From Lachnospiraceae bacterium (GTDB taxonomy: Bacteria; Bacillota; Clostridia; Lachnospirales; Lachnospiraceae), in assembly GCA_017392525.1 (NCBI GenBank), contig JAFOVD010000028.1, positions 1-61,626 of the forward strand: a DNA stretch of 61,626 nucleotides. The letters run 5' to 3'. A program made the position numbers and the translations under genes. The first letter of the stretch is position 1. Each line of letters starts with the position of its first letter. Below the pieces are notes generated by a model. It saw only the letters and a list, made by a program, of their open reading frames with translations. It did no database searches and was not told the origin of the DNA. Below, piece by piece: positions 1 through 61,626 of this stretch.

Positions 1-24
1 TCTAAACTGTTCCTTATCATTCAT
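1..24 (-). CDS. 5' end of a truncated gene, unknown product
   Basis: An ATG at 24-22 on the minus strand opens a frame (MNDKEQFR) that runs off the window edge. A GAGG sequence about ten bases upstream could be its ribosome binding site. It begins six bases after the stop codon of the radical SAM gene, so the two are probably co-transcribed. Only eight residues are visible, so no function can be given, and the start itself is tentative. Confidence 0.35.
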
Positions 25-29
25 GTTAT

Positions 30-1172
30 CTATTCCTCAACTACCCAATCTGAAAGTATGCTAGGTTCATGCATCACTTCCCATTTGACCGGTATGGACT
101 TATCTGAACAATATCTGCATCGCTCAAATGGCGTTAATAATCTTCTCTGTATACGTTCTGATGTCATATCTTCTTCATATATGTCCACATATCCATCTTC
201 CGGAAGGTTTTTATCGAACTCACGGTTAAAATACTTTGTAGTAAATGGCAGAAAACATGCTGCAATCTTGCCATCATATAAGTTATGACAATGTGCCTGC
301 ATACAATGATAGAAATGATTAAGCCCCGGCATAGGTTCAAGCACCTGCTTCATTGTAAATTCCATGTTTAAATCAGAGATTCCATAATTTACATCCATCT
401 GTCTTAATTTATCTTCAATCTGATCCCGCTTATTCCGGACAGGCGGATAATAAGACATCCAAATATTTGTATAAGTATCTCGAACAGTATGATAAAAACT
501 ATCCGGCATGGACAACAGCTTCAACCCATTGGTAACTACATAACGAAGTGTCTGTGGATACAATTCATGAACCAGTTTTATATACTTTTCAATGTCCGGG
601 TTTAATAGGGGTTCTCCACCCAATATTCGTATCATTCCAATATCATCTACAAACTCATGCAGTCTTCGCAAATCTCTTTCGAACTTGTCATAATCTGTAA
701 AAATCTCCTCATGTACAAGTCCGGAATAGTGCTCACAGGCTTTACAATTAAGGTTACAGTGATCCGCAATATGAAACTCCATATATGGAAGATATTTTGA
801 CTGAACTAATGGCGTCAAAAAAGACAGTATTTTCTGCTCGGTAAGTTTCCCCTTCTCTACTCGGCTTGCGAGATAGAAATCCTCTACCTTCACACCTCGC
901 GCTATAGATTCCGTAACAAACATGGATTGTCCAATGTAATTCTGTGTAGGAATAATAATCATCTGAATCTTACCTTCCAGATATCTCTGACACATTTCAT
1001 TGAATCCAATAATTCCGTTTATCGCATTTGTTTCAAAGGCAACATAATCAATCTGATTAATCTTTTGTCCGGTTAATCTCTCTAAAAGAGGCGCGTACCC
1101 CTTCTCTATTATCAGTCGTACCGCTTTACCGACTTCATTGCCTTGCCAGATAACAATATTAATTTCTCCCAT
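30..1172 (-). CDS. Radical SAM protein with N-terminal nucleotide-binding-like region
   Basis: This is a 380-residue radical SAM enzyme. The CxxxCxxC iron-sulfur motif is at C139, C143 and C146, followed by an ILGGEPLLNP segment typical of the family. Further cysteines near the C-terminus (CMQAHC and CRYC) could hold an auxiliary cluster, as in SPASM or twitch domains. The first ~125 residues look like a small alpha/beta nucleotide-binding fold, a fusion often seen in polysaccharide loci. The substrate is unknown. It lies directly downstream of flagellin 1 but behind a terminator at 1225-1260, so it may be expressed separately. A role in modifying flagellin or a surface glycan is only inferred from the neighbourhood. 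Confidence 0.75.
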   Translation of the reverse strand: MGEINIVIWQGNEVGKAVRLIIEKGYAPLLERLTGQKINQIDYVAFETNAINGIIGFNEMCQRYLEGKIQMIIIPTQNYIGQSMFVTESIARGVKVEDFYLASRVEKGKLTEQKILSFLTPLVQSKYLPYMEFHIADHCNLNCKACEHYSGLVHEEIFTDYDKFERDLRRLHEFVDDIGMIRILGGEPLLNPDIEKYIKLVHELYPQTLRYVVTNGLKLLSMPDSFYHTVRDTYTNIWMSYYPPVRNKRDQIEDKLRQMDVNYGISDLNMEFTMKQVLEPMPGLNHFYHCMQAHCHNLYDGKIAACFLPFTTKYFNREFDKNLPEDGYVDIYEEDMTSERIQRRLLTPFERCRYCSDKSIPVKWEVMHEPSILSDWVVEE

Positions 1173-1224
1173 AATTCACTCCTTCACCCCAAAATCACCT
1201 ATAAATTTAATTCTACTTTAACAT

Positions 1225-1260
1225 AAAAAAGAGCCGGTGGATACCATAACCACCGGCTCT
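1225..1260 (-). terminator. Rho-independent terminator after flagellin 1
   Basis: Read on the minus strand, an 11-bp GC-rich stem (AGAGCCGGTGG paired with CCACCGGCTCT, loop of nine) is followed at once by a run of six T. It lies 25 bases past the flagellin stop codon. Confidence 0.93.
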
Positions 1261-1284
1261 GAATATTCATAACTATATTGCTGC

Positions 1285-2109
1285 TTACTGAAGCAGTGAA
1301 AGTACACCCTGTGTTGACTGGTTAGCCTGAGCAAGCATTGACTGTCCTGCCTGAGCAAGAATATTATTCTTGCTATATGTAACCATCTCAGATGCCATAT
1401 CTGTATCACGTACACGTGATTCAGATGCTGATGTATTTTCAGATGTTGTATCCAGGTTGGCAATTGTGTGCTCTAATCTGTTCTGAACCGCACCAAGATT
1501 AGCTCTCTGTGTAGAAATCGTATCAATTGCTGCCTGTACCATGCTCATTGATTCTCCAGCTGATTTAAATGAGCTAAGCTTCAAAGCAGAACCATTAACA
1601 CCTAATGACAATCCAGAAGTTGTAAGCTTTGCAATACTGATTGTAATTGCCTGTCCACTTAATGCACCTACCTGAAGATTCTTTCCTGTAAATGATCCAT
1701 CTAACAGATTCATTGTATTGAACTGTGTAGATGATGCGATACGGTTAATTTCGCATGATAACTGATCAACCTCTAACTTAAGAGAATTTCTATCAACAGA
1801 TGTATTTGTATCATTTGCTGCCTGAGTTGCAAGTTCATTCATACGCTGTAACATAGCGTGAACTTCATTTAATGCACCTTCAGCTGTCTGTACTACAGAA
1901 ATACCATCAGAGGCGTTTGTAGATGCTCTATCCAATCCTCTAATCTGAGATCTCATCTTCTCGGAAATTGCCAGTCCTGCTGCATCATCTGCTGCTCGGT
2001 TAATCTTGTAACCACTGGATAATTTCTCTGTTGACTTAGACTGGGCACTTGTTGTGATTCCCAACTGTCTGTTTGTGTTCATTGCTTGCAGATTGTGCTG
2101 TACTACCAT
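1285..2109 (-). CDS. Flagellin 1
   Basis: This is a 274-residue flagellin, the building block of the flagellar filament, exported unfolded by the flagellar type III system. It consists almost only of the conserved N-terminal (about 1-140) and C-terminal (about 190-274) D0/D1 helices, with a very short centre, so the filament surface should be smooth. The D1 segment LQRMNELATQAAND matches the helix known in other flagellins to contact TLR5. The end SMLALANQ-like segment and LSLLQ finish are typical. It is a close paralogue of flagellin 2 at 3592-4416. It has a sigma-28 promoter at 2263-2289, a long leader with a CsrA-type hairpin, and a strong AGGAGG ribosome binding site. Confidence 0.97.
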   Translation of the reverse strand: MVVQHNLQAMNTNRQLGITTSAQSKSTEKLSSGYKINRAADDAAGLAISEKMRSQIRGLDRASTNASDGISVVQTAEGALNEVHAMLQRMNELATQAANDTNTSVDRNSLKLEVDQLSCEINRIASSTQFNTMNLLDGSFTGKNLQVGALSGQAITISIAKLTTSGLSLGVNGSALKLSSFKSAGESMSMVQAAIDTISTQRANLGAVQNRLEHTIANLDTTSENTSASESRVRDTDMASEMVTYSKNNILAQAGQSMLAQANQSTQGVLSLLQ

Positions 2110-2161
2110 AATTCGCTTCCTCCTTGATAAAAAAGAAAAATAAAAAATGTAAATGTATACC

Positions 2162-2177
2162 GCAACATCCGTGTCGC
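2162..2177 (-). promoter_or_regulatory. Putative CsrA-binding hairpin in flagellin 1 leader
   Basis: On the minus strand GCGACA-CGGA-UGUUGC forms a 6-bp stem (one G-U pair) that presents GGA in a four-base loop. The core ACACGGAUGU matches the CsrA consensus ACANGGANGU at every position. It lies 52 bases before the flagellin start codon. CsrA of Bacillus subtilis blocks flagellin (hag) translation through leader sites, and FliW relieves it; both proteins are encoded nearby (8531-9212). Confidence 0.65.
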
Positions 2178-2262
2178 AACTTAGAGAAGTAATCTCAGAA
2201 ACCTTCCATAGCTAATATTACATCTGAGCTTCTTACCTTTCATTTGTTTCCTTACACTCAAT

Positions 2263-2289
2263 ATATCGGTGTATAATCACAAAACTTTA
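2263..2289 (-). promoter_or_regulatory. Sigma-28 (SigD) promoter of flagellin 1
   Basis: On the minus strand TAAA (2289-2286), exactly 15 bases, then ACCGATAT (2270-2263) agree with the sigma-28 consensus TAAA-N15-GCCGATAT in seven of eight -10 bases. The transcript should start near 2256 and carry a leader of about 145 bases. The rest of the gap (2290-2375) shows no clear signal. Confidence 0.85.
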
Positions 2290-2375
2290 CCCCTAAATTC
2301 ATATTTTTTATGTTTTTTATACAACTACAACATTTTGGCAGTACATTATCTGAAATTGTCTATATTTTGTGGATT

Positions 2376-3431
2376 TTAGTAATCCAGATTTTGAATAATC
2401 ACCTGCTTTGCAATCTCCGATACATGCAATTTCTCCAGTCTTTTTATATGCGCTTCATCGATTTCCTCGCCTCTGGATTTAATAATAATAAGTTCCTTTA
2501 TAAATCTCACATTATCAATTAATTCGCTAAGTTCATGTGTATCTGTATACAGACCTTCCACCTGATACTGTTTCTCCATCTTTATGATATAGAGAATCAA
2601 TTCAATAATAGGCAATTCTCGACTGATATCCGATGCCGGGAGCCTTACATCCGGGCGGTAGTTGATAAACTCATGGAACATCTTATCCGCCTCTTCGATC
2701 TGTCCCAGTCGAATCAACTGTCCTACCGCCAATTTCAGTTCCTTCGTCTCTGCCTTTTCCGATGTATAAATCACCGGCATTTCCTGCACTTTTAAATCAT
2801 TATAAACAATAAATACTTTTAATAACGGTTCAGATAAGAAACCATACACACGTCTATGATATGCATCATAATTTGTCACATCAATTTCTCTTGATGCCCG
2901 AAATAAGACCGTAAATAACCATTCGCAATAAGCCATATAAACTTCACGCTTCATCACGCAGAGATTGCCATAATACCCTTCTTTCGTACTCATAACACGG
3001 TCAAAAGTCTCGACATATTCCGGATAACACTCCTCTATAGCCAGACGCACTGCATCCATATCTTTTACATTATGGACTTTCTTGTATGTCTCATAATGAC
3101 TATCCTCACCTACCATCTGAATAGGTGCGATTACATCATATGACTCCATCACTTTCTCTACCGTCTCTTTTTGCAGCAGATTTCCATCAAAATCAGCAAA
3201 GAATCTTCGATAATGATTGATTCCTATAATATCCGAATCAGTATCATTCTTCCAAATCCAATACAATCCGGTCAATTCACCAAATAAGGGATTTAAATCC
3301 GAGATATTATCTCCTGTATTATCTTCCAGATACCCCAGATTCTGGCTTAGTGTGCGTCCTACATGAAGTGGCACATATCCTTCTGCAACCGGCAAATCGC
3401 ATTTCTTATGAGTCATTACATAGATCTTCAT
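2376..3431 (-). CDS. DUF4422 family protein, probable glycosyltransferase
   Basis: The 351-residue protein starts with the DUF4422 hallmark: MKIYVMTHKK, then about 50 residues on an ELTGLYWIWKN motif and a GINHYRRFF motif. The family is widespread in capsule and exopolysaccharide loci and is thought to act in glycan transfer. The C-terminal ~130 residues are helical and look like a separate region. It is a single gene between two flagellin genes, behind a terminator, which suggests flagellin or surface glycan decoration. That role is inference; no donor or acceptor can be read from the sequence. Confidence 0.78.
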   Translation of the reverse strand: MKIYVMTHKKCDLPVAEGYVPLHVGRTLSQNLGYLEDNTGDNISDLNPLFGELTGLYWIWKNDTDSDIIGINHYRRFFADFDGNLLQKETVEKVMESYDVIAPIQMVGEDSHYETYKKVHNVKDMDAVRLAIEECYPEYVETFDRVMSTKEGYYGNLCVMKREVYMAYCEWLFTVLFRASREIDVTNYDAYHRRVYGFLSEPLLKVFIVYNDLKVQEMPVIYTSEKAETKELKLAVGQLIRLGQIEEADKMFHEFINYRPDVRLPASDISRELPIIELILYIIKMEKQYQVEGLYTDTHELSELIDNVRFIKELIIIKSRGEEIDEAHIKRLEKLHVSEIAKQVIIQNLDY

Positions 3432-3534
3432 TTAGAGTCTCCTATCATCAACAAGTTACTACGATAACCTATCCTCTTCTAATTGAATTATAAACTTTAA
3501 TTTCTGCCTGTTCTAGTTTTTTATATATTTCTTG

Positions 3535-3573
3535 TAAAACCAAGAAAAGGGGCCAGCTTACGCCGACCCCTTT
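3535..3573 (-). terminator. Rho-independent terminator after flagellin 2
   Basis: On the minus strand GGGGTCGGC and GCTGGCCCC pair around a GTAA loop, flanked by A and T runs, and a broken T tract (TTTTCTTGGTTTT) follows. It lies about 20 bases past the stop codon of flagellin 2. Confidence 0.85.
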
Positions 3574-3591
3574 CGGTAGTTAATTTAGAGA

Positions 3592-4416
3592 TTAACCAAG
3601 TAAGGACAGAACACCCTGTGTTGACTGGTTAGCCTGAGCAAGCATTGACTGACCTGCCTGAGCAAGAATGTTGTTCTTGCTGTAGGTAACCATTTCAGAT
3701 GCCATATCTGTATCACGGATACGAGATTCAGCACTTGAAGTATTTTCAGATGTTGTATCCAAGTTAGCAATGGTATGTTCCAGACGGTTCTGAACAGCAC
3801 CAAGTGTAGCTCTCTGTGTAGATACCTGATCGATAGCTGCCTGTACCTTAGACATTGTAGCACCTGCTGTAGAGAATGAAGATACTGCTAATCCTGATCC
3901 AGCTGCACCAAGACTAAGAGCAGAAGCCTTCATAGATCCGATAGAGATGCTGATAGACTGTCCACTTAAAGCACCAACCTGAAGGTTCTTTCCTGTGAAA
4001 GATCCATCTAACAAGTTCATTGTGTTGAACTGTGTTGTAGAAGCGATACGATCGATTTCAGATCCTAACTGGCTAATTTCAAGAGAGATAGAAGTTCTAT
4101 CTGTTGAAGTATTAGTATCGTTAGCAGCCTGTGTTGCAAGTTCGTTCATACGCTGTAAGATAGAATGAACTTCGTTTAATGCACCTTCAGCTGTCTGTAC
4201 TACAGAAATACCATCCTGAGCATTTGTAGAAGCCTTATCAAGACCTCTGATCTGAGATCTCATCTTTTCAGAAATAGCAAGACCAGCAGCGTCATCACCA
4301 GCACGGTTAATCTTGTAACCAGATGATAACTTTTCTGTTGACTTTGCCTGAGCGCTTGTTGTGATTCCTAACTGTCTGTTAGTGTTCATTGCCTGCATAT
4401 TATGCTGTACTACCAT
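3592..4416 (-). CDS. Flagellin 2
   Basis: This is a second 274-residue flagellin with the same architecture and length as flagellin 1: N-terminal D0/D1 helices, a very short centre, and C-terminal D1/D0 helices ending in LSLLG. The paralogues differ mainly between residues ~105 and ~215, with near-identical ends. TLR5-region residues LQRMNELATQAAND are kept. It is expressed from a sigma-28 promoter at 4539-4565 through a ~115-base leader that contains a GGA-loop hairpin and a strong AGGAGG site. Codon choice looks even and strongly biased, as expected of an abundant filament protein, so this may be the major flagellin; that is inference. Confidence 0.97.
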   Translation of the reverse strand: MVVQHNMQAMNTNRQLGITTSAQAKSTEKLSSGYKINRAGDDAAGLAISEKMRSQIRGLDKASTNAQDGISVVQTAEGALNEVHSILQRMNELATQAANDTNTSTDRTSISLEISQLGSEIDRIASTTQFNTMNLLDGSFTGKNLQVGALSGQSISISIGSMKASALSLGAAGSGLAVSSFSTAGATMSKVQAAIDQVSTQRATLGAVQNRLEHTIANLDTTSENTSSAESRIRDTDMASEMVTYSKNNILAQAGQSMLAQANQSTQGVLSLLG

Positions 4417-4441
4417 AATTTATTCCTCCTTGAATATGAGT

Positions 4442-4457
4442 GAGGCATCCATGCCCC
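4442..4457 (-). promoter_or_regulatory. Putative CsrA-binding hairpin in flagellin 2 leader
   Basis: On the minus strand GGGGCA-UGGA-UGCCUC folds as a 6-bp stem with GGA in a four-base loop, the same 6+4+6 design as the hairpin before flagellin 1 although the stem bases differ. It lies 25 bases before the start codon and just upstream of the CAAGGAGGA ribosome binding site, which itself contains a GGA core that could be the second contact of a CsrA dimer. Confidence 0.65.
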
Positions 4458-4538
4458 AATTATTAGATTGTGAAGTGCTTATCTGTTCTCCGGCCGTACG
4501 CTCCCTCGAACACTTGCACGATTCACCTTACACTTGTT

Positions 4539-4565
4539 ATATCGGACAGTCTGCCCGATACTTTA
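4539..4565 (-). promoter_or_regulatory. Sigma-28 promoter of flagellin 2
   Basis: TAAA (4565-4562), 15 bases, TCCGATAT (4546-4539) on the minus strand fit the sigma-28 consensus. The -10 element lies in a 21-base near-palindrome from 4540 to 4560, whose meaning is unclear. Confidence 0.87.
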
Positions 4566-4588
4566 TAGCTAAAAATAATTTTTTCAAA

Positions 4589-5068
4589 TTATTTTTTACT
4601 ATCATAAAACTGCGGATCTACATAGTTACGTTCCATCATGGTCTTATAATATGTATTCACCGCCTGTTGGCTCTTTCGAACCTCTTTTGCTTTACTTTTA
4701 ATATTAGAAAATTTCACTTCCGCCAATTGCTTATTACGTTTTTCCTGAGCCTGGATTGTAGCACTCAAATCCGTAATTTCACGAATATACATCTGCATCT
4801 TACGAATTTCATCTGCATATAATGCACGATTACTGTTCAATGCTTCTCTAACTCTATTATACATCTGCTGAAAGCCGTTATCCAGTCCAGTCAATTGATC
4901 AATCAACACTTGTTTCTTGTCAATATTTTCGTCAAACTGATCCGGTGTAGCATTATCATCCTGCAAAATCTGATTCTGCTCGCGATTTAATAATCGAATC
5001 TCTTCTAATATTCGAATCTTCTTTTCCAGACTTTCTCGCATCATCTGCACATAATTTAGTTCTGCCAT
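4589..5068 (-). CDS. Small helical flagellar protein, possible FliT/FlgN-like chaperone
   Basis: This 159-residue protein is predicted to be almost wholly alpha-helical, rich in charged heptad-like stretches. It is the last gene of the flaG-fliD-fliS unit, 36 bases after fliS. The position directly after fliS is where fliT stands in many bacteria; FliT is the export chaperone of the cap protein FliD. Sequence similarity to FliT or FlgN is too weak to be sure by eye. The C-terminal segment (NTYYKTMMERNYVDPQFYDSKK in outline: aromatic plus basic) is distinctive and may bind partners. Confidence 0.6.
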   Translation of the reverse strand: MAELNYVQMMRESLEKKIRILEEIRLLNREQNQILQDDNATPDQFDENIDKKQVLIDQLTGLDNGFQQMYNRVREALNSNRALYADEIRKMQMYIREITDLSATIQAQEKRNKQLAEVKFSNIKSKAKEVRKSQQAVNTYYKTMMERNYVDPQFYDSKK

Positions 5069-5104
5069 GTTGTCTCCTACCTCCGGCTTCAGAAATTTAA
5101 GCTA

Positions 5105-5503
5105 CTAGCCAGCGACCACTCCGCCTGTTCCTACTTTATTTGCTTTCATGACCTCTTTCCAAGTGTCACGCATTGTACGAATATGTTTTAATGCTTCATT
5201 TAAAACTTCCGGATCTTTCTTCACATTTGCTTCAATCAAGCAATCTCTAATATATTCATACACGTTCTCAAAATCTTTTGCAACCGGATACTTATGATTC
5301 AGCGTCGACTGTAATTCATCGATAATATTATTCGCTTTACGAATATTAATATGTGCTTTCTCTATATCCTTTTCCTCAATTCCCGCAAGCGCAATATTGC
5401 AAAACTTAATCGCTCCATCATAGAGCATAAGCGTCAATTCCGCCGGAGATGCAGTCATTACTTTATTTCTTTGATAAACTGCGTATGGGTTACTTGGTGT
5501 CAT
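5105..5503 (-). CDS. fliS: Flagellar export chaperone FliS
   Basis: The 132-residue protein has the classic FliS opening NPYAVYQRNKV followed by ASPAELTLMLYDGAIKF, and a four-helix layout of the usual length. FliS binds the disordered C-terminus of flagellin in the cytoplasm, prevents premature polymerisation and delivers it to the export gate; in B. subtilis it also tunes FliW/CsrA by titrating flagellin. It lies 49 bases after fliD, in the normal gene order. Confidence 0.96.
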   Translation of the reverse strand: MTPSNPYAVYQRNKVMTASPAELTLMLYDGAIKFCNIALAGIEEKDIEKAHINIRKANNIIDELQSTLNHKYPVAKDFENVYEYIRDCLIEANVKKDPEVLNEALKHIRTMRDTWKEVMKANKVGTGGVVAG

Positions 5504-5552
5504 AAAATGTCCTCCTACATATAACGTCCTTGTTATTTACCAGCCTTTTCTA

Positions 5553-7886
5553 TTAGCCCAACATACTTGTTAAAGAACTGCTGTTAGAATTCAGTGTACT
5601 AAGTGCAGATTCCATTGCTGAGAACTGTTTATAGTATCTACTCTCAGCATCTGACAAACGTGTTTCCCACTGACTGATTAACTTCGTGTAATCACTATAT
5701 TCCGTTGCCATCTCTTTGTCATTATATACATTGTACATACTCTTAAGAGAGGTACTCTTCATCTTCTTGTCCAGGTTCTTGTATAGACCATCGGTCAGCT
5801 GCTTCATAAAATCAACTACCTGATCCGCATTATCCTGAAGCGCTGCAAGAAGTTTATCCTTGTTACCGGATGTCAGTGAATCATCGGAATCACCATCAAT
5901 ATGATAAGCATACTGCTCATTTGCAGCAGATCCTAAGATACCCAGTGTACTGATTCCAAATGTACTAAGCGAAATCTTCTTACCGTCAATCTCATAAGAC
6001 TGATACATGGAACTTGTCATTGTATTAATAACATCATTCAATGTTCCATCTCGTCTGAGAAGTGAATCCTTGATCTTAGATTCCCATTTCTCAACCTGAC
6101 TATCTGTCATAGATTCCTTTTCATCATCTGTTAATGGCTCATATCCCTTTGCAGAGTCTGCATTATAAAGAGAAACCAGTTCATTAATTACTTCGTTATA
6201 AGATGTCAGGAAATCTTTAATCTTATCATAAAGTCCCTGTACATCTCTTGTGGTTGTAATCGTAAGCGGTTCATCATCAGAAGTTTCTGCAAGTGCATTA
6301 ATAGTCAAACCATTTACACTGATTGAGTTTGAAGAGCCGGTAAATTCTACATCATTTAGTTCAATAATAGCATCCTGACCATAGATTCTGGACGCACCAC
6401 TGGTTGTATTTCCGGCAGCCAATGCGGAAACTGCGCTTTCAATCTTAGTTACATAAGATGAAACTGCATCGGAAAATGCATCTGTCGTTGTATCCACATA
6501 ATCAGCACCATCTCCAAAATCAGCATATTTAGTCAGAGTTGCTGTTGCATTGGAAATCGTCTCGTTGTATCCGTCAATCTCTGACTGAATTGTAGCAATT
6601 GTGTCAGAAAGAGTACCTGCTGCCACTGCATTGTCCACTCGCTCTGTATTATCACCATAATTCAGCTTGTAATCCGAAACTGTATTTAATGCTGTTTCAT
6701 AAGCATTCAATCCGGACTTGTCTGAGATTTCATTTCCATCATCATCTGTAGATGTTGTAATCAATCCGGCTGACTTAGCCAAATCCTCTATCTTCTCTGT
6801 AACAGACTGCAGCTTCTCTGTTGATTCATATGTGATTTCATTTCCATCTGCATCTGTGCCTGTATACTTGTATCCGGTAACATTGCCATCTGCATCCTTC
6901 TGCTCTTCAACTGCTGTATATGCCTGACCATCTACCACATATGTACTATCACGATTTGATGTATACGTTGTATACAGATTTTCAATCTCGGAAAGTGCAG
7001 CTGCGTTATCTGATGTCGCATAGCTCTGCATCGTCTGATATGCTTTTGCATAATTGAGTTCTGCAGTTGCCTTATTACTGTTTGTTGTTGCAGCTGTCTT
7101 ATCGCTATAGGCCTCTCCCATCTCCTGGAGAATACCACTTACATATTCCGTAAGCGTTTTACCTGCCTCTGTTGCAGCTGTCTGATATTCAGCCAGTTTC
7201 TGATACTGCTTATATGTAGGATCAATATACTGACCCGAGCTGTCCTTGGCATCTGACACAAAATTAAGTCCCAATGAAGAAAGCGCAGCTGTACCATCTG
7301 TATTTGCGCCAGTCAGTGTGAAGTCATTATCTACACCTGAATCTGATGCACTTACAAAAATACGCTTATTTGTCGCATCATAATTGGCCTTAACTCCGGA
7401 TTCCTTTAACTGGTTTACAAAATCTGAAATCTTCGTGCTACCTGTAACGGAAATATTCTTGGTTCCGGTTGCTGTTGTTACCGCAATAGTGCCGGTTCCT
7501 CCGGTATATCCCAAGTCCGCCAGAGTAGAAGACGATGTACTGTTATCAAGCTTTGCACCGGTCAGATATCCGGTCTTCGCCAACTGTTTAATCTTCAAAG
7601 ACTGTGTACCTACCAACGCATCTGAACTCGCAGTAATAGTGGCCTTGGTTGTATCTGAAACGGATGTCGTATTCAGATTATACGCAGATGAATATCTCAT
7701 AGCAGAAATTGAATTATAAAGACTGTAAATCTTTTTATTTGCACTCTTCCATGCATCCTGCTTCCAAGACAACTTCGTCTGAGCTTTTTTATATTTATCA
7801 ACTTTTGTTTTATAGGACTGTGTCAATGCAGATACAATAGATTCTGTATCCAAACCTGAACTAAGTCCTGACATACGAATTGCCAT
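5553..7886 (-). CDS. fliD: Flagellar filament cap protein FliD (HAP2)
   Basis: FliD forms the cap at the filament tip and helps flagellin to polymerise. The N-terminal FliD_N region (MSGLSSGLDTESIV, about 1-100) and the C-terminal FliD_C region ending in SSLTSMLG are both clear. At 777 residues it is longer than the common 450-600. The extra length lies in the middle (about 220-490), which is rich in Ala, Thr and Asp and includes helical stretches. The middle domains face outward and vary greatly between species. It follows flaG by 37 bases. Confidence 0.96.
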   Translation of the reverse strand: MAIRMSGLSSGLDTESIVSALTQSYKTKVDKYKKAQTKLSWKQDAWKSANKKIYSLYNSISAMRYSSAYNLNTTSVSDTTKATITASSDALVGTQSLKIKQLAKTGYLTGAKLDNSTSSSTLADLGYTGGTGTIAVTTATGTKNISVTGSTKISDFVNQLKESGVKANYDATNKRIFVSASDSGVDNDFTLTGANTDGTAALSSLGLNFVSDAKDSSGQYIDPTYKQYQKLAEYQTAATEAGKTLTEYVSGILQEMGEAYSDKTAATTNSNKATAELNYAKAYQTMQSYATSDNAAALSEIENLYTTYTSNRDSTYVVDGQAYTAVEEQKDADGNVTGYKYTGTDADGNEITYESTEKLQSVTEKIEDLAKSAGLITTSTDDDGNEISDKSGLNAYETALNTVSDYKLNYGDNTERVDNAVAAGTLSDTIATIQSEIDGYNETISNATATLTKYADFGDGADYVDTTTDAFSDAVSSYVTKIESAVSALAAGNTTSGASRIYGQDAIIELNDVEFTGSSNSISVNGLTINALAETSDDEPLTITTTRDVQGLYDKIKDFLTSYNEVINELVSLYNADSAKGYEPLTDDEKESMTDSQVEKWESKIKDSLLRRDGTLNDVINTMTSSMYQSYEIDGKKISLSTFGISTLGILGSAANEQYAYHIDGDSDDSLTSGNKDKLLAALQDNADQVVDFMKQLTDGLYKNLDKKMKSTSLKSMYNVYNDKEMATEYSDYTKLISQWETRLSDAESRYYKQFSAMESALSTLNSNSSSLTSMLG

Positions 7887-7923
7887 AATAATCCCTCACA
7901 TTCTGTATTACAGATTGTTATTC

Positions 7924-8331
7924 CTATCTCTTTTCGTCTACTAAAATTCCTGCCATCTCCCATGCTTTCGCAATTAGATCAAGAGTTTTCTCTGCCGGAA
8001 TTTCCTTAACGACCTTGTGTGTTTCCTTGTCCAAAAGCTTAATGGTTACTCGATGTGTTTTATCGTGAAAACCAAATACCGCTTCTGTATTTCCCAATGA
8101 CTTGTTGATTTTTGATACAGCTTCCTTTAACTGCTTTTCACTGGCAGTTCCATCACCATCATCAGCCAGTGCTTCCTGAACACGATTTCCTCTAACATCG
8201 CTCTCCTCAATAACCGGCTCTTCAACAGCTTCCACGCTGTTCACATTACTGACAGGGCTAGTCTGAATACTCGCAGTACTTCCCTGTGCTGCAAAACTAT
8301 TTGAAATGCTATTATTTGTTTCTACAGTCAT
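7924..8331 (-). CDS. flaG: FlaG family flagellar protein
   Basis: The C-terminal half carries the FlaG pattern: KEAVSKINKSLG, then FGFHDKTHRVTIKLLDKETHKVVKEIPAEKTLDLIAKAWEMAGILVDE. FlaG influences filament length in several genera by an unknown mechanism. I chose the ATG at 8331 (135 residues) because a GGAGG lies eight bases before it; an ATG at 8346 would overlap that site. It heads the flaG-fliD-fliS unit, which has its own sigma-28-like promoter at 8399-8425. Confidence 0.9.
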   Translation of the reverse strand: MTVETNNSISNSFAAQGSTASIQTSPVSNVNSVEAVEEPVIEESDVRGNRVQEALADDGDGTASEKQLKEAVSKINKSLGNTEAVFGFHDKTHRVTIKLLDKETHKVVKEIPAEKTLDLIAKAWEMAGILVDEKR

Positions 8332-8338
8332 TTCTTGC

Positions 8339-8348
8339 ACCTCCATGT
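8339..8348 (-). promoter_or_regulatory. CsrA-consensus sequence over the flaG ribosome binding site
   Basis: ACATGGAGGT on the minus strand matches all fixed positions of the CsrA consensus ACANGGANGU and contains the flaG Shine-Dalgarno GGAGG. Because any strong Shine-Dalgarno supplies GGA, the informative part is the flanking ACA and GU. Binding here would block translation of the first gene of the flaG-fliD-fliS unit. Confidence 0.45.
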
Positions 8349-8398
8349 GTTTATAAATTTATATATCGCCCACTTATTTGTATCTACTACTAATCCTA

Positions 8399-8425
8399 GT
8401 ATCGGTATTTTCTATCTAAATATTA
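8399..8425 (-). promoter_or_regulatory. Sigma-28-like promoter of the flaG-fliD-fliS unit
   Basis: On the minus strand TAAT (8425-8422), 15 bases, ACCGATAC (8406-8399). The spacing is exact and the -10 keeps the CCGATA core. A second, weaker GGCGATAT at 8363-8370 has no matching -35 box. Confidence 0.72.
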
Positions 8426-8483
8426 ACACCTTTTTATAACTTTTTTTCATGAAATCCTGTATTTCCCATAAATTTAATAATTC

Positions 8484-8521
8484 TAAACAAAAAAAGCTCC
8501 TGTCAGTCTGACAGAAGCTTT
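8484..8521 (-). terminator. Rho-independent terminator after csrA
   Basis: On the minus strand an 11-bp stem (AGCTTCTGTCA with TGACAGGAGCT, loop GAC) is followed by seven T. It closes the flgM-to-csrA transcription unit. Confidence 0.93.
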
Positions 8522-8530
8522 TAGGTCTCA

Positions 8531-8746
8531 TTATAATAATTTCTTTAATGCATCCAATCCTTCTACATTCATGGAATCTTCATTTTCTTTCTGAATCTGG
8601 AGATAAATCTCTTTACGATAAACGGGAACTTCCTTAGGTGCGGAAATGCCGATTTTAACCTGATCTCCACGAATCTCTAAGATTGTAATCTCTGTATCAT
8701 TGTTGATTACCAGGGCTTCACCCTTTTTTCTTGTTAATGCTAACAT
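8531..8746 (-). CDS. csrA: Carbon storage / flagellin translation regulator CsrA
   Basis: CsrA is a small dimeric RNA-binding protein that masks ribosome binding sites by gripping GGA motifs. The protein reads MLALTRKKGEALVINND..., with the usual EIRGDQVKIGISAPKEVPVYRKEIY core. I prefer the ATG at 8746 (71 residues), which aligns with known CsrA starts; an in-frame GTG at 8755 would add three residues and overlap fliW. The ATG follows the fliW stop by one base, so the two are translationally coupled. Predicted targets in this window are the two flagellin leaders and perhaps flaG. Confidence 0.96.
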   Translation of the reverse strand: MLALTRKKGEALVINNDTEITILEIRGDQVKIGISAPKEVPVYRKEIYLQIQKENEDSMNVEGLDALKKLL

Positions 8747-8747
8747 A

Positions 8748-9212
8748 TTACTCACCCGCCTCCTCTTTTGCTTTTTTCAAAATATCGTAAATAGGGAAGC
8801 GTACCTCGTAGTCATCTTCTACGATGAGCTGTCCACCTCTTAATGTATCAGTGTTAATGATAATTGGTGCCTTTAAGTTTACAGACATCTGAGTAGGATC
8901 TGTCGGAACCTTAATTGTAACCAGCACATACGTGTTTTCCTCTGTCAGCTCCCCAAGCGGCAGAAGAAGTTCGTCATTAATTGTAGGATTATAGTCCGGC
9001 TTAATTATGATTGGAAGCACAACCGGTAACGCAAACTGCGGTTCGTCAATTGACTGAAACCACATAATCGTATCATGGTCATCACCCTTTTCCTCATCGT
9101 AAATCAACGTAAATTTCTTGAGGTCCGGAAATCCAACAATACCTTTATCCAGTGTGATGATTTTCTCATCCTGGATATCAATTTCCCCAAACAATCTTGT
9201 TTTAATTTTCAT
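8748..9212 (-). CDS. fliW: Flagellar assembly factor FliW, CsrA antagonist
   Basis: FliW binds CsrA and frees flagellin mRNA for translation; when flagellin builds up in the cytoplasm it takes FliW back, giving a homeostatic loop known from B. subtilis. The sequence starts MKIKTRLFGEIDI and has the KGIVGFPDLKKFTLI segment of the family. I place the start at the ATG at 9212 (154 residues), preceded by AAGGAGAAAAGGAG; an upstream start at 9245 has no such site and no family match. The fliW-csrA order is typical of Firmicutes. Confidence 0.96.
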   Translation of the reverse strand: MKIKTRLFGEIDIQDEKIITLDKGIVGFPDLKKFTLIYDEEKGDDHDTIMWFQSIDEPQFALPVVLPIIIKPDYNPTINDELLLPLGELTEENTYVLVTIKVPTDPTQMSVNLKAPIIINTDTLRGGQLIVEDDYEVRFPIYDILKKAKEEAGE

Positions 9213-9306
9213 GCTATTCTCCTTTTCTCCTTGCCTAAAATGCATACATGAAGCATTTCATAACTCTCTAAGTCTATTCTAGTCTATTTATTTTACGATT
9301 ACTACC

Positions 9307-10899
9307 TTAAATATAATTTAACAAGGATACCGAGCCAAGTTTTCCTGCTGCCTGTAAACTACTCTGGTATGCAGTATAAGCTGCCGTATACTTTAAGATT
9401 ATATCTGATAAATCCAAATCATCATTTGTGGACTGCAATTCCTGTACAGTCTCCTGCTGGTCATCCATTCTGCTCTTTGTAAGTGCAAGTTGATCACCCT
9501 TACATCCTACCTTTGTCTGTGCCAGACTGATTTCACTCAAATATGTATCTGCTTTGCCCAAGAATGTGCTGAACAGTTTCTGTAGATTATCGTCATAATA
9601 ATCTGCCTCCTTCTGTGTAGCACTTTCCCATTTCACGAGATTATCTTGAGCTTCAGTTGCAGCATATTCACTTTGAGTCTTCATTGCTGAAACTGTCGTT
9701 AACTTAGAATGCGCATTCACCGCTGAACTAACTGCATTTATCATGTCCTGAATATCCTGATAAATATCAGCGTCAAAAACATCTGATGCTTCAAGATTCA
9801 CGGCCAATGTCTGACGACTTGAAACGGTATAATTGATATCATAATTAATCTCTTCACCGTTGGCGTCATATTTTTCGTATGTAATCCAGTTTGCGCTATT
9901 CTGGTCTGATTCATCCACACAGTTGAAGTAATATTCCGGACGAAGCTCTCCGGCATTAAATCCTGTCTTTGTATAATTAACTTCAATCTTAGCACTGTCT
10001 GATTTTAAATCTGCAGCGATCTGATTACCAAGAATCAAATCTCCTGTAGACTTAATGTATACAATATCATTATCTCCTACTGTCTTCGCACTTGGTGTGT
10101 TAGCGGCAGCCCACTCGCTTTCATTGTTATATACCGTAAGTGTTCCTCCACCATTATTGGTAAGAGACACACTCTGAGATCCCGTTGACGCCGTTCCACT
10201 ATTCATAAGCTCATACTGGTTATCACCAATCTTAATATATTCCAAAGTATCTGCATCTGAACCATTGTAGGATAATCTCAAACGATTATATTCTGTACGT
10301 GTCATATCGCCCATATTTGCATCCTGATATGTTGTACTGTTAGTCTGCTCCAATGTCGTAGGAAGTGTTACCTCTCCATTGAAATAACGATACGATGAAA
10401 TATCAGATGCACTAAATGTCTCTGTAATATTGTACTTTGTATCTAACTCATTATCTGTAAATGTCAGAGACTTATCTGTTCTATAACCAGTAAACACTGT
10501 TCTACCGGCATAGTCTGCATTCCCCTCTTCATAGAGCTGTTCCTGAAGGGACTTTAACTGCGTTAAAATCGTATTACGGTCATCCTGTGTGAGGGTACCA
10601 TTGGCTCCCTTATCACATAATGTTCTAAAATCCGTAATAATGGACTTCATATTCGTAATAGCTGTCTCTGTAACATCCAGCCAAGATTCCGCATCCGGAA
10701 TATTCTTCTTATAATACTGATCAATCTGGCTGAGCTGTGTACTCAGACGAAGGGAACGGATTGCCGTTACCGGATCTTCGGAAGGGCGACTGATCTTCTT
10801 CTGAGTTGTCATCTGCTTATTTGTCTTATCTACCTGAACCTTTGTGCCATTGATGTTTGAAGCGGAATTCTTCAAAATCATATTATTTGTAACACGCAT
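9307..10899 (-). CDS. flgL: Flagellar hook-filament junction protein FlgL (HAP3)
   Basis: The 530-residue protein begins MRVTNNMILKNS and continues with the flagellin-like helix KISRPSEDPVTAIRSLRL, and closes with a flagellin-like C-terminal helix (LQSTNDDLDLSDIILKYTAAYTAYQSSLQAAGKL in outline). FlgL bridges the hook-associated protein FlgK and the filament. It is longer than the ~300 residues of B. subtilis or E. coli FlgL; the additional ~200 residues (about 150-370) are a Thr/Asn/Asp-rich middle that likely forms outward domains. It lies 12 bases after flgK copy 2. Confidence 0.95.
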   Translation of the reverse strand: MRVTNNMILKNSASNINGTKVQVDKTNKQMTTQKKISRPSEDPVTAIRSLRLSTQLSQIDQYYKKNIPDAESWLDVTETAITNMKSIITDFRTLCDKGANGTLTQDDRNTILTQLKSLQEQLYEEGNADYAGRTVFTGYRTDKSLTFTDNELDTKYNITETFSASDISSYRYFNGEVTLPTTLEQTNSTTYQDANMGDMTRTEYNRLRLSYNGSDADTLEYIKIGDNQYELMNSGTASTGSQSVSLTNNGGGTLTVYNNESEWAAANTPSAKTVGDNDIVYIKSTGDLILGNQIAADLKSDSAKIEVNYTKTGFNAGELRPEYYFNCVDESDQNSANWITYEKYDANGEEINYDINYTVSSRQTLAVNLEASDVFDADIYQDIQDMINAVSSAVNAHSKLTTVSAMKTQSEYAATEAQDNLVKWESATQKEADYYDDNLQKLFSTFLGKADTYLSEISLAQTKVGCKGDQLALTKSRMDDQQETVQELQSTNDDLDLSDIILKYTAAYTAYQSSLQAAGKLGSVSLLNYI

Positions 10900-10911
10900 G
10901 CCTTACCCTCC

Positions 10912-12882
10912 TTAAACTCCAGTCTGTGTAATTAATCTGTCATACATTTCCGCCAGTACGGAAATGCACTTGGATGACAGATTATAGGCATTCTGGAATT
11001 TTACCAAATTGATTGCTTCTTCATCCTCATCTACGCCGGAAATACTCGTTCTCTGATCGTCGATGCTCTTTCTTATATTTGTATAATTTTCAAGGAATAC
11101 TGAACATTCCTGTCCATCTACTGTGATGTCTGAGTATATACACTGAAGGAATTTATCTCCACCATATCCTCTATGAATAATTGTATCTGATTTAAGCTCT
11201 AACAGCTGATCTACAATATCAAATGTATCAACACCGGTAGGATGATTCGGATCCGATGTCTGTGTTGACATAATCTGTGGATTTTCCTGTGTCGCCTGTG
11301 CAACGTCACAATTCAATGCTGTCAGAAGATAGTACGTATCATATTTTCCTGTAGATGTTGTTGAACCCGCTTTTTCTGCGGTCTCTGCATCACTATAAAA
11401 TGTCATAGACTTCTTTTCTGTTGTCGGATCGTCATCTGTATCTCCTGAATCATTTCCTGTTGTGGATACAAACTTTTTATTTGTAGAATCATACGCCAGT
11501 TCATGGAATTCATCGGAAAAATCAAATTCTCCACCATTCACTTTATCGTCTGCCACAAAGAAAGCTCCCATCTTCTTGCCGGTCTGATCATATCCGCACT
11601 CTTCAGTATCGTTGAATTTCTTTGCCAAAGAACGTAAGAATGTATTCAGCTGATTCTGATAATAAGGTATACCCTTATAAGACACATTCTCTCCGACATA
11701 AGCATTGCCGCCACTTAATCTATTTGCTGCAGTATCTGTGATTGCTTCCTTTAGGAGGAAAGTGTAACTTTCAATATTTCCATCTGCATCCGTTACAGCT
11801 GAAAAACCATCATATGCATACTCTGTATTTCCTACAGTAAGCACACCCTGTTTTGCCATATTCATGCTGGAAATACTGGTGATACTCGGATTTGCAACTG
11901 TGATGGATGTAGTAGTTGCACCGGAAACCTTACCTGTAAGATTTTCTCCATTATTACCATCACGAATCTGAAATAACGCGCGAAGTGCTCCCGTCATATT
12001 CTTACCGTTAATATTCAATGTCGCTCCGGAATCACTCCAGGCCACATCATACAATCCGTCAATATCGCTCTGGTTATCATGCTCGCTACGAGTTGTGGTG
12101 GTTAATGTATTGTAGTTATATGTATCTACCAATAAACGACCGTTAAACTTTACGGTATACAGTGTAGCTCCCGTGTCCATATCCGGATAATTGGAATTGG
12201 TAACCTTTTCTTCGTTAACCTGAACAGGAATAATCTCTGACAATTCATCCACCAGAAGCGCTCTTTCATCACGAAGTTCGTTGGCATGTCCGCCTTCCAT
12301 TTCAATTACATTGATCTGCTTATTAAGCTGAGCAATCTTCTCAGCAATAGAATTCACGTTATCTACCGTGGTTTTGATTTCATCATTGATTGTGCTCTGC
12401 AGTTCCTGTAACTGATTTGCCATAGTATTGAAATATGTCATAAGCTCTTTCGCATCGCTGATGAACTCATTTCTAACTGAACTATCTCCCGCATTGTCAG
12501 AAAGAGAATCCAATGCATTGAACAGCTTTGCATAAATTGTAGAAAAACCTTCTACTGTTGAGCTATCTGTAAAATAGTTTTCAATCTGGGTCATATAATA
12601 GACCTTCTTATCGAACTCTCCGTATTTCGACTGATTGTTCCAGTATTTTTCATCATAATACTGGTCACGAAGCTGAGTAACCGACTTTGCAGTTACACCT
12701 GTTCCGGTTGTTCCATAACGCTGAAATACGCGAAGAGAAGAGGATGCTTCAAGATTTGTAACCTGCTTGGAGTATCCGTCTGTCTGTACATTAGAAATGT
12801 TATTTGCTGTTGTATTGATAGACGCCTGAAATGCATTTAATCCAGATGCGCCAATTGTTAATCCAAAAAAAGTTGATGACAT
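10912..12882 (-). CDS. flgK: Flagellar hook-associated protein FlgK, copy 2 (HAP1)
   Basis: This 656-residue FlgK paralogue has the rod/hook family N-terminus (FGLTIGASGLNAFQASINTTANNISNVQTDGYSKQ) and the matching C-terminus (EEAINLVKFQNAYNLSSKCISVLAEMYDRLI). FlgK sits at the hook end and with FlgL forms the junction. The middle contains a large variable insert (about 260-540). Residue identity to copy 1 is clear at both ends but low in between. It follows copy 1 after 95 bases that contain a hairpin, so expression of the two could differ. Confidence 0.94.
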   Translation of the reverse strand: MSSTFFGLTIGASGLNAFQASINTTANNISNVQTDGYSKQVTNLEASSSLRVFQRYGTTGTGVTAKSVTQLRDQYYDEKYWNNQSKYGEFDKKVYYMTQIENYFTDSSTVEGFSTIYAKLFNALDSLSDNAGDSSVRNEFISDAKELMTYFNTMANQLQELQSTINDEIKTTVDNVNSIAEKIAQLNKQINVIEMEGGHANELRDERALLVDELSEIIPVQVNEEKVTNSNYPDMDTGATLYTVKFNGRLLVDTYNYNTLTTTTRSEHDNQSDIDGLYDVAWSDSGATLNINGKNMTGALRALFQIRDGNNGENLTGKVSGATTTSITVANPSITSISSMNMAKQGVLTVGNTEYAYDGFSAVTDADGNIESYTFLLKEAITDTAANRLSGGNAYVGENVSYKGIPYYQNQLNTFLRSLAKKFNDTEECGYDQTGKKMGAFFVADDKVNGGEFDFSDEFHELAYDSTNKKFVSTTGNDSGDTDDDPTTEKKSMTFYSDAETAEKAGSTTSTGKYDTYYLLTALNCDVAQATQENPQIMSTQTSDPNHPTGVDTFDIVDQLLELKSDTIIHRGYGGDKFLQCIYSDITVDGQECSVFLENYTNIRKSIDDQRTSISGVDEDEEAINLVKFQNAYNLSSKCISVLAEMYDRLITQTGV

Positions 12883-12934
12883 ATATTCACCTATGCTTTC
12901 TTATATCATTGCCTTACATGTCCTATATCGACAT

Positions 12935-12968
12935 AAACGCCGGATTTCTAAACCCGAAATCCGACGTT
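12935..12968 (-). terminator. Hairpin between the two flgK genes, possible weak terminator
   Basis: On the minus strand a 13-bp stem (AACGTCGGATTTC with GAAATCCGGCGTT, loop of seven) follows flgK copy 1 by ten bases. Only a poor T run (TTTATGT) follows it, so it may be partial readthrough, mRNA protection or a processing site rather than a full terminator. Confidence 0.55.
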
Positions 12969-12977
12969 TTCCTCATC

Positions 12978-14789
12978 TTATGCTCCAGTAGAAGTTAATA
13001 AATACTCAATCATAGAATTAACAACATTAATATATCTACTGCTTGCATTATAAGCATTCTGATATTTGATCATTGTTGTAAGTTCTTCATCAGAAGAAAC
13101 ACCAAATACCTGCTGACGATTTGCATCTACTGAATCCACTGTATTTGTCAGGGACTCTGTAGTCGCCTTGTAAATATTTCCATTCGTTCCCAGATTTCCA
13201 ACCAGTTTTGTGTATACACTCTGAAATGTTGTTGGTGTTCCATCATCCGGGTTCAGATAGAATGAATTGCTCGCCCATATCTGCTCTAACTTGGATGCCA
13301 GATCATAGTTGATACTATCCTCATCAGTTGCCTGCTTCCGGAATGGAATCAGGCTCTGGTTCTCTACCAAAGTACTATTTACAGACAAACTATTAATTGT
13401 ATAGTCCTTAGATGTATCTGTAACAGTATCCGGATCACCATCTTCTACCGCTTCTTCATTGTATACATAGACTGTTTCACCATTTACTGTCACCTCAGTA
13501 TATCTATCTGCTCCATTTCTGGAGAATAATTCTGCCGGCGGAAGTTTCTTATCCGATCCTACGGAACAATTCACAGAATCCAACACCTTTGTATCAGCAG
13601 TGATTGTAACTGAGTTTCCATCAGCATCTGTTCCGGTAATTGGATAGGAAATTGCTGCTGTATTTCCCAGGTTTGTCTGAAGTTCTGCGTACGTTACTGT
13701 TGGCGAAAACAAATTGTTAATAGAAGTAACGATACTGTGCACCAGGTTATCCAATTCTGCCTGCGCATTCATAATGACAGAATTACCAATACCTCTGTCA
13801 TATTTCATGGTATCATCGAATTCACTATTACTATTATCTTTCATCAAGTCCAGATAAGTCGCATAATGATCACCTCTTGCCAATAACAGTGCTTTTACTT
13901 CACCCTTGTCATTGTTGTTCATTGACTGAACATTACTTAAATCAAAAACATTATAATAATCGCCATTGTCAGGATCCGATAAAATGTCCCAATACGGAGT
14001 AACAAAGCCTGTGACTGCATCCTTGTAATTCTTTATCTCGTTATATCCAACTTCAGTAACGAAATACTGCCCCTCAATCTTGACCTTAACAATTCCGTCA
14101 AATGTTTCACTATAGGAAATGTTTGCCAAACCGGACAGTTCATCCAGATAATTATCACGCTCATCTCTTAGAGACGCAGCCGTTTCTACACCTGCTGCCT
14201 CAATACGCTGAATCTGAACATTGAGCTTTGTGATAGCCTTACCGATTTCATTAATTCGATCCACATCATTATTAATTTTTGTATTTATTGTAGTTTGGTA
14301 TTGTTTCAGACCGTCGTACACTGATTTCGCACGACTGATAAACAGTTCTGATTTCTGCACAACCAAATTCTGATTTGCACTGTCTGACGGATCCTTGGCA
14401 TATTCTGCGAATGCACTGTATAAATCCGAAAGAGCCGTTTTAAAATCAGCCCCATCCATCTCCTGTAAAAATGTCTCCACCTCGGAAGTTGCATCATACA
14501 AAGATGAATAGAAATTCTTTCTACTTGATTGTGTTCTATAAGATGCGTCTAAAAAAACATCCCTGGTATGCGTAACATCACCGATTGTAACACCAAGTCC
14601 TGTCTTCTGTTTGCTAATCGATGCATACTGCCCCGTGGATGTATAGTCTTTATCTGCATAAACGACCTGCTGGCGAACGTATCCAGTAGTGTTTACGTTT
14701 GCCATGTTGTTTGCTATTACATTTAAACCATTCTGAGAGTTCTGTAAGCCTGAAGCACCTACATATAAACTACCGAAACCATTTGCCAT
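12978..14789 (-). CDS. flgK: Flagellar hook-associated protein FlgK, copy 1 (HAP1)
   Basis: The 603-residue protein begins FGSLYVGASGLQNSQNGLNVIANNMANVNTTGYVRQ and ends with LTTMIKYQNAYNASSRYINVVNSMIEYLL, the FlgK terminal helices that pair in the D0 core. It follows flgN by 38 bases, the usual place of flgK. Two complete flgK genes side by side are unusual: either both build the junction, or one has taken another axial role. Confidence 0.94.
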   Translation of the reverse strand: MANGFGSLYVGASGLQNSQNGLNVIANNMANVNTTGYVRQQVVYADKDYTSTGQYASISKQKTGLGVTIGDVTHTRDVFLDASYRTQSSRKNFYSSLYDATSEVETFLQEMDGADFKTALSDLYSAFAEYAKDPSDSANQNLVVQKSELFISRAKSVYDGLKQYQTTINTKINNDVDRINEIGKAITKLNVQIQRIEAAGVETAASLRDERDNYLDELSGLANISYSETFDGIVKVKIEGQYFVTEVGYNEIKNYKDAVTGFVTPYWDILSDPDNGDYYNVFDLSNVQSMNNNDKGEVKALLLARGDHYATYLDLMKDNSNSEFDDTMKYDRGIGNSVIMNAQAELDNLVHSIVTSINNLFSPTVTYAELQTNLGNTAAISYPITGTDADGNSVTITADTKVLDSVNCSVGSDKKLPPAELFSRNGADRYTEVTVNGETVYVYNEEAVEDGDPDTVTDTSKDYTINSLSVNSTLVENQSLIPFRKQATDEDSINYDLASKLEQIWASNSFYLNPDDGTPTTFQSVYTKLVGNLGTNGNIYKATTESLTNTVDSVDANRQQVFGVSSDEELTTMIKYQNAYNASSRYINVVNSMIEYLLTSTGA

Positions 14790-14827
14790 GGTCTATTCCT
14801 CCTAATTCTTATGAGAGGCTCGGATAT

Positions 14828-15340
14828 CTATTGTTTTGCATCAAAGCCACCGCCGCCAAGTCTATCACCGGTATTATATCCGCTGCCATTGTAATTTGCA
14901 GTTTCCGGTGCCTGTCTTAAGCTACGAAACAGAGTGAGATCAAAATCGACCATTTCCATGGCCTGTTCCAGCAGAATCTGAATCTGATCATTCATAAAAC
15001 GCATTCGCTTTGCAGATTCCACCAATTCATCTCTTGCTTTTGTAAGTGCTGCCTGTTCTTTTGGCTGTTCCTTCAGTAACGCAATTAAATGCGTAACTGT
15101 CATGTCTTCACCATCGTGACCAAGCACTACAGCCATGTCTTTCAACACTTTCAGCCGGCGATTCTCCAGATTCTTTAACCCTGACGTGATTTCTTCTTCA
15201 CGAGAAGTCACCTGCTCCAATAGTTCCAACTTATTATGAACTATGGACTCACGCTTGTCGTCTGTAAGCGCAATAAGGGCGTCGTAACCAGCCTTTTCTT
15301 CTTCCATTGTCTCTAATAATTCATCCATTAAACTAGCCAC
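14828..15340 (-). CDS. flgN: Flagellar chaperone FlgN
   Basis: The 170-residue helical protein has the FlgN outline: MDELLETMEEEKAGYDALIALTDDKRESIVHNKLELLEQVTSREE, a long coiled-coil, then a Gly/Asn-rich tail. FlgN is the cytoplasmic export chaperone of FlgK and FlgL, whose genes follow. It lies between flgM (14 bases) and flgK, the canonical order. Confidence 0.93.
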   Translation of the reverse strand: MASLMDELLETMEEEKAGYDALIALTDDKRESIVHNKLELLEQVTSREEEITSGLKNLENRRLKVLKDMAVVLGHDGEDMTVTHLIALLKEQPKEQAALTKARDELVESAKRMRFMNDQIQILLEQAMEMVDFDLTLFRSLRQAPETANYNGSGYNTGDRLGGGGFDAKQ

Positions 15341-15354
15341 GATCGTCCCTCACT

Positions 15355-15633
15355 TTACAGCTCATTGTTATACTTTGCTAATAACACACTTGCGAAATCT
15401 CCGGTATTAACCTGATAATTGCCTGCCTCAATCTTCTGTTTCATATCGGCAACTTTATCTTCCCTGATATCCGAAGCTTCTGCGACTGCCTGTTTTGCGA
15501 CCTGAAGATCTCTGCCTGCAGATGACATCTGGAAAACGTCCTTTGCAGAACTAGTCTTCGCCGTACTGGTTGTCTTCGCTGTCTTATTTGCTGCATAAAT
15601 CTGAGCTACTTGATTGTAAGCCTCTATACGCAT
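15355..15633 (-). CDS. flgM: Anti-sigma-28 factor FlgM
   Basis: The 92-residue protein has a disordered Thr/Ser-rich N-terminal half and the FlgM C-terminal pattern (REDKVADMKQKIEAGNYQVNTGDFASVLLAKYNNEL in outline). FlgM binds sigma-28 and holds late flagellar genes off until the hook is finished and FlgM is exported. It is the first gene of the flgM-flgN-flgK-flgK-flgL-fliW-csrA unit and has a sigma-28-type promoter itself, giving feedback. Confidence 0.93.
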   Translation of the reverse strand: MRIEAYNQVAQIYAANKTAKTTSTAKTSSAKDVFQMSSAGRDLQVAKQAVAEASDIREDKVADMKQKIEAGNYQVNTGDFASVLLAKYNNEL

Positions 15634-15688
15634 AACGGCACTCTCCTTTCGTCCTTGAGCTTGAAGCCTTTTTTGGTTCTCAAACCAT

Positions 15689-15715
15689 ATATCGGAACCG
15701 ATTCACAAAAACTTA
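15689..15715 (-). promoter_or_regulatory. Sigma-28-like promoter of flgM
   Basis: On the minus strand TAAG (15715-15712), 15 bases, TCCGATAT (15696-15689). Only the last -35 base departs from TAAA. A weaker tandem candidate, TAAG-N15-TTCGATAT, lies at 15800-15826. The remaining bases of this 300-base gap are AT-rich and include the chemoreceptor promoter. Confidence 0.75.
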
Positions 15716-15850
15716 ACTATTTTTTGAAATTTTTTATTTTTTTATGAAAAAATTCCAATTAACAGCTATCTCACATTTTCATGTGTTGTTACATTTTTTA
15801 TATCGAACAAAACATGACTTTTCTTAACCCATGCTTTATCATTTTTTCAT

Positions 15851-15879
15851 TTCACAATTTTCATTTTAGATGTTAAGAT
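15851..15879 (+). promoter_or_regulatory. Sigma-A-like promoter of the chemoreceptor gene
   Basis: TTCACA (15851-15856), 17 bases, TAAGAT (15874-15879). The match is five of six and four of six. No sigma-28 box was found on this strand, so the chemoreceptor may be read by the housekeeping sigma factor. Confidence 0.5.
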
Positions 15880-15936
15880 TAATTTAGTTTAGTGTCTATT
15901 TTTCTAAAAAAATAAAAAATTGGGAGAATGAGTTTT

Positions 15937-17442
15937 ATGAACGAAAAACAATTCCGCTATGCTGATCGAGGAGAACAGCTTCATCGTATGAACCGCGCAA
16001 TGACAATTGGCTATTTCATCTACAATCTGGTAGTCATCATTGTATCTGTAATACAGATGAATATGGGCGAACTTTTTCCACTAAACGGCTATTTTCTAAT
16101 AGGATTAGCCATCTTCAATTCCATTGTATTATCAATCTTAATAAAGAAGGACCCGGAATCTGAAAAATTACGTTTCCGTGCCGCAATGATGCTAGTGTTT
16201 ACTACATTGTTCTCCGGCTTATGGCTCAATGCAATGTACCTTACTTATATGGGTCTCGTACCATTGGTTGGTTGTGTATTGTTCTATGATATGAGATTTA
16301 CCAAAATCACAACCATAATTTATTATATTGAAACCATTTTTATCTTCTTTGCTCAGCGTTTCATCCTAAACGGATATGACTTAGAGTCTCATGAAGATAT
16401 TAAAGCTATTATGAACCTTATTGTAATCACTGTATTCTGTCTGATTGTAATACTTGCCGAGAGGATCGCCTCTGATTTTCAGAATGATACCATGGACAAA
16501 TTAAAGCAGGATCAGGAGACATCCGACGCAATGCTTTCAGATGTTATGGAGGTTGCTTCTGAAGTCCGAAACGGCACCGAGCGTGCTATGGGATATATGA
16601 CAGAGTTATCCAACTCCTCCAGCACTGTTTCTGACGCAATGCGTAACATTTCAAACAGTACGTTACATACCGCTGAAAACATTACAGATCAGACTACTAT
16701 GACACAGAATATCCAAAATGGCATTGATACAACACTCGCCACTTCCGATAAAATGGTACTCGTAGCTAAAAAGTCTGAAGAATTAAACGCAAACAGCCTA
16801 CGAATGGTTGAACATATGAAGTCTCAAGGACGTACCATCGCAGATGCAAATGAAAATGTTGCTGATGCCATGGCTAAACTGCAAACCAGAGCTGAAGACG
16901 TCAAGGGAATTGCTGATACTATCTTTGCAATTTCATCAAAGACAAACCTTTTGGCACTAAACGCTTCTATTGAATCTGCCCGTGCCGGCGAGGCAGGACG
17001 TGGATTTGCCGTTGTTGCTGATGAAATTCGTGACCTTGCAGAGCAGACTCGTGCAGAAACCGAAAATATAGCTACGATTCTTGGTGAATTATCGGATCAT
17101 GCCAATGCCGCAGGCGAAGCTGTCAAAATTTCTGTTGACGCCACTCGCGCACAGAGCCAAATTATCAATGATGTCGCTGATAGTTTCGAAGAGATGAATA
17201 CCAATGTTCTTCATCTAGCAGACAGTATCAAGGACATTGATAATCAATTAAACACATTATCTGAAGAGAATAACCGTATTGTTGATTCCATTACACAACT
17301 CAGTGCAACCACGGAAGAAGTAACCGCCAGTGCACAGCAGGCCGATGAATTAACCGATACAAATAAAGAAAGCGCCGATCAGACGCAGGCCATGCTTCAG
17401 CGTATTTTAAATGTTGCCAAGAAGCTGGATCGATATCAATAG
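15937..17442 (+). CDS. Methyl-accepting chemotaxis protein with multi-span membrane sensor
   Basis: The C-terminal half is a cytoplasmic MCP signalling domain; its tip reads [40 protein letters not shown], the invariant CheA/CheW contact. The first ~190 residues are six hydrophobic segments with short loops rather than the usual two helices around an extracellular sensor, and no HAMP is obvious. The signal may therefore come from the membrane itself, such as proton motive force, a lipid-soluble compound or a membrane partner. I chose the ATG at 15937 (501 residues) because GGGAG sits ten bases before it; an ATG at 15928 would be too close. Confidence 0.93.
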
Positions 17443-17462
17443 ACACTATTTTGACATTAATA

Positions 17463-17494
17463 AGAGGCAGGGAATCCTAGGATTTCCTGCCTCT
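17463..17494. terminator. Bidirectional terminator between chemoreceptor and thiT
   Basis: AGAGGCAGG(G)AATCC and GGATTTCCTGCCTCTT pair in a long GC-rich stem. T-rich sequence follows on the plus strand, and the convergent genes on both sides end within 25 bases. Confidence 0.85.
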
Positions 17495-17504
17495 TTATGT
17501 TTCA

Positions 17505-18089
17505 TTACTCGTCTGCTGCCACTGTTTTCTTTACGATATCCAGTCCATGCTGTACCGGTGGTATACAAATCAGGACCAGTGTAATCAAAGCTTCTGCTCC
17601 AAGATATGAACCATTGTAAACTAGCGAATATGCCAATGGATTCGGAAATGAATCCGGCGCATATGTTCCAAAAAATATCACTCCTGAAAGTGTTGCGAAG
17701 AAATATCTTCCCAGAACCGCCAGAATATATCCCTTAACCAATCCGTTCTTCTTTTCGTGAAATACTCCAGAGAGTCCCAATGCTCCAAATGCCAGGAAAT
17801 AATCAACAATTACCTGTGGCACATTAAGCACATACGGATTCACAATCAACTGCAATACTCCATAAGCAACCGCTGCTGTAAGTCCTGTTCCAAGTCCAAA
17901 CCAATATCCAATCAATACAATAAAAAGCATGGAAAATGCTGTAATGGAACCACCCATTGGTAACTCAAACATCTTAATCATTGATGTAACCATAGCAAGA
18001 GCAACTGCCATTGCTGAGAATGCAATCTGCTTTGCATTCAAACGTTTTCTATAACTCTCCTCTGTTATAGTTTTTGCAAAAATTGACAT
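17505..18089 (-). CDS. thiT: Thiamine ECF transporter S component ThiT
   Basis: This 194-residue, six-helix membrane protein belongs to the ThiT family of energy-coupling-factor substrate binders: ALAMVTSMIKMFELPMGGSIT followed by helices and a C-terminal LICIPPVQHGLDIVKK. ThiT captures thiamine outside and works with the shared EcfAA'T module, which is not in this window. A TPP riboswitch lies directly upstream, which confirms the vitamin assignment and shows how it is controlled. Confidence 0.96.
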   Translation of the reverse strand: MSIFAKTITEESYRKRLNAKQIAFSAMAVALAMVTSMIKMFELPMGGSITAFSMLFIVLIGYWFGLGTGLTAAVAYGVLQLIVNPYVLNVPQVIVDYFLAFGALGLSGVFHEKKNGLVKGYILAVLGRYFFATLSGVIFFGTYAPDSFPNPLAYSLVYNGSYLGAEALITLVLICIPPVQHGLDIVKKTVAADE

Positions 18090-18137
18090 AAAAAAACCTC
18101 CCTTTTACATTATGTCTAACATGCCAGGGGGGAATCA

Positions 18138-18226
18138 CATTGCTTCCTTACGCCGGTATAATCCGGATCAAGTTCAAGGGTTAATTCAATATTTCAATTG
18201 AATCTCTCAGCGCTTCTGCACCCCTA
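18138..18226 (-). promoter_or_regulatory. TPP riboswitch (THI element)
   Basis: The minus-strand RNA has the core blocks of the TPP riboswitch in order: AGGGGUGC, GCUGAGA, ACCCUUGAACUUGAUCCGG, AUACCGGCGUAAGGAA. It lies between a promoter at 18250-18277 and the thiT ribosome binding site (GGGAGG near 18100). No clear T-run follows it, so thiamine pyrophosphate probably shuts off translation initiation rather than transcription. Confidence 0.96.
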
Positions 18227-18249
18227 GCAAACGTATTTATTTCTAAACC

Positions 18250-18277
18250 ATTATAGCACTTTCTTTTTTTCTGTGCA
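18250..18277 (-). promoter_or_regulatory. Sigma-A promoter of thiT
   Basis: On the minus strand TGCACA (18277-18272), 16 bases, perfect TATAAT (18255-18250). Transcription would start near 18243, just before the riboswitch. Confidence 0.65.
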
Positions 18278-18313
18278 GAAAAGTTTTTGATTTATTGTAC
18301 TTTCGTAAATGCA

Positions 18314-18343
18314 CTAAAAAAGCGGACACTACTGTGTCCGCTT
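18314..18343 (-). terminator. Rho-independent terminator after the LRR surface protein gene
   Basis: On the minus strand AAGCGGACAC pairs with GTGTCCGCTT around AGTA, followed by six T. It lies ten bases past the stop codon. Confidence 0.92.
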
Positions 18344-18353
18344 AAATACCATT

Positions 18354-19889
18354 TTATCTTTTGCTTCGATCTGCCAAGAACTGCATCTTAGACTGTCTAC
18401 TATAAATAAGCATTCCAACGCCGGCAAGGAATATAGCCAGGCACAGTGCAAACCTTGGATCAAGATCTCCATCCGCTGTTGAAGGTGTCTTATCCAATGA
18501 ATGTCCGCCGCCTGAACCGCTTCCTGAGCCACCGGCCCCACCGGATGTCGGACCGGAACCAAGCGTTGCAGCACCGGTTCCATTGCTAACAGTTCCCGTT
18601 GCATTGTTCTTCCACCAAGCTATCAATGTCATGTCCTGAGATACTGTATCTGAATCGAAATTCCAGGCTGTCCCGCCATGATACCAGCCTACAAATGTAT
18701 ATCCTTCTCTTGTCGGAGTTCCCGGATTTGTCACCTTAGCTCCACTCTGAACTACCTGAGAATCGTAATATTCTGCGCCACCATTAACATCAAATACAAC
18801 TGTATATGATCCTGCCGGTGCTTCAGATTTCGTCCACTGTGCCGTAAATGTTACATCCTCTGTAATGTCACTATCCACCGTGAACCCATCCACGCTACTT
18901 GTCCAACCGGCAAATACATAACCGCTTCTTGTTGGATCTGCAGGAACTGTAGTATGTCCACCTTCTACAACACTATAAGTGATATTTTCTGTGCTACCGT
19001 CTATAGCACCACCATTCAAATCAAATGTAACTGTATAAGAAACAGTAACCGGTGGATCTGGATCTGGATCAGTGTTCGGATCCGGTGTAGGATTGTCTCC
19101 ACCACCTCCAGAATTTCCAAGTACAACAAAAGTGATGTGATTATCCTGCGCATATGTCTCCGCAGAAGAACCCGCATAACCATAAATAGTACTTACAGAA
19201 CTTCCCAGGGAGCCAATGGATGCTCCTGTGTTATAGATATAAAGTGTGCTGACTCTTGAATCATCAAATGCGCCTGCTTCTATTGTTGTAACATTGCTTG
19301 GAAGTGTAACTGCTGTAATACCATTATTACCGGCAAAGGCTCCCGCTCCGATAGTTGTACAGCTATCAGGTATACTGATGCTTCCACCCTTACCATTCGG
19401 TACAAAGATCAATCTGCTTCCGGATGCATTGTAAAGAGCTCCATCTGATGATTTATAGGAACCATTTCCGGATGCCACTGAAATAGATGATAAACTGTCA
19501 CAACCGTCAAATGCTCCACTACCTATAGATGATACTGTCTCAGGAATTGTAATGCTACTGATACCTGTATTGTAGAATGCCTGATCACCAATGGTCTGCA
19601 ATCCGGAATTCAATGTAACAGAAGTCAATTCTGTACATCCCTGAAATGCAGCGCTACCAATTGTAACAATAGATGATGGCAACGATGTCTGCTTAATATC
19701 TGTTCTTCCAGAAAAAGCACTACCATCAATTGTGGTTACGGTGTCATAAATATTCAAAGTACCTGACGCATCAACATCGTAATCTGTCTGATCAGTTAAA
19801 GCCTGTGTTCTTCCTACTGCCAACACCCATACGCTCAACACTACGGAAAGCGCTACTAGTATCCATCCAATTTTCGAACTTACTTTCAT
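18354..19889 (-). CDS. Surface protein with LRR_5 and InlB-type repeats and a sortase-like tail
   Basis: A signal peptide (KIGWILVALSVVLSVWVLAVG) is followed by BspA-type leucine-rich repeats (about 50-260, e.g. IGSAAFQGCTELTSVTL), a Pro/Asp linker, two InlB B-repeat domains (each YTVTFDLNGG... or YTVVFDVNGG..., ending W), a Gly/Ser linker, and a tail TPSTADG at 468-474, hydrophobic helix, SRQSK. That tail has the layout of a sorting signal but the A of TPSTA replaces the usual G. Such proteins bind matrix or host glycoproteins in other bacteria. I chose the ATG at 19889 (511 residues) with GGAG ten bases before; a GTG at 19904 lacks a site. It has its own promoter and leader RNA, downstream of the sortase gene. 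Confidence 0.88.
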   Translation of the reverse strand: MKVSSKIGWILVALSVVLSVWVLAVGRTQALTDQTDYDVDASGTLNIYDTVTTIDGSAFSGRTDIKQTSLPSSIVTIGSAAFQGCTELTSVTLNSGLQTIGDQAFYNTGISSITIPETVSSIGSGAFDGCDSLSSISVASGNGSYKSSDGALYNASGSRLIFVPNGKGGSISIPDSCTTIGAGAFAGNNGITAVTLPSNVTTIEAGAFDDSRVSTLYIYNTGASIGSLGSSVSTIYGYAGSSAETYAQDNHITFVVLGNSGGGGDNPTPDPNTDPDPDPPVTVSYTVTFDLNGGAIDGSTENITYSVVEGGHTTVPADPTRSGYVFAGWTSSVDGFTVDSDITEDVTFTAQWTKSEAPAGSYTVVFDVNGGAEYYDSQVVQSGAKVTNPGTPTREGYTFVGWYHGGTAWNFDSDTVSQDMTLIAWWKNNATGTVSNGTGAATLGSGPTSGGAGGSGSGSGGGHSLDKTPSTADGDLDPRFALCLAIFLAGVGMLIYSRQSKMQFLADRSKR

Positions 19890-19921
19890 GTACTCATTCT
19901 CCACTCATAAGAAATCTGATT

Positions 19922-20012
19922 ACTCCGACATTCCTCCTTGAGTACTCCGGGGATTCCCTTCCATGTCGGTCGTGAGTTTCTACACCCAAATGGGTAGACT
20001 CCCACTACATAT
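19922..20012 (-). ncRNA. Structured leader RNA of unknown class
   Basis: The ~120-base leader of the LRR gene can fold strongly. On the minus strand GUG-GG-AGU pairs with ACU-CAC and encloses CUACCC/GGGUGUAG with an AUUU-type loop; next CCGACAU pairs perfectly with AUGUCGG and encloses two small hairpins (GGG-AAU-CCC and the palindrome GAGUACUC region). This gives at least two stems and a junction before the ribosome binding site. It does not match the conserved blocks of TPP, SAM, purine, cobalamin, lysine, glycine, FMN or c-di-GMP riboswitches that I know. It could be a new cis-regulatory RNA or a decayed end of an IS605-type element; I cannot decide. Confidence 0.6.
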
Positions 20013-20018
20013 AGTATA

Positions 20019-20047
20019 ATTGTACCTTTATTCCACGCGTTTTGCAA
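20019..20047 (-). promoter_or_regulatory. Sigma-A promoter inside the sortase 3' end, for the LRR gene
   Basis: On the minus strand TTGCAA (20047-20042), 17 bases, TACAAT (20024-20019). The start point near 20012 coincides with the first base of the structured leader, which supports both calls. Confidence 0.65.
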
Positions 20048-21377
20048 CTAAGAACAGTCGTCCATCGTCAACATAACTGTTACATGTTGAAAGAGTTAGC
20101 AACTGATCATCTGATGACATGTCAATTTCCGTACCATATACCGACAAACTCTGTACATTTTCATAAAATGCCTGGAACTCAGTGGCACTTGCTGCATCAA
20201 TAAAATTATAATATCTATAACTGTTATCATCCTGATATGCAACCTTGGATAGACATACTGCCACCACTTCATACTTCCGGTCTTCATACAGTGTGCTGAA
20301 ATGAATCGTCTTGTGCTCATTATAGTAATCCTCATCCAGATACTTTTTCAGACCGCCAAACATCATTCCGCTTTTCATGTTATGTCCATAAATAATGGTA
20401 TTCGTCGTAGAATTCACAAGATCGGAACGATAATCTGCAAATAACGCACCATTAGAGTCATCTGCCTTGTCAAAGTTATGCGTTAAATAATACTCATTGT
20501 CCTCTGTCTGCATAACCGGATAGTTGATATCTGTATCATCTATCTCGAGCCATCCTGCAAGATCCTCATTCTGTGACTTTAACTGTGAAAACTTATCCAA
20601 AACAGTCAATGTGGAAGGATCCACGTAGGAATCATCCCACTTCTTTTCTGTTCCGTCTGAATCAGCATCCGAGTCAGAATCCTCTGAACCTGTTTCATAT
20701 GTATAACCGGTATCGTCCGAGCCCACCTGCTCCTGTAAATGGCTCATCCGTCTTGTCTCCAGTATCGTATGAATCTCTGAATATCCGAAATATCCAAAGG
20801 CGATTACCGCAAGTGCAATGATAAATGCACCAATTCTCTTCTGGTTCTTTACCGCATCATCCGCCTCTTCGATTACCGCACGATCTTCTAACAGGCCAAT
20901 GGAACGATCCGCCACTATATCCGCTATATGATCGAAAAACTGCTCTCCAATCGGACTCTTAAATGCGATTTCTCCGGCTCTTATCATATTGTACAGACGA
21001 ACTGCAGTCGCAGGATCATGAATATCAAGTTCCTTGTTAATCAACTCGATTTTCTTCACATCCTCCTGGGCATCACGATACTCATGAAATGTCTTAAAGG
21101 TAAAGTCTCCTATAACATATTTTGGCCTATGCTCTTTTTCTTCTGTTTTCTCTTCTGTTTTTTCTTCTGTCTCTTCTACTTTTTTCTCTGTTACAGCGGC
21201 CTCCTTTGGTTCCTCCTGTAACGACGCTAGCCCCGCATCTCTGCGGGGCTTGCTTTCAACTATATCTTCTGTTTTGGATTGGCGCTTATATTCGCCATGC
21301 TCTCTGGCTATCTTATCTGCCGCCTTACCTGCAGCAGATAATTCCAGACTCACACCTTTCTTATCCAGTTCTTCCAT
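20028..21377 (-). CDS. srtB: Class B sortase with large cytoplasmic N-terminal region
   Basis: Sortases cut a C-terminal signal and join the protein to peptidoglycan or to another protein. The C-terminal domain (about 265-449) has the class B triad: H332 in YGHN, C432 in TLSTC and R440 in GRLFLVAKR. A single membrane helix is at 182-200, so ~180 residues, including a Glu/Lys-rich stretch (65-83) and a folded-looking section (88-170), face the cytoplasm; most SrtB enzymes have only a short tail there. The gene lies 12 bases after the giant repeat protein and before the LRR protein whose tail is the likely substrate. Confidence 0.95.
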   Translation of the reverse strand: MEELDKKGVSLELSAAGKAADKIAREHGEYKRQSKTEDIVESKPRRDAGLASLQEEPKEAAVTEKKVEETEEKTEEKTEEKEHRPKYVIGDFTFKTFHEYRDAQEDVKKIELINKELDIHDPATAVRLYNMIRAGEIAFKSPIGEQFFDHIADIVADRSIGLLEDRAVIEEADDAVKNQKRIGAFIIALAVIAFGYFGYSEIHTILETRRMSHLQEQVGSDDTGYTYETGSEDSDSDADSDGTEKKWDDSYVDPSTLTVLDKFSQLKSQNEDLAGWLEIDDTDINYPVMQTEDNEYYLTHNFDKADDSNGALFADYRSDLVNSTTNTIIYGHNMKSGMMFGGLKKYLDEDYYNEHKTIHFSTLYEDRKYEVVAVCLSKVAYQDDNSYRYYNFIDAASATEFQAFYENVQSLSVYGTEIDMSSDDQLLTLSTCNSYVDDGRLFLVAKRVE

Positions 21378-21389
21378 GATCTATTATCC

Positions 21390-24300
21390 CTACTTCACTG
21401 TAACACTAAATGGTGCGGACATCGTACTTCCATACCAAGAACCGTCAATCTGACGATATGCCTGTAACTTGTAATAATATGTCTTACCGGAAGTCAGACC
21501 GGAATCCACATATGTTCCTTTTTCTGCCGGAACTGTGGCAATCTGTGTATACGTACCATTTCGAGAGGCAGATCTATAAATCTTGATGGATTCTCCTGCA
21601 TTTCCACCCAGCGTAATAACCGCCTGCTTAGATGTAGACGATGTACCATTTCCGGACGGAGTTGCAATTGTTGTTGTTGCCTGCACAGCCTTCGGAACAC
21701 TATAACTGGTGACACCATCAACCGTTACATAACTAGATACCTTAAATGTGTATGTCGTACTGGAATTCAATCCTGTAACCGCATAGGTGTTATTTGTTGT
21801 TGTTCCAATCTGTGTCAGTACTGTTCCATCTACAGAGTAAATCACATATCCATCTACTCTGGAATCTTTTCTCCAAGACAGCTGTACCGATGTACTGGAA
21901 ACAGCTGTGCCACTTAAGCTAGCCGGTTCGGCCGGAACAATACTGAACCATCTTGTTGTTGATTCTGAATAATTTCCAATACCACTAATCTCAACGGCTG
22001 CCTGACCAGGATACTTATTGTCAGAATATGACAATGTGTAATCTGTACCTCTCTTAAGTTCGATGAGTTCATTTGAATCATCTTCAGTATCTGTATCGTA
22101 AAATACAGATGGGTAAGGTGTCAAGTTTCTTCCGCTGTAGTAATCCTCTGAAATTAGTTTCACACTAATTCCACCATTTCGAAGGGTCTTTGGACGAATG
22201 GTATAACTAGTCACTACTTGGACTGTCTGATTTCCAACTGTAACAGGCACTGTTGCACGAATTGTACCTGCATTGACAAAATCATCTGTTGTCTCATAAG
22301 TGGAATCATCCTTCAATCTTTCAAATACAACGCTGTCATAATCGAAATCATAAGTTGCTCCACTTGGTGAAATCACTTTCACACCATCATCTTTCAACGG
22401 ATTGTGTTCCTGTCCATCATAGATATAAACATCCTGAACACCATCTACCTTCAGATTGCTCGCATCACCTGTCATTGTAAAGTCACAGGTGTAATCATTT
22501 GTATAGAAATTATTCGTACCATCTGCAATCGCAGTGATATGGGCATGTCCAATATTCCCATCATATGTATAGGTCGTTTCGAAATTTACTCCACTCTCCA
22601 ATACATTTCCACCGGAAACTACTGTTGGTGTCGGTGTAGGAAGTGTTTCCCCATCAATTCCAAGATAGAACTGCTCCGGAATCTCAATAGTGGTCTCACC
22701 ACTTCCTGAGTTCGCAACGCTCAAATCTGAGTAAATGATGTAATTTACATCCATTGTTCCGCCGAAGTTATTGGCACCTTCAATCGTTGCCTTAGCTGCG
22801 CCGGAATTGATTGGAAGCATTGAGCCATCATTGCTTACTCCGGTATACTTCACCGTATAATTCGTTACGCCATCCTGTGTCTGTGGAATTACATTTCCAC
22901 TAGCATCCTTCAGTACAACCTCCGGAGTAATTGGTGATCCCGTCCAATGATAACGACTATCATTTAATCCATCTGTGTCATCCACAACCGCCAGTGTGTA
23001 TCCTGCATCCTCAGAAATAGACTGTGGTGAAATACTGAACGACTTGGAGTATGCACCCGTAGCATCTGTGTTGTTGTAGTCATTCTTAAGTTTAATATCT
23101 ACATATGCCAGATTGCCTTCTCGGGTTGTCTGCACGTTATTTCTATAAGATACATCGTAGTCATACTGCTCAATTGGCGTTGTTTTACTAATCTCATAAT
23201 CATATACCTGAACCTCCGGTTCAAGAGCAGATCCGGTATATGTCATTGAGAATGGATCCTCGACATCCTTGAACTTAATAACAATATTTTCTGAGCTCAA
23301 AGTCTTTGGCTGTATCTCATACTGTTTTGTAACTGTTCCGTAATATCCTTTTTTGCTATTACCTGTAACTGTTACTGTCTTCATACCATCTGATGTGCTG
23401 GTTGCATCATCCCAGGTTCTATGTACTGTGTCATCTTCATAAGAAACAGTATATTGCTCATTTGTAAGGGTTACATCTCCCAGTTTAACACTGGCTATGC
23501 CCGGTTTTTTCTCTGTTCCGTCATAAGTGTAATTAGATCCTTCCAAAGTCACTACTGCATCTTCTATAGATTCTCCAATATTGAATTCCAATACTCTGGA
23601 TCCGGTGTAGTTACCCTTACCGGTGATTGTAACACTTGCTGTACCTGCATCGACATTATTTGTATATCCTGAAATCTCATAATCTGTTCCACAAACAAGA
23701 TCATATGGATTAGGAGTTATCAATCCGGTATCCCGTACAGACAAGTCATCCCCTGTCATTGTAATTGCACTACCTGTCCATGCATTGTTCTTCTTCTCGT
23801 CCTTAATCTCAGCAGAAATCTGCGTACTTTCTGTCAGCGCAAGATTTCTCGGAGTAATTGTAAAGGTAATGGACTTCGTATTGATAAAGTTCGTTCCGGT
23901 ACCCGTAATAATAATCGTATACTTTCCGGCATTCTTCATTGTACTATCACGTGTAATTGTGTAGTCCGTGCCTTCCTGTAACTCATATGTTGCCACAGTA
24001 CCGTCCTCATTCTTCATTCCGTTAATCGGAACCGTAACCCTAATAACCGGATCAACTGCTGCACCGGTGTACTCTGTGCTGCTCTGATCAATTACAACTG
24101 TTGCAGATGTAGATAAATCAATGGCATTAATTGTGTACCAATGCTTAATTGTTCCGCTGTAATTGGTTCCCGCACCTGTGAACTCGATATAGGCCGCATT
24201 GGTTCCCGCACCGAAGTTTGTTGTCGGCGAACTTGGCTCGGAAACAGTGTAATCTTCGCCCTCTACCAATACCTTACCTGTTGCCTTGTTGGTAAATGTG

Positions 24301-27300
24301 TAATTTGGCTTAACCGCATTACCGATACCTGCAAAGTCAACATTATCATCAATTGACGCAATTACATAATCAGAATTAGAAATATCCGCCTGTGTGATTG
24401 TAAAGGTCTTTCGAATTGTACCTGTATAATTTCCTATACCGGTAATTACAATCGTTGGCGTATTTAATCCGCTGTCTTTACTTGCAACATTAACATTATT
24501 GATATACTGGTCAATCTTAAAGTCTGTGCCTTCTACAAGTGTTGTTCCGGTAGACAGTGTTACTGTTACCTGTGGTGTGATACCCAATCCTGTATAAGTA
24601 TATGTGTCATTGGTCTTATCCAGAGTCACAATAGCACTTTCAATATTGATTGTTCCAATATTAAATGTTGCGCTCTTCTTACCAACACTGTATGGTGTTG
24701 CATCTGAACTTGCCACAACAATTGTCTTCTGTCCGGCACTTGTGTAGTCAGAGTCCGGATACTGCAATACATAGTCATCCCCAGGTGTCAGCCTTGTACC
24801 GGCAACAGATACTGTAACCGAAACTTTACCTGAGCTCTCACCCTTATCTGTACCATCATAGACAAATTCTGTAGGACTAAGAGTAACTTCTGCATCGTTC
24901 AGGTTGTATTTAACTGTAAAAATATTATCCTTTGTAATCTGTCCTGTGAAACTTGTTGAAGTATCCAGCGCTTCAATTGTAATGCTGTGTTTACCAATAT
25001 CTACCACACCATCTTCATACTGGCTGTCGTAGATAATCTTATAGTCCCTACCTTGTTGAAGCGTAATTCCATTAAGTTTAACACTTGGATTGATTGTAAT
25101 CTTATTACCAGTGTAATAATAAACTGTCTTCGATAAATCAACCGTTGCCTGACTTAAATCTGCAGTCAGCGTAATGGTTCCAATCTGAACCGTTCCGGTA
25201 TAGTATTTATCATTTACACCGGAAATGTATACGGCTGCGTCTCCACCACGCAATCCAACAACACCACCGGATTCGCTAGTTTCATATGTAACTGTTGTTC
25301 CATCTGTAGAAGTTGCTGTATTACCATAAGAATCCTCTACGATAATGGTAAAGTCTGTGCCTGCTGTAAGAGCGTTACCCTTGTCATCTGTAACACTGAT
25401 TTTGTTTGTAATAAGGCTCTTAAAGTTCTCAATCTTACCGTTCTGATCTAAGTTATAGGTCAGATTTGTAGCTGTTCCATCAGAACCGGTTGTTGTAGTT
25501 GTCAGGCTCTTTGTATAGTAGCTTGTCGACAAATCTCCATAGATTCCAAAGGTTGTCTTGTATTCACCGGTGTAGTACGCATTTCCAGAAACTGCTGAAA
25601 TCGTAACATTTACCAATCCCGGATTAACGTTAGCCGAATAGCTGACCTTGTAATCTGTGCCCTGGGTCAACGTAATACGCTGTGACGAATCCTCCGGATT
25701 TGTATAGATTACATTCATACTATCCAATGGTGTCTTTGCCGTACCATCATAAACCTGATCCGATACTTTTGTCGGATTCAATGTGATTGTATCTGAGCTG
25801 ATTACACGCTGCTCCACCTCAACTGTAATCGGAATATAACCGGTATAATTGCTATCTGCTTTTGCTACCAGATAAGTATTCTTGGTGCCCGGTTCCGTAA
25901 CTGTTGTAAATGGATTTGTTCCGGATACATCATCTGACCTTGTTGACCATGTCAGATTATCATCACCTGTCTTTAACAGATGATATCCTGTACCCTGCGC
26001 ATCATTAGCATCAGCAATTGCAGTATCCCAAACATAAAGCTGGAATGATACCGGCTTGCCTGTATAAATCACTTTATCAGGCTGTGTAAATACAAATCTC
26101 TTATCCGATGCTGCAGATGAAACCTGCGTCTGAAGCGTTCCATCCGTTAATGCAGACTCTGGTATAGATTTATAGTTGGCAACATCATCTGTTCCGAGTA
26201 CCGCTTTATCAACTACCAGTGTCAATGTAATTGTTCCCGTATAACTCTTCTTACCTGTCAGTGTAATAGTATAGCTTCCTGCATTTTTAACCGGTGAAGA
26301 GCTACTTGAAATCTTATAGTCTGCTGATGTTAAGTCACTTCCAAGTGAAGAAACCACATCAAATGTACAGGTTGCAATGTTTGATGTTACAACCGGAATA
26401 TTATCCTTGCCATTATATGTAATATGGAAAGTCTTATCGTCAGAAGAATCCTGCGTATATCCAGTGGAAAGTCCATATGCAGAAAGCGATACTTCCGCAT
26501 CGGCAATGGATAAAGTATCAATATAATATCCAACTGTAACATTTCCAAAATATTTAAGCTTTGTTGCATCTGCCGTTGCTGTCATATAAACAGTTGAACC
26601 GGCGTCATAGCTTCCGGCACCATCCAATGATGCCTTGACGCTATCGAATGACAAGCTAATATCAGAATCCGTATTCTGTACATACTTACCGGTGGTTGAA
26701 TCTTCTGTGTAAGAAGCAAGGTCACCATCCGCCTGATATGTAATACTTACACCCGGTCTGACATTGCCAAGATAGTTTACATTATATAGTCCCTCGCTTG
26801 TTGTCGCTGTAAATTTCGAACCATCAGATGGTTTTAACAACGATACTGTCGCGTTCGCGATATTCTGACCAATAGTGTAACTAACCTCTATGGAACCGGT
26901 ATAATTTCCGATACCGGAAACAATTGCCGTATTATCTGTTCCTGCAGTTGTACCACCTTGTCCGGCTACAACTGTGTAATCCGTTCCTCGAGTAAGGATT
27001 TCATCCCCTGTATTTACAACCGTAATGCCATTATCAGAAACTGTCATTGCATTCTTGGTTGGAATATACTTTCCACCATCTACTGTTGCTGTTGCAGTAT
27101 CTGATGTCAAATCTGTCGCATCAATCTGGATATCATCCGTTACAGAGATATCAGATGAAGATATTGACTTCGGTGAAATTGTAAAGTACACATATACGAC
27201 TGTTCCCGCGTAATTGCCCTTACCGGTAATTGTTACAAACGGTGCATTGGCATTCAGCGTACCATCCTCATTCGTTGACTCAGCCGCATTTGTATTATTT

Positions 27301-30212
27301 GTATAGGAAACTGTGTAATCTGTTCCCTTTGTTAATTTCTTCGTTCCTGCACTATTCCAGATTACCGGTGTTGGAGTTTTCTTCTTACCATCGTAAACAG
27401 CTGTATAGGTAGTTGTTCTCTTCGCTCCGGTATCTCCGTAATTTGTTGTCTCCTTACCTCCCAATGTAACCTTTAGATCAACCAGTGTCTGTGCTGAAAT
27501 CGTAAACTTTGCAGCATATTCACCCGTCAGATTGCCCTTACCTGTGATTGTTGCTGTCGGTGCATTAGTATCTGTAGACTGAGCTACTTTTGTATTGTTG
27601 GCATAAGAAACTGTATAGTTATCCGTACTTATTGTCTGTCCATTATAGGAAATCACAAGATCGCTCAATGTGACTGCTGAACCCGTATATACATAACTAT
27701 TCGTATAAGTAATCGTAGCTTTGGAAATATCCAGTTTGTTCACTGTATATGTCGCGCTCAGTGTTCCTGAATAGTTTCCGGTACCGGTTACTGTAAGGGT
27801 TGCGGTACCTGCTTCCACATTATTTGTACACGCAGCTGTATAGTCTGTATTTTCCACTAAAGTTGTATCATTCGTCAACTTAGCAATAACTTCATATGTA
27901 GGTGTTACTGCTGCTCCACTATAGGAATACGCTGTGTCTGCATCTGTAATATTTACACTATCCGTAGATGATGAAAGTGGCCTTGATGTAATCGTAAATG
28001 TAATCTCATCTACCATTCCATCATAGATACCTGTACCAATAACCTTAACTGTTGCTGTTCCTGCATCTGTATTATTGGTGTATGACAGATAATATCCATC
28101 CGCTGTACTTCCTTCATCCCGCTTTGTAAGTTTCTTTGTTCCAAGCTGAACAGAAGAAATCACACCTGTATGTGCATTTCCATCAAACTCTTCTGAATAT
28201 GTGGATGTAGCCTTACCGGAAGTTGGTGTTACATAAGAATTATCTTTAAATGTTACCTTGGCATCATTCTCAAGATCTCCAATCACATTAAAGTTCATTG
28301 TATAAGTTCCGGTAAATCCACCAATACCGTTAATATTAATAGTTGCCTGTCCAATCGATACATTGTTCAGATAATCTACACTAAAATCTGTTCCGGCCAC
28401 CATGTCCTGATACTGGTTACCATCCCAAACCTGAGCAGTAATCGTTGGCTTCTTTTCTGTACCGTCATGTACATAGTTCTTCTGATTGTTTGCATCATAT
28501 GCATCTCCGTCGATATAGAGTGCCACATGACCAATAGTTCCTTCCGCCGTTGTAGCTGAATCACTAATATCATTTTCTACAATAGAAAACTCTACTGTAA
28601 TCGTTCCGGTATATTTACCCTGGCCTGTCAGGATTACTGTTCCTGTACCAGCATCGATGTTATCTCCATAAGTAATAACTACATCCGCAGAAGAAGCACC
28701 TGCAGTTCCCTTCACAGCTGTTGTAATAGATGTAACTGCTGTGTCCGTACCCTTGTAGTAGAAGTTAATATCATCTGCACTTGGCTTGATTGCAGCCTTT
28801 GTGTATGAGTAATAGGTTCCGGATGAAAGCTTTGCGGAATACATTGCACCGATATCAACCGGATCACTGCTTGATGGAGCTACCGTATAAGACAATGTCT
28901 GTGAACCGGTATATCCACCTATACCCGTTACTGTCAAACTATAAGTTATACCATTCGCATCAGAACCTGTCTGTGCTGCTGTAATTGTATAATCAACATC
29001 CTTTTCCAATGTCTTTGTTACGTTGGAATCATCCGGATCCGTATATACAATAGTTGCTGCTGACACTGATGAAGTAGATGTATCAATAGTTGCTGCTGAC
29101 ACTGCAACATTTCCAGTTATGCTAATAGATGCAATTGTGAAGGAAAGCGATTTTTCAAATCCGCTGTATGTCCCCTTACCTGTAATCTTGGCTGTTGCTG
29201 TACCCGGATTAACATTATCTGAATATGTAATCTCATAATCCGTGCCCTGACTCAACGTAGTTGAACCACATACCACCGTAATATTACTATCAGGCTTTAC
29301 TTCTCCGCCGGTAAACTGATAGTTGGTTGAAGACATAGACGCATCCAGCACATAGAATGTGAGACTGGATGTCTTTGTGCCAACAGTTGCAGTGACCGTC
29401 TCCGTTCCGGATGTGGAACCGGCTGTAACCATTTCAGCAGATGTATCTACTGAAAGTACGCTTCCGTCACCGGCAATCGAATATTCTACGTCTCTCTGAT
29501 ATGCCGGGGAAAGTGTCGCCTTAATATCTGTAGATTCACCAGTTGAAAGAACCGTCTTATCTGCTGAAAGAGTAACATCTGTATCGTCTACAGAAGCTGC
29601 AGATGTTGTCTTGACTCTTACATAGTTATCACTCTCATCCAATCCATCACCTGAAGTATCTAAAAGTCCAGTTACCGAACCGTCACTATTATATCCAAAT
29701 ACAGTCACTGATTCATTTCCTGTAAATGACAGATTAATGATAATAGAATAGTTTTCTCCGGAAGCAACATAATTCGTCTTATTCTGTGTGAAATCGACCG
29801 CTACTTCCTTACGGTTTGCTGAACCCGGCTGAATATCCACTGTTCCGCCAACAGTATCTGCCAGCACACCGCTTGTCGCAGAGCTTGAGGACGTACTCTC
29901 ATTATTGATATACAGGCTGGCTGTATAGGTCAATGTATCTGAATAATCTCCCTGTACTGTAAAATATGCGGTATCGATTGATTCAAATGCAGCTGCCGTT
30001 GAAGTTGCGGAAATACCGATTTTATTACCGGACTCTACATCCAGCATCTCTCCACTTAGTGTGGAGGTGTTATAATCCGCATATACACTCCAATCCGGTC
30101 CCCACATTGTGAAGATCATTGCAAATATCAAAATAAGAGACACGCATTGTTTCAATCGCTTGCCTCTATTTCTTTTCCATTTTGACTTTAAATCCATCTT
30201 GCTAATATTCAT
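21390..30212 (-). CDS. Giant secreted repeat protein (2940 residues) with Ig-like repeats and FN3 domains
   Basis: A signal peptide (basic start, CVSLILIFAMIFTMW, then YADY) leads into an N-terminal beta domain (about 45-200), a BIG2-like domain (about 205-300), then about 25 diverged repeats of 75-110 residues, and two fibronectin type III domains (about 2760-2940). Each repeat has a TGxxxxP strand, a G-T-D-Y-x-V-S-Y turn followed by NN, a GTAxVTITG strand and GNYTGT. Repeats of this kind build long rods on the surface of Firmicutes. There is no sorting signal, hydrophobic tail or SLH domain, so how it stays on the cell is not visible. It probably shares a transcript with the sortase gene 12 bases downstream. 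Binding target unknown. Confidence 0.9.
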   Translation of the reverse strand: MNISKMDLKSKWKRNRGKRLKQCVSLILIFAMIFTMWGPDWSVYADYNTSTLSGEMLDVESGNKIGISATSTAAAFESIDTAYFTVQGDYSDTLTYTASLYINNESTSSSSATSGVLADTVGGTVDIQPGSANRKEVAVDFTQNKTNYVASGENYSIIINLSFTGNESVTVFGYNSDGSVTGLLDTSGDGLDESDNYVRVKTTSAASVDDTDVTLSADKTVLSTGESTDIKATLSPAYQRDVEYSIAGDGSVLSVDTSAEMVTAGSTSGTETVTATVGTKTSSLTFYVLDASMSSTNYQFTGGEVKPDSNITVVCGSTTLSQGTDYEITYSDNVNPGTATAKITGKGTYSGFEKSLSFTIASISITGNVAVSAATIDTSTSSVSAATIVYTDPDDSNVTKTLEKDVDYTITAAQTGSDANGITYSLTVTGIGGYTGSQTLSYTVAPSSSDPVDIGAMYSAKLSSGTYYSYTKAAIKPSADDINFYYKGTDTAVTSITTAVKGTAGASSADVVITYGDNIDAGTGTVILTGQGKYTGTITVEFSIVENDISDSATTAEGTIGHVALYIDGDAYDANNQKNYVHDGTEKKPTITAQVWDGNQYQDMVAGTDFSVDYLNNVSIGQATININGIGGFTGTYTMNFNVIGDLENDAKVTFKDNSYVTPTSGKATSTYSEEFDGNAHTGVISSVQLGTKKLTKRDEGSTADGYYLSYTNNTDAGTATVKVIGTGIYDGMVDEITFTITSRPLSSSTDSVNITDADTAYSYSGAAVTPTYEVIAKLTNDTTLVENTDYTAACTNNVEAGTATLTVTGTGNYSGTLSATYTVNKLDISKATITYTNSYVYTGSAVTLSDLVISYNGQTISTDNYTVSYANNTKVAQSTDTNAPTATITGKGNLTGEYAAKFTISAQTLVDLKVTLGGKETTNYGDTGAKRTTTYTAVYDGKKKTPTPVIWNSAGTKKLTKGTDYTVSYTNNTNAAESTNEDGTLNANAPFVTITGKGNYAGTVVYVYFTISPKSISSSDISVTDDIQIDATDLTSDTATATVDGGKYIPTKNAMTVSDNGITVVNTGDEILTRGTDYTVVAGQGGTTAGTDNTAIVSGIGNYTGSIEVSYTIGQNIANATVSLLKPSDGSKFTATTSEGLYNVNYLGNVRPGVSITYQADGDLASYTEDSTTGKYVQNTDSDISLSFDSVKASLDGAGSYDAGSTVYMTATADATKLKYFGNVTVGYYIDTLSIADAEVSLSAYGLSTGYTQDSSDDKTFHITYNGKDNIPVVTSNIATCTFDVVSSLGSDLTSADYKISSSSSPVKNAGSYTITLTGKKSYTGTITLTLVVDKAVLGTDDVANYKSIPESALTDGTLQTQVSSAASDKRFVFTQPDKVIYTGKPVSFQLYVWDTAIADANDAQGTGYHLLKTGDDNLTWSTRSDDVSGTNPFTTVTEPGTKNTYLVAKADSNYTGYIPITVEVEQRVISSDTITLNPTKVSDQVYDGTAKTPLDSMNVIYTNPEDSSQRITLTQGTDYKVSYSANVNPGLVNVTISAVSGNAYYTGEYKTTFGIYGDLSTSYYTKSLTTTTTGSDGTATNLTYNLDQNGKIENFKSLITNKISVTDDKGNALTAGTDFTIIVEDSYGNTATSTDGTTVTYETSESGGVVGLRGGDAAVYISGVNDKYYTGTVQIGTITLTADLSQATVDLSKTVYYYTGNKITINPSVKLNGITLQQGRDYKIIYDSQYEDGVVDIGKHSITIEALDTSTSFTGQITKDNIFTVKYNLNDAEVTLSPTEFVYDGTDKGESSGKVSVTVSVAGTRLTPGDDYVLQYPDSDYTSAGQKTIVVASSDATPYSVGKKSATFNIGTINIESAIVTLDKTNDTYTYTGLGITPQVTVTLSTGTTLVEGTDFKIDQYINNVNVASKDSGLNTPTIVITGIGNYTGTIRKTFTITQADISNSDYVIASIDDNVDFAGIGNAVKPNYTFTNKATGKVLVEGEDYTVSEPSSPTTNFGAGTNAAYIEFTGAGTNYSGTIKHWYTINAIDLSTSATVVIDQSSTEYTGAAVDPVIRVTVPINGMKNEDGTVATYELQEGTDYTITRDSTMKNAGKYTIIITGTGTNFINTKSITFTITPRNLALTESTQISAEIKDEKKNNAWTGSAITMTGDDLSVRDTGLITPNPYDLVCGTDYEISGYTNNVDAGTASVTITGKGNYTGSRVLEFNIGESIEDAVVTLEGSNYTYDGTEKKPGIASVKLGDVTLTNEQYTVSYEDDTVHRTWDDATSTSDGMKTVTVTGNSKKGYYGTVTKQYEIQPKTLSSENIVIKFKDVEDPFSMTYTGSALEPEVQVYDYEISKTTPIEQYDYDVSYRNNVQTTREGNLAYVDIKLKNDYNNTDATGAYSKSFSISPQSISEDAGYTLAVVDDTDGLNDSRYHWTGSPITPEVVLKDASGNVIPQTQDGVTNYTVKYTGVSNDGSMLPINSGAAKATIEGANNFGGTMDVNYIIYSDLSVANSGSGETTIEIPEQFYLGIDGETLPTPTPTVVSGGNVLESGVNFETTYTYDGNIGHAHITAIADGTNNFYTNDYTCDFTMTGDASNLKVDGVQDVYIYDGQEHNPLKDDGVKVISPSGATYDFDYDSVVFERLKDDSTYETTDDFVNAGTIRATVPVTVGNQTVQVVTSYTIRPKTLRNGGISVKLISEDYYSGRNLTPYPSVFYDTDTEDDSNELIELKRGTDYTLSYSDNKYPGQAAVEISGIGNYSESTTRWFSIVPAEPASLSGTAVSSTSVQLSWRKDSRVDGYVIYSVDGTVLTQIGTTTNNTYAVTGLNSSTTYTFKVSSYVTVDGVTSYSVPKAVQATTTIATPSGNGTSSTSKQAVITLGGNAGESIKIYRSASRNGTYTQIATVPAEKGTYVDSGLTSGKTYYYKLQAYRQIDGSWYGSTMSAPFSVTVK

Positions 30213-30369
30213 GCAAAATGCCCCTTTCCGTAAACAAATCCCTGCGTTACGTTATTTGAAATCATCCAAGTTTTCCCTCTCTAAAATCCGTTTTCCAAGT
30301 AAAAATGGGCATAACTTGAGCATAGATATATATTTCTTGTTATTTATTTCGGCCAATGCTCCGAAAATC

Positions 30370-30399
30370 TTTATACTATTTTAGCAGATTTTTTCACAA
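30370..30399 (-). promoter_or_regulatory. Possible promoter of the giant protein gene
   Basis: On the minus strand TTGTGA (30399-30394), 18 bases, TATAAA (30375-30370), leaving a leader of ~150 bases. The leader (30213-30365) has several short complementary segments, e.g. GAGCAT with ATGCTC, but no riboswitch I recognise. The rest of this 327-base gap is the terminator at 30466-30504 and AT-rich sequence. Confidence 0.5.
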
Positions 30400-30465
30400 T
30401 TTTATCACAGTTGATACATGTTTTAATAAAATATTAATGATATAGGTCTACCTAGGCTTTTTACG

Positions 30466-30504
30466 CAAAAAAACAAGGAGATGATTATATCTATCATCTC
30501 CCTG
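30466..30504 (-). terminator. Rho-independent terminator after the ABC exporter genes
   Basis: On the minus strand CAGGGAGATGAT pairs with ATCATCTCCTTG (loop of seven), followed by seven T. Confidence 0.92.
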
Positions 30505-30539
30505 TTATAATTAGCATTTTTTAGTTGTTCTATCTTGCT

Positions 30540-32441
30540 CTATGCATTCACAATTTTTCCTGTATAAAGCTGGTAGTACTTGCCACCCTCTTTGATAAGT
30601 TCTTCATGATTACCACGTTCAATAATACGTCCCTGATCCAATACCATGATACAGTCTGCATTTCTAATCGTTGACAATCTATGAGCAATAACAAATGTTG
30701 TTCTACCACTCATAAGTTTATCCATACCGTCCTGAACAATCTTTTCTGTTCTGGTATCAATAGAACTTGTAGCCTCATCCAGAATTAATACCGGAGGATC
30801 TGCAATGGCAGCTCTCGCAATTGCAAGAAGCTGTCTCTGTCCCTGTGAAAGGTTCGCACCATCACCAGTCAGGACTGTATCATATCCCTGCGGCAAATGT
30901 CGAATGAACACATCTGCATTGGCAAGCTTTGCAGCAGCCACGACTTCTTCATGTGTTGCATTGAGCTTACCATATTTGATATTTTCTTCTACCGTTCCCG
31001 TAAAAAGATGTGTATCCTGAAGAACAATACCCAAGGAACGACGTAAATCCGCTTTCTTAATCTTATTAATGTTGATTCCATCATATCGGATACGTCCATC
31101 CTCAACATCATAGAATCTATTGATTAGATTGGTGATTGTCGTCTTACCTGCACCGGTTGCACCAACAAAAGCAATCTTCTGCCCCGGTTCCGCATACATT
31201 TCTATATTATGAAGCACAACTTTATCCGGGTTGTATCCAAAATCAACATCCGCAAACTGAACATTTCCTTCCAACTTCTGATATGTTGTGGTGCCATCAG
31301 CCTGGTGGAAATGTTTCCATGCCCAAGTTCCTGTGTGCTCCTCAACTTCAATGAGCTGACCGTTTTCTTCCTTCGCATTTACAAGAGTAACATATCCATC
31401 ATCTGTTTCCGGATCCTCGTCAATCAAGGCAAAGATTCGCTTCGCACCGGCCATAGCCATAACAACGAAATTCAACTGCTGTGACACCTGATTGATTGGC
31501 ATATTAAATGACTTATTAAATGTAAGGAAACTTGCAAGTCCACCAATTGTGAACCCGCCAAATCCTGTCAGTGCCAACACACCACCTACAACTGCCGATA
31601 ATACGTAACTGATGTTACCAATCTGAGCATTGACAGGCATCAAAACATTGGCAAATTTATTGGCATTATAAGCACTATCATAGAGTTTGTCATTCAGTTC
31701 TTCGAACTTCTGAACACTTTCCTCTTCATGATTGAACACTTTGACAACCTTCTGGCCATTCATCATTTCCTCAATATTACCATTTACCGTTCCCAAATCA
31801 TTCTGCTGTTTTACGAAATACCTACCGGACTGAGCAGCCAGCTTACTTGTAATAAACAACATCACGCCAACCATGGCAAGAGTCAGGATTGTCAATGGAA
31901 TATTCAGCATAATCATTGAGATTAACACTGCAACAATTGTGAAAGTACTGTTAATCATCTGAGGAATACTCTGTGAAATCATCTGTCTCAGCGCATCGAT
32001 ATCATTGGTATAAACTGACATGATATCTCCATGTGCATGTGTATCAAAGTATCGAATCGGAAGACTTTCCATATGTTCAAACAACTGATTTCTAAGCTTC
32101 ATAAGCATTCCCTGAGTAGCATAGGCCATAATTAAGGCCTGTACAAATGCCGCAACTATACCGATTGCATAGAAACACGCAACTCTGGTGATTGCTGCAA
32201 GAAGGGGACCGAAATCTGTGCTTCCGCTATCCAACATCGGCTGGATATAGTTATTAATAAGCGGCTGAAGGAACATGGTTCCCTGAACATTTGCAAGAAC
32301 GCTGATAATAATACATACCAGCATACCGCTAAAATGAAGTGGATAGGTTTTGAAGAGTAATTTAAACAGACGTTTCATCGTCTCTTTACTTTCCCGGATG
32401 TCTTCTTTTGTCATCCTTTTTCCCGTCTTTGGTCTAGGCAT
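30540..32441 (-). CDS. ABC exporter half-transporter (second subunit)
   Basis: The 633-residue protein has a six-helix exporter domain (about 35-345) and an ATPase domain with Walker A GATGAGKTT, signature LSQGQRQ, Walker B VLILDEATSSID and a late H in IAHRLSTIR. A ~30-residue insertion (KEENGQ...HTGTWAWKHFHQADG) sits just before the ATPase, as in many clostridial homologues. Its start overlaps the stop of the partner gene as TAATG, so they are coupled and probably form a heterodimeric exporter of drugs or peptides. The MarR gene upstream suggests an inducible multidrug function; the substrate is not known. Confidence 0.93.
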   Translation of the reverse strand: MPRPKTGKRMTKEDIRESKETMKRLFKLLFKTYPLHFSGMLVCIIISVLANVQGTMFLQPLINNYIQPMLDSGSTDFGPLLAAITRVACFYAIGIVAAFVQALIMAYATQGMLMKLRNQLFEHMESLPIRYFDTHAHGDIMSVYTNDIDALRQMISQSIPQMINSTFTIVAVLISMIMLNIPLTILTLAMVGVMLFITSKLAAQSGRYFVKQQNDLGTVNGNIEEMMNGQKVVKVFNHEEESVQKFEELNDKLYDSAYNANKFANVLMPVNAQIGNISYVLSAVVGGVLALTGFGGFTIGGLASFLTFNKSFNMPINQVSQQLNFVVMAMAGAKRIFALIDEDPETDDGYVTLVNAKEENGQLIEVEEHTGTWAWKHFHQADGTTTYQKLEGNVQFADVDFGYNPDKVVLHNIEMYAEPGQKIAFVGATGAGKTTITNLINRFYDVEDGRIRYDGININKIKKADLRRSLGIVLQDTHLFTGTVEENIKYGKLNATHEEVVAAAKLANADVFIRHLPQGYDTVLTGDGANLSQGQRQLLAIARAAIADPPVLILDEATSSIDTRTEKIVQDGMDKLMSGRTTFVIAHRLSTIRNADCIMVLDQGRIIERGNHEELIKEGGKYYQLYTGKIVNA

Positions 32442-34201
32442 TATTCTTCATCTCCTTTCTCATCAAAGTCACCATTGCCACCGCCGGTCTGAGATTCATA
32501 TACATCTCTGTAAATCTCATTATTTTCCAGCAGTTCTTCATGGGTTCCAAATCCGTTGATTCGTCCATCATCTAAAACCAGAATTCGATCTGCATCCTGA
32601 ATAGAAGAGATTCTCTGTGCGATTATAAGCTTTGTTGTTCCCGGAATTTCTTCTCTGAAGGCCTTACGAATCTTCGCATCTGTTGCTGTATCAACTGCAG
32701 AGGTACTGTCATCAAGAATCAGAATCTTAGGCTTCTTAAGAAGTGCACGTGCGATGCAAAGTCTTTGACGCTGTCCTCCGGACACATTGGTTCCGCCCTG
32801 TTCAATATATGTATTATATCCATCAGGGAAACGCTCAATAAATTCGTCCGCACACGCAAGTTTTGCAGCATACTGAACCTCTTCATCTGTCGCTGTTTTA
32901 TCACCCCAACGGAGGTTTTCATAGATTGTTCCAGAGAAAAGTACATTCTTCTGCAAAACAACCGACACCTTATCTCGAAGCGTCTTCACATCATAGTCTC
33001 TAACATCCACACCACCGACCATGATGCTTCCCTTAGAAACGTCGTATAATCTTGATATCAGATTTACCAGTGATGTCTTGGAAGAACCGGTTCCACCAAG
33101 AATACCGATGGTCTCTCCTGATTTAATATGAAGATCAATATCATTTAATACATAACTGTCTTCATCCGTTGCTTCTCCATACGCAAAGCTCATATGGTTA
33201 AAGTCAATGGAACCATCCTTCACTTCCATTACAGGGTTCTCTGGATTTGTAATACTAGGATCCTCTGAAAGTACCTCTGTAATTCTCTGCATACTTGCGA
33301 TTGACATGGTGACCATAATAAATACCATGGCAAGCATCATCAAACTCATAAGGATATTCATACAATATGTAAGCATTGACATAAGTTCACCGGTCTTAAG
33401 ATCGCCGTAAATAATCTCTCTGGCGCCATTCCAGCTGATTAACAGGATACACACATATACTGTACCCATCATAATCGGCATGACAGCTGCCATAATTCGC
33501 TCGATTCGAATAAACATCTGATAGATATTCTTAGAAGCGAATTTGAACTTCTCTTTTTCATTTTCTTCTCTTACATATGCCTTAACAACACGTACATTCG
33601 TAACATTTTCCTGTACAGATTCATTTAAAGCATCATATTTCTTAAACACCTGATCAAACATCTTCCGGGCAATTGGAAGCAGAATCAAGATGAATGCAAA
33701 GAGGAACAGTACAGCAACAAGGTAAATCAATGACAGCTTTGGACTAATAATAGCTGACATTGTCATAGCTACAACCAAACTGGCCGGTGCTCTTGTTCCC
33801 ATTCTAAGAAGCATCTGAAATGCATTCTGCACATTTGTTACATCCGTCGTCAGTCTTGTAATCAAACTGGAGGATGAAAACTTATCAATATTGGAAAATG
33901 AGTACGTCTGAATCTTCTTAAACTGCGCATCACGAAGATTTCTCGCAAGTCCGGCAGATGCCATTGCACCATACTTTCCACCCATAATTCCGGCAAACAG
34001 ACCTACGCCTGCTGCAACCACCATGAACGCTCCCTCTCTTATGATAAAATTCATATCTCCCGCATAGACGCCATCATCTACAATGCGTCCCATCATACGC
34101 GGAATAATCATCTCCATTGCCACTTCCAGCAACATAAAGAGCGGTGTAAGGATGGCAGCAGTTTTATACTGTTTTACCTGTCCTAAAATTGTCTTTATCA
34201 T
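32441..34201 (-). CDS. ABC exporter half-transporter (first subunit)
   Basis: The 586-residue partner has a six-helix exporter domain (about 1-320) and an ATPase with Walker A GGTGSSKTS, signature VSGGQRQRL and Walker B ILILDDSTSAVD. Here the residue after Walker B is D where the partner has the catalytic E; such degenerate sites are typical of heterodimeric exporters, so one ATP site is likely inactive. I place the start at the ATG at 34201, which overlaps the MarR stop as ATGA and follows AGGAGAGGAG; a start at 34246 would run far into marR. Gene order marR, exporter 1, exporter 2 points to one operon. Confidence 0.93.
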   Translation of the reverse strand: MIKTILGQVKQYKTAAILTPLFMLLEVAMEMIIPRMMGRIVDDGVYAGDMNFIIREGAFMVVAAGVGLFAGIMGGKYGAMASAGLARNLRDAQFKKIQTYSFSNIDKFSSSSLITRLTTDVTNVQNAFQMLLRMGTRAPASLVVAMTMSAIISPKLSLIYLVAVLFLFAFILILLPIARKMFDQVFKKYDALNESVQENVTNVRVVKAYVREENEKEKFKFASKNIYQMFIRIERIMAAVMPIMMGTVYVCILLISWNGAREIIYGDLKTGELMSMLTYCMNILMSLMMLAMVFIMVTMSIASMQRITEVLSEDPSITNPENPVMEVKDGSIDFNHMSFAYGEATDEDSYVLNDIDLHIKSGETIGILGGTGSSKTSLVNLISRLYDVSKGSIMVGGVDVRDYDVKTLRDKVSVVLQKNVLFSGTIYENLRWGDKTATDEEVQYAAKLACADEFIERFPDGYNTYIEQGGTNVSGGQRQRLCIARALLKKPKILILDDSTSAVDTATDAKIRKAFREEIPGTTKLIIAQRISSIQDADRILVLDDGRINGFGTHEELLENNEIYRDVYESQTGGGNGDFDEKGDEE

Positions 34202-34704
34202 AGATTCTCCTCTCCTGGATGACTTTCGTCGCCCAAGTTTATACATATTTTTCGGAGGGTTCGGAAAAATGCTTCCTTTTCCTCCTCGGAAATATTAACT
34301 GTCGCTCTTTCTTCGACTACTCGGATATTGTCCACGGAGTCAGAACAGAATTTCTCACCGGATTCTGTCAGCACAATTTTTTTTAATCGCGCATCATGAT
34401 TTACCGGGACGCGCTTTATATATCCGGCCTTTTCGAATCCCTGCAGAATCCCGGTCATAGTCGATCTGGACATATGCATCTTCTTCTCCAAGTCCTTCTG
34501 ATACACTTCGTCACCCGCATGTTTAATTGCGCCCATAATCCATCCGTGATTGGCTTCAAAACGGTCCTTACCGGATTCCATCTCTTTCTCAATCACTCTC
34601 TGAACAAGCATCCTACGAGTGTATTCAAGCGCAAAACCGATTCGTTCCCTAAATTTACGATCATCAATATCACCAGTTTTAACGTTGCACATTTTTTCCT
34701 CCAT
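34198..34704 (-). CDS. MarR family transcriptional regulator
   Basis: The protein has a MarR winged helix: VYQKDLEKKMHMSRSTMTGILQGFEKAGYIKRVPVNHDARLKKIVLTESG, with the family's recognition helix and wing. I chose the ATG at 34704 (168 residues) with AGAGG eight bases upstream, over a GTG at 34734. It is the first gene of the exporter operon, and an inverted repeat right at its predicted start of transcription (34750-34780) is a likely binding site. MarR proteins usually let go of DNA when they bind a small aromatic or drug molecule; the ligand is unknown. Confidence 0.92.
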   Translation of the reverse strand: MEEKMCNVKTGDIDDRKFRERIGFALEYTRRMLVQRVIEKEMESGKDRFEANHGWIMGAIKHAGDEVYQKDLEKKMHMSRSTMTGILQGFEKAGYIKRVPVNHDARLKKIVLTESGEKFCSDSVDNIRVVEERATVNISEEEKEAFFRTLRKICINLGDESHPGEENL

Positions 34705-34749
34705 AGAAATAACCTCTTTGCGTATATAAAACACAAATTTGACTCAATT

Positions 34750-34780
34750 AGTTCGTGTCCGAACTGTTCGAGTTGGAACT
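34750..34780 (-). promoter_or_regulatory. Putative MarR operator
   Basis: AGTTCG-TGTC-CGAACT (34750-34765) is a perfect 6-bp inverted repeat, and GTTC-GAGTTG-GAAC (34766-34779) repeats the same half sites at once. They overlap the expected transcription start of the marR-exporter operon, so binding would give autoregulation. Confidence 0.65.
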
Positions 34781-34786
34781 TTTACT

Positions 34787-34814
34787 ATTATACTCTCCTA
34801 CAATTAATCTTCAA
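34787..34814 (-). promoter_or_regulatory. Sigma-A promoter of the marR-exporter operon
   Basis: On the minus strand TTGAAG (34814-34809), 16 bases, perfect TATAAT (34792-34787). Confidence 0.75.
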
Positions 34815-34929
34815 GACTTTTTTTCATAATTAATTTTTATTTTATTTTTTGTACATTATCGATACACAAGTGCTCTAAGTGCCCTTATATTGCGTGTTTG
34901 AAGCGATTATGGCATATATTCGACAATCG

Positions 34930-34958
34930 TTGCATAAATTACATAAAATCTATATAAT
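34930..34958 (+). promoter_or_regulatory. Sigma-A promoter of the tetR gene
   Basis: TTGCAT (34930-34935), 17 bases, perfect TATAAT (34953-34958). Between this and the marR promoter (34815-34929) the sequence is AT-rich with no further signal. Confidence 0.75.
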
Positions 34959-35028
34959 GTACTTTGCTCATGATGTTTAGGTGGAGCGACATCTGAGCGA
35001 AAATTCATTTAAAAAGGGTAAATATCAT

Positions 35029-35586
35029 ATGAAACACACAAGTAAAGATTTGCGAGTACGTCGCACCCTTCGTTCAATTCGTAGGGCATTTTATCAATTA
35101 ATTATGGAAAAGAGCTTTTCTGACATTTCCATTACTGAGTTGACTGAATTAGCTGAAGTTAACCGTAAGACATTCTATCTTCATTACACATCTTTGGATG
35201 ATTTAATCCAGGAAATCGAAGATGAAATCGTTGATGAAATCATGGAAATCATCAATGCTGACGCTGAAAACTTAGATGTAACAGGTTGTATCTCTAAGTT
35301 CTATCACTACATGGAAGATGGCGATGAAATCCGTCGTAAGCTCATGATTGACCCAGAATATCGTAGTTTCTACGAAGACATTACAAATAAAGTATTAAGT
35401 ACAGAAGCTTTCCAGCATTTCTATGAAATCACAGATCACCCATATATTGTTCGTGCATTCTGCGTTTCTATCACTTCTATCTATAGAAGCTGGATTAACA
35501 ACAACCGTGAATTCCCATTGGATGAACTGGTTGCATATGCAAGCAAGCTTTTAGTAAACGGTTATAGTTCTGTAAAAAATGTTTAA
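35029..35586 (+). CDS. TetR/AcrR family transcriptional regulator
   Basis: The N-terminal helix-turn-helix is clear: RVRRTLRSIRRAFYQLIMEKSFSDISITELTELAEVNRKTFYLHYTSLDDLI. The C-terminal ~130 residues, for ligand binding and dimerisation, are not assignable. I place the start at the ATG at 35029 (185 residues); an upstream GTG at 34981 has no ribosome site and adds residues outside the family. It is transcribed away from marR and could act on the exporter or on a distant target. Codon choice is noticeably more biased than in its neighbours, which suggests good expression. Confidence 0.92.
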   Translation: MKHTSKDLRVRRTLRSIRRAFYQLIMEKSFSDISITELTELAEVNRKTFYLHYTSLDDLIQEIEDEIVDEIMEIINADAENLDVTGCISKFYHYMEDGDEIRRKLMIDPEYRSFYEDITNKVLSTEAFQHFYEITDHPYIVRAFCVSITSIYRSWINNNREFPLDELVAYASKLLVNGYSSVKNV

Positions 35587-35600
35587 GAATTTATAAACCA

Positions 35601-35638
35601 AAAGAGCTCGTATCCATTATGGATACGAGCTCTTTTTT
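35601..35638. terminator. Terminator after tetR, possibly bidirectional
   Basis: AAAGAGCTCGTATCC and GGATACGAGCTCTTT pair around ATTAT, with T6 following on the plus strand and an A-rich flank that gives Ts on the minus strand for the tRNA transcript. Confidence 0.93.
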
Positions 35639-35639
35639 A

Positions 35640-35713
35640 TCGGCGTGACGTGATTCGAACACGCGACCTCTGCGTCCCGAACGCAGCGCTCTACCAAACT
35701 AAGCCACACGCCG
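35640..35713 (-). tRNA. tRNA-Pro (anticodon CGG)
   Basis: The minus strand folds as a complete cloverleaf: acceptor CGGCGTG/CACGCCG, D arm GCTTAGTTTGGTAGAGC, anticodon stem CTGCG/CGCAG with loop TTCGGGA (anticodon CGG at the centre, reading CCG), variable AGGTC, T arm GCGTG-TTCGAAT-CACGT, discriminator A. The 3' CCA is not encoded. Confidence 0.96.
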
Positions 35714-35755
35714 CCTTAAACTCGGGTCATCAGTGACGACCCAAGTTCCATCCTA

Positions 35756-36982
35756 CTACTCTTCTTCAAAAGTATCAATACGCAATTCAACTTTTGTGTA
35801 AAGATAAACACAATCTCCCGTCATCAGTGTATAATCGCCACTTGGAATTCTGAATCTTCCGTTCCTCTTTACACTGATAATTATGGTCTGACGACTGATA
35901 TCAAGGTCGCGAATCTTCTTACCAACCCATGGATGTTCCTTTTCCAGTTTGATTTCCTTTAGATTTACAGGGTGCTCTCTTCTGTGATTTGCAGCCCCTA
36001 CAACCAGGGCATCATTGGGCTCAAGCATAATATCACCATTTGCAATTATAGTCTCCTTGCCACGAATCACAACCACTACAATTGCTGATTTCGGCAAGCC
36101 CAACTGATTGATTTTCTTTCCTGCCCACTTGTCTCTGGCTTTTACCCTAAGTTCAACAAACTCAATATCTTCTTCCATGCCGTAATCACCCAGACGCTTT
36201 AGTCTGGAATACTGCTCAACAAATCCGGCAGAAATAATACCTGTAGGGATTGCAACCATTCCTACTCCTAAAAAAGAAATCACAATTCCAAAAAACTGTC
36301 CCAGAGTTGTCACCGGATATATATCACCATATCCAACAGTAAGCAAAGTCGATGCAGACCACCAGATTCCGGAAAAGGCATTGCTAAACACCTCCGGTTG
36401 TGCCTCATGCTCCAAACTGTACATGCAAAGCGAAGATCCCATCATTAGAATCATAATGATGTAAATTGATGACAGCAACTGCTGTCTCTTACTGTTCAAT
36501 ACCTCTGTAATTACATTCAACGAGTCATAATAGGCATTGATACGGAACAATCGCATAATTCGTGCCACTCTAAACATACGAAAAACTGCGGCTCCTGCCG
36601 GAAAAAACACAGGAAGATAATATGGAAGGAACGATAAGATATCCACAATTCCCGCAAAACTAAACACATACTTTAGGATTGCCATTCCGTCACTGCTGTC
36701 CGGATACAAACATTTTGCCGTCATCACACGAAGCACATAATCTATCGCGAAGAAAAATACCGTTACTGCCTCCACTATGGTAAGCAAATCACCGTATCGC
36801 ACATTCACCGTCTGAAATGTATTCGCTATTGTTGCCGTCAGATTGATCACTAATCCCAACGTACTTATTACATCATATGCCTTGTTGATTGGGACATCAA
36901 CAACACCGACTGAAACCATACGAAAGAGGCTCTGACGCACCTGTGGCCAGGATTTTTCTCTTTTCTTTTCCGCTGTTTCCAT
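35756..36982 (-). CDS. Voltage-gated potassium channel with two RCK_C (TrkA_C) domains
   Basis: Six transmembrane segments lead to a selectivity filter TVGYGD (215-220) before the last helix; the fourth segment carries regularly spaced arginines (FRMFRVARIMRLFRI, 134-148), as in voltage sensors. The cytoplasmic tail has two RCK_C-like domains in tandem (about 275-333 and 340-405, each with a W(A/V)GKKIxxL motif) and no nucleotide-binding RCK_N domain. RCK_C domains bind c-di-AMP in other Firmicutes K+ proteins, so osmotic control is plausible but inferred. Confidence 0.92.
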   Translation of the reverse strand: METAEKKREKSWPQVRQSLFRMVSVGVVDVPINKAYDVISTLGLVINLTATIANTFQTVNVRYGDLLTIVEAVTVFFFAIDYVLRVMTAKCLYPDSSDGMAILKYVFSFAGIVDILSFLPYYLPVFFPAGAAVFRMFRVARIMRLFRINAYYDSLNVITEVLNSKRQQLLSSIYIIMILMMGSSLCMYSLEHEAQPEVFSNAFSGIWWSASTLLTVGYGDIYPVTTLGQFFGIVISFLGVGMVAIPTGIISAGFVEQYSRLKRLGDYGMEEDIEFVELRVKARDKWAGKKINQLGLPKSAIVVVVIRGKETIIANGDIMLEPNDALVVGAANHRREHPVNLKEIKLEKEHPWVGKKIRDLDISRQTIIISVKRNGRFRIPSGDYTLMTGDCVYLYTKVELRIDTFEEE

Positions 36983-37003
36983 ATTCTTATCCCACTACTT
37001 TTT

Positions 37004-37936
37004 CTAATCCAGTGTCATACGAGCTGCGCCATACATACCGGCATCATTTCCAAGTGTCGCAAGAGCAATCTTGGTATCGCGACAAGCATGAAAAGCATAC
37101 TTCTTATACGCCTCTGTCACGTGGTCCAGCAAAATCTGTCCTGCCCTGGAGACTCCACCGCCAATGAGAAATGCTTCCGGATCTACTACCGTCGCAAGTC
37201 TTGCCAGCGTTTTACCAAGTTTATCACAGACATCCTCCACAATAAGAATTGCCAGCTTGTCACCATTTCTTGCTGCGTCAAACACTGTTTTTGCTGAGAA
37301 TTCTCTGCCTCGAAGAGCACTTGGCTCATCTGTTTTCTCCAAGAATCTCTTTGCAGTACGAACCACGCCGGTAGCTGACGCATACTGCTCTATACATCCG
37401 TGAAGTCCGCAATTACATGCAAGTTCTTCCTCCGGATTTACAAGCATATGACCGATTTCACCACCTGCTCCATGTGCGCCGGCTACAATTCGACCATTAT
37501 TGATAATTCCTCCGCCGATACCGGTTCCCAAAGTTACTACAACTACACTGTTATAATCTTTGCCTCCACCCATCCAGCTTTCGCCGAGGGCTGCTACATT
37601 GGCATCATTTCCAACTTTTACAGCAAATCCACTAATCTCTCCAAGTTTCTCCGAGATATTCACCGTTCCCCAACCCAGATTTACACAATTGTGAACAGTT
37701 CCATCATCTGTAACAGGTCCCGGGACTCCGATACCAAGGCCGACTATCTCCTCACCCTTTAATCCGCGCTCATTAATCTTTGCGCGCACACTATCAGAGA
37801 TATCCTGCAGAATATTTTTTCCGCCTTCACTTGTGTCTGTAGGGATTTCCCATTTCTCTACCATTTTTTCGCCTTGAAACAGTCCAATCTTACAAGTTGT
37901 TCCACCAAGGTCAATCCCAAATTCATACTTTGTCAT
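37004..37936 (-). CDS. glcK: ROK family glucokinase
   Basis: The 310-residue sugar kinase has the ATP-binding DLGGTT (9-14), the catalytic Asp in GNDAN (D111), GTGIGGG (137-143), and the ROK zinc site made by H163 and C174, C176 and C181 (CNCGLHGC). ROK enzymes with this pattern phosphorylate glucose in the cytoplasm of Firmicutes. It ends 22 bases upstream of the K+ channel gene, so the two may share a transcript. N-acetyl sugars cannot be excluded as substrates. Confidence 0.93.
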   Translation of the reverse strand: MTKYEFGIDLGGTTCKIGLFQGEKMVEKWEIPTDTSEGGKNILQDISDSVRAKINERGLKGEEIVGLGIGVPGPVTDDGTVHNCVNLGWGTVNISEKLGEISGFAVKVGNDANVAALGESWMGGGKDYNSVVVVTLGTGIGGGIINNGRIVAGAHGAGGEIGHMLVNPEEELACNCGLHGCIEQYASATGVVRTAKRFLEKTDEPSALRGREFSAKTVFDAARNGDKLAILIVEDVCDKLGKTLARLATVVDPEAFLIGGGVSRAGQILLDHVTEAYKKYAFHACRDTKIALATLGNDAGMYGAARMTLD

Positions 37937-38076
37937 CTTTTTCTCCTAATACTTATATTTTTTCGAAACATTTCCTGACAATCACATTGCCACTCCTTTG
38001 GAAACGTTACCGCCCCGACTGTTCCATTATAGCTCATTCACCTGTAATTGACCAGCCAACAAAAGGTCTCGAAAAC

Positions 38077-40260
38077 TTATTCCACCACTGTTCCTTCCGT
38101 TATTCCGTTGTCAATTTCTCCTGTAGGATTTGAATCTCCCCCCTGATTCTCTCCCTCTCCGGAAGTTCCTTCCGTCATTTCCGTTGATTGTTCAGGGCTC
38201 TCCGGCTGATTTTCTGCCCCTTCTTCCGGCGAAGTTATGCTTTCATTCCAGGATGCATCTCCATGATTCATCACAGAAATCGCATCCGTAAAGCTAATTG
38301 GATCCAGTCCTTCATGCACCTTTAGCATAAATTTCTGCCAAATCTGGCCAGGATAGGATGCTCCCGTCAAACCAGTCAGAGTTCTTGGGTTGTCATAGCC
38401 TACCCAGACACTTGTAGTATAGTAAGGTGTATATCCTACAAACCATCCGTCCTTGCTATCATTTGTCGTACCGGTTTTACCTGCACATGGCATATCCCCG
38501 AGTCCCAGTCCTTTTGCTGTTCCTTCTGTTAATACACCCTCCAGAATATCTGTCATCTGTCTTGCAGCGTCAGCTGTATAGACTACGTTTTCCACTTGCT
38601 CATGCTGATACAACACATTTCCTGAGGAATCCGTAATTTGAATAATACAGCCCGGATCACGAGATGCACCTGCATTTTCAAGAGTCGCATAACCCTTCGC
38701 CATTTCCAGAGGAGAAACACCATTGGTTAGTGCTCCCAGTGCAGCTATAGGCCGGTTATCATTTTCATCGAGTTTTGTAAATCCAAGATTATATAGATAC
38801 TCCAGACCTGTACTCGGTCCGATCTCACTCAAAATATTATATGCAACTGTATTTCTCGACAATTCCACCGCTCTTCTCAGAGTAATAGTTCCAAGATATT
38901 TACCATCCGCGTTACTTGGTCCATCCTCAATCTCACTATCCGACACGCTTGTATCCGGCGTATATCCGAGTTCCAAAGCCGGTGTATAAACCAGAAGCGG
39001 CTTAATTGTTGAACCCGGCTGCCTGTAACTCTGGTATCCTCGATTCAATGTATATCCGGCGATATTCTCCTGTGTCCGTCCTCCGACAATTGCTTTAACC
39101 ATGCCCGTCGTATTGTCGATACACACAGCAGCAGACTGTAATTCATAGATTCCATCGTCTCCGGTCTCGTCAAACGACGTCAATGTCGTATCTATGGTGT
39201 CTTGCAATTCATTCTGCACATTGATGTCCAATGAAGTATATATACGATATCCACCGGTAAAAAGCTTTTGATTGCACTGATTATATAAGTCATCATAGCT
39301 TTCTTGATAGGCCTTTTTCTCTTCCTCTGACTTGAATTCATTTTTGAACTCAAATCCCTCTATCCCCATCAATACCCTTGTAGCACAATAGTTGGTATAA
39401 GTTGTAAGATAGTCATTTTTCGCCTGGGTAGCCGGAGGATTCAATGTAATCGTCTCCGTCGTTGCCGTTATATAGCTTGCTTGAGAGATTTTCTTATCTT
39501 CCAGCATATTTTTTAGAATTCTGTCCCTACGATTTATCGTATTATCAAAATTTGTCAAAGGATCATAGGTTGTTGGATTATTTGGTATACCGCATAGAAA
39601 TGCAGTCTGTGACAGCGTCAGGTCTTTAACATCACAGTTGAAATATCCCCGCGCTGCCGCCCCGATGCCGTAGTATCCATTTCCAAAATAGATATTATTC
39701 AAATAGTACTCAAGTATCTCTTCCTTGGAATACTTTTTCTCAAGCTCTACCGCAATATAAATTTCCTCAATCTTACGTTCCCATGTCTTATCCTGAGTCA
39801 GAAATACATTTCTAGCCAACTGCTGGGTTATTGTGGATGCACCCTGAGTAACTTCGCGATTCCGAATCATTGCCCAGATTGCTCGTGCGATTCCTTTATA
39901 ATCAACCCCATGATGCTGATAAAATCGTTTATCCTCAATCGAGACAATAGCATCCTTTAAATATACCGGCAAATCGTTATATGAAACATAATAAACGTCC
40001 TTCTCGCCCTTCATCACCGTAATCGTCTCACCATTTACATCATAGGCAATGCTGGTTTGCGCAGACCTAAAGGTACTCTCATCAGAAGAGGCCACCAAAT
40101 CCACCGCCTCGCTATGAAGCTGTGAAACCTTGGTTGCATATCCACCTGAATAATAGTAAATGATAGCTGCAATCACCAGAACAATCAGGAAAATTTGAAA
40201 TTTTAAGAAACGCCAGGTCTTCTGCAATCTGGTTTTCTTTTTCTTTCGTCGTTTCGCCAT
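38077..40260 (-). CDS. Class A penicillin-binding protein (PBP1A type)
   Basis: A cytoplasmic basic start and one membrane helix (20-38) are followed by a GT51 transglycosylase (catalytic E109 in EDKRFYQHHG) that polymerises glycan chains, and a transpeptidase with STIK (417-420), SRN (468-470) and KTGT (595-598) that cross-links them. The last ~60 residues are a Glu/Gly/Thr/Ser-rich, low-complexity tail outside the cell. It stands alone, divergent from galM; the 140-base gap between them must hold both promoters, but no strong match was seen. Confidence 0.95.
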   Translation of the reverse strand: MAKRRKKKKTRLQKTWRFLKFQIFLIVLVIAAIIYYYSGGYATKVSQLHSEAVDLVASSDESTFRSAQTSIAYDVNGETITVMKGEKDVYYVSYNDLPVYLKDAIVSIEDKRFYQHHGVDYKGIARAIWAMIRNREVTQGASTITQQLARNVFLTQDKTWERKIEEIYIAVELEKKYSKEEILEYYLNNIYFGNGYYGIGAAARGYFNCDVKDLTLSQTAFLCGIPNNPTTYDPLTNFDNTINRRDRILKNMLEDKKISQASYITATTETITLNPPATQAKNDYLTTYTNYCATRVLMGIEGFEFKNEFKSEEEKKAYQESYDDLYNQCNQKLFTGGYRIYTSLDINVQNELQDTIDTTLTSFDETGDDGIYELQSAAVCIDNTTGMVKAIVGGRTQENIAGYTLNRGYQSYRQPGSTIKPLLVYTPALELGYTPDTSVSDSEIEDGPSNADGKYLGTITLRRAVELSRNTVAYNILSEIGPSTGLEYLYNLGFTKLDENDNRPIAALGALTNGVSPLEMAKGYATLENAGASRDPGCIIQITDSSGNVLYQHEQVENVVYTADAARQMTDILEGVLTEGTAKGLGLGDMPCAGKTGTTNDSKDGWFVGYTPYYTTSVWVGYDNPRTLTGLTGASYPGQIWQKFMLKVHEGLDPISFTDAISVMNHGDASWNESITSPEEGAENQPESPEQSTEMTEGTSGEGENQGGDSNPTGEIDNGITEGTVVE

Positions 40261-40415
40261 AACTATCCTCTCGTTACTTACTTAAAAATTCATTTTAATT
40301 ATACCTATTTTTTGCCAATTATCCCATCGAATTTGCAAAACTTGATTCTTCCATTCCTGCTCAAAATCAGCTAATCTAGATATTGGGTTAATATTTTTAT
40401 GTGGGAGGTTTTACT

Positions 40416-41525
40416 ATGCACAAAACACTATGGGGAAATATAGACGGTCACGCTGTCTACACATATGAGCTAAAAAAAGCTGATATCACTGCTAAAGTTA
40501 TGAATTATGGTGCCAACCTGTTAGAACTCCATGTTCCGGATGCAGAAGGCAATCAATCCGATATTGTACTCGGCTATGATAAATTGGAGGACTATTCTGT
40601 CAACGATCCCGGATTCGGCTGTTCTGTTACACCAGTGGCAAATCGTATCGGAAATGCATCCTTTACATTAAACGGAAAACACTACGAATTAGACAAAAAT
40701 GATGGCAACAACAACCTTCACAGTGGATTTCATCCATTTCACAGAAAAATCTGGGATGTAGTCTATGAGCAGGAGGATGAAATCACCTTTTCTTATGATG
40801 GAAAAGATCTAGAATGTGGTTTCCCGGGAAATATCCACATTGAAATCACATACAAGCTTTGGAACAATAACAGTATCTCTATCACATATCGTGCAATTGC
40901 TGATCAGGACACTGTTTTTAATCCAACAAATCACAGCTATTTCAATTTAGATGGGCACGACAGCGGCTCCATTCTAGATCAGTTGGTTTGGTTGAATGCT
41001 GACTCCATTACATTTGCAAATCAGGAATCTATTCCTGATGGTACAATTCGAGACGTATCCCATACTCCATTTGATTTTAGAACCGAAAAATCTATTCGCC
41101 GGGATATCGATGCAGATTACGACCAGTTAGTTTGGGCTCGAGGTTATGACCACAACTTCATCTTGAATCTCAATGACGAAGCTGCAGAATTTAGCGCAGA
41201 AGGACATGTCGGGGATAAATTCCCTCATACGCTCAAGGATTCTGATGGATTTCATGTCTCTCATGTAGGATCTCTTCGTTCAGAGAAGTCCGGACGAAAG
41301 ATGGATATCTATACTGATTTGCCAGGCATTCAGATGTATACCGGAAATTATCTTGATTCATCACATACCGGAAAGGGCGGTAAATCCTATGATTTCCGTG
41401 GGGGAATCGCATTTGAAACACAGTATTATCCAAATGCAATTAATGTACCATCCTTCCCACAACCGGTACTGAAGGCCAATGAAGAATTCAAGAGCAGAAC
41501 CGTTTATCATTTCTCTACAAAATAA
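40416..41525 (+). CDS. galM: Aldose 1-epimerase (galactose mutarotase)
   Basis: The 369-residue protein has the GalM landmarks: NxRIGNASFTLNGKHYELDKNDGNNNLHSG, the catalytic histidine in NPTNHSYFNL, the GYDHNF motif and a late TGNYLD...GIAFETQYYPNA segment with the catalytic glutamate. It interconverts alpha and beta sugars before phosphorylation, so it complements glucokinase nearby. I chose the ATG at 40416, nine bases after GGGAGG; a GTG at 40401 would sit on that site. Confidence 0.96.
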   Translation: MHKTLWGNIDGHAVYTYELKKADITAKVMNYGANLLELHVPDAEGNQSDIVLGYDKLEDYSVNDPGFGCSVTPVANRIGNASFTLNGKHYELDKNDGNNNLHSGFHPFHRKIWDVVYEQEDEITFSYDGKDLECGFPGNIHIEITYKLWNNNSISITYRAIADQDTVFNPTNHSYFNLDGHDSGSILDQLVWLNADSITFANQESIPDGTIRDVSHTPFDFRTEKSIRRDIDADYDQLVWARGYDHNFILNLNDEAAEFSAEGHVGDKFPHTLKDSDGFHVSHVGSLRSEKSGRKMDIYTDLPGIQMYTGNYLDSSHTGKGGKSYDFRGGIAFETQYYPNAINVPSFPQPVLKANEEFKSRTVYHFSTK

Positions 41526-41539
41526 TAACTAATAAAAAT

Positions 41540-41590
41540 CAGGCGCTGATTTCCAGGATACCTCCTAGACAACCAGCGCCTGTTTTTTTA
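41540..41590. terminator. Bidirectional terminator between galM and the FliK-like gene
   Basis: CAGGCGCTG (41540-41548) and CAGCGCCTG (41574-41582) pair; T7 follows on the plus strand, and TTTTTA on the minus strand. The long loop holds a further AGGA/TCCT pairing. Confidence 0.88.
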
Positions 41591-41594
41591 TATA

Positions 41595-44500
41595 CTATGA
41601 CAATACCTCTTCAAACATCTCAATAAAGGATTTTGCTATTCCATACAATGTACGGGTCTGTACCTTCTTATCCTCATCTTCTGTCTCCGATTCATATTTC
41701 CGCTTAGAGATATCACTGTAAATCGAGTTTGTATCGATTTCTCTTGTCCAGCTAAACTGCAAGCTGACCCCTAAACCTGTGGCTTGCTGCATTGCACTTG
41801 CCAATGCTCCAGCCTGCTCTGAAATCGCCGCACGAGTCTCATTGGAATCCGTTGAAATTGTTCCATCCACGTTTTCCCCATCTGTTTCAAAAGAAGCTTT
41901 TAACCTTCCAATGCTATTCATATCCAAAACAATATCCACAAGCCCCGTCTTCTTCTCTCCACGCACAATCTTCAGGGTCATGTTACCCGCCTGATCCGCA
42001 ACCATAATCGGAATATTATATGTCTCCGATTTAGCCATTCCTGCAAAGAGTCCCATCTGGCTATTCATTCTCTGCAAAGCCTTTAAATCCAGAGAAGCAA
42101 CTCCATCCTCCAGCAATGCATTTCGAAGGACGTTTTCCGCTCTATCATAAAGGTTTTCCTGTGCCTCTGCCATCTCTGCAGGAGTTTTACATGCTTCGCC
42201 AAACTCTTCCAAACTATTTTCGATAATGTCATCCAACTCAAATAACAGCCCCGTATAATCCGATGCGGATACCTCCAGACGACTGTCCACTTTACGTTTC
42301 TTGGTGGCTTCCTGCAATGTTTTAAATCCGCTGTTTCTGTCTCTCAAAAGTTCCTTCATTGCCTCAAGGTTCGCCGGTGTCTCCGGAATATCAAACTCAT
42401 CCAGTATCTCGAAGATTTGTTGCTCTGCCTTAACCGACTGCCGTATCTCTGCCGCCTTCTCTTCGTAATAGGTCTTCTCTATTTCCTCCGGTTCTTCCAT
42501 TGCCGTCAGGGCGCTCGCCAACTGGCTCGGCGCCATTTCCATTACTGTATCCGTAGATTCAAACTGCTTTAACTTATAAGGGCTAAGTTCTCTCTCCACA
42601 GTATAACTTGCCTGCTTTTCAGCTGTATATGCCATTTCAATCTGCTCAGTAATTGTTAATGACTCTCTTGTAACAGATTCCTGATAACCGAACTTTTCGT
42701 CGATGGTAAATTCACTATTCTCTGCTTTTCTGCTGCGAACAGCCGTCAGAAGGTTCTTCAATGTAACATCCTGACCCTGATTTAATAGCATTCCAATTGC
42801 CGCACCATCTGATGCATTCACCTGATGTATCAGTCTGAAAATTCCAATAAAGCTTGTTCTTTCACTATCTGTCAATTCGCTACTCTGATCTAATTTCCAG
42901 AGGAACTTGCTATAACGCTCTTCTGCTACATTTCTTGTAATCGCATCTTTCTGTGTAGATGTCTCGAGATCACTCTGTATTTCATTTGCTCTCTCATTAA
43001 GCTTCGTAATACTTATTTCCAGCGGATTTTCGTCATTCTTAATCATTTGAGCTACTACTGCAGGAGTCAGACTCTTAAGGGTACTGCGCACCAAGGAATC
43101 TCCCGATCTCATAGACTGAATATTGGAAACAGTAATATCCGACTGGTTGTAGGCAAGTATTCGAACTGCCCTCTGATTCTCATCCGAAGTATCCAATCCC
43201 AAATCTTCCAGTAGAGAATCCACATTTTGAAATGCCTTCTGGATACTGTCTCCCAGATCCCTACGAACTTCTGTACCCACAGCCTCATATACCTGATTCA
43301 TTGCCTTAAACTGTGCCTGGACATCATATCCGACTGTCTCTACCTGCTCCAAAGTCGCATTTTTTATATCCGGAATTCTGCCCAAAAGTACTGCTGGCAT
43401 ATTCTGGATATTTGTCACAGTAGCATTCACTTGGATGAATGAATCTATCTCATAATCCGTTACTGTCTGCCCATCCGCATCTTCTGTTGTACCGACCCCC
43501 AGCATAACTTTTGCAAAGGATTCCTCCTGCGCTCTCAAATCCGAAACAAGCTGTGTTAAATCCTTGGTGTCAATTTGAATTCCGGATTTTATCATGCGAA
43601 AACTGGCCTGGACGGTCATAGTTAGTCGAAGTTCTTCCAACGCTCTGTGGTTCTTTACATCCGACGCATCTACTTCCATATTCTCAATGGTGCTTACAAC
43701 ATCTCTTGCCTGATCCATCAAAGATTCACCCGGAATAAGAATTGCCTCTTGCGGAGTCTTTCCCTCCTGCACTGCATCTACCATAGCCTGCAACACATCG
43801 GTTCCCCGGTCAGGAATCAGGGCGTTCTCTAATTTTGCCATATAGGTAACGGTATCTGTGGTTACCGGCATTCCCTTTGAAAGCATGTCTTTTGCCTGAT
43901 TCAAAGAGTCCTCTGTTATCTCTAATCCTGCATCAGTAAGCACCTTCTTAAGCTGGTTTTCCATACCTTTATCCATAGTATCTCTGGTTGTCAAATCACC
44001 ATCGTTTACGGAGGTATCATTTCCTGCATATGTTGCCCGATAAATATTTTCCACTGTCGCTGACAGATTATTTTTAACCAGATAATCCTTGGATTCCTGA
44101 GACAACTCTCCTGTCGGCAATTCATCTATTTTTTGCATGCCAATAACGCCATCCTGAACAAGTTCCTCTGTAGCAGGCAAATCCGCCTCTTTAAGAGCAT
44201 TCTCCATGACAGCTGCATAGTTTGCATTTCCACTGATTGCCTCAATCTGACCCTGCTTTAATCCACCCATAATACTGATATCAGCCCCTGCCTTGGCCAG
44301 CTGAAGCTTGATTTTATCAGCAATTGTCGTATATGTTTCCGGGTCCATATCTTTGACACTCAGCCCATCTTCTTCAATTTTCTTTAAATCCGTTCCACTC
44401 ATGGTCTGAGACGCCAGCACCATCTGATTTTTCACAATCTCTGCCTGACTCTCTGCACCTGAAACGGATGCTTTCTCCATCTCGTCCTTGAGACTATTTT

Positions 44501-44660
44501 TACTATAAAACGGGCTGTCCATCTTAATCTCACGCAATTTTCCTGTATCTATGGACATGCCATCCGTTGTTTTCTGAATCCCTTCACCTGAGAAATTTGG
44601 GGCATCCACTCCTCTGTTTGCACCCATCTGTATATTCTGCATCAATTCATTTATCTGCAT
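41595..44660 (-). CDS. Large DUF6240-like protein with FliK-type C-terminal domain
   Basis: The 1021-residue acidic, helical protein has no signal peptide or membrane helix. Residues ~881-970 resemble the hook-length control domain of FliK: a short beta start (MTLKIVRGEKKTGLVDIVLDM), NSIGRLKASF in place of the usual xLGxVxVxL, then a Glu/Thr helix and a closing VSLQFSW strand. FliK measures hook length and switches the export gate to late substrates. The body (1-880) I do not recognise in detail; it may serve as a very long ruler. It lies 87 bases after recR, with a possible sigma-28-like promoter between. The flagellar role is an inference. Confidence 0.62.
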   Translation of the reverse strand: MQINELMQNIQMGANRGVDAPNFSGEGIQKTTDGMSIDTGKLREIKMDSPFYSKNSLKDEMEKASVSGAESQAEIVKNQMVLASQTMSGTDLKKIEEDGLSVKDMDPETYTTIADKIKLQLAKAGADISIMGGLKQGQIEAISGNANYAAVMENALKEADLPATEELVQDGVIGMQKIDELPTGELSQESKDYLVKNNLSATVENIYRATYAGNDTSVNDGDLTTRDTMDKGMENQLKKVLTDAGLEITEDSLNQAKDMLSKGMPVTTDTVTYMAKLENALIPDRGTDVLQAMVDAVQEGKTPQEAILIPGESLMDQARDVVSTIENMEVDASDVKNHRALEELRLTMTVQASFRMIKSGIQIDTKDLTQLVSDLRAQEESFAKVMLGVGTTEDADGQTVTDYEIDSFIQVNATVTNIQNMPAVLLGRIPDIKNATLEQVETVGYDVQAQFKAMNQVYEAVGTEVRRDLGDSIQKAFQNVDSLLEDLGLDTSDENQRAVRILAYNQSDITVSNIQSMRSGDSLVRSTLKSLTPAVVAQMIKNDENPLEISITKLNERANEIQSDLETSTQKDAITRNVAEERYSKFLWKLDQSSELTDSERTSFIGIFRLIHQVNASDGAAIGMLLNQGQDVTLKNLLTAVRSRKAENSEFTIDEKFGYQESVTRESLTITEQIEMAYTAEKQASYTVERELSPYKLKQFESTDTVMEMAPSQLASALTAMEEPEEIEKTYYEEKAAEIRQSVKAEQQIFEILDEFDIPETPANLEAMKELLRDRNSGFKTLQEATKKRKVDSRLEVSASDYTGLLFELDDIIENSLEEFGEACKTPAEMAEAQENLYDRAENVLRNALLEDGVASLDLKALQRMNSQMGLFAGMAKSETYNIPIMVADQAGNMTLKIVRGEKKTGLVDIVLDMNSIGRLKASFETDGENVDGTISTDSNETRAAISEQAGALASAMQQATGLGVSLQFSWTREIDTNSIYSDISKRKYESETEDEDKKVQTRTLYGIAKSFIEMFEEVLS

Positions 44661-44690
44661 AAAAAATCCTCCCGGTGTTCTACATATAGT

Positions 44691-44718
44691 ATTTCGACCG
44701 GAAGGACACTTTTCTTTA
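44691..44718 (-). promoter_or_regulatory. Weak sigma-28-like sequence before the FliK-like gene
   Basis: On the minus strand TAAA (44718-44715), 16 bases, GTCGAAAT (44698-44691). Spacing is one base over and the -10 has two mismatches. Confidence 0.35.
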
Positions 44719-44747
44719 GTTATATTTTGATTTCATTCGTTTATCAG

Positions 44748-45347
44748 CTATAGTTCAGTTCGACCATCCAGTGCACGGAGCAATGTTACCTCATCTATAT
44801 ATTCCAAATCTCCACCTACCGGAACACCGCTTGCAATTCTCGTTACACGAATTCCCGTCGGCTTCAATAACTTACTAATATACATCGCTGTAGTTTCGCC
44901 CTCCAGGCTGGAATTTGTTGCAATAATCACCTCATCTGCATCTTCACGTTGAAGACGCTGAATCAATTCCTTAAGACGAATATCTCCAGGGCCGATTCCC
45001 TGCATCGGACTGATTGCACCATGAAGCACATGATACACACCTTCATATTTTCCGGTTTTCTCATATGCTGCCAGATCTCTGGTATCCTCAACAACCATAA
45101 TCTGCTTGTGATTTCTCTTTGGATTTCCACAAATCGGACATACTTCTGCATCGGTCAATGTGAAGCACTCCTTGCAATAATGAACGTTGTTTCGTGCTTC
45201 AACCAATGTACCTGCCAATCTGCTCACCTCTTCACTAGGCATATTCAGAATGTGAAATGCCAAGCGTTGAGCTGATTTCGCCCCAATTCCCGGAAGCGAT
45301 GAAAGTTCTGCTATTAATCGACTGATTTGCTTGCTATAATACTCCAT
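44748..45347 (-). CDS. recR: Recombination mediator RecR
   Basis: The 199-residue protein has a helix-hairpin-helix (LSSLPGIGAKSAQRLAFHI), a four-cysteine zinc site (C58, C61, C70, C73) and a Toprim domain (VVEDTRDLAAYEKTGKYEGVYHVL). With RecO it loads RecA at gaps and aids repair of stalled forks. It starts directly after the ybaB stop codon; dnaX-ybaB-recR is a classic conserved order. Confidence 0.97.
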   Translation of the reverse strand: MEYYSKQISRLIAELSSLPGIGAKSAQRLAFHILNMPSEEVSRLAGTLVEARNNVHYCKECFTLTDAEVCPICGNPKRNHKQIMVVEDTRDLAAYEKTGKYEGVYHVLHGAISPMQGIGPGDIRLKELIQRLQREDADEVIIATNSSLEGETTAMYISKLLKPTGIRVTRIASGVPVGGDLEYIDEVTLLRALDGRTEL

Positions 45348-45692
45348 TTAGAAAGGGAGACCTCCACCTAATCCTCCTGTCAGAGAAGACATAGATGCCT
45401 GGCTTGCATCTTCAACCTGACGAAGTGCTTCATTTGTTGCTGCCATAACAAGATCTTCTAATGTTTCAATATCATCCGGATCAACAACTTCTTCTGCAAT
45501 CTTAACCTTAGTTACTTCACGTTTACCGGAAACAGTAACTTCTACAACTCCGCCACCTGCTTTTGCTGTAAATTCCTTAGTCTCCATTTCCTTCTGTGCT
45601 GCTTCCATCTGACGCTGCATCTTCTGTGCCTGCTTCATCAGATTATTCATATTTCCCATTCCTCCTGGGAATCCACCGCCTCTTTTTGCCAT
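45348..45692 (-). CDS. ybaB: Nucleoid-associated protein YbaB/EbfC
   Basis: The 114-residue DNA-binding protein has the family helix (NLMKQAQKMQRQMEAAQKEM) and AGGGVVEVTVSGKREVTKVKI strand pair, with Gly-rich ends. It forms dimers that bind DNA with little sequence preference. It lies between dnaX (19 bases) and recR (no gap). Confidence 0.96.
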   Translation of the reverse strand: MAKRGGGFPGGMGNMNNLMKQAQKMQRQMEAAQKEMETKEFTAKAGGGVVEVTVSGKREVTKVKIAEEVVDPDDIETLEDLVMAATNEALRQVEDASQASMSSLTGGLGGGLPF

Positions 45693-45711
45693 GGGTTACT
45701 TCCTCCTAAAA

Positions 45712-47307
45712 TTAAAAATCTTCTACTTCAACTTCTATGCCAATACTCTCGGCATGCTCTGTAAATGCTGCAACTGCATCTGTATAGAGTTTTTCTTTTG
45801 GGGTGCCGCTTTCATTTGAAATAAACTGCACCGTCACGTCACTACCGACTCTCTCATTAATGGCCCGCTTAATCATTTCCTGATTTGCCGGGCGAAGAAC
45901 CATATTATAGCCCGTAGACTGAATCGAATCCTCTGTATCAAATACAACAATCAACTCATTTTGATCGTTAACCGATACCAACGCATCTTTTAAGAATTTT
46001 GTGAGCATTGGATCTACATCATGAATAATTGATTGCCACTGCATTGCAGCCTTCTTTACATCCTCAGGGACTGCCTTGGGCAAGGCTTTCTTCTCCACTT
46101 CAACCGGCTGCTGTTTTGCTTCCACAGGCGCTACCTGCTGCACTACAACACCTTTTTCCACCTGCTTCTCCAGGGAATCCAAACGATCCATGAGAGAATC
46201 GTAGTTCTTCTCCATCTGAGGCTTGCATAATTTTATAATGGTAACCTCCAGAAGAATACGTTTCTGTGATGAATATTTTAACTGATTTGACAAATCTGAC
46301 AAGACCCTAATATATCGCATCAGAATCACATCCTCCAGTTTGGAAGCCTGTTCTTTCAGCTTTGCCATATTTTCGGATGAAACATCTAAAATATCCTCCA
46401 TCTGATCCAGGTTCCGCGCCAGCAGAAGATTTCTTAAATACCAAACAAAATCCGTAACAAACTGGCCTAGTTCACGACCATCAATCACGATTTCTTCAAT
46501 AATCTCCACTGCCCGAAGTACATCCTTCTCAGTTATGCTCTGCAAAAGTCTCGAAAAGATATCAGTATCTACCGCACCCAGAACATTCAATACATTGTCA
46601 TAGGTCAATTTCTGATCGATATAAAAAGCTATACATTGATCCAACAGGGAAAGCGCATCTCGCATGGAGCCATCTCCAGCCTTCGCAACGTAACGAATTG
46701 CCCGTTCTTCGTACTCTATTCCTTCCCGATCCAACAGCTCCATCAAACGTTCTGATATGGTTTCTATAGATATTCTATGAAAATCATATCTCTGACAACG
46801 GGACTTAATGGTAATAGGTACCTTCTGCACCTCTGTAGTCGCAAGTATAAAAATAACATATGATGGCGGCTCTTCCAAGGTCTTTAACAGCGCATTAAAC
46901 GCACCCTGGGATAACATGTGCACCTCATCAATAATATAAACCTTATACTTGCCCTCAGTCGGCGGATAACTTACTTCATCAATGATATCTCGTATGTTCT
47001 GCACGCCGGTATTACTGGCGGCATCTATTTCAATAACATTTAGACTTGATCCGTCCTGTACAGCCTTACAAACCGCACATTCCCCACAAGGACTTCCATC
47101 CTCTCGTGGATTTTCACAATTCACCGCCTTGGCAAACAACTTTGCCACACTGGTCTTACCTGTTCCTCGTGTTCCTGTAAACAGATATGCATGTCCCACA
47201 CGATTTGCTTTAATCTGATTTTTTAAAGTTGTTACAATATGATCCTGTCCCTTAACCTCAGAGAATTCCTGTGGTCGGAACTTTCGATAAAGTGCAATAT
47301 ATGCCAC
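45712..47307 (-). CDS. dnaX: DNA polymerase III subunit gamma/tau
   Basis: DnaX is the clamp-loader ATPase of the replisome. It shows Walker A GTRGTGKT (45-52), a zinc module C64, C74, C77, C80, DEVH (127-130) and a sensor 1 segment (FILATTE). At 531 residues it has a tau-like C-terminal part (about 370-531) as in B. subtilis. No slippery A-run typical of the E. coli gamma frameshift was seen. It starts 27 bases after pfkA. Confidence 0.97.
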   Translation of the reverse strand: MAYIALYRKFRPQEFSEVKGQDHIVTTLKNQIKANRVGHAYLFTGTRGTGKTSVAKLFAKAVNCENPREDGSPCGECAVCKAVQDGSSLNVIEIDAASNTGVQNIRDIIDEVSYPPTEGKYKVYIIDEVHMLSQGAFNALLKTLEEPPSYVIFILATTEVQKVPITIKSRCQRYDFHRISIETISERLMELLDREGIEYEERAIRYVAKAGDGSMRDALSLLDQCIAFYIDQKLTYDNVLNVLGAVDTDIFSRLLQSITEKDVLRAVEIIEEIVIDGRELGQFVTDFVWYLRNLLLARNLDQMEDILDVSSENMAKLKEQASKLEDVILMRYIRVLSDLSNQLKYSSQKRILLEVTIIKLCKPQMEKNYDSLMDRLDSLEKQVEKGVVVQQVAPVEAKQQPVEVEKKALPKAVPEDVKKAAMQWQSIIHDVDPMLTKFLKDALVSVNDQNELIVVFDTEDSIQSTGYNMVLRPANQEMIKRAINERVGSDVTVQFISNESGTPKEKLYTDAVAAFTEHAESIGIEVEVEDF

Positions 47308-47334
47308 TTGTCTTACTCCAATCTGTTTTCGATA

Positions 47335-48405
47335 TTAGTCCCCAAAGCTTATTCCAATGAATTTCGCCTCTTCAATCATCTGACTCTGCGGATCTACCGC
47401 TTTTAACTTGCCCGCAACCTTCTCTAATGGCACTCGTTTTGTCTTGTCATCGACCATAGCTATCATTTTACCATAATCTTTATCCAAAATCGCCTTTGCT
47501 GCTGCTGCACCTAATCTGGTACACAAAGCACGATCGTATGGCACCGGGCTTCCACCACGCTGAGTATGTCCGGGAACCGTCACTCTCGCTTCCGATCCTG
47601 TTCGCTTCGTAATCATATCTGCAATTCTATATGACACTGATGGAAATGTTTCTGCGGCGCGCTTTTTCTTCAGCTCTTTTTTTGTGAGTTTCGCCTCTTC
47701 CTTGGAGATTGCACCTTCCGCAACTGCCAGGATTGTAAATCCCTTTCCTGCCTTCTGCCTTGCTTCAATTGCACTAATAATCTTGTCATCATCATAAGGA
47801 ATCTCCGGCAACAAAATGATATCCGCACCAGAAGCCACACCTGCATAAAGTGTTAACCACCCAACCTTATGTCCCATAACCTCCACAATAAATACACGAT
47901 TATGGCTGGCAGCTGTTGTATGAATGCAATCTATTGCAGAACATGCCACATCAATTGCGCTATAGAAACCAAATGTTATATCCGTTCCATAAATGTCATT
48001 ATCGATGGTCTTTGGTAGATGAATCACGTTACAACCTTCCTCGCGAAGAAGGTTTGCCGTCTTCTGCGTACCATTTCCACCAAGAATTACCAGGCAATCT
48101 AACTTTAATTTTCGGTAGTTCTCCTTCATCGCCTCTACTTTATCCAAACCATTCTCATCCGGCGTACGCATCAATTTAAAAGGCTGACGAGATGATCCAA
48201 GGATTGTACCGCCCTTTGTAAGGATTCCCGAAAAATCTGCACTGGTCAACAAACGATAGTTTCCATAAATCAACCCCTTATATCCTTCGTAAAAACCATA
48301 AATCTCCAGATCCTTTACATTATTTGCCAGACCTTTTACCACACCACGCATAGCTGCATTTAATGCCTGACAATCACCACCACTCGTTAACATACCAATC
48401 TTCAT
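47335..48405 (-). CDS. pfkA: 6-phosphofructokinase
   Basis: The 356-residue enzyme phosphorylates fructose 6-phosphate in glycolysis. It has TSGGDCQALNA at the start, catalytic PKTIDND (131-137) and the substrate loop GHKVGW. The E. coli G104 position (ATP versus PPi choice) is G112 in GGNGT, which favours ATP, but the G124 position is K132, which is usual in PPi enzymes, and D103 is N111. That combination occurs in the mixed clade of ATP-type enzymes. It lies between the tocopherol-cyclase-like gene and dnaX, with short gaps. Confidence 0.93.
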   Translation of the reverse strand: MKIGMLTSGGDCQALNAAMRGVVKGLANNVKDLEIYGFYEGYKGLIYGNYRLLTSADFSGILTKGGTILGSSRQPFKLMRTPDENGLDKVEAMKENYRKLKLDCLVILGGNGTQKTANLLREEGCNVIHLPKTIDNDIYGTDITFGFYSAIDVACSAIDCIHTTAASHNRVFIVEVMGHKVGWLTLYAGVASGADIILLPEIPYDDDKIISAIEARQKAGKGFTILAVAEGAISKEEAKLTKKELKKKRAAETFPSVSYRIADMITKRTGSEARVTVPGHTQRGGSPVPYDRALCTRLGAAAAKAILDKDYGKMIAMVDDKTKRVPLEKVAGKLKAVDPQSQMIEEAKFIGISFGD

Positions 48406-48438
48406 ATGTCCTTCTCCTTCCAGACTTATTTACATCTG

Positions 48439-49611
48439 TTATTCCTTGAATTCACCGTATTCACAGCCTACATTTCTAGCTTCAATCTCGTCAACCAGTT
48501 CCCATTTCCACTTGTTTTTCACCGAGATTTTCTTCTTATAAAGCTTAATGGAGCCTACGCCATTTCCTCCATTCCACAGATTCTTATGACGAAAACTTCC
48601 ATCCGGAGCTTCGTAACGGATCTTTAACATATCCTTCTTTGCACAGACAACTTCTGTCTGCATCTTGGCAATAGGAGTCTCCTGCACAACTCTCCATACG
48701 ATTTTCGTTCTGGTTTCCTTGCACTTAAACTTCGTCTTTGTCAAAGTCCAGAACTTGGAGAAATTAAACTCATATGGTGTACCTTCATACCAAAATGCAC
48801 TTAAGAGTTTTCTCGGCAATTCTTTTGGCCCAACTTTTGGTTTACCACCGCCTATATCAAATACACTGTTTTCAAGTTTTTTACCTGTTAACTTGCTGGT
48901 CAAATTATTAGAACTAAGCCATACCCAAGGGCTTGTAAAATCAGACCCCCAATTCTTATCCGCATAGCCATAGCAATTCTCCGGCTCAACAGTATACTTT
49001 TCTCCATTCCAGAAAATAGTACCGCTATAAGCGGTTTTCATACCTTGGGCGTGCCAGAACATCTGGAAAACATCCATCTCTCGCAGAGCTTTACTTGCGC
49101 CGTATCCCACATTAAACGCAATCTGCTTGTCTATTGTCAGATCCCAAACCATAGAACCGGCATCACTTAGCCACTCCGGGTGCAGAGAAACATCTTCTTC
49201 CGTAACGGTAACTCTTCCAAGAGTTCTTGTCTCTGAACAGAAACACTCATCTGCACTAATAAGAAATGGCACCTCATCCTTGATATTAACCTGATTCCAG
49301 CCAAAGAAACGGTGTAACTGTGCCGCATCCTCTCCCCATGTACCAACATTAATCATAAGATAAGACGGCTTCCTATTACTGCCTTTCTCCATATCAATCT
49401 GTCCAAATACCGGATAATCACCGCCAAGCGCAGGATTTATGGTAAAGAATTCAATATAAAATGCCTTTTCCTCATTCGTCTTTGCATTTCTCGCTGTGAA
49501 ACTATGCCACCACCAGTCATATCCTTCTTTGGCCAACGGCCCCTTTAACATAAAGGCATCTCGAAAATCATCCGGATGATTAAAATTACTTTCTACTATT
49601 TTTACGCCCAT
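48439..49611 (-). CDS. Tocopherol cyclase-like (lipocalin-type) protein
   Basis: The 390-residue protein matches the tocopherol cyclase family by its motifs: EGYDWWWHSF, FYIEFFTINPALGG, W(S)DAGSMVWDLTIDK, FHAQGMKTAYSGTIFWNGEKYTV and NCYGYADKNWGSDFTSPWVWLSSNNL. True tocopherol cyclases act in plants and cyanobacteria; Firmicutes do not make tocopherol, so this member must bind or modify another hydrophobic compound. No signal peptide is seen. The gene starts the pfkA-dnaX run; its link to glycolysis is not evident. Confidence 0.82.
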   Translation of the reverse strand: MGVKIVESNFNHPDDFRDAFMLKGPLAKEGYDWWWHSFTARNAKTNEEKAFYIEFFTINPALGGDYPVFGQIDMEKGSNRKPSYLMINVGTWGEDAAQLHRFFGWNQVNIKDEVPFLISADECFCSETRTLGRVTVTEEDVSLHPEWLSDAGSMVWDLTIDKQIAFNVGYGASKALREMDVFQMFWHAQGMKTAYSGTIFWNGEKYTVEPENCYGYADKNWGSDFTSPWVWLSSNNLTSKLTGKKLENSVFDIGGGKPKVGPKELPRKLLSAFWYEGTPYEFNFSKFWTLTKTKFKCKETRTKIVWRVVQETPIAKMQTEVVCAKKDMLKIRYEAPDGSFRHKNLWNGGNGVGSIKLYKKKISVKNKWKWELVDEIEARNVGCEYGEFKE

Positions 49612-49737
49612 ATTACTACCCTCTTTATAACCTTCTCACATCAGTAGACCAATTATATAGTAAAAATATACCACTTTTCCCCCTCATTTAGAAGTATTCC
49701 GGTTTATTTCCTCACCCCTATAAAACCTCCACTCTGC

Positions 49738-49766
49738 TTGTAAAATCTCGTATTTTCTCGTAAAAT
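49738..49766 (+). promoter_or_regulatory. Sigma-A promoter of the GreA-like gene
   Basis: TTGTAA (49738-49743), 17 bases, TAAAAT (49761-49766), about 35 bases before the start codon with AAGGAGGA as ribosome site. Confidence 0.7.
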
Positions 49767-49799
49767 ATAGCTACAGTTTGCTTCCTAAGGAGGAATATT

Positions 49800-50300
49800 A
49801 TGGGTGAGCGTTTAACAGAAAGCGATATTGCAAAAATTGAAAAGGAGATTCGCTATCGTAAATTGGAACTCCGTCCAATTCTTATAGAAAATCTTAAGGA
49901 AGCCAGATCACATGGCGATTTATCAGAGAATTTTGAATATTATGCAGCGAAGAGAGATAAGAATATCAACGAATCCCGCATCCGTTATTTAGACCGTATG
50001 CTTCGTACATCTACGGTTGTGGAGGATACGTCAGCCGAGGACGAAGTCGGTCTGGATGATACTGTAATGTTTTACATTATTGAAGACGAGGAGGAGGACA
50101 CTGTCAAGATTACCACCTCTATCCGCTCTGATTCTATGAACGGACGGGTAAGCATCGAATCTCCACTGGGGAAAGCGCTTCTAAATCACAAGGTCGGCGA
50201 TACCGTTACCGTACCGGTAAACAGCGATTATTCCTACGATGTAGAGATACGTGCCATTCTGAAATCTGAAGATGAGGATGAAGACATTAAATCTTTCTAG
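49800..50300 (+). CDS. GreA/GreB family transcription factor
   Basis: The N-terminal coiled coil has the catalytic tip GDLSENFEYYAAK (D40 and E43) that enters the RNA polymerase channel and triggers cleavage of stalled transcripts. The C-terminal half (VGLDDTVMFYIIEDEE..., SPLGKALLNHKVGDTVTVP) is the FKBP-like domain that binds polymerase. At 166 residues it is of normal length. An acidic run (EDEEED, SEDEDEDED) distinguishes it from housekeeping GreA, so it may be a second copy or a relative. Confidence 0.93.
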   Translation: MGERLTESDIAKIEKEIRYRKLELRPILIENLKEARSHGDLSENFEYYAAKRDKNINESRIRYLDRMLRTSTVVEDTSAEDEVGLDDTVMFYIIEDEEEDTVKITTSIRSDSMNGRVSIESPLGKALLNHKVGDTVTVPVNSDYSYDVEIRAILKSEDEDEDIKSF

Positions 50301-50306
50301 AAAATA

Positions 50307-50332
50307 AGGACGTGGTTTTTCCCACGTCCTTT
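50307..50332. terminator. Bidirectional terminator between the GreA-like gene and the DMT exporter
   Basis: AAGGACGTGG and CCACGTCCTT pair around TTTTTC, with T-rich sequence on the plus strand and A/T on the other. The convergent genes end within ten bases on each side. Confidence 0.85.
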
Positions 50333-50340
50333 AATTTTAT

Positions 50341-51339
50341 CTATTCTTTTTCTTTCTTTTGTACCATTATCGTTCCGATAGAGACCAAGGCCAAAGCCAG
50401 CAGTACCATTTCCACACTTTGCCCGCTATCTTCTCTCAGGAAAATCACCGAAAACACCACTCCAAATATCGGCGTCAAAAAACCAAATACTGCCACACGA
50501 CTGACTTCATTGTATTTTAGTAAGAGTCCCCAAAGACTGTAAGCTATTGCAGATATACCTGCTAAAATCAATACAACTATTACCGCATTAGCTGTAAACA
50601 GTTCTGATTTACCATGTGCTGAGCGAAAAACCGATACCACTGATCTTCCATCCCCGTTGTCTTTATACATATGATCGTACTCCCATACTCCAATTCCAAC
50701 CATTGTTAGAATCAGTCCTCCCAACATAAATTGATATGCTGAAAGGGTAAAAGGATGCTCGTATTCCGAGTATCTCTTAATAAATACGGAGGAAAATGCA
50801 TAAGCGACGGTTGATAAGAATATACATCCCTCTCCAAGAAAAGTCATGTTTAAATCGAACCCATTTCCGCTTAAATTAATGATCAGTACCCCCACAAATC
50901 CGAGTATACAGCCACATATTTTCCAAAGAGACAGTCTCTCCTGCCGGAAAAGAAGTGCCGCCACCAAAAGCGCAACGAATACATTTAACGCTTCGATAAT
51001 GGATGCTTTAACTCCAGTAGTATGGGCAAGGCCTATGTAGAAAAAGAAATACTGCAGTGTCGTCTGTAACATTGCCAGTACAAATACCCTCTTCAAATTG
51101 CTGAATTTTGGATAAAGAATCTGTCCGTAGATAATGCTTCCAATCAATAGCGCCATAAATCCGGCCAGTATAAACCTGCATCCAGCGAAAATAATCTGAG
51201 CACCGTTTTCATCTGATTCTATCCCATATATCTGATATCCGACCTTAATTGCCGGAAATGCACCGCCCCAAAGAGCACAGCAGATTAAGGCTCCCAAAAA
51301 CAGGACCGGTGTTTTCGCAAAGAGACTTTGCTTTTTCAT
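50341..51339 (-). CDS. DMT superfamily (EamA) transporter
   Basis: The 332-residue integral protein has ten hydrophobic helices in two related halves, each with an EamA signature (ALICCALWGGAFPAIKVG, LSTVAYAFSSVFIKRYS). Members export amino acids or metabolites; the substrate is unknown. A hydrophilic insert (about 228-250) breaks the second half. Its start overlaps the stop of the small coiled-coil gene as TAATG, so translation is coupled. Confidence 0.92.
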   Translation of the reverse strand: MKKQSLFAKTPVLFLGALICCALWGGAFPAIKVGYQIYGIESDENGAQIIFAGCRFILAGFMALLIGSIIYGQILYPKFSNLKRVFVLAMLQTTLQYFFFYIGLAHTTGVKASIIEALNVFVALLVAALLFRQERLSLWKICGCILGFVGVLIINLSGNGFDLNMTFLGEGCIFLSTVAYAFSSVFIKRYSEYEHPFTLSAYQFMLGGLILTMVGIGVWEYDHMYKDNGDGRSVVSVFRSAHGKSELFTANAVIVVLILAGISAIAYSLWGLLLKYNEVSRVAVFGFLTPIFGVVFSVIFLREDSGQSVEMVLLALALVSIGTIMVQKKEKE

Positions 51340-51542
51340 TATTGTTTTCTCCTTTGCTGATAAACCAGTTCCAACATATCTTGTTCATATCTTTCATCCG
51401 ATTTTTCGGAAATCTGCCTCAAGATTTCTGCCTTCTCGTTGTTCAATCTCTCAAGCTCATCTTTCAATTGTTTCTCTTTCTGCTCTATTTGATCAATTTG
51501 AAATTTCAATTGTTCAATCTCTTGTCTCTTTTCAAAATCCAT
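51339..51542 (-). CDS. Small coiled-coil protein
   Basis: The 67-residue protein is a single charged coiled coil (heptads from about residue 8 to 50, rich in Glu, Lys, Gln and Leu). I do not recognise a family. The GGGG ribosome site and the TAATG coupling to the transporter gene support it as real. A helper or regulator of the transporter is possible but unproven. Confidence 0.75.
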   Translation of the reverse strand: MDFEKRQEIEQLKFQIDQIEQKEKQLKDELERLNNEKAEILRQISEKSDERYEQDMLELVYQQRRKQ

Positions 51543-51674
51543 AATTTTCCCCTTTTAGATATTTAAGAAAATCTATACTGACTTCATTATAACACATGTT
51601 ATATTTACCCGCTTCTGATGACGTTGTAATATCTCTTTTAAAGGAAATTAATTTATAAATATAATTTTTTAAAT

Positions 51675-51708
51675 AAAAAAGGGACTCGTTTTCATGAGTC
51701 CCTTTTTT
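51675..51708 (-). terminator. Terminator of the ATP synthase operon
   Basis: On the minus strand GGGACTC and GAGTCCC pair with flanking A and T runs of five or more, a strong intrinsic terminator four bases past atpC. The 130 bases beyond it toward 51543 hold only AT-rich sequence. Confidence 0.95.
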
Positions 51709-51711
51709 ACA

Positions 51712-52122
51712 TTATCTCTCTGTAATATCCAGACGTACCAAAGCTTTTCGTAACGCAATTTCGGCACGCTTGTAATCCAGATCTGCTTCCATCGCCTCCA
51801 GTCGACGTCTCGCACGTTCCTCTGCTTTCATAGCACGATTCTTGTCGATTTCATCCGGCCATTCAGCGATTTCCGCCATCATTGTAACACGATCTCCCAA
51901 GATTTCTGCAAATCCGGAATGCACTGCAGCTTCCCGCTTGCCATCCTCTTCGGTAAGTGTTACAACACCCGGTGCCAACACTGTTGTCAGCGGAATATGA
52001 TTCTTGTAGACACCAATCTGACCCTCTGTCGTTGTAAATTCAATCATTGAAACCTGTCCATGATAGAATTCTCGATCCGGTGTGATGATCTCTACTTCGA
52101 ATAAAGGATTATTCTCTGCCAT
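51712..52122 (-). CDS. atpC: F-type ATP synthase epsilon subunit
   Basis: The 136-residue protein has the beta-sandwich start (FEVEIITPDREFYHGQVSMIEFTTTEGQIGVYKNH) and a C-terminal helical hairpin (KAEERARRRLEAMEADLDYKRAEIALRKALVRL) that can brake rotation. It belongs to the central stalk. It closes the operon, 11 bases after atpD. Confidence 0.97.
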   Translation of the reverse strand: MAENNPLFEVEIITPDREFYHGQVSMIEFTTTEGQIGVYKNHIPLTTVLAPGVVTLTEEDGKREAAVHSGFAEILGDRVTMMAEIAEWPDEIDKNRAMKAEERARRRLEAMEADLDYKRAEIALRKALVRLDITER

Positions 52123-52133
52123 GGGATCACTCC

Positions 52134-53528
<1,395 letters not shown>

Positions 53529-53553
53529 TCACTCCTTAATTTGTTTATAAACG

Positions 53554-54420
53554 TTAGCTTAAAGCATCCGCGCCCGCAATAATCTCGGTAAGTTCCTGTG
53601 TAATAGAACCCTGTCTTGCGCGGTTGTACTTCAGTGTCAGATCACTGATCATTTCCTCAGCATTGCTTGTTGCCGAATCCATAGCCTGCATTCGGGCGCC
53701 GTTTTCAGAAGCAACTGCTTCCACCAATGCACCGTACACCAGACTACTGACATACTTTGGAATAATCATTGCCAGGGCCTCTTCTTCATTTGGCTCGAAA
53801 TTCATAAGCGCTGTGCTCTTAGGAGTTTCCTCCTTTTGCTGATCGTCTTCTGGAATCTCGACCGGAAGAAGTTTTAATAGTTTCGGCTCGTGAACAACTG
53901 TATTTTTGAAATGCGTATACGCAAGGTAAATCTCATTTACCTCACCCTCTTCGTATGCCTTTAGTACACTGTCGCATACCTCTCTGGCATCATCATAGGT
54001 TGGCGCTTCCATAATCTCAGGCTTGCTCTCTTTAATCTCATACCCTTTTGCTTTCAGTCCGTCTTCACCCTTGCTACCGATTGCATAAATCTGCGCATCA
54101 GCCTTAGGGATATCTGAATTGGTAATCAACTTAACAATATTACTATTGTATCCACCTGCCAATCCTCGATTGGAAGTTACTGTAATAATTACTTTCTTTC
54201 CTTCCTCACGTTTATTCAGGTATGGATGATCGATATTACCGGTTCTTTTTAACAAACTGCTAACTGTAGCATACATATGATTAAAGTACGGAGTCGTCTC
54301 TTCGGCTCTTGACTTCGCCTTTTGCAACTTTACTGTGGATACAAGCTTCATGGCTTTTGTGATCTGCTGCGTACTGGAAATACTGCTTTTCCTACGTTTT
54401 ATGTCCCTCATTGAGGCCAT
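53554..54420 (-). CDS. atpG: F-type ATP synthase gamma subunit
   Basis: The rotor subunit begins MASMRDIKRRKSSISSTQQITKAMKLVSTVKLQKAK and ends with the matching helix ATSNAEEMISDLTLKYNRARQGSITQELTEIIAGA; the two form the antiparallel coiled coil in the F1 core. The 288 residues are normal. Confidence 0.97.
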   Translation of the reverse strand: MASMRDIKRRKSSISSTQQITKAMKLVSTVKLQKAKSRAEETTPYFNHMYATVSSLLKRTGNIDHPYLNKREEGKKVIITVTSNRGLAGGYNSNIVKLITNSDIPKADAQIYAIGSKGEDGLKAKGYEIKESKPEIMEAPTYDDAREVCDSVLKAYEEGEVNEIYLAYTHFKNTVVHEPKLLKLLPVEIPEDDQQKEETPKSTALMNFEPNEEEALAMIIPKYVSSLVYGALVEAVASENGARMQAMDSATSNAEEMISDLTLKYNRARQGSITQELTEIIAGADALS

Positions 54421-54445
54421 AAATTGTCACCGCCTTTCAACATAC

Positions 54446-55954
54446 TTATTTATTGTATGTCTGCTTGCATTCTTCAATTGCATTAATCAACTTATCCTTG
54501 ATGTCATCACCCAGTTCCTTTGTTGAACGGATTCCTTCCGGAATTTCAGGATACTTAGTATCAACCAATTCAAATAAAGCATTCTGGAATGTCAGAACAT
54601 CTTCAGTTGGAATATCTAACAGATATTTCTGTGTAGCTGCGAAGATAATCATAATCTGATATTCTACACCCATTGGTGCGTACTGTGGCTGCTTAAGCAT
54701 CTCACGAATTCTTTCACCCTGAGCCAACTGTTCAGCTGTGGATGCATCCAATTCTGAACCAAACTGCGCAAAGGCAGCAAGTTCACGATACTGTGCCAGT
54801 TCCACTCGAATAGGAGCAGCAATTTTCTTCATAGCTTTAATCTGTGCAGAACCACCTACACGAGATACGGATAAACCAGCGTTAATAGCAGGTCTGAAAC
54901 CTTCGTTAAAGGCATCTGTTTCCAGATAAATCTGACCATCTGTAATTGAGATAACATTAGTAGGGATATATGCAGATACATCGCCTGCCTGTGTCTCAAT
55001 AATAGGTAACGCTGTAAGTGATCCGCCACCCAGTGAATCTGATAATCTCGCTGCACGTTCAAGTAATCTTGAATGCAGATAGAATACATCACCAGGATAA
55101 GCCTCACGGCCTGGTGGTCTACGAAGAAGTAAGGAAAGTGTACGATAAGCTGTAGCATGCTTGCTCAAGTCATCATATACTACCAATACGTCTTCACCCT
55201 TCTCCATCCATTCTTCACCAATTGCACAACCTGCATATGGAGCAATGTACTGGAGCGGTGCAAGCTCTGAAGCTGTTGAAGCTACAACTGTTGTATAGCT
55301 CATAGCACCAAATTCTTCTAATGTCTGTACAATATTTGCTACTGTTGAAGCCTTCTGGCCAATAGCAACATAGATACATTTAACATTTTCATGTTTCTGA
55401 TTAATGATCGTATCGATTGCAATCGCAGTTTTACCTGTCTGCTTATCACCGATAATCAACTCTCGCTGTCCACGTCCGATTGGAATCATGGAGTCAATCG
55501 CCTTGATACCCGTCTGAAGAGGTGTATCAACGGATTTACGAGAAATAACACCGGAGGCAACTCGCTCGATCTGACGGAACTTATCTGTTTCAATAGGTCC
55601 CTTGCCATCAATTGGCTGGCCAAGTGCATTTACAACTCGACCCAGCATGGCATCTCCGACCGGAACTTCAACTACTCGACCGGTAGTTTTAACGGTATCG
55701 CCCTCATTGATATTTTTGGAAGCACCCAAAAGTACGGCACCAACATTATCTTCTTCGAGGTTCATTACCATTCCATAAACTTCGCCTGGGAATTCCAGCA
55801 ATTCACCCTGCATGGCATTTTCCAGTCCATGGATACGAACAATACCATCCGCAACCTGGATTACAGTTCCCACGTCGGCGACTTCCAGCTCTGATGCATA
55901 ACGTTTCATCTGTTCTTTGATGACAGAACTGATCTCTTCTGGTCTTAAATTCAT
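54446..55954 (-). CDS. atpA: F-type ATP synthase alpha subunit
   Basis: The non-catalytic nucleotide-binding subunit has GDKQTGKT (169-176), the alpha-type [19 protein letters not shown] and [12 protein letters not shown]. Its start overlaps the atpH stop by four bases (ATGA). Confidence 0.98.
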
Positions 55955-56517
55955 GGAGTGCTCTCACCTACCTTTAACTGTATTTTTTGCATTTCACGAG
56001 ATAGTTTCTCAATCTTCGTTCTAATCGAACTATCTATGACCCTATCTCCAATTCGCACTACCATACCACCGATCAATTCCGGCTGTACTTCGTAATGCAT
56101 CTCAAATGAGACATACTCTGTTGTCTCTTCTAACTTCTTAGCAATTTCTTCCTTCTTCTCTGCACTAAGCTCCATTGGAGTTGCTACAATAGCCACGCCA
56201 ATGTTCTGATATTCCATTGCACGGCTTATGAAATAGTTGAAGATTGCCTTCATTTCTTTGAAATGATTCTTCTCCACTACCATACGCATAAGACCAACAA
56301 TTTCATCCGACGCCTTGCCTTTGAAGATGGATTCTACTGTATTTAATTTCTCTTCTTTATCAATGTTCGGATGAGTCATCATCTGAAGAAGGTCTGGGTT
56401 ATCATCGAGAATGCTTACTAAGGCTCTCGCCTCCTCTTCATACTCTTTCATTTTGTTCTGCTCCATGGCCAGTTCAAACAATGCATTTCCGTACACATTT
56501 GAAACTATCTTTGCCAT
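55951..56517 (-). CDS. atpH: F-type ATP synthase delta subunit
   Basis: The 188-residue OSCP-type protein links F1 to the peripheral stalk: [21 protein letters not shown] at the N-terminus and the end [30 protein letters not shown]. It overlaps atpF by 13 bases. Confidence 0.96.
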
Positions 56518-57020
56518 GTATTACCACCCATTTCCTTCAATGTCTCATCGACCAGAAATTCCTGAATCTCCGTATTAATATTGTTGGCAACAACTTTCTG
56601 TGCCATGGCAGCAGCGATGACAATCATCTCCTGCTTCATCTCATCAGCCACACGTTTCTTTTCAAGTTCTGCCTCTTCATTGGCTCTAGCAATGATTCTT
56701 GCAGCCTCTTCCTTCGCTTCACTGATGATTTTTGTTTCGTTCTTTAGCGCTTTTTGTCTCGCTTCACTTAAAATCTGTTCTGCTTCTTTATCTACATCTC
56801 GAAGTTTTGCACCATATTCTTTCTTCAGCTTTGCCGCAGACTCTAAGTCTTCATTCGCTGTCTGAATATCGGATGCTATCTTCTCTTTACGATCCTGAAG
56901 AATCTTTCTTGCAGGGTCAAATAAAAGATAGGATAAGAGCAAAGACAGAAAGAATACGGAGATCAGTAACAGTGTTGTATCCTGTAATAACTGCGCGTCA
57001 AGACCAAATATTCTTTCCAT
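56505..57020 (-). CDS. atpF: F-type ATP synthase b subunit
   Basis: One N-terminal membrane helix (TTLLLISVFFLSLLLSYLLF) is followed by a long charged coiled coil that forms the peripheral stalk. The 171 residues and position between atpE and atpH are standard. Confidence 0.96.
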   Translation of the reverse strand: MERIFGLDAQLLQDTTLLLISVFFLSLLLSYLLFDPARKILQDRKEKIASDIQTANEDLESAAKLKKEYGAKLRDVDKEAEQILSEARQKALKNETKIISEAKEEAARIIARANEEAELEKKRVADEMKQEMIVIAAAMAQKVVANNINTEIQEFLVDETLKEMGGNTWQR

Positions 57021-57066
57021 AGTCTTGGTTCTTCCTCCTTTCCATATCCTGGTAAGAACGTTCCTC

Positions 57067-57324
<258 letters not shown>

Positions 57325-57352
57325 TTATTCCTCCTCTTGTTTGTTCGTTTTC

Positions 57353-58090
57353 TTATTCGTCATCTCCGATTGCCTGAGCTATATATGTCATAGTCAGCAT
57401 CGCGAAAACGTAGGTCTGAATTGCTCCGGAGAACAAATCAAAATAGATGTGTAATACGGATGGCCAAGCGGTTGCTATTTTGCCAAGTAGGCCGTATACA
57501 AGGGCCATGATTACCGTTCCAGAGAGCACGTTTGCAAAAAGACGTAAGCTCAATGAAATAGGTACGGCAATATCGCTGACCAGGTTAATTGGTAGCCAAA
57601 TAGGCAACCATGGTGGCAATGGTGAACACTTATCTTTCCAGATTGCTCCGAGGCTATTGTGTTTCACTTCGTTAAATCTGATCATACAGAATGTCACCAA
57701 AGCCAAGGCAAACGTTGTTCCATAATCCGCCGTTGGCGGTCTCAGACCTAAAAGGCCGGAAACATTGCTAACGAAAATAAAGAAAAATAACGTTAACATC
57801 CAATTTCGGAATCTAGGCGCGTGTTTACCCATACTTCCTTCTACAACACCGTCTAATTTCTCAATCAAAATCTCTATGATATTTTGAAACGTATCCGGAA
57901 CTTCTGTTGCATTCTTTAATTTTCTATTTGCAATAACCGCAAACAGAATCAACAGCAACATGACGATAAGAATACAGACATGTGATGTCGTTATCCACAA
58001 GGTTTGTCCAAATAGTTCATATGAAAACAAGCCTTTGATATAGAAAGAGTCTATATCAGTTGATGACGACATTAGAATTGCATAACTCAA
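57353..58090 (-). CDS. atpB: F-type ATP synthase a subunit
   Basis: The 245-residue stator has the essential arginine (R183 in SLRLFAN), which faces the c ring, and the family motif FRNWMLTLFFFIFVSNVSGLLGL. It is the ion half-channel of Fo. It follows atpI with no gap and precedes atpE by 31 bases. Confidence 0.97.
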   Translation of the reverse strand: MSYAILMSSSTDIDSFYIKGLFSYELFGQTLWITTSHVCILIVMLLLILFAVIANRKLKNATEVPDTFQNIIEILIEKLDGVVEGSMGKHAPRFRNWMLTLFFFIFVSNVSGLLGLRPPTADYGTTFALALVTFCMIRFNEVKHNSLGAIWKDKCSPLPPWLPIWLPINLVSDIAVPISLSLRLFANVLSGTVIMALVYGLLGKIATAWPSVLHIYFDLFSGAIQTYVFAMLTMTYIAQAIGDDE

Positions 58091-58507
58091 TTACTCACCC
58101 CCTTCTTCTGCAGATTTATCAACGTCTTTCAATATTCTTGTATGAATAAAAGGCTGAGCATAAGCACAGACCTTTAATCCCAAAACACCGATAAATGCAG
58201 CGACGAAGCTTCCTAGTCGGAAATATGTCATTCCGAGGAACACAATCACTACAACTACATAGCGTAGTACGGACTTGGCTGCCATGCGTTTTGCACTGCT
58301 TTCACCAAGGCTAACTGCGTCACGAATAATGATCGCAATGTGAATTGCCATAAAGATAGCACATAACTCCCCAATCCAAAGTCCTGTAGTAAACAGTACT
58401 TTAGATTCTGCAAACCACACTCCTATCAGTTCCACAATTATCCCATAGATAATAATGGTAACCACCAGAGAAGGTAATGCATCATTCAATCTTTTTAGTA
58501 ATTTCAT
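58091..58507 (-). CDS. atpI: ATP synthase subunit I-like protein
   Basis: The 138-residue, four-helix membrane protein has the position and size of AtpI/UncI, which helps c-ring assembly. Primary sequence is poorly conserved in this family; the call rests on topology and on its place between atpZ and atpB, overlapping atpZ by four bases. Confidence 0.82.
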   Translation of the reverse strand: MKLLKRLNDALPSLVVTIIIYGIIVELIGVWFAESKVLFTTGLWIGELCAIFMAIHIAIIIRDAVSLGESSAKRMAAKSVLRYVVVVIVFLGMTYFRLGSFVAAFIGVLGLKVCAYAQPFIHTRILKDVDKSAEEGGE

Positions 58508-58743
58508 TTAGTCTTTCTTGTATTATTCCTTATATATTTTCTTACCAGTGCGTAAACGGACCGAAATCCTGCTGCACTTCCAATAAAGAAACCTATGACA
58601 CTGACAAAGCTTGTGCCCAGCTTATTATCTATGAACATTCCTACGAATGTACAAAGCAAAATTGATACCAGCATCGTAATACCTATCTGACTAATTAACG
58701 CCAGCATAGCTACAACCTGATTTTTATCCTCCCTGTTCATCAT
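58504..58743 (-). CDS. atpZ: AtpZ/AtpI family small membrane protein
   Basis: The 79-residue, two-helix protein matches AtpZ: LALISQIGITMLVSILLCTFVGMFIDNKLGTSFVSVIGFFIGSAAGFRSVY. AtpZ is thought to help ATP synthase assembly, often with AtpI. Its ATG overlaps the stop of the dCMP deaminase gene (ATGA). Confidence 0.88.
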   Translation of the reverse strand: MMNREDKNQVVAMLALISQIGITMLVSILLCTFVGMFIDNKLGTSFVSVIGFFIGSAAGFRSVYALVRKYIRNNTRKTK

Positions 58744-59225
58744 AGGGAAATACGGATTTCACGCTCCGTACGCTGATACTTACGATACTTTACACCTGCT
58801 GCATCCAGCATCTTCTTGGATGCAATAACTGATGGCGTGTGCTGATATTTGTCAGAATCATATATAATTTCACTGATTCCCGACTGAATAACCGCCTTTG
58901 CACATTCATTGCAAGGGAACAAAGATACATATAGTTTTGTTCCTTCCAGCGAACCACCACCATAGTTTAAAATAGCATTCAGTTCTGCATGTGTTGTATA
59001 AAAATATTTATTCTCCAATGGATCTCCATCTCTCTGCCATGGAAATGCATCATCTGAACATCCAACAGGAAATCCATTATAACCCATTGATAGGATTTTA
59101 TTCTTCTTACTTACGATGCACGCGCCAACTTGAGTATGCGGATCTTTAGACCTCATTCCTGACAATTTGGCTACGCCCATGAAATATTCGTCCCAGGAGA
59201 TATAGTCTTCTCTCTTGTCACTCAT
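58740..59225 (-). CDS. dCMP deaminase family protein (ComEB-like)
   Basis: The 161-residue zinc enzyme has HAELNAIL (zinc H79, proton shuttle E81) and PCNECAK (zinc C105 and C108), plus the SMGYNGFPVGCSD loop usual in deoxycytidylate deaminases. It turns dCMP into dUMP for dTMP synthesis. It overlaps the phosphatase-like gene and atpZ by four bases each, which ties a nucleotide enzyme to the ATP synthase operon. Confidence 0.94.
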   Translation of the reverse strand: MSDKREDYISWDEYFMGVAKLSGMRSKDPHTQVGACIVSKKNKILSMGYNGFPVGCSDDAFPWQRDGDPLENKYFYTTHAELNAILNYGGGSLEGTKLYVSLFPCNECAKAVIQSGISEIIYDSDKYQHTPSVIASKKMLDAAGVKYRKYQRTEREIRISL

Positions 59226-59686
59226 ATCTGTCCCTCTTCCCGAAGTTTCTTTTGCAACTTCACCATGGTTTCTTTTAATGTCTCAAAACACAGACCATAT
59301 GTCTGCAGTGAGCCGCCATAGGGATCCATCGTCTCTAATTCGTCTCCCACATAGTACCCAAGTACAAATGTGTTATCCTCTGTCGCGTTTTCAAACTTCG
59401 TTATTATCTGCTGCTGCAGATTTTTGTCCATAGCGAAAACCAATGTCTCCCCAGTGATGTCTGAATTCAACAACTCCTCGGATACAAAATCCTCCATCTC
59501 AATATTGTTACTAATCATCACTGCTTCTGCTTTTTGATTTAATGGTTCAGGAAATGCCACCACCAAACCTCGACACAAAGTCTCAATATCTGAGTTTCCT
59601 TCGACCCTCTCAAATAGAGCCTTTGCCATAGGCGCGCGGCTAATTCCGTTTCCATCTACAAATATGATTCGTCTCACTTCTTTCAT
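59222..59686 (-). CDS. LMW protein-tyrosine-phosphatase homologue lacking the catalytic cysteine
   Basis: The fold matches low-molecular-weight phosphotyrosine phosphatases. At the P-loop, where active members have V-C-x-G-N-x-C-R-S, this one reads VDGNGISRAPMA: the nucleophile Cys is Asp and the second Cys is Ser, while the Arg is kept. The acid loop DPYGGS is also kept. So it should bind phosphate-like groups but not catalyse by the known mechanism. A start at 59686 (154 residues) is used; a TTG at 59701 and a GTG at 59677 are alternatives, none with a convincing ribosome site. It overlaps the deaminase gene by four bases. Confidence 0.85.
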   Translation of the reverse strand: MKEVRRIIFVDGNGISRAPMAKALFERVEGNSDIETLCRGLVVAFPEPLNQKAEAVMISNNIEMEDFVSEELLNSDITGETLVFAMDKNLQQQIITKFENATEDNTFVLGYYVGDELETMDPYGGSLQTYGLCFETLKETMVKLQKKLREEGQI

Positions 59687-59773
59687 ACCTTTGATTATCA
59701 ATTATTTTTTACGGAAATTCAAGTCTTTACCTATGCTATTTTCGCAATTTTGCCCAAATTTTCTAAAAATTTT

Positions 59774-60823
59774 CTAAACTTCAATAATTTTATGTCCAGC
59801 AGCCTTTAACAATCGATTCATAATCGCCTGACCGATTCTTGGTGTCGAAAATGCCTCTGTATACATCTTCGTATCACCCAATTCATCAAACTCACGCAAT
59901 ATCCCATAGAGATTATGTGCGATAGAATCCTCATCTTCACGGCTTCCAATAGTCAGCACGCGGCCATATTTATATCTGTCTTTTGTTTCTTCTGTTGCAA
60001 CAATGCCGACAATTTCACCGGCCTCACATGCATCTTTTGCAAGCTGATTGATTTTTTCGATTACACGCTCCATATCTCCCTCTACAATATAGAGTTCACC
60101 CTTTGGCGCATAATGTTTATATCGCATTCCGGGAGCTTTTGGACGCACCTTTTTATTTTCCTCTGAAAGTCCCGGATCCAGGATACACTCGCCCAAAACT
60201 TCACGTATCATTTCCTGATTAATATATCCCGGACGAAGTATCGTCGGCACCTCTTCTGACAGATCTACAATCGTGGATTCCAATCCGATATCCACCGTTC
60301 CTCCATCAATAATACAATCAATTTTATCGTGAAGATCTTCCCACACATGGCTTGCCATTGTCGGACTTGGTCTACCACTTGTATTTGCCGAAGGGGCAGC
60401 AATCATCACACCGCTATCCTGCAACAGCGCTCTGGCAACCGGATGTGATGGCATACGAACTGCAACGGTATCTAATCCACCAGTCGTCTCATACGGAACC
60501 TTATCATTCTTTTTTACAATCATAGTCAATGGTCCCGGCCAAAAGGCTTCATTTAGTTTGCGTGCTGACTCCGGCACTTCTGATGCAATTTCTTCTAACT
60601 GCGAAAAATCTGCAATATGCACGATTAACGGATTATCCGATGGTCTGCCCTTGGCTGCATAAATCTTCTTGGAAGCATCCGACTGCAAAGCATCACCACC
60701 AAGCCCATATACCGTCTCTGTTGGAAATGCAACAAGGCCGCCCTCTTTTAAAATACGAATCGGTGCCTCCAACTTCTGATGATCGACCTTCTCTTCCGTC
60801 ATATCTATACGTATTGTTTCCAT
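59774..60823 (-). CDS. L-threonylcarbamoyladenylate synthase (Sua5/YwlC type)
   Basis: The N-terminal YrdC/TsaC domain (about 15-210) has FPTETVYGLGGDA, KGRPSDNPLIVHI and SANTSGRPSPT. The C-terminal ~120 residues are the Sua5 domain. The 349-residue two-domain form is usual in Firmicutes. It makes threonylcarbamoyl-AMP from Thr, bicarbonate and ATP for the t6A37 base of tRNA. Confidence 0.96.
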   Translation of the reverse strand: METIRIDMTEEKVDHQKLEAPIRILKEGGLVAFPTETVYGLGGDALQSDASKKIYAAKGRPSDNPLIVHIADFSQLEEIASEVPESARKLNEAFWPGPLTMIVKKNDKVPYETTGGLDTVAVRMPSHPVARALLQDSGVMIAAPSANTSGRPSPTMASHVWEDLHDKIDCIIDGGTVDIGLESTIVDLSEEVPTILRPGYINQEMIREVLGECILDPGLSEENKKVRPKAPGMRYKHYAPKGELYIVEGDMERVIEKINQLAKDACEAGEIVGIVATEETKDRYKYGRVLTIGSREDEDSIAHNLYGILREFDELGDTKMYTEAFSTPRIGQAIMNRLLKAAGHKIIEV

Positions 60824-60845
60824 AATTTATCGCTTCTTTCTATCT

Positions 60846-61626
60846 CTAGTTTGTATATTTTGCAATTGTATCCCAGATAGAAGATGGCTCAAAGCCCAAT
60901 TTCCAGAAGGATACACCTGCTAGTTTGTTATCTTCAAATACCTGCAATTTCAAATCCAGGGATTTATTATCTTCCATCCAGATACTGTAAGTACTTCCAT
61001 CCTGCTCAAATTCGGCGTAGTATTGACCGGTTTTATCATTCCATGTTGTCTGGATATCATTTTTAATCAAATATTCGGATGCCTCCTGCATGCCCATAGA
61101 TGTGCTTGTTAAAGAGTCTCCTGTTGTCTTCCAGAGTCTTGTATAAAATGGAAGTGCAAGAATTATCTGGTCGGCCGGAACCTCCTCCAATGTATCTTTG
61201 ACCCCATTTTTCACAAAATCGATGGAAGAAACCGATCCGGCTTCTTCTGAACCCGCATAGTGCTCATCATATGCCATAATCACACAGTAATCTGCATAAT
61301 CAGCCTGTGCGCTTCGATTATAATATGCACTGGATGCCGATGGCACGTAATTATCTACAGAAAGAATAATATCGTTCTTTTCACACTTCAGCGATAGTTC
61401 ACGGATAAACTCTACATATCCGTCCGCCGCATTGGCATTGATTGTCTCTAAATCAATATTAATTCCATCCAGATCATAAGCGATTGCCTTGGCAAGTATG
61501 TTGTTAATCAGATTGTCTCTGGCAGATGTTGTATTCAAAACTGCTGTAGTATCCACGTCTTTATTAACCAGATTACTTAAAAGTCCCCACACCTGGATTC
61601 CCTTCTGATGACACAATGTCACTGCA
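60846..61626 (-). CDS. Glycoside hydrolase family 18 protein, 5' end outside window
   Basis: The C-terminal ~260 residues of a GH18 domain are present, with the catalytic motif DGINIDLE (DxxDxDxE type), the following VDNYVPSASS and MAYDEHY strands, and PFYTRLW. Relatives include spore-cortex and chitin-acting enzymes such as YaaH and YdhD types. The first residue in the window is internal (a GTG valine), so the start and any signal peptide or LysM domains lie beyond 61626. It stands 23 bases ahead of the Sua5 gene. Confidence 0.88.
   Translation of the reverse strand, partial: AVTLCHQKGIQVWGLLSNLVNKDVDTTAVLNTTSARDNLINNILAKAIAYDLDGINIDLETINANAADGYVEFIRELSLKCEKNDIILSVDNYVPSASSAYYNRSAQADYADYCVIMAYDEHYAGSEEAGSVSSIDFVKNGVKDTLEEVPADQIILALPFYTRLWKTTGDSLTSTSMGMQEASEYLIKNDIQTTWNDKTGQYYAEFEQDGSTYSIWMEDNKSLDLKLQVFEDNKLAGVSFWKLGFEPSSIWDTIAKYTN

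Follow-up and report, generated by a model that had tools for sequence, protein, structure and literature searches.

Conserved GGA-loop hairpins, very likely CsrA targets, and a putative kissing-loop element in flagellin mRNA leaders of a Lachnospiraceae bacterium

Both flagellin mRNA leaders in the window (the whole 61,626-nucleotide stretch of Lachnospiraceae DNA analyzed here) are very likely targets of the CsrA-FliW-flagellin partner switch, and we infer CsrA binding, repression, and a difference in its strength between them. Leader 2 also carries a second stem-loop upstream of its proposed CsrA hairpin, overlooked by the initial annotation, whose self-complementary loop would probably let two flagellin mRNAs pair. 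Stem-loops with a GC-rich six-nucleotide palindrome in the loop, in differing words, recur in 48 of 169 Bacillota flagellin leaders (5.1 in shuffles), which suggests that flagellin mRNAs of many Gram-positive bacteria may join in pairs. This pairing would add to CsrA control, and the two readings do not compete, but the palindromic loop is the more important part. Flagellin mRNA is usually an abundant message; if the proposal is true, a widespread homodimerizing bacterial mRNA element sits beside CsrA sites, where it could link the dose of mRNA to repression, stability, or clustering. A Bacillota-wide element in flagellin mRNA would also allow mRNA pairing in bacteria to be tested directly with short synthetic RNAs.

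Both leaders contain a GGA-loop hairpin of the same plan, read directly from the minus strand (Table 1), as the initial annotation had claimed; it was also right that the hairpin of leader 2 lies 27 nt closer to its gene (25 nt from the start codon versus 52 nt in leader 1). Each six-pair stem has a single G-U pair; further pairing can lengthen it to nine pairs in hairpin 1 and to seven in hairpin 2. The folded structures of leaders 1 and 2 contain their respective hairpins. The reported agreement of hairpin 1 with every fixed base of ACANGGANGU holds, and hairpin 2 mismatches this consensus at the first and last fixed base. A GGA core is likewise present in each ribosome site, where both leaders read AAGGAGGAA; since any good Gram-positive ribosome site contains GGA, this core alone is no evidence and a weak membership test. 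NGGA hairpins of at least six pairs number 8 on both strands of the window, versus a mean of 5.35 in 20 base-shuffled copies, so that such a hairpin by itself is not rare. The idea that the whole leaders fold unusually well was dropped, as their folding was no better than that of shuffles (z 0.34 for leader 1 and -0.84 for leader 2). The features of the GGA hairpins that exceed chance are their place and their conservation.

Table 1. Features of the two flagellin leaders and associated genes (window coordinates)
Feature	Position	Strand	Description and basis
Flagellin gene 1	1285..2109	-	274 aa; Pfam Flagellin_N and Flagellin_C
Ribosome site with GGA, leader 1 (proposed BS2)	2117..2125	-	Sequence; 44 nt between its GGA and the BS1 GGA
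GGA-loop hairpin, leader 1 (proposed CsrA site BS1)	2162..2177	-	GCGACA-CGGA-UGUUGC; sequence, conserved type in relatives
Promoter, presumably sigma-D type, leader 1	2263..2289	-	TAAA 2289-2286, 16 nt, CCGATAT 2269-2263; sequence
Flagellin gene 2	3592..4416	-	274 aa, 85% identity to flagellin 1
Ribosome site with GGA, leader 2 (proposed BS2)	4423..4431	-	Sequence; 18 nt between its GGA and the BS1 GGA
GGA-loop hairpin, leader 2 (proposed CsrA site BS1)	4442..4457	-	GGGGCA-UGGA-UGCCUC; sequence, folding, relatives
Stem-loop with self-complementary loop, leader 2 (proposed kissing-loop element)	4470..4526	-	44-sequence alignment including itself, covariation
6-nt palindrome CGUACG	4495..4500	-	Within 9-nt loop 4502-4494, A-G-CGUACG-G
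Promoter, presumably sigma-D type, leader 2	4539..4565	-	TAAA 4565-4562, 16 nt, CCGATAT 4545-4539; sequence
csrA	8531..8755	-	Sole copy found in this genome (78.6% complete)
fliW	8748..9245	-	Pfam FliW 118 bits, above its cut-off

Relatives retain the GGA-loop hairpin in 188 of 229 distinct flagellin-type leaders, compared with a mean of 7.8 and at most 15 in 50 rounds of shuffling; both leaders of the window are counted in this set, as are some genes that are only flagellin-like (e.g., the window's flgL), with weak-ribosome-site leaders (5 of 234) left out. A fresh set from the class Clostridia, including some genomes of the same family and keeping only previously unseen leaders (76 of 87), had the hairpin in 63 of 76. 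When the GGA was picked by position only in a covariation sample of 204 leaders, stem pairs 2 to 6 were formed in 185, 188, 181, 181, and 159 leaders (137, 121, 91, 92, and 87 in shuffles), with none of 500 shuffles as high, while the loop-adjacent pair was kept in just 108, little above chance. The selection on hairpin structure proposed from the two window hairpins is supported by conservation in relatives together with strong covariation. Only 14 of the 188 hairpins lie at least 54 nt upstream, some of these by chance, so the spacing of leader 1 is rare and its gap unusually long.

The conserved hairpin very probably lets CsrA switch off flagellin translation, in an arrangement that is itself ordinary and of a known kind. 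The B. subtilis hag leader has the CsrA sites BS1 and BS2 (Yakhnin 2007, cited in PMC8523840 and PMC7652899), and the two-site layout that had been likened to it agrees with these reports: a flagellin mRNA with an upstream GGA site and a ribosome-site one, accompanied by CsrA and FliW. Unlike hag, which is described here through citing papers, the window has two flagellin genes, one with a 44-nt gap. Equivalent CsrA sites in C. jejuni flaA were shown by mutation, gel shift, and footprint (PMC4894983); its SL1 and SL2 share with the window leaders an upstream GGA-loop hairpin, a ribosome-site GGA, a structure backed by compensatory changes, and a FliW antagonist, but flaA has a 45-nt leader, comes from an unrelated phylum, and has no upstream palindromic hairpin described in the available parts of that paper. 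In C. difficile, where csrA and fliW act on fliC, the predicted BS1 and BS2 of the fliC leader have the same form as those of the window, and the accessible text describes no upstream element, unlike leader 2 (PMC8523840).

In this reading, a CsrA dimer would grip the GGA hairpin (BS1) and bridge to the ribosome-site GGA (BS2), blocking translation, and flagellin export would free FliW, which would remove CsrA and end the block. Leader 2 has its two GGAs at the customary short distance (18 nt), whereas leader 1, with its 44-nt gap through a T-rich spacer, is probably less tightly repressed; both gaps fall within the 10 to 63 nt over which CsrA bridging has been reported (PMC7652899). A differing CsrA response of the two flagellins is plausible, since the spacing of leader 1 is unusual and the second element of leader 2 has no sign there. 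A way of controlling flagellin dose that is already known would thereby extend to an uncultured Lachnospiraceae, and some 250 leaders are now usable for testing how spacing sets repression.

The csrA and fliW genes share one gene cluster. The initial annotation placed them 4-6 kb away; both genes were confirmed, and their distance to the hairpins is 4.1 to 7.1 kb. The NCBIfam FliW models match fliW below their cut-offs. In CsrA, we take the arginines found by eye at residues 6 and 44, with numbering from the internal ATG, to be the RNA-binding ones, and the sigma-D label of both leader promoters is likewise assumed from the consensus. Among 98 genomes searched, csrA scored over its cut-off in 63, all with a flagellin match (compared by hand), and in none of the 30 genomes free of flagellin matches, two of which had weaker csrA matches (G006 and G039). 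In five of 68 flagellin-bearing genomes (G002, G005, G065, G070, and G071), two of them less than 80% complete, no csrA match exceeded the cut-off.

The restriction of above-cut-off csrA to flagellin-bearing genomes among these 98, the presence of csrA and fliW, the hairpins with their conservation and covariation, and the fit of hairpin 1 to the SELEX consensus all argue for CsrA control. Against it, most SELEX ligands of CsrA have stems of at most four pairs and six-nucleotide loops (PMC7652899), and the leader stems are longer and their loops (4 nt) smaller; moreover, NGGA hairpins are about as frequent in the window as expected by chance, the whole leaders fold like shuffles, five flagellin-bearing genomes fall short of the csrA cut-off, and the spacing of leader 1 is rare. 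That chance rate, together with the GGA of every strong ribosome site, would also suit hairpins that are structural or fortuitous and do not bind CsrA. Such an explanation is very improbable given that position, GGA loop, and pairing are conserved across most of the leaders, and given the direct proof of equivalent sites in C. jejuni (PMC4894983).

The second stem-loop of leader 2 has just two pairs directly closing its loop, with longer helices below, and therefore falls short of the three- and four-pair stem criteria and lies outside the palindrome counts. By its loop, its alignment, and its model score it appears to belong to the palindromic-loop group: the sole match of model R1 in this genome is 4470-4524 (E 1.7e-6), a sequence that was in the R1 training set. 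The palindrome is flanked by purines (G and G), and a fold that closes part of the 9-nt loop is favored over the open form by 0.3 kcal/mol. Leader 1 gave no sign of a palindromic-loop element, by R1 match or by the palindrome-in-loop test, and a low-GC version there was rejected, as its candidate words, UAGCUA and AAUAUU, are part of a large loop that no short stem encloses. Membership in an Rfam family was also rejected: Rfam 15 gave only TPP and tRNA in the window at the gathering threshold, just tpke11 in leader 2 at E up to 5 (13 bits versus a cut-off of 43), and two matches in the loci of seven relatives, neither within the leader. The literature searched yielded no description of an upstream palindromic-loop element.

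The palindrome counts left out leaders that had no recognizable -10 or whose promoter and hairpin were less than 30 nt apart (60 of 229, and 22 of 76 in the fresh set). A first count without a G+C requirement gave 64 of 169 versus 28.4 in shuffles (maximum 37); the requirement for four G or C was set after this looser count, and the fresh set was therefore run, with palindromic loops in 20 of 54 leaders versus 2.5 in shuffles. The criteria select only 28-41% of leaders. A mirror-word control was flat in the first set (6 versus 6.35) but reached 12 of 54 versus 2.2 in the fresh set, an excess that we think comes from CGGCCGG containing the mirror word GGCCGG. With kinship handled by identity thinning, the enrichment persisted at 17, 42, 103, 157, or 201 representatives, and palindromic loops were found in 24 of 84 flagellin leaders versus 13 of 372 other genes.

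The stem of the upstream element covaries (covariation score 0.613 versus 0.230), with many G-U pairs, in an alignment of 44 sequences from which 3 of 47 had been dropped (L073 and L195 for divergent loops, L210 as a near copy of L150). The central two loop bases are self-complementary in 47 of 50 leaders in one loop frame, or in 68 of 80 without a stem requirement, as mRNA self-pairing predicts. Two leader regions from one genus (L314 and L320) share 76% identity, with CGUACG in one and CGGCCG in the other occupying the same frame, and at the loosest thinning 13 palindrome kinds occur among 62 hits, some surely by chance. Flanking bases in 91 leaders with an in-loop palindrome are purine-purine in 60, mixed in 29, and pyrimidine-pyrimidine in 2. 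An unrestricted search, repeating a regular expression limited to some changes, found 18 loops one mismatch away, of which 15 keep all six self-pairs (L139, L157, and L240 do not); 10 of these 15 change a flanking base only, whereas the remaining 5 have a C-to-U change within the palindrome. Two-mismatch matches were about at chance (30 versus 26).

Together, these patterns make it reasonably probable that the upstream hairpin is an RNA kissing-loop element through which two flagellin mRNAs would be paired by their loops. Such a dimer might shield the 5' end, gather flagellin mRNAs into clusters, or present multiple sites to CsrA simultaneously. More broadly, we lean slightly toward Bacillota flagellin mRNAs, flagellin 2 included, having a conserved 5'-leader kissing-loop hairpin that pairs two mRNA copies, with a palindrome that drifts between lineages while self-complementarity is kept; different flagellins of one genome could have different palindromes, and their mRNAs would then pair with their own kind only. 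Several observations weigh against pairing: the element's low frequency and its absence from leader 1, the two loop-adjacent pairs and partly closed best fold of leader 2, the late choice of the G+C requirement, the raised fresh-set mirror control, the prevalence of flank-only changes among single-base loop variants, and conserved loops that are non-palindromic (the Butyrivibrio GCCAGC type).

Alternatively, the stem-loop may be a plain 5' stabilizer or protein site with an incidentally palindromic loop. This is unlikely, although the element lies close to the 5' end of an mRNA that is presumably abundant, and stems with non-palindromic loops do occur in some leaders: the mirror-word and other-gene controls point to enrichment of the palindrome itself, and a single-stranded protein site gives no reason for complementary adjacent bases. 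Less likely still, the palindrome may act in DNA, as an operator that lies just past the sigma-D promoter and binds a dimeric regulator of transcription. Six-base palindromes are typical of DNA sites, and these lie at fairly constant places between promoter and GGA hairpin, but G-U pairs are meaningless in DNA, a symmetric site would not show the purine bias of the mRNA-strand flanks, and the palindrome itself changes among leaders.

Natural six-nucleotide kissing-loop RNA pairing is described in retroviral genomes and a fly embryo mRNA, with dimers at the HIV-1 dimerization initiation site (DIS) and the oskar mRNA 3' UTR (PMC7357161). Leader 2 resembles both in its stem-loop with a GC-rich six-nucleotide apical-loop palindrome, albeit with two closing pairs and a partly closed best fold. 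Its purine flanks, shared by most of the leaders, match those needed in HIV-1, whereas oskar has pyrimidine flanks (PMC7357161). Across the flagellin leaders, self-complementarity is kept while the loop sequence changes. Unlike DIS and oskar, the flagellin element belongs to a bacterial mRNA, in its 5' leader, and its dimer is proposed from sequence. Bacterial homodimer RNAs include guanidine-II and other riboswitches and the hatchet ribozyme, some with palindromic contacts, but these contacts span two to four palindromic nucleotides, or use other motifs, and are known mostly from crystals; bacterial mRNAs with a six-nucleotide kissing loop are absent from the available text of the review (PMC7357161).

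Two specificity searches had limited value. Model R1, run on 98 genomes with E up to 0.1, gave 29 matches in 27 genomes. Ten of these are flagellin leaders, judged by coordinate against the flagellin matches listed, and since all ten were training sequences, this run does not test the model independently. Ten matches had E below 0.001, and two of those (G046 and G021) are not flagellin leaders. Exact GGAGCGTACGGCC occurs in 23 of 299 genomes, once each, versus 14 matches in 13 genomes for the same pattern read backward as a control. Fifteen of the 23 precede flagellin (14 by script, L263 by reading), and the other 8 equal the chance expectation.

The initial annotation proposed that both flagellin leaders carry a GGA-loop hairpin, the second 27 nt closer to its gene than the first, and both points hold. 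The hairpins lie where it placed them on the RNA strand, they appear in the folded structures of both leaders, and the difference in spacing is correct. Their mere existence is little proof, since the window contains eight NGGA hairpins with at least six pairs against 5.35 in base-shuffled copies. Flagellin leaders were therefore judged in relatives, collected by protein search, pattern search, genome-contig search (at least 80 loci) and region fetches. The hairpin scored above a fixed threshold in 188 of the 229 distinct leaders that have a good ribosome site, the window's two among them, compared with a mean of 7.8 and a maximum of 15 in 50 rounds of dinucleotide shuffling; in a fresh set drawn from class Clostridia it was present in 63 of 76. 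Covariation among relatives, the check put forward for these hairpins, also came out in their favor: with the GGA picked by position alone in 204 leaders, stem pairs 2 to 6 were kept in 159 to 188, well in excess of shuffles and through a variety of pair types, while the loop-adjacent pair (108 leaders) was kept little over chance. For 174 of the 188 hairpins, the distance from loop end to start codon is 28-47 nt; 14 lie at least 54 nt upstream. Leader 2 is typical at -31; leader 1 is an outlier at -58, owing to a T-rich stretch that separates hairpin from ribosome site and also occurs in its counterpart in another genome (G003, -57).

Features of the two flagellin loci and other elements of the window
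Feature	Position	Strand	Sequence or basis
Flagellin gene 1	2109-1285	minus	Pfam flagellin domains
Flagellin gene 2	4416-3592	minus	Pfam flagellin domains
Putative sigma-D type promoters, both leaders		minus	TAAA, 16 nt, CCGATAT; sequence
GGA hairpin, leader 1	2177-2162	minus	GCGACA-CGGA-UGUUGC
GGA hairpin, leader 2	4457-4442	minus	GGGGCA-UGGA-UGCCUC
Second stem-loop, leader 2	4526-4470	minus	9-nt loop A-G-CGUACG-G
T-rich spacer, leader 1	2160-2126	minus	
DUF4422 gene	3431-2376	minus	
Radical SAM gene	1172-30	minus	
TPP riboswitch	18235-18128	minus	66 bits

csrA and fliW, which the initial annotation had put 4-6 kb away, belong to the same gene cluster as the flagellins and are found a few kilobases upstream of them. 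A single csrA copy was found in the genome assembly, which is 78.6% complete. When csrA and flagellin occurrence were compared by hand in 98 genomes, csrA exceeded the cut-off in 63, each of which also had a flagellin match; the 30 genomes lacking a flagellin match had no csrA over the cut-off (weaker matches in genomes G006 and G039); in five, flagellin was present and csrA was not found. Across these genomes, CsrA looks dedicated to flagella in this order. Leaders 1 and 2 share their layout with C. jejuni flaA, for which excerpts of PMC4894983 report mutations, gel shift and footprint, with B. subtilis hag, as cited in excerpts of PMC7652899 and PMC8523840, and with C. difficile fliC, where it is predicted (PMC8523840, excerpts). 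CsrA is able to span distances of 10 to 63 nt between sites (PMC7652899, excerpts), and the gap between the two GGA sites is 18 nt in leader 2 and 44 nt in leader 1. Given the conserved hairpin, the regulator genes, the published cases and gaps within bridging range, we accept both leaders as predicted CsrA targets, with weaker repression expected for leader 1.

The window's genome has a third, large flagellin (1020-aa frame), whose leader (L106, G000:C39:28772-29272), read by eye, has a sigma-D-like -10 and a weak ribosome site, with no GGA hairpin seen, so this flagellin may escape CsrA. Divergent second csrA genes (50-60 bits) precede large flagellin genes by a few hundred nt in genomes G045, G004, G019 and G040 (loci L068, L069, L070, L072, L075 and L076); by eye, the gaps between these genes hold palindromic loops, CCUAGG or CCCGGG, with one of each in G045.

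Side-by-side reading of the leaders revealed another conserved stem-loop nearer the promoter, the latter being of putative sigma-D type in leaders 1 and 2. Of 47 sequences found, 44 were aligned on the loop; in these, 71.1% of flanking-pair cells were paired versus 47.9 in shuffles, and the covariation score was 0.613 versus 0.230 (not reached in any of 500 shuffles; sliding gave 0.249 at most). The three loop-adjacent pairs formed in 42, 40 and 32 of the 44, followed by a small internal loop and a further helix. Rfam matched no family in the leaders examined. By its loop, alignment and structure-model score, leader 2 belongs to the palindromic group; only two pairs adjoin its loop, short of the stem criterion of the palindrome counts, and leaving this loop open costs 0.3 kcal/mol relative to a partly closed form. 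Leader 2, itself a training sequence, is the model's sole match in the window's genome, and the palindromic-loop element was not found in leader 1.

In other lineages a different palindrome occupies this position: CGGCCG in Bacilli and in a number of Clostridia, and also UGGCCA, GGCGCC, GGGCCC, GCCGGC, CCUAGG and more. Hairpins whose loop includes a 6-nt palindrome, whatever its composition, occurred in 64 of 169 regions versus 28.4 when shuffled (maximum 37). With a minimum of four G or C required, a threshold set after this first count, the result was 48 versus 5.1 (maximum 14), and mirror-symmetric words, in principle equally many, gave 6 versus 6.35. The identical test, rerun unchanged on a fresh set from class Clostridia, found 20 of 54 versus 2.5 (maximum 7 in 100 rounds); the mirror control was also raised (12 versus 2.2), presumably because CGGCCGG contains a mirror word. 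Shared ancestry shapes the sample, and thinning the 223 regions by identity, a partial answer only, left 9/17, 11/42, 31/103, 45/157 and 62/201 representatives palindromic versus 0.65, 2.4, 4.3, 5.9 and 7.1 when shuffled, and 2 of 9 versus 0.2 at the strictest setting. Among the 80 loci listed, 24 of 84 flagellin leaders qualified, compared with 13 of 372 that belong to other genes; the share of leaders counted as palindromic ranged from 28 to 41%. Fifteen of 18 loops one base off the Lachnospiraceae form keep self-pairing, 10 of them changed outside the palindrome. Some leaders, among them the Butyrivibrio group (leaders L120, L130, L140), retain a stem-loop whose loop, GCCAGC, is conserved yet non-palindromic, and the same loop occurs in L369, L370 and L373.

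Among 303 leaders, the frame R-CG-NN-CG-R within a stem of at least three pairs had self-complementary central bases in 47 of 50 cases (UA 28, GC 18, CG 1; exceptions UC, UG, GA), and in 68 of 80 without the stem requirement. Since adjacent bases cannot pair intramolecularly, this co-variation suggests that separate molecules pair. Two leader regions of a single genus, 76% identical, differ at this loop: L314 has CGUACG and L320 has CGGCCG. Alternatively, the palindrome could be a symmetric DNA operator, but such an operator has no strand preference, and in the 91 of 223 regions with a palindrome inside an 8-10 nt loop (a plain count, without shuffles) the flanks on the mRNA strand were two purines in 60, one purine and one pyrimidine in 29, and two pyrimidines in 2. 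Nor would the stem's G-U pairs serve a purpose in DNA. The palindromic loop with its covarying bases thus looks more like a site of pairing between RNA molecules. Conserved purines around a six-base GC-rich palindrome are a hallmark of the HIV-1 dimerization loop (PMC7357161, excerpts), which the flagellin-leader loops resemble in their GC-rich palindrome and mostly purine flanks; the six-base palindromic pairing loop of oskar mRNA (same excerpts) differs from most of them in its pyrimidine flanks.

The most probable interpretation is pairing of flagellin mRNAs at high abundance, with two messages joined through their palindromic loops. Because the pair would adjoin the CsrA sites, it might shield the 5' end, gather messages near export sites or bring several CsrA sites together, with none of these preferred. 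The window's flagellins thus differ twice, in CsrA spacing and in the presence of the proposed pairing loop. In literature on flagellin leaders, hag mRNA, kissing loops, mRNA dimers and structured RNAs, mostly outside subscription journals, titles and abstracts among the matches listed described no self-pairing hairpin in flagellin leaders. At another flagellin locus, a Clostridiales-1 RNA (Rfam RF01699; L123:5750-5903, plus strand) lies about 1.1 kb upstream of the flagellin gene. In the window, whose two flagellins are 85% identical in protein sequence, the DUF4422 gene between them and the radical SAM gene downstream possibly serve flagellin modification, judged by position alone, and a TPP riboswitch lies elsewhere on the same strand.
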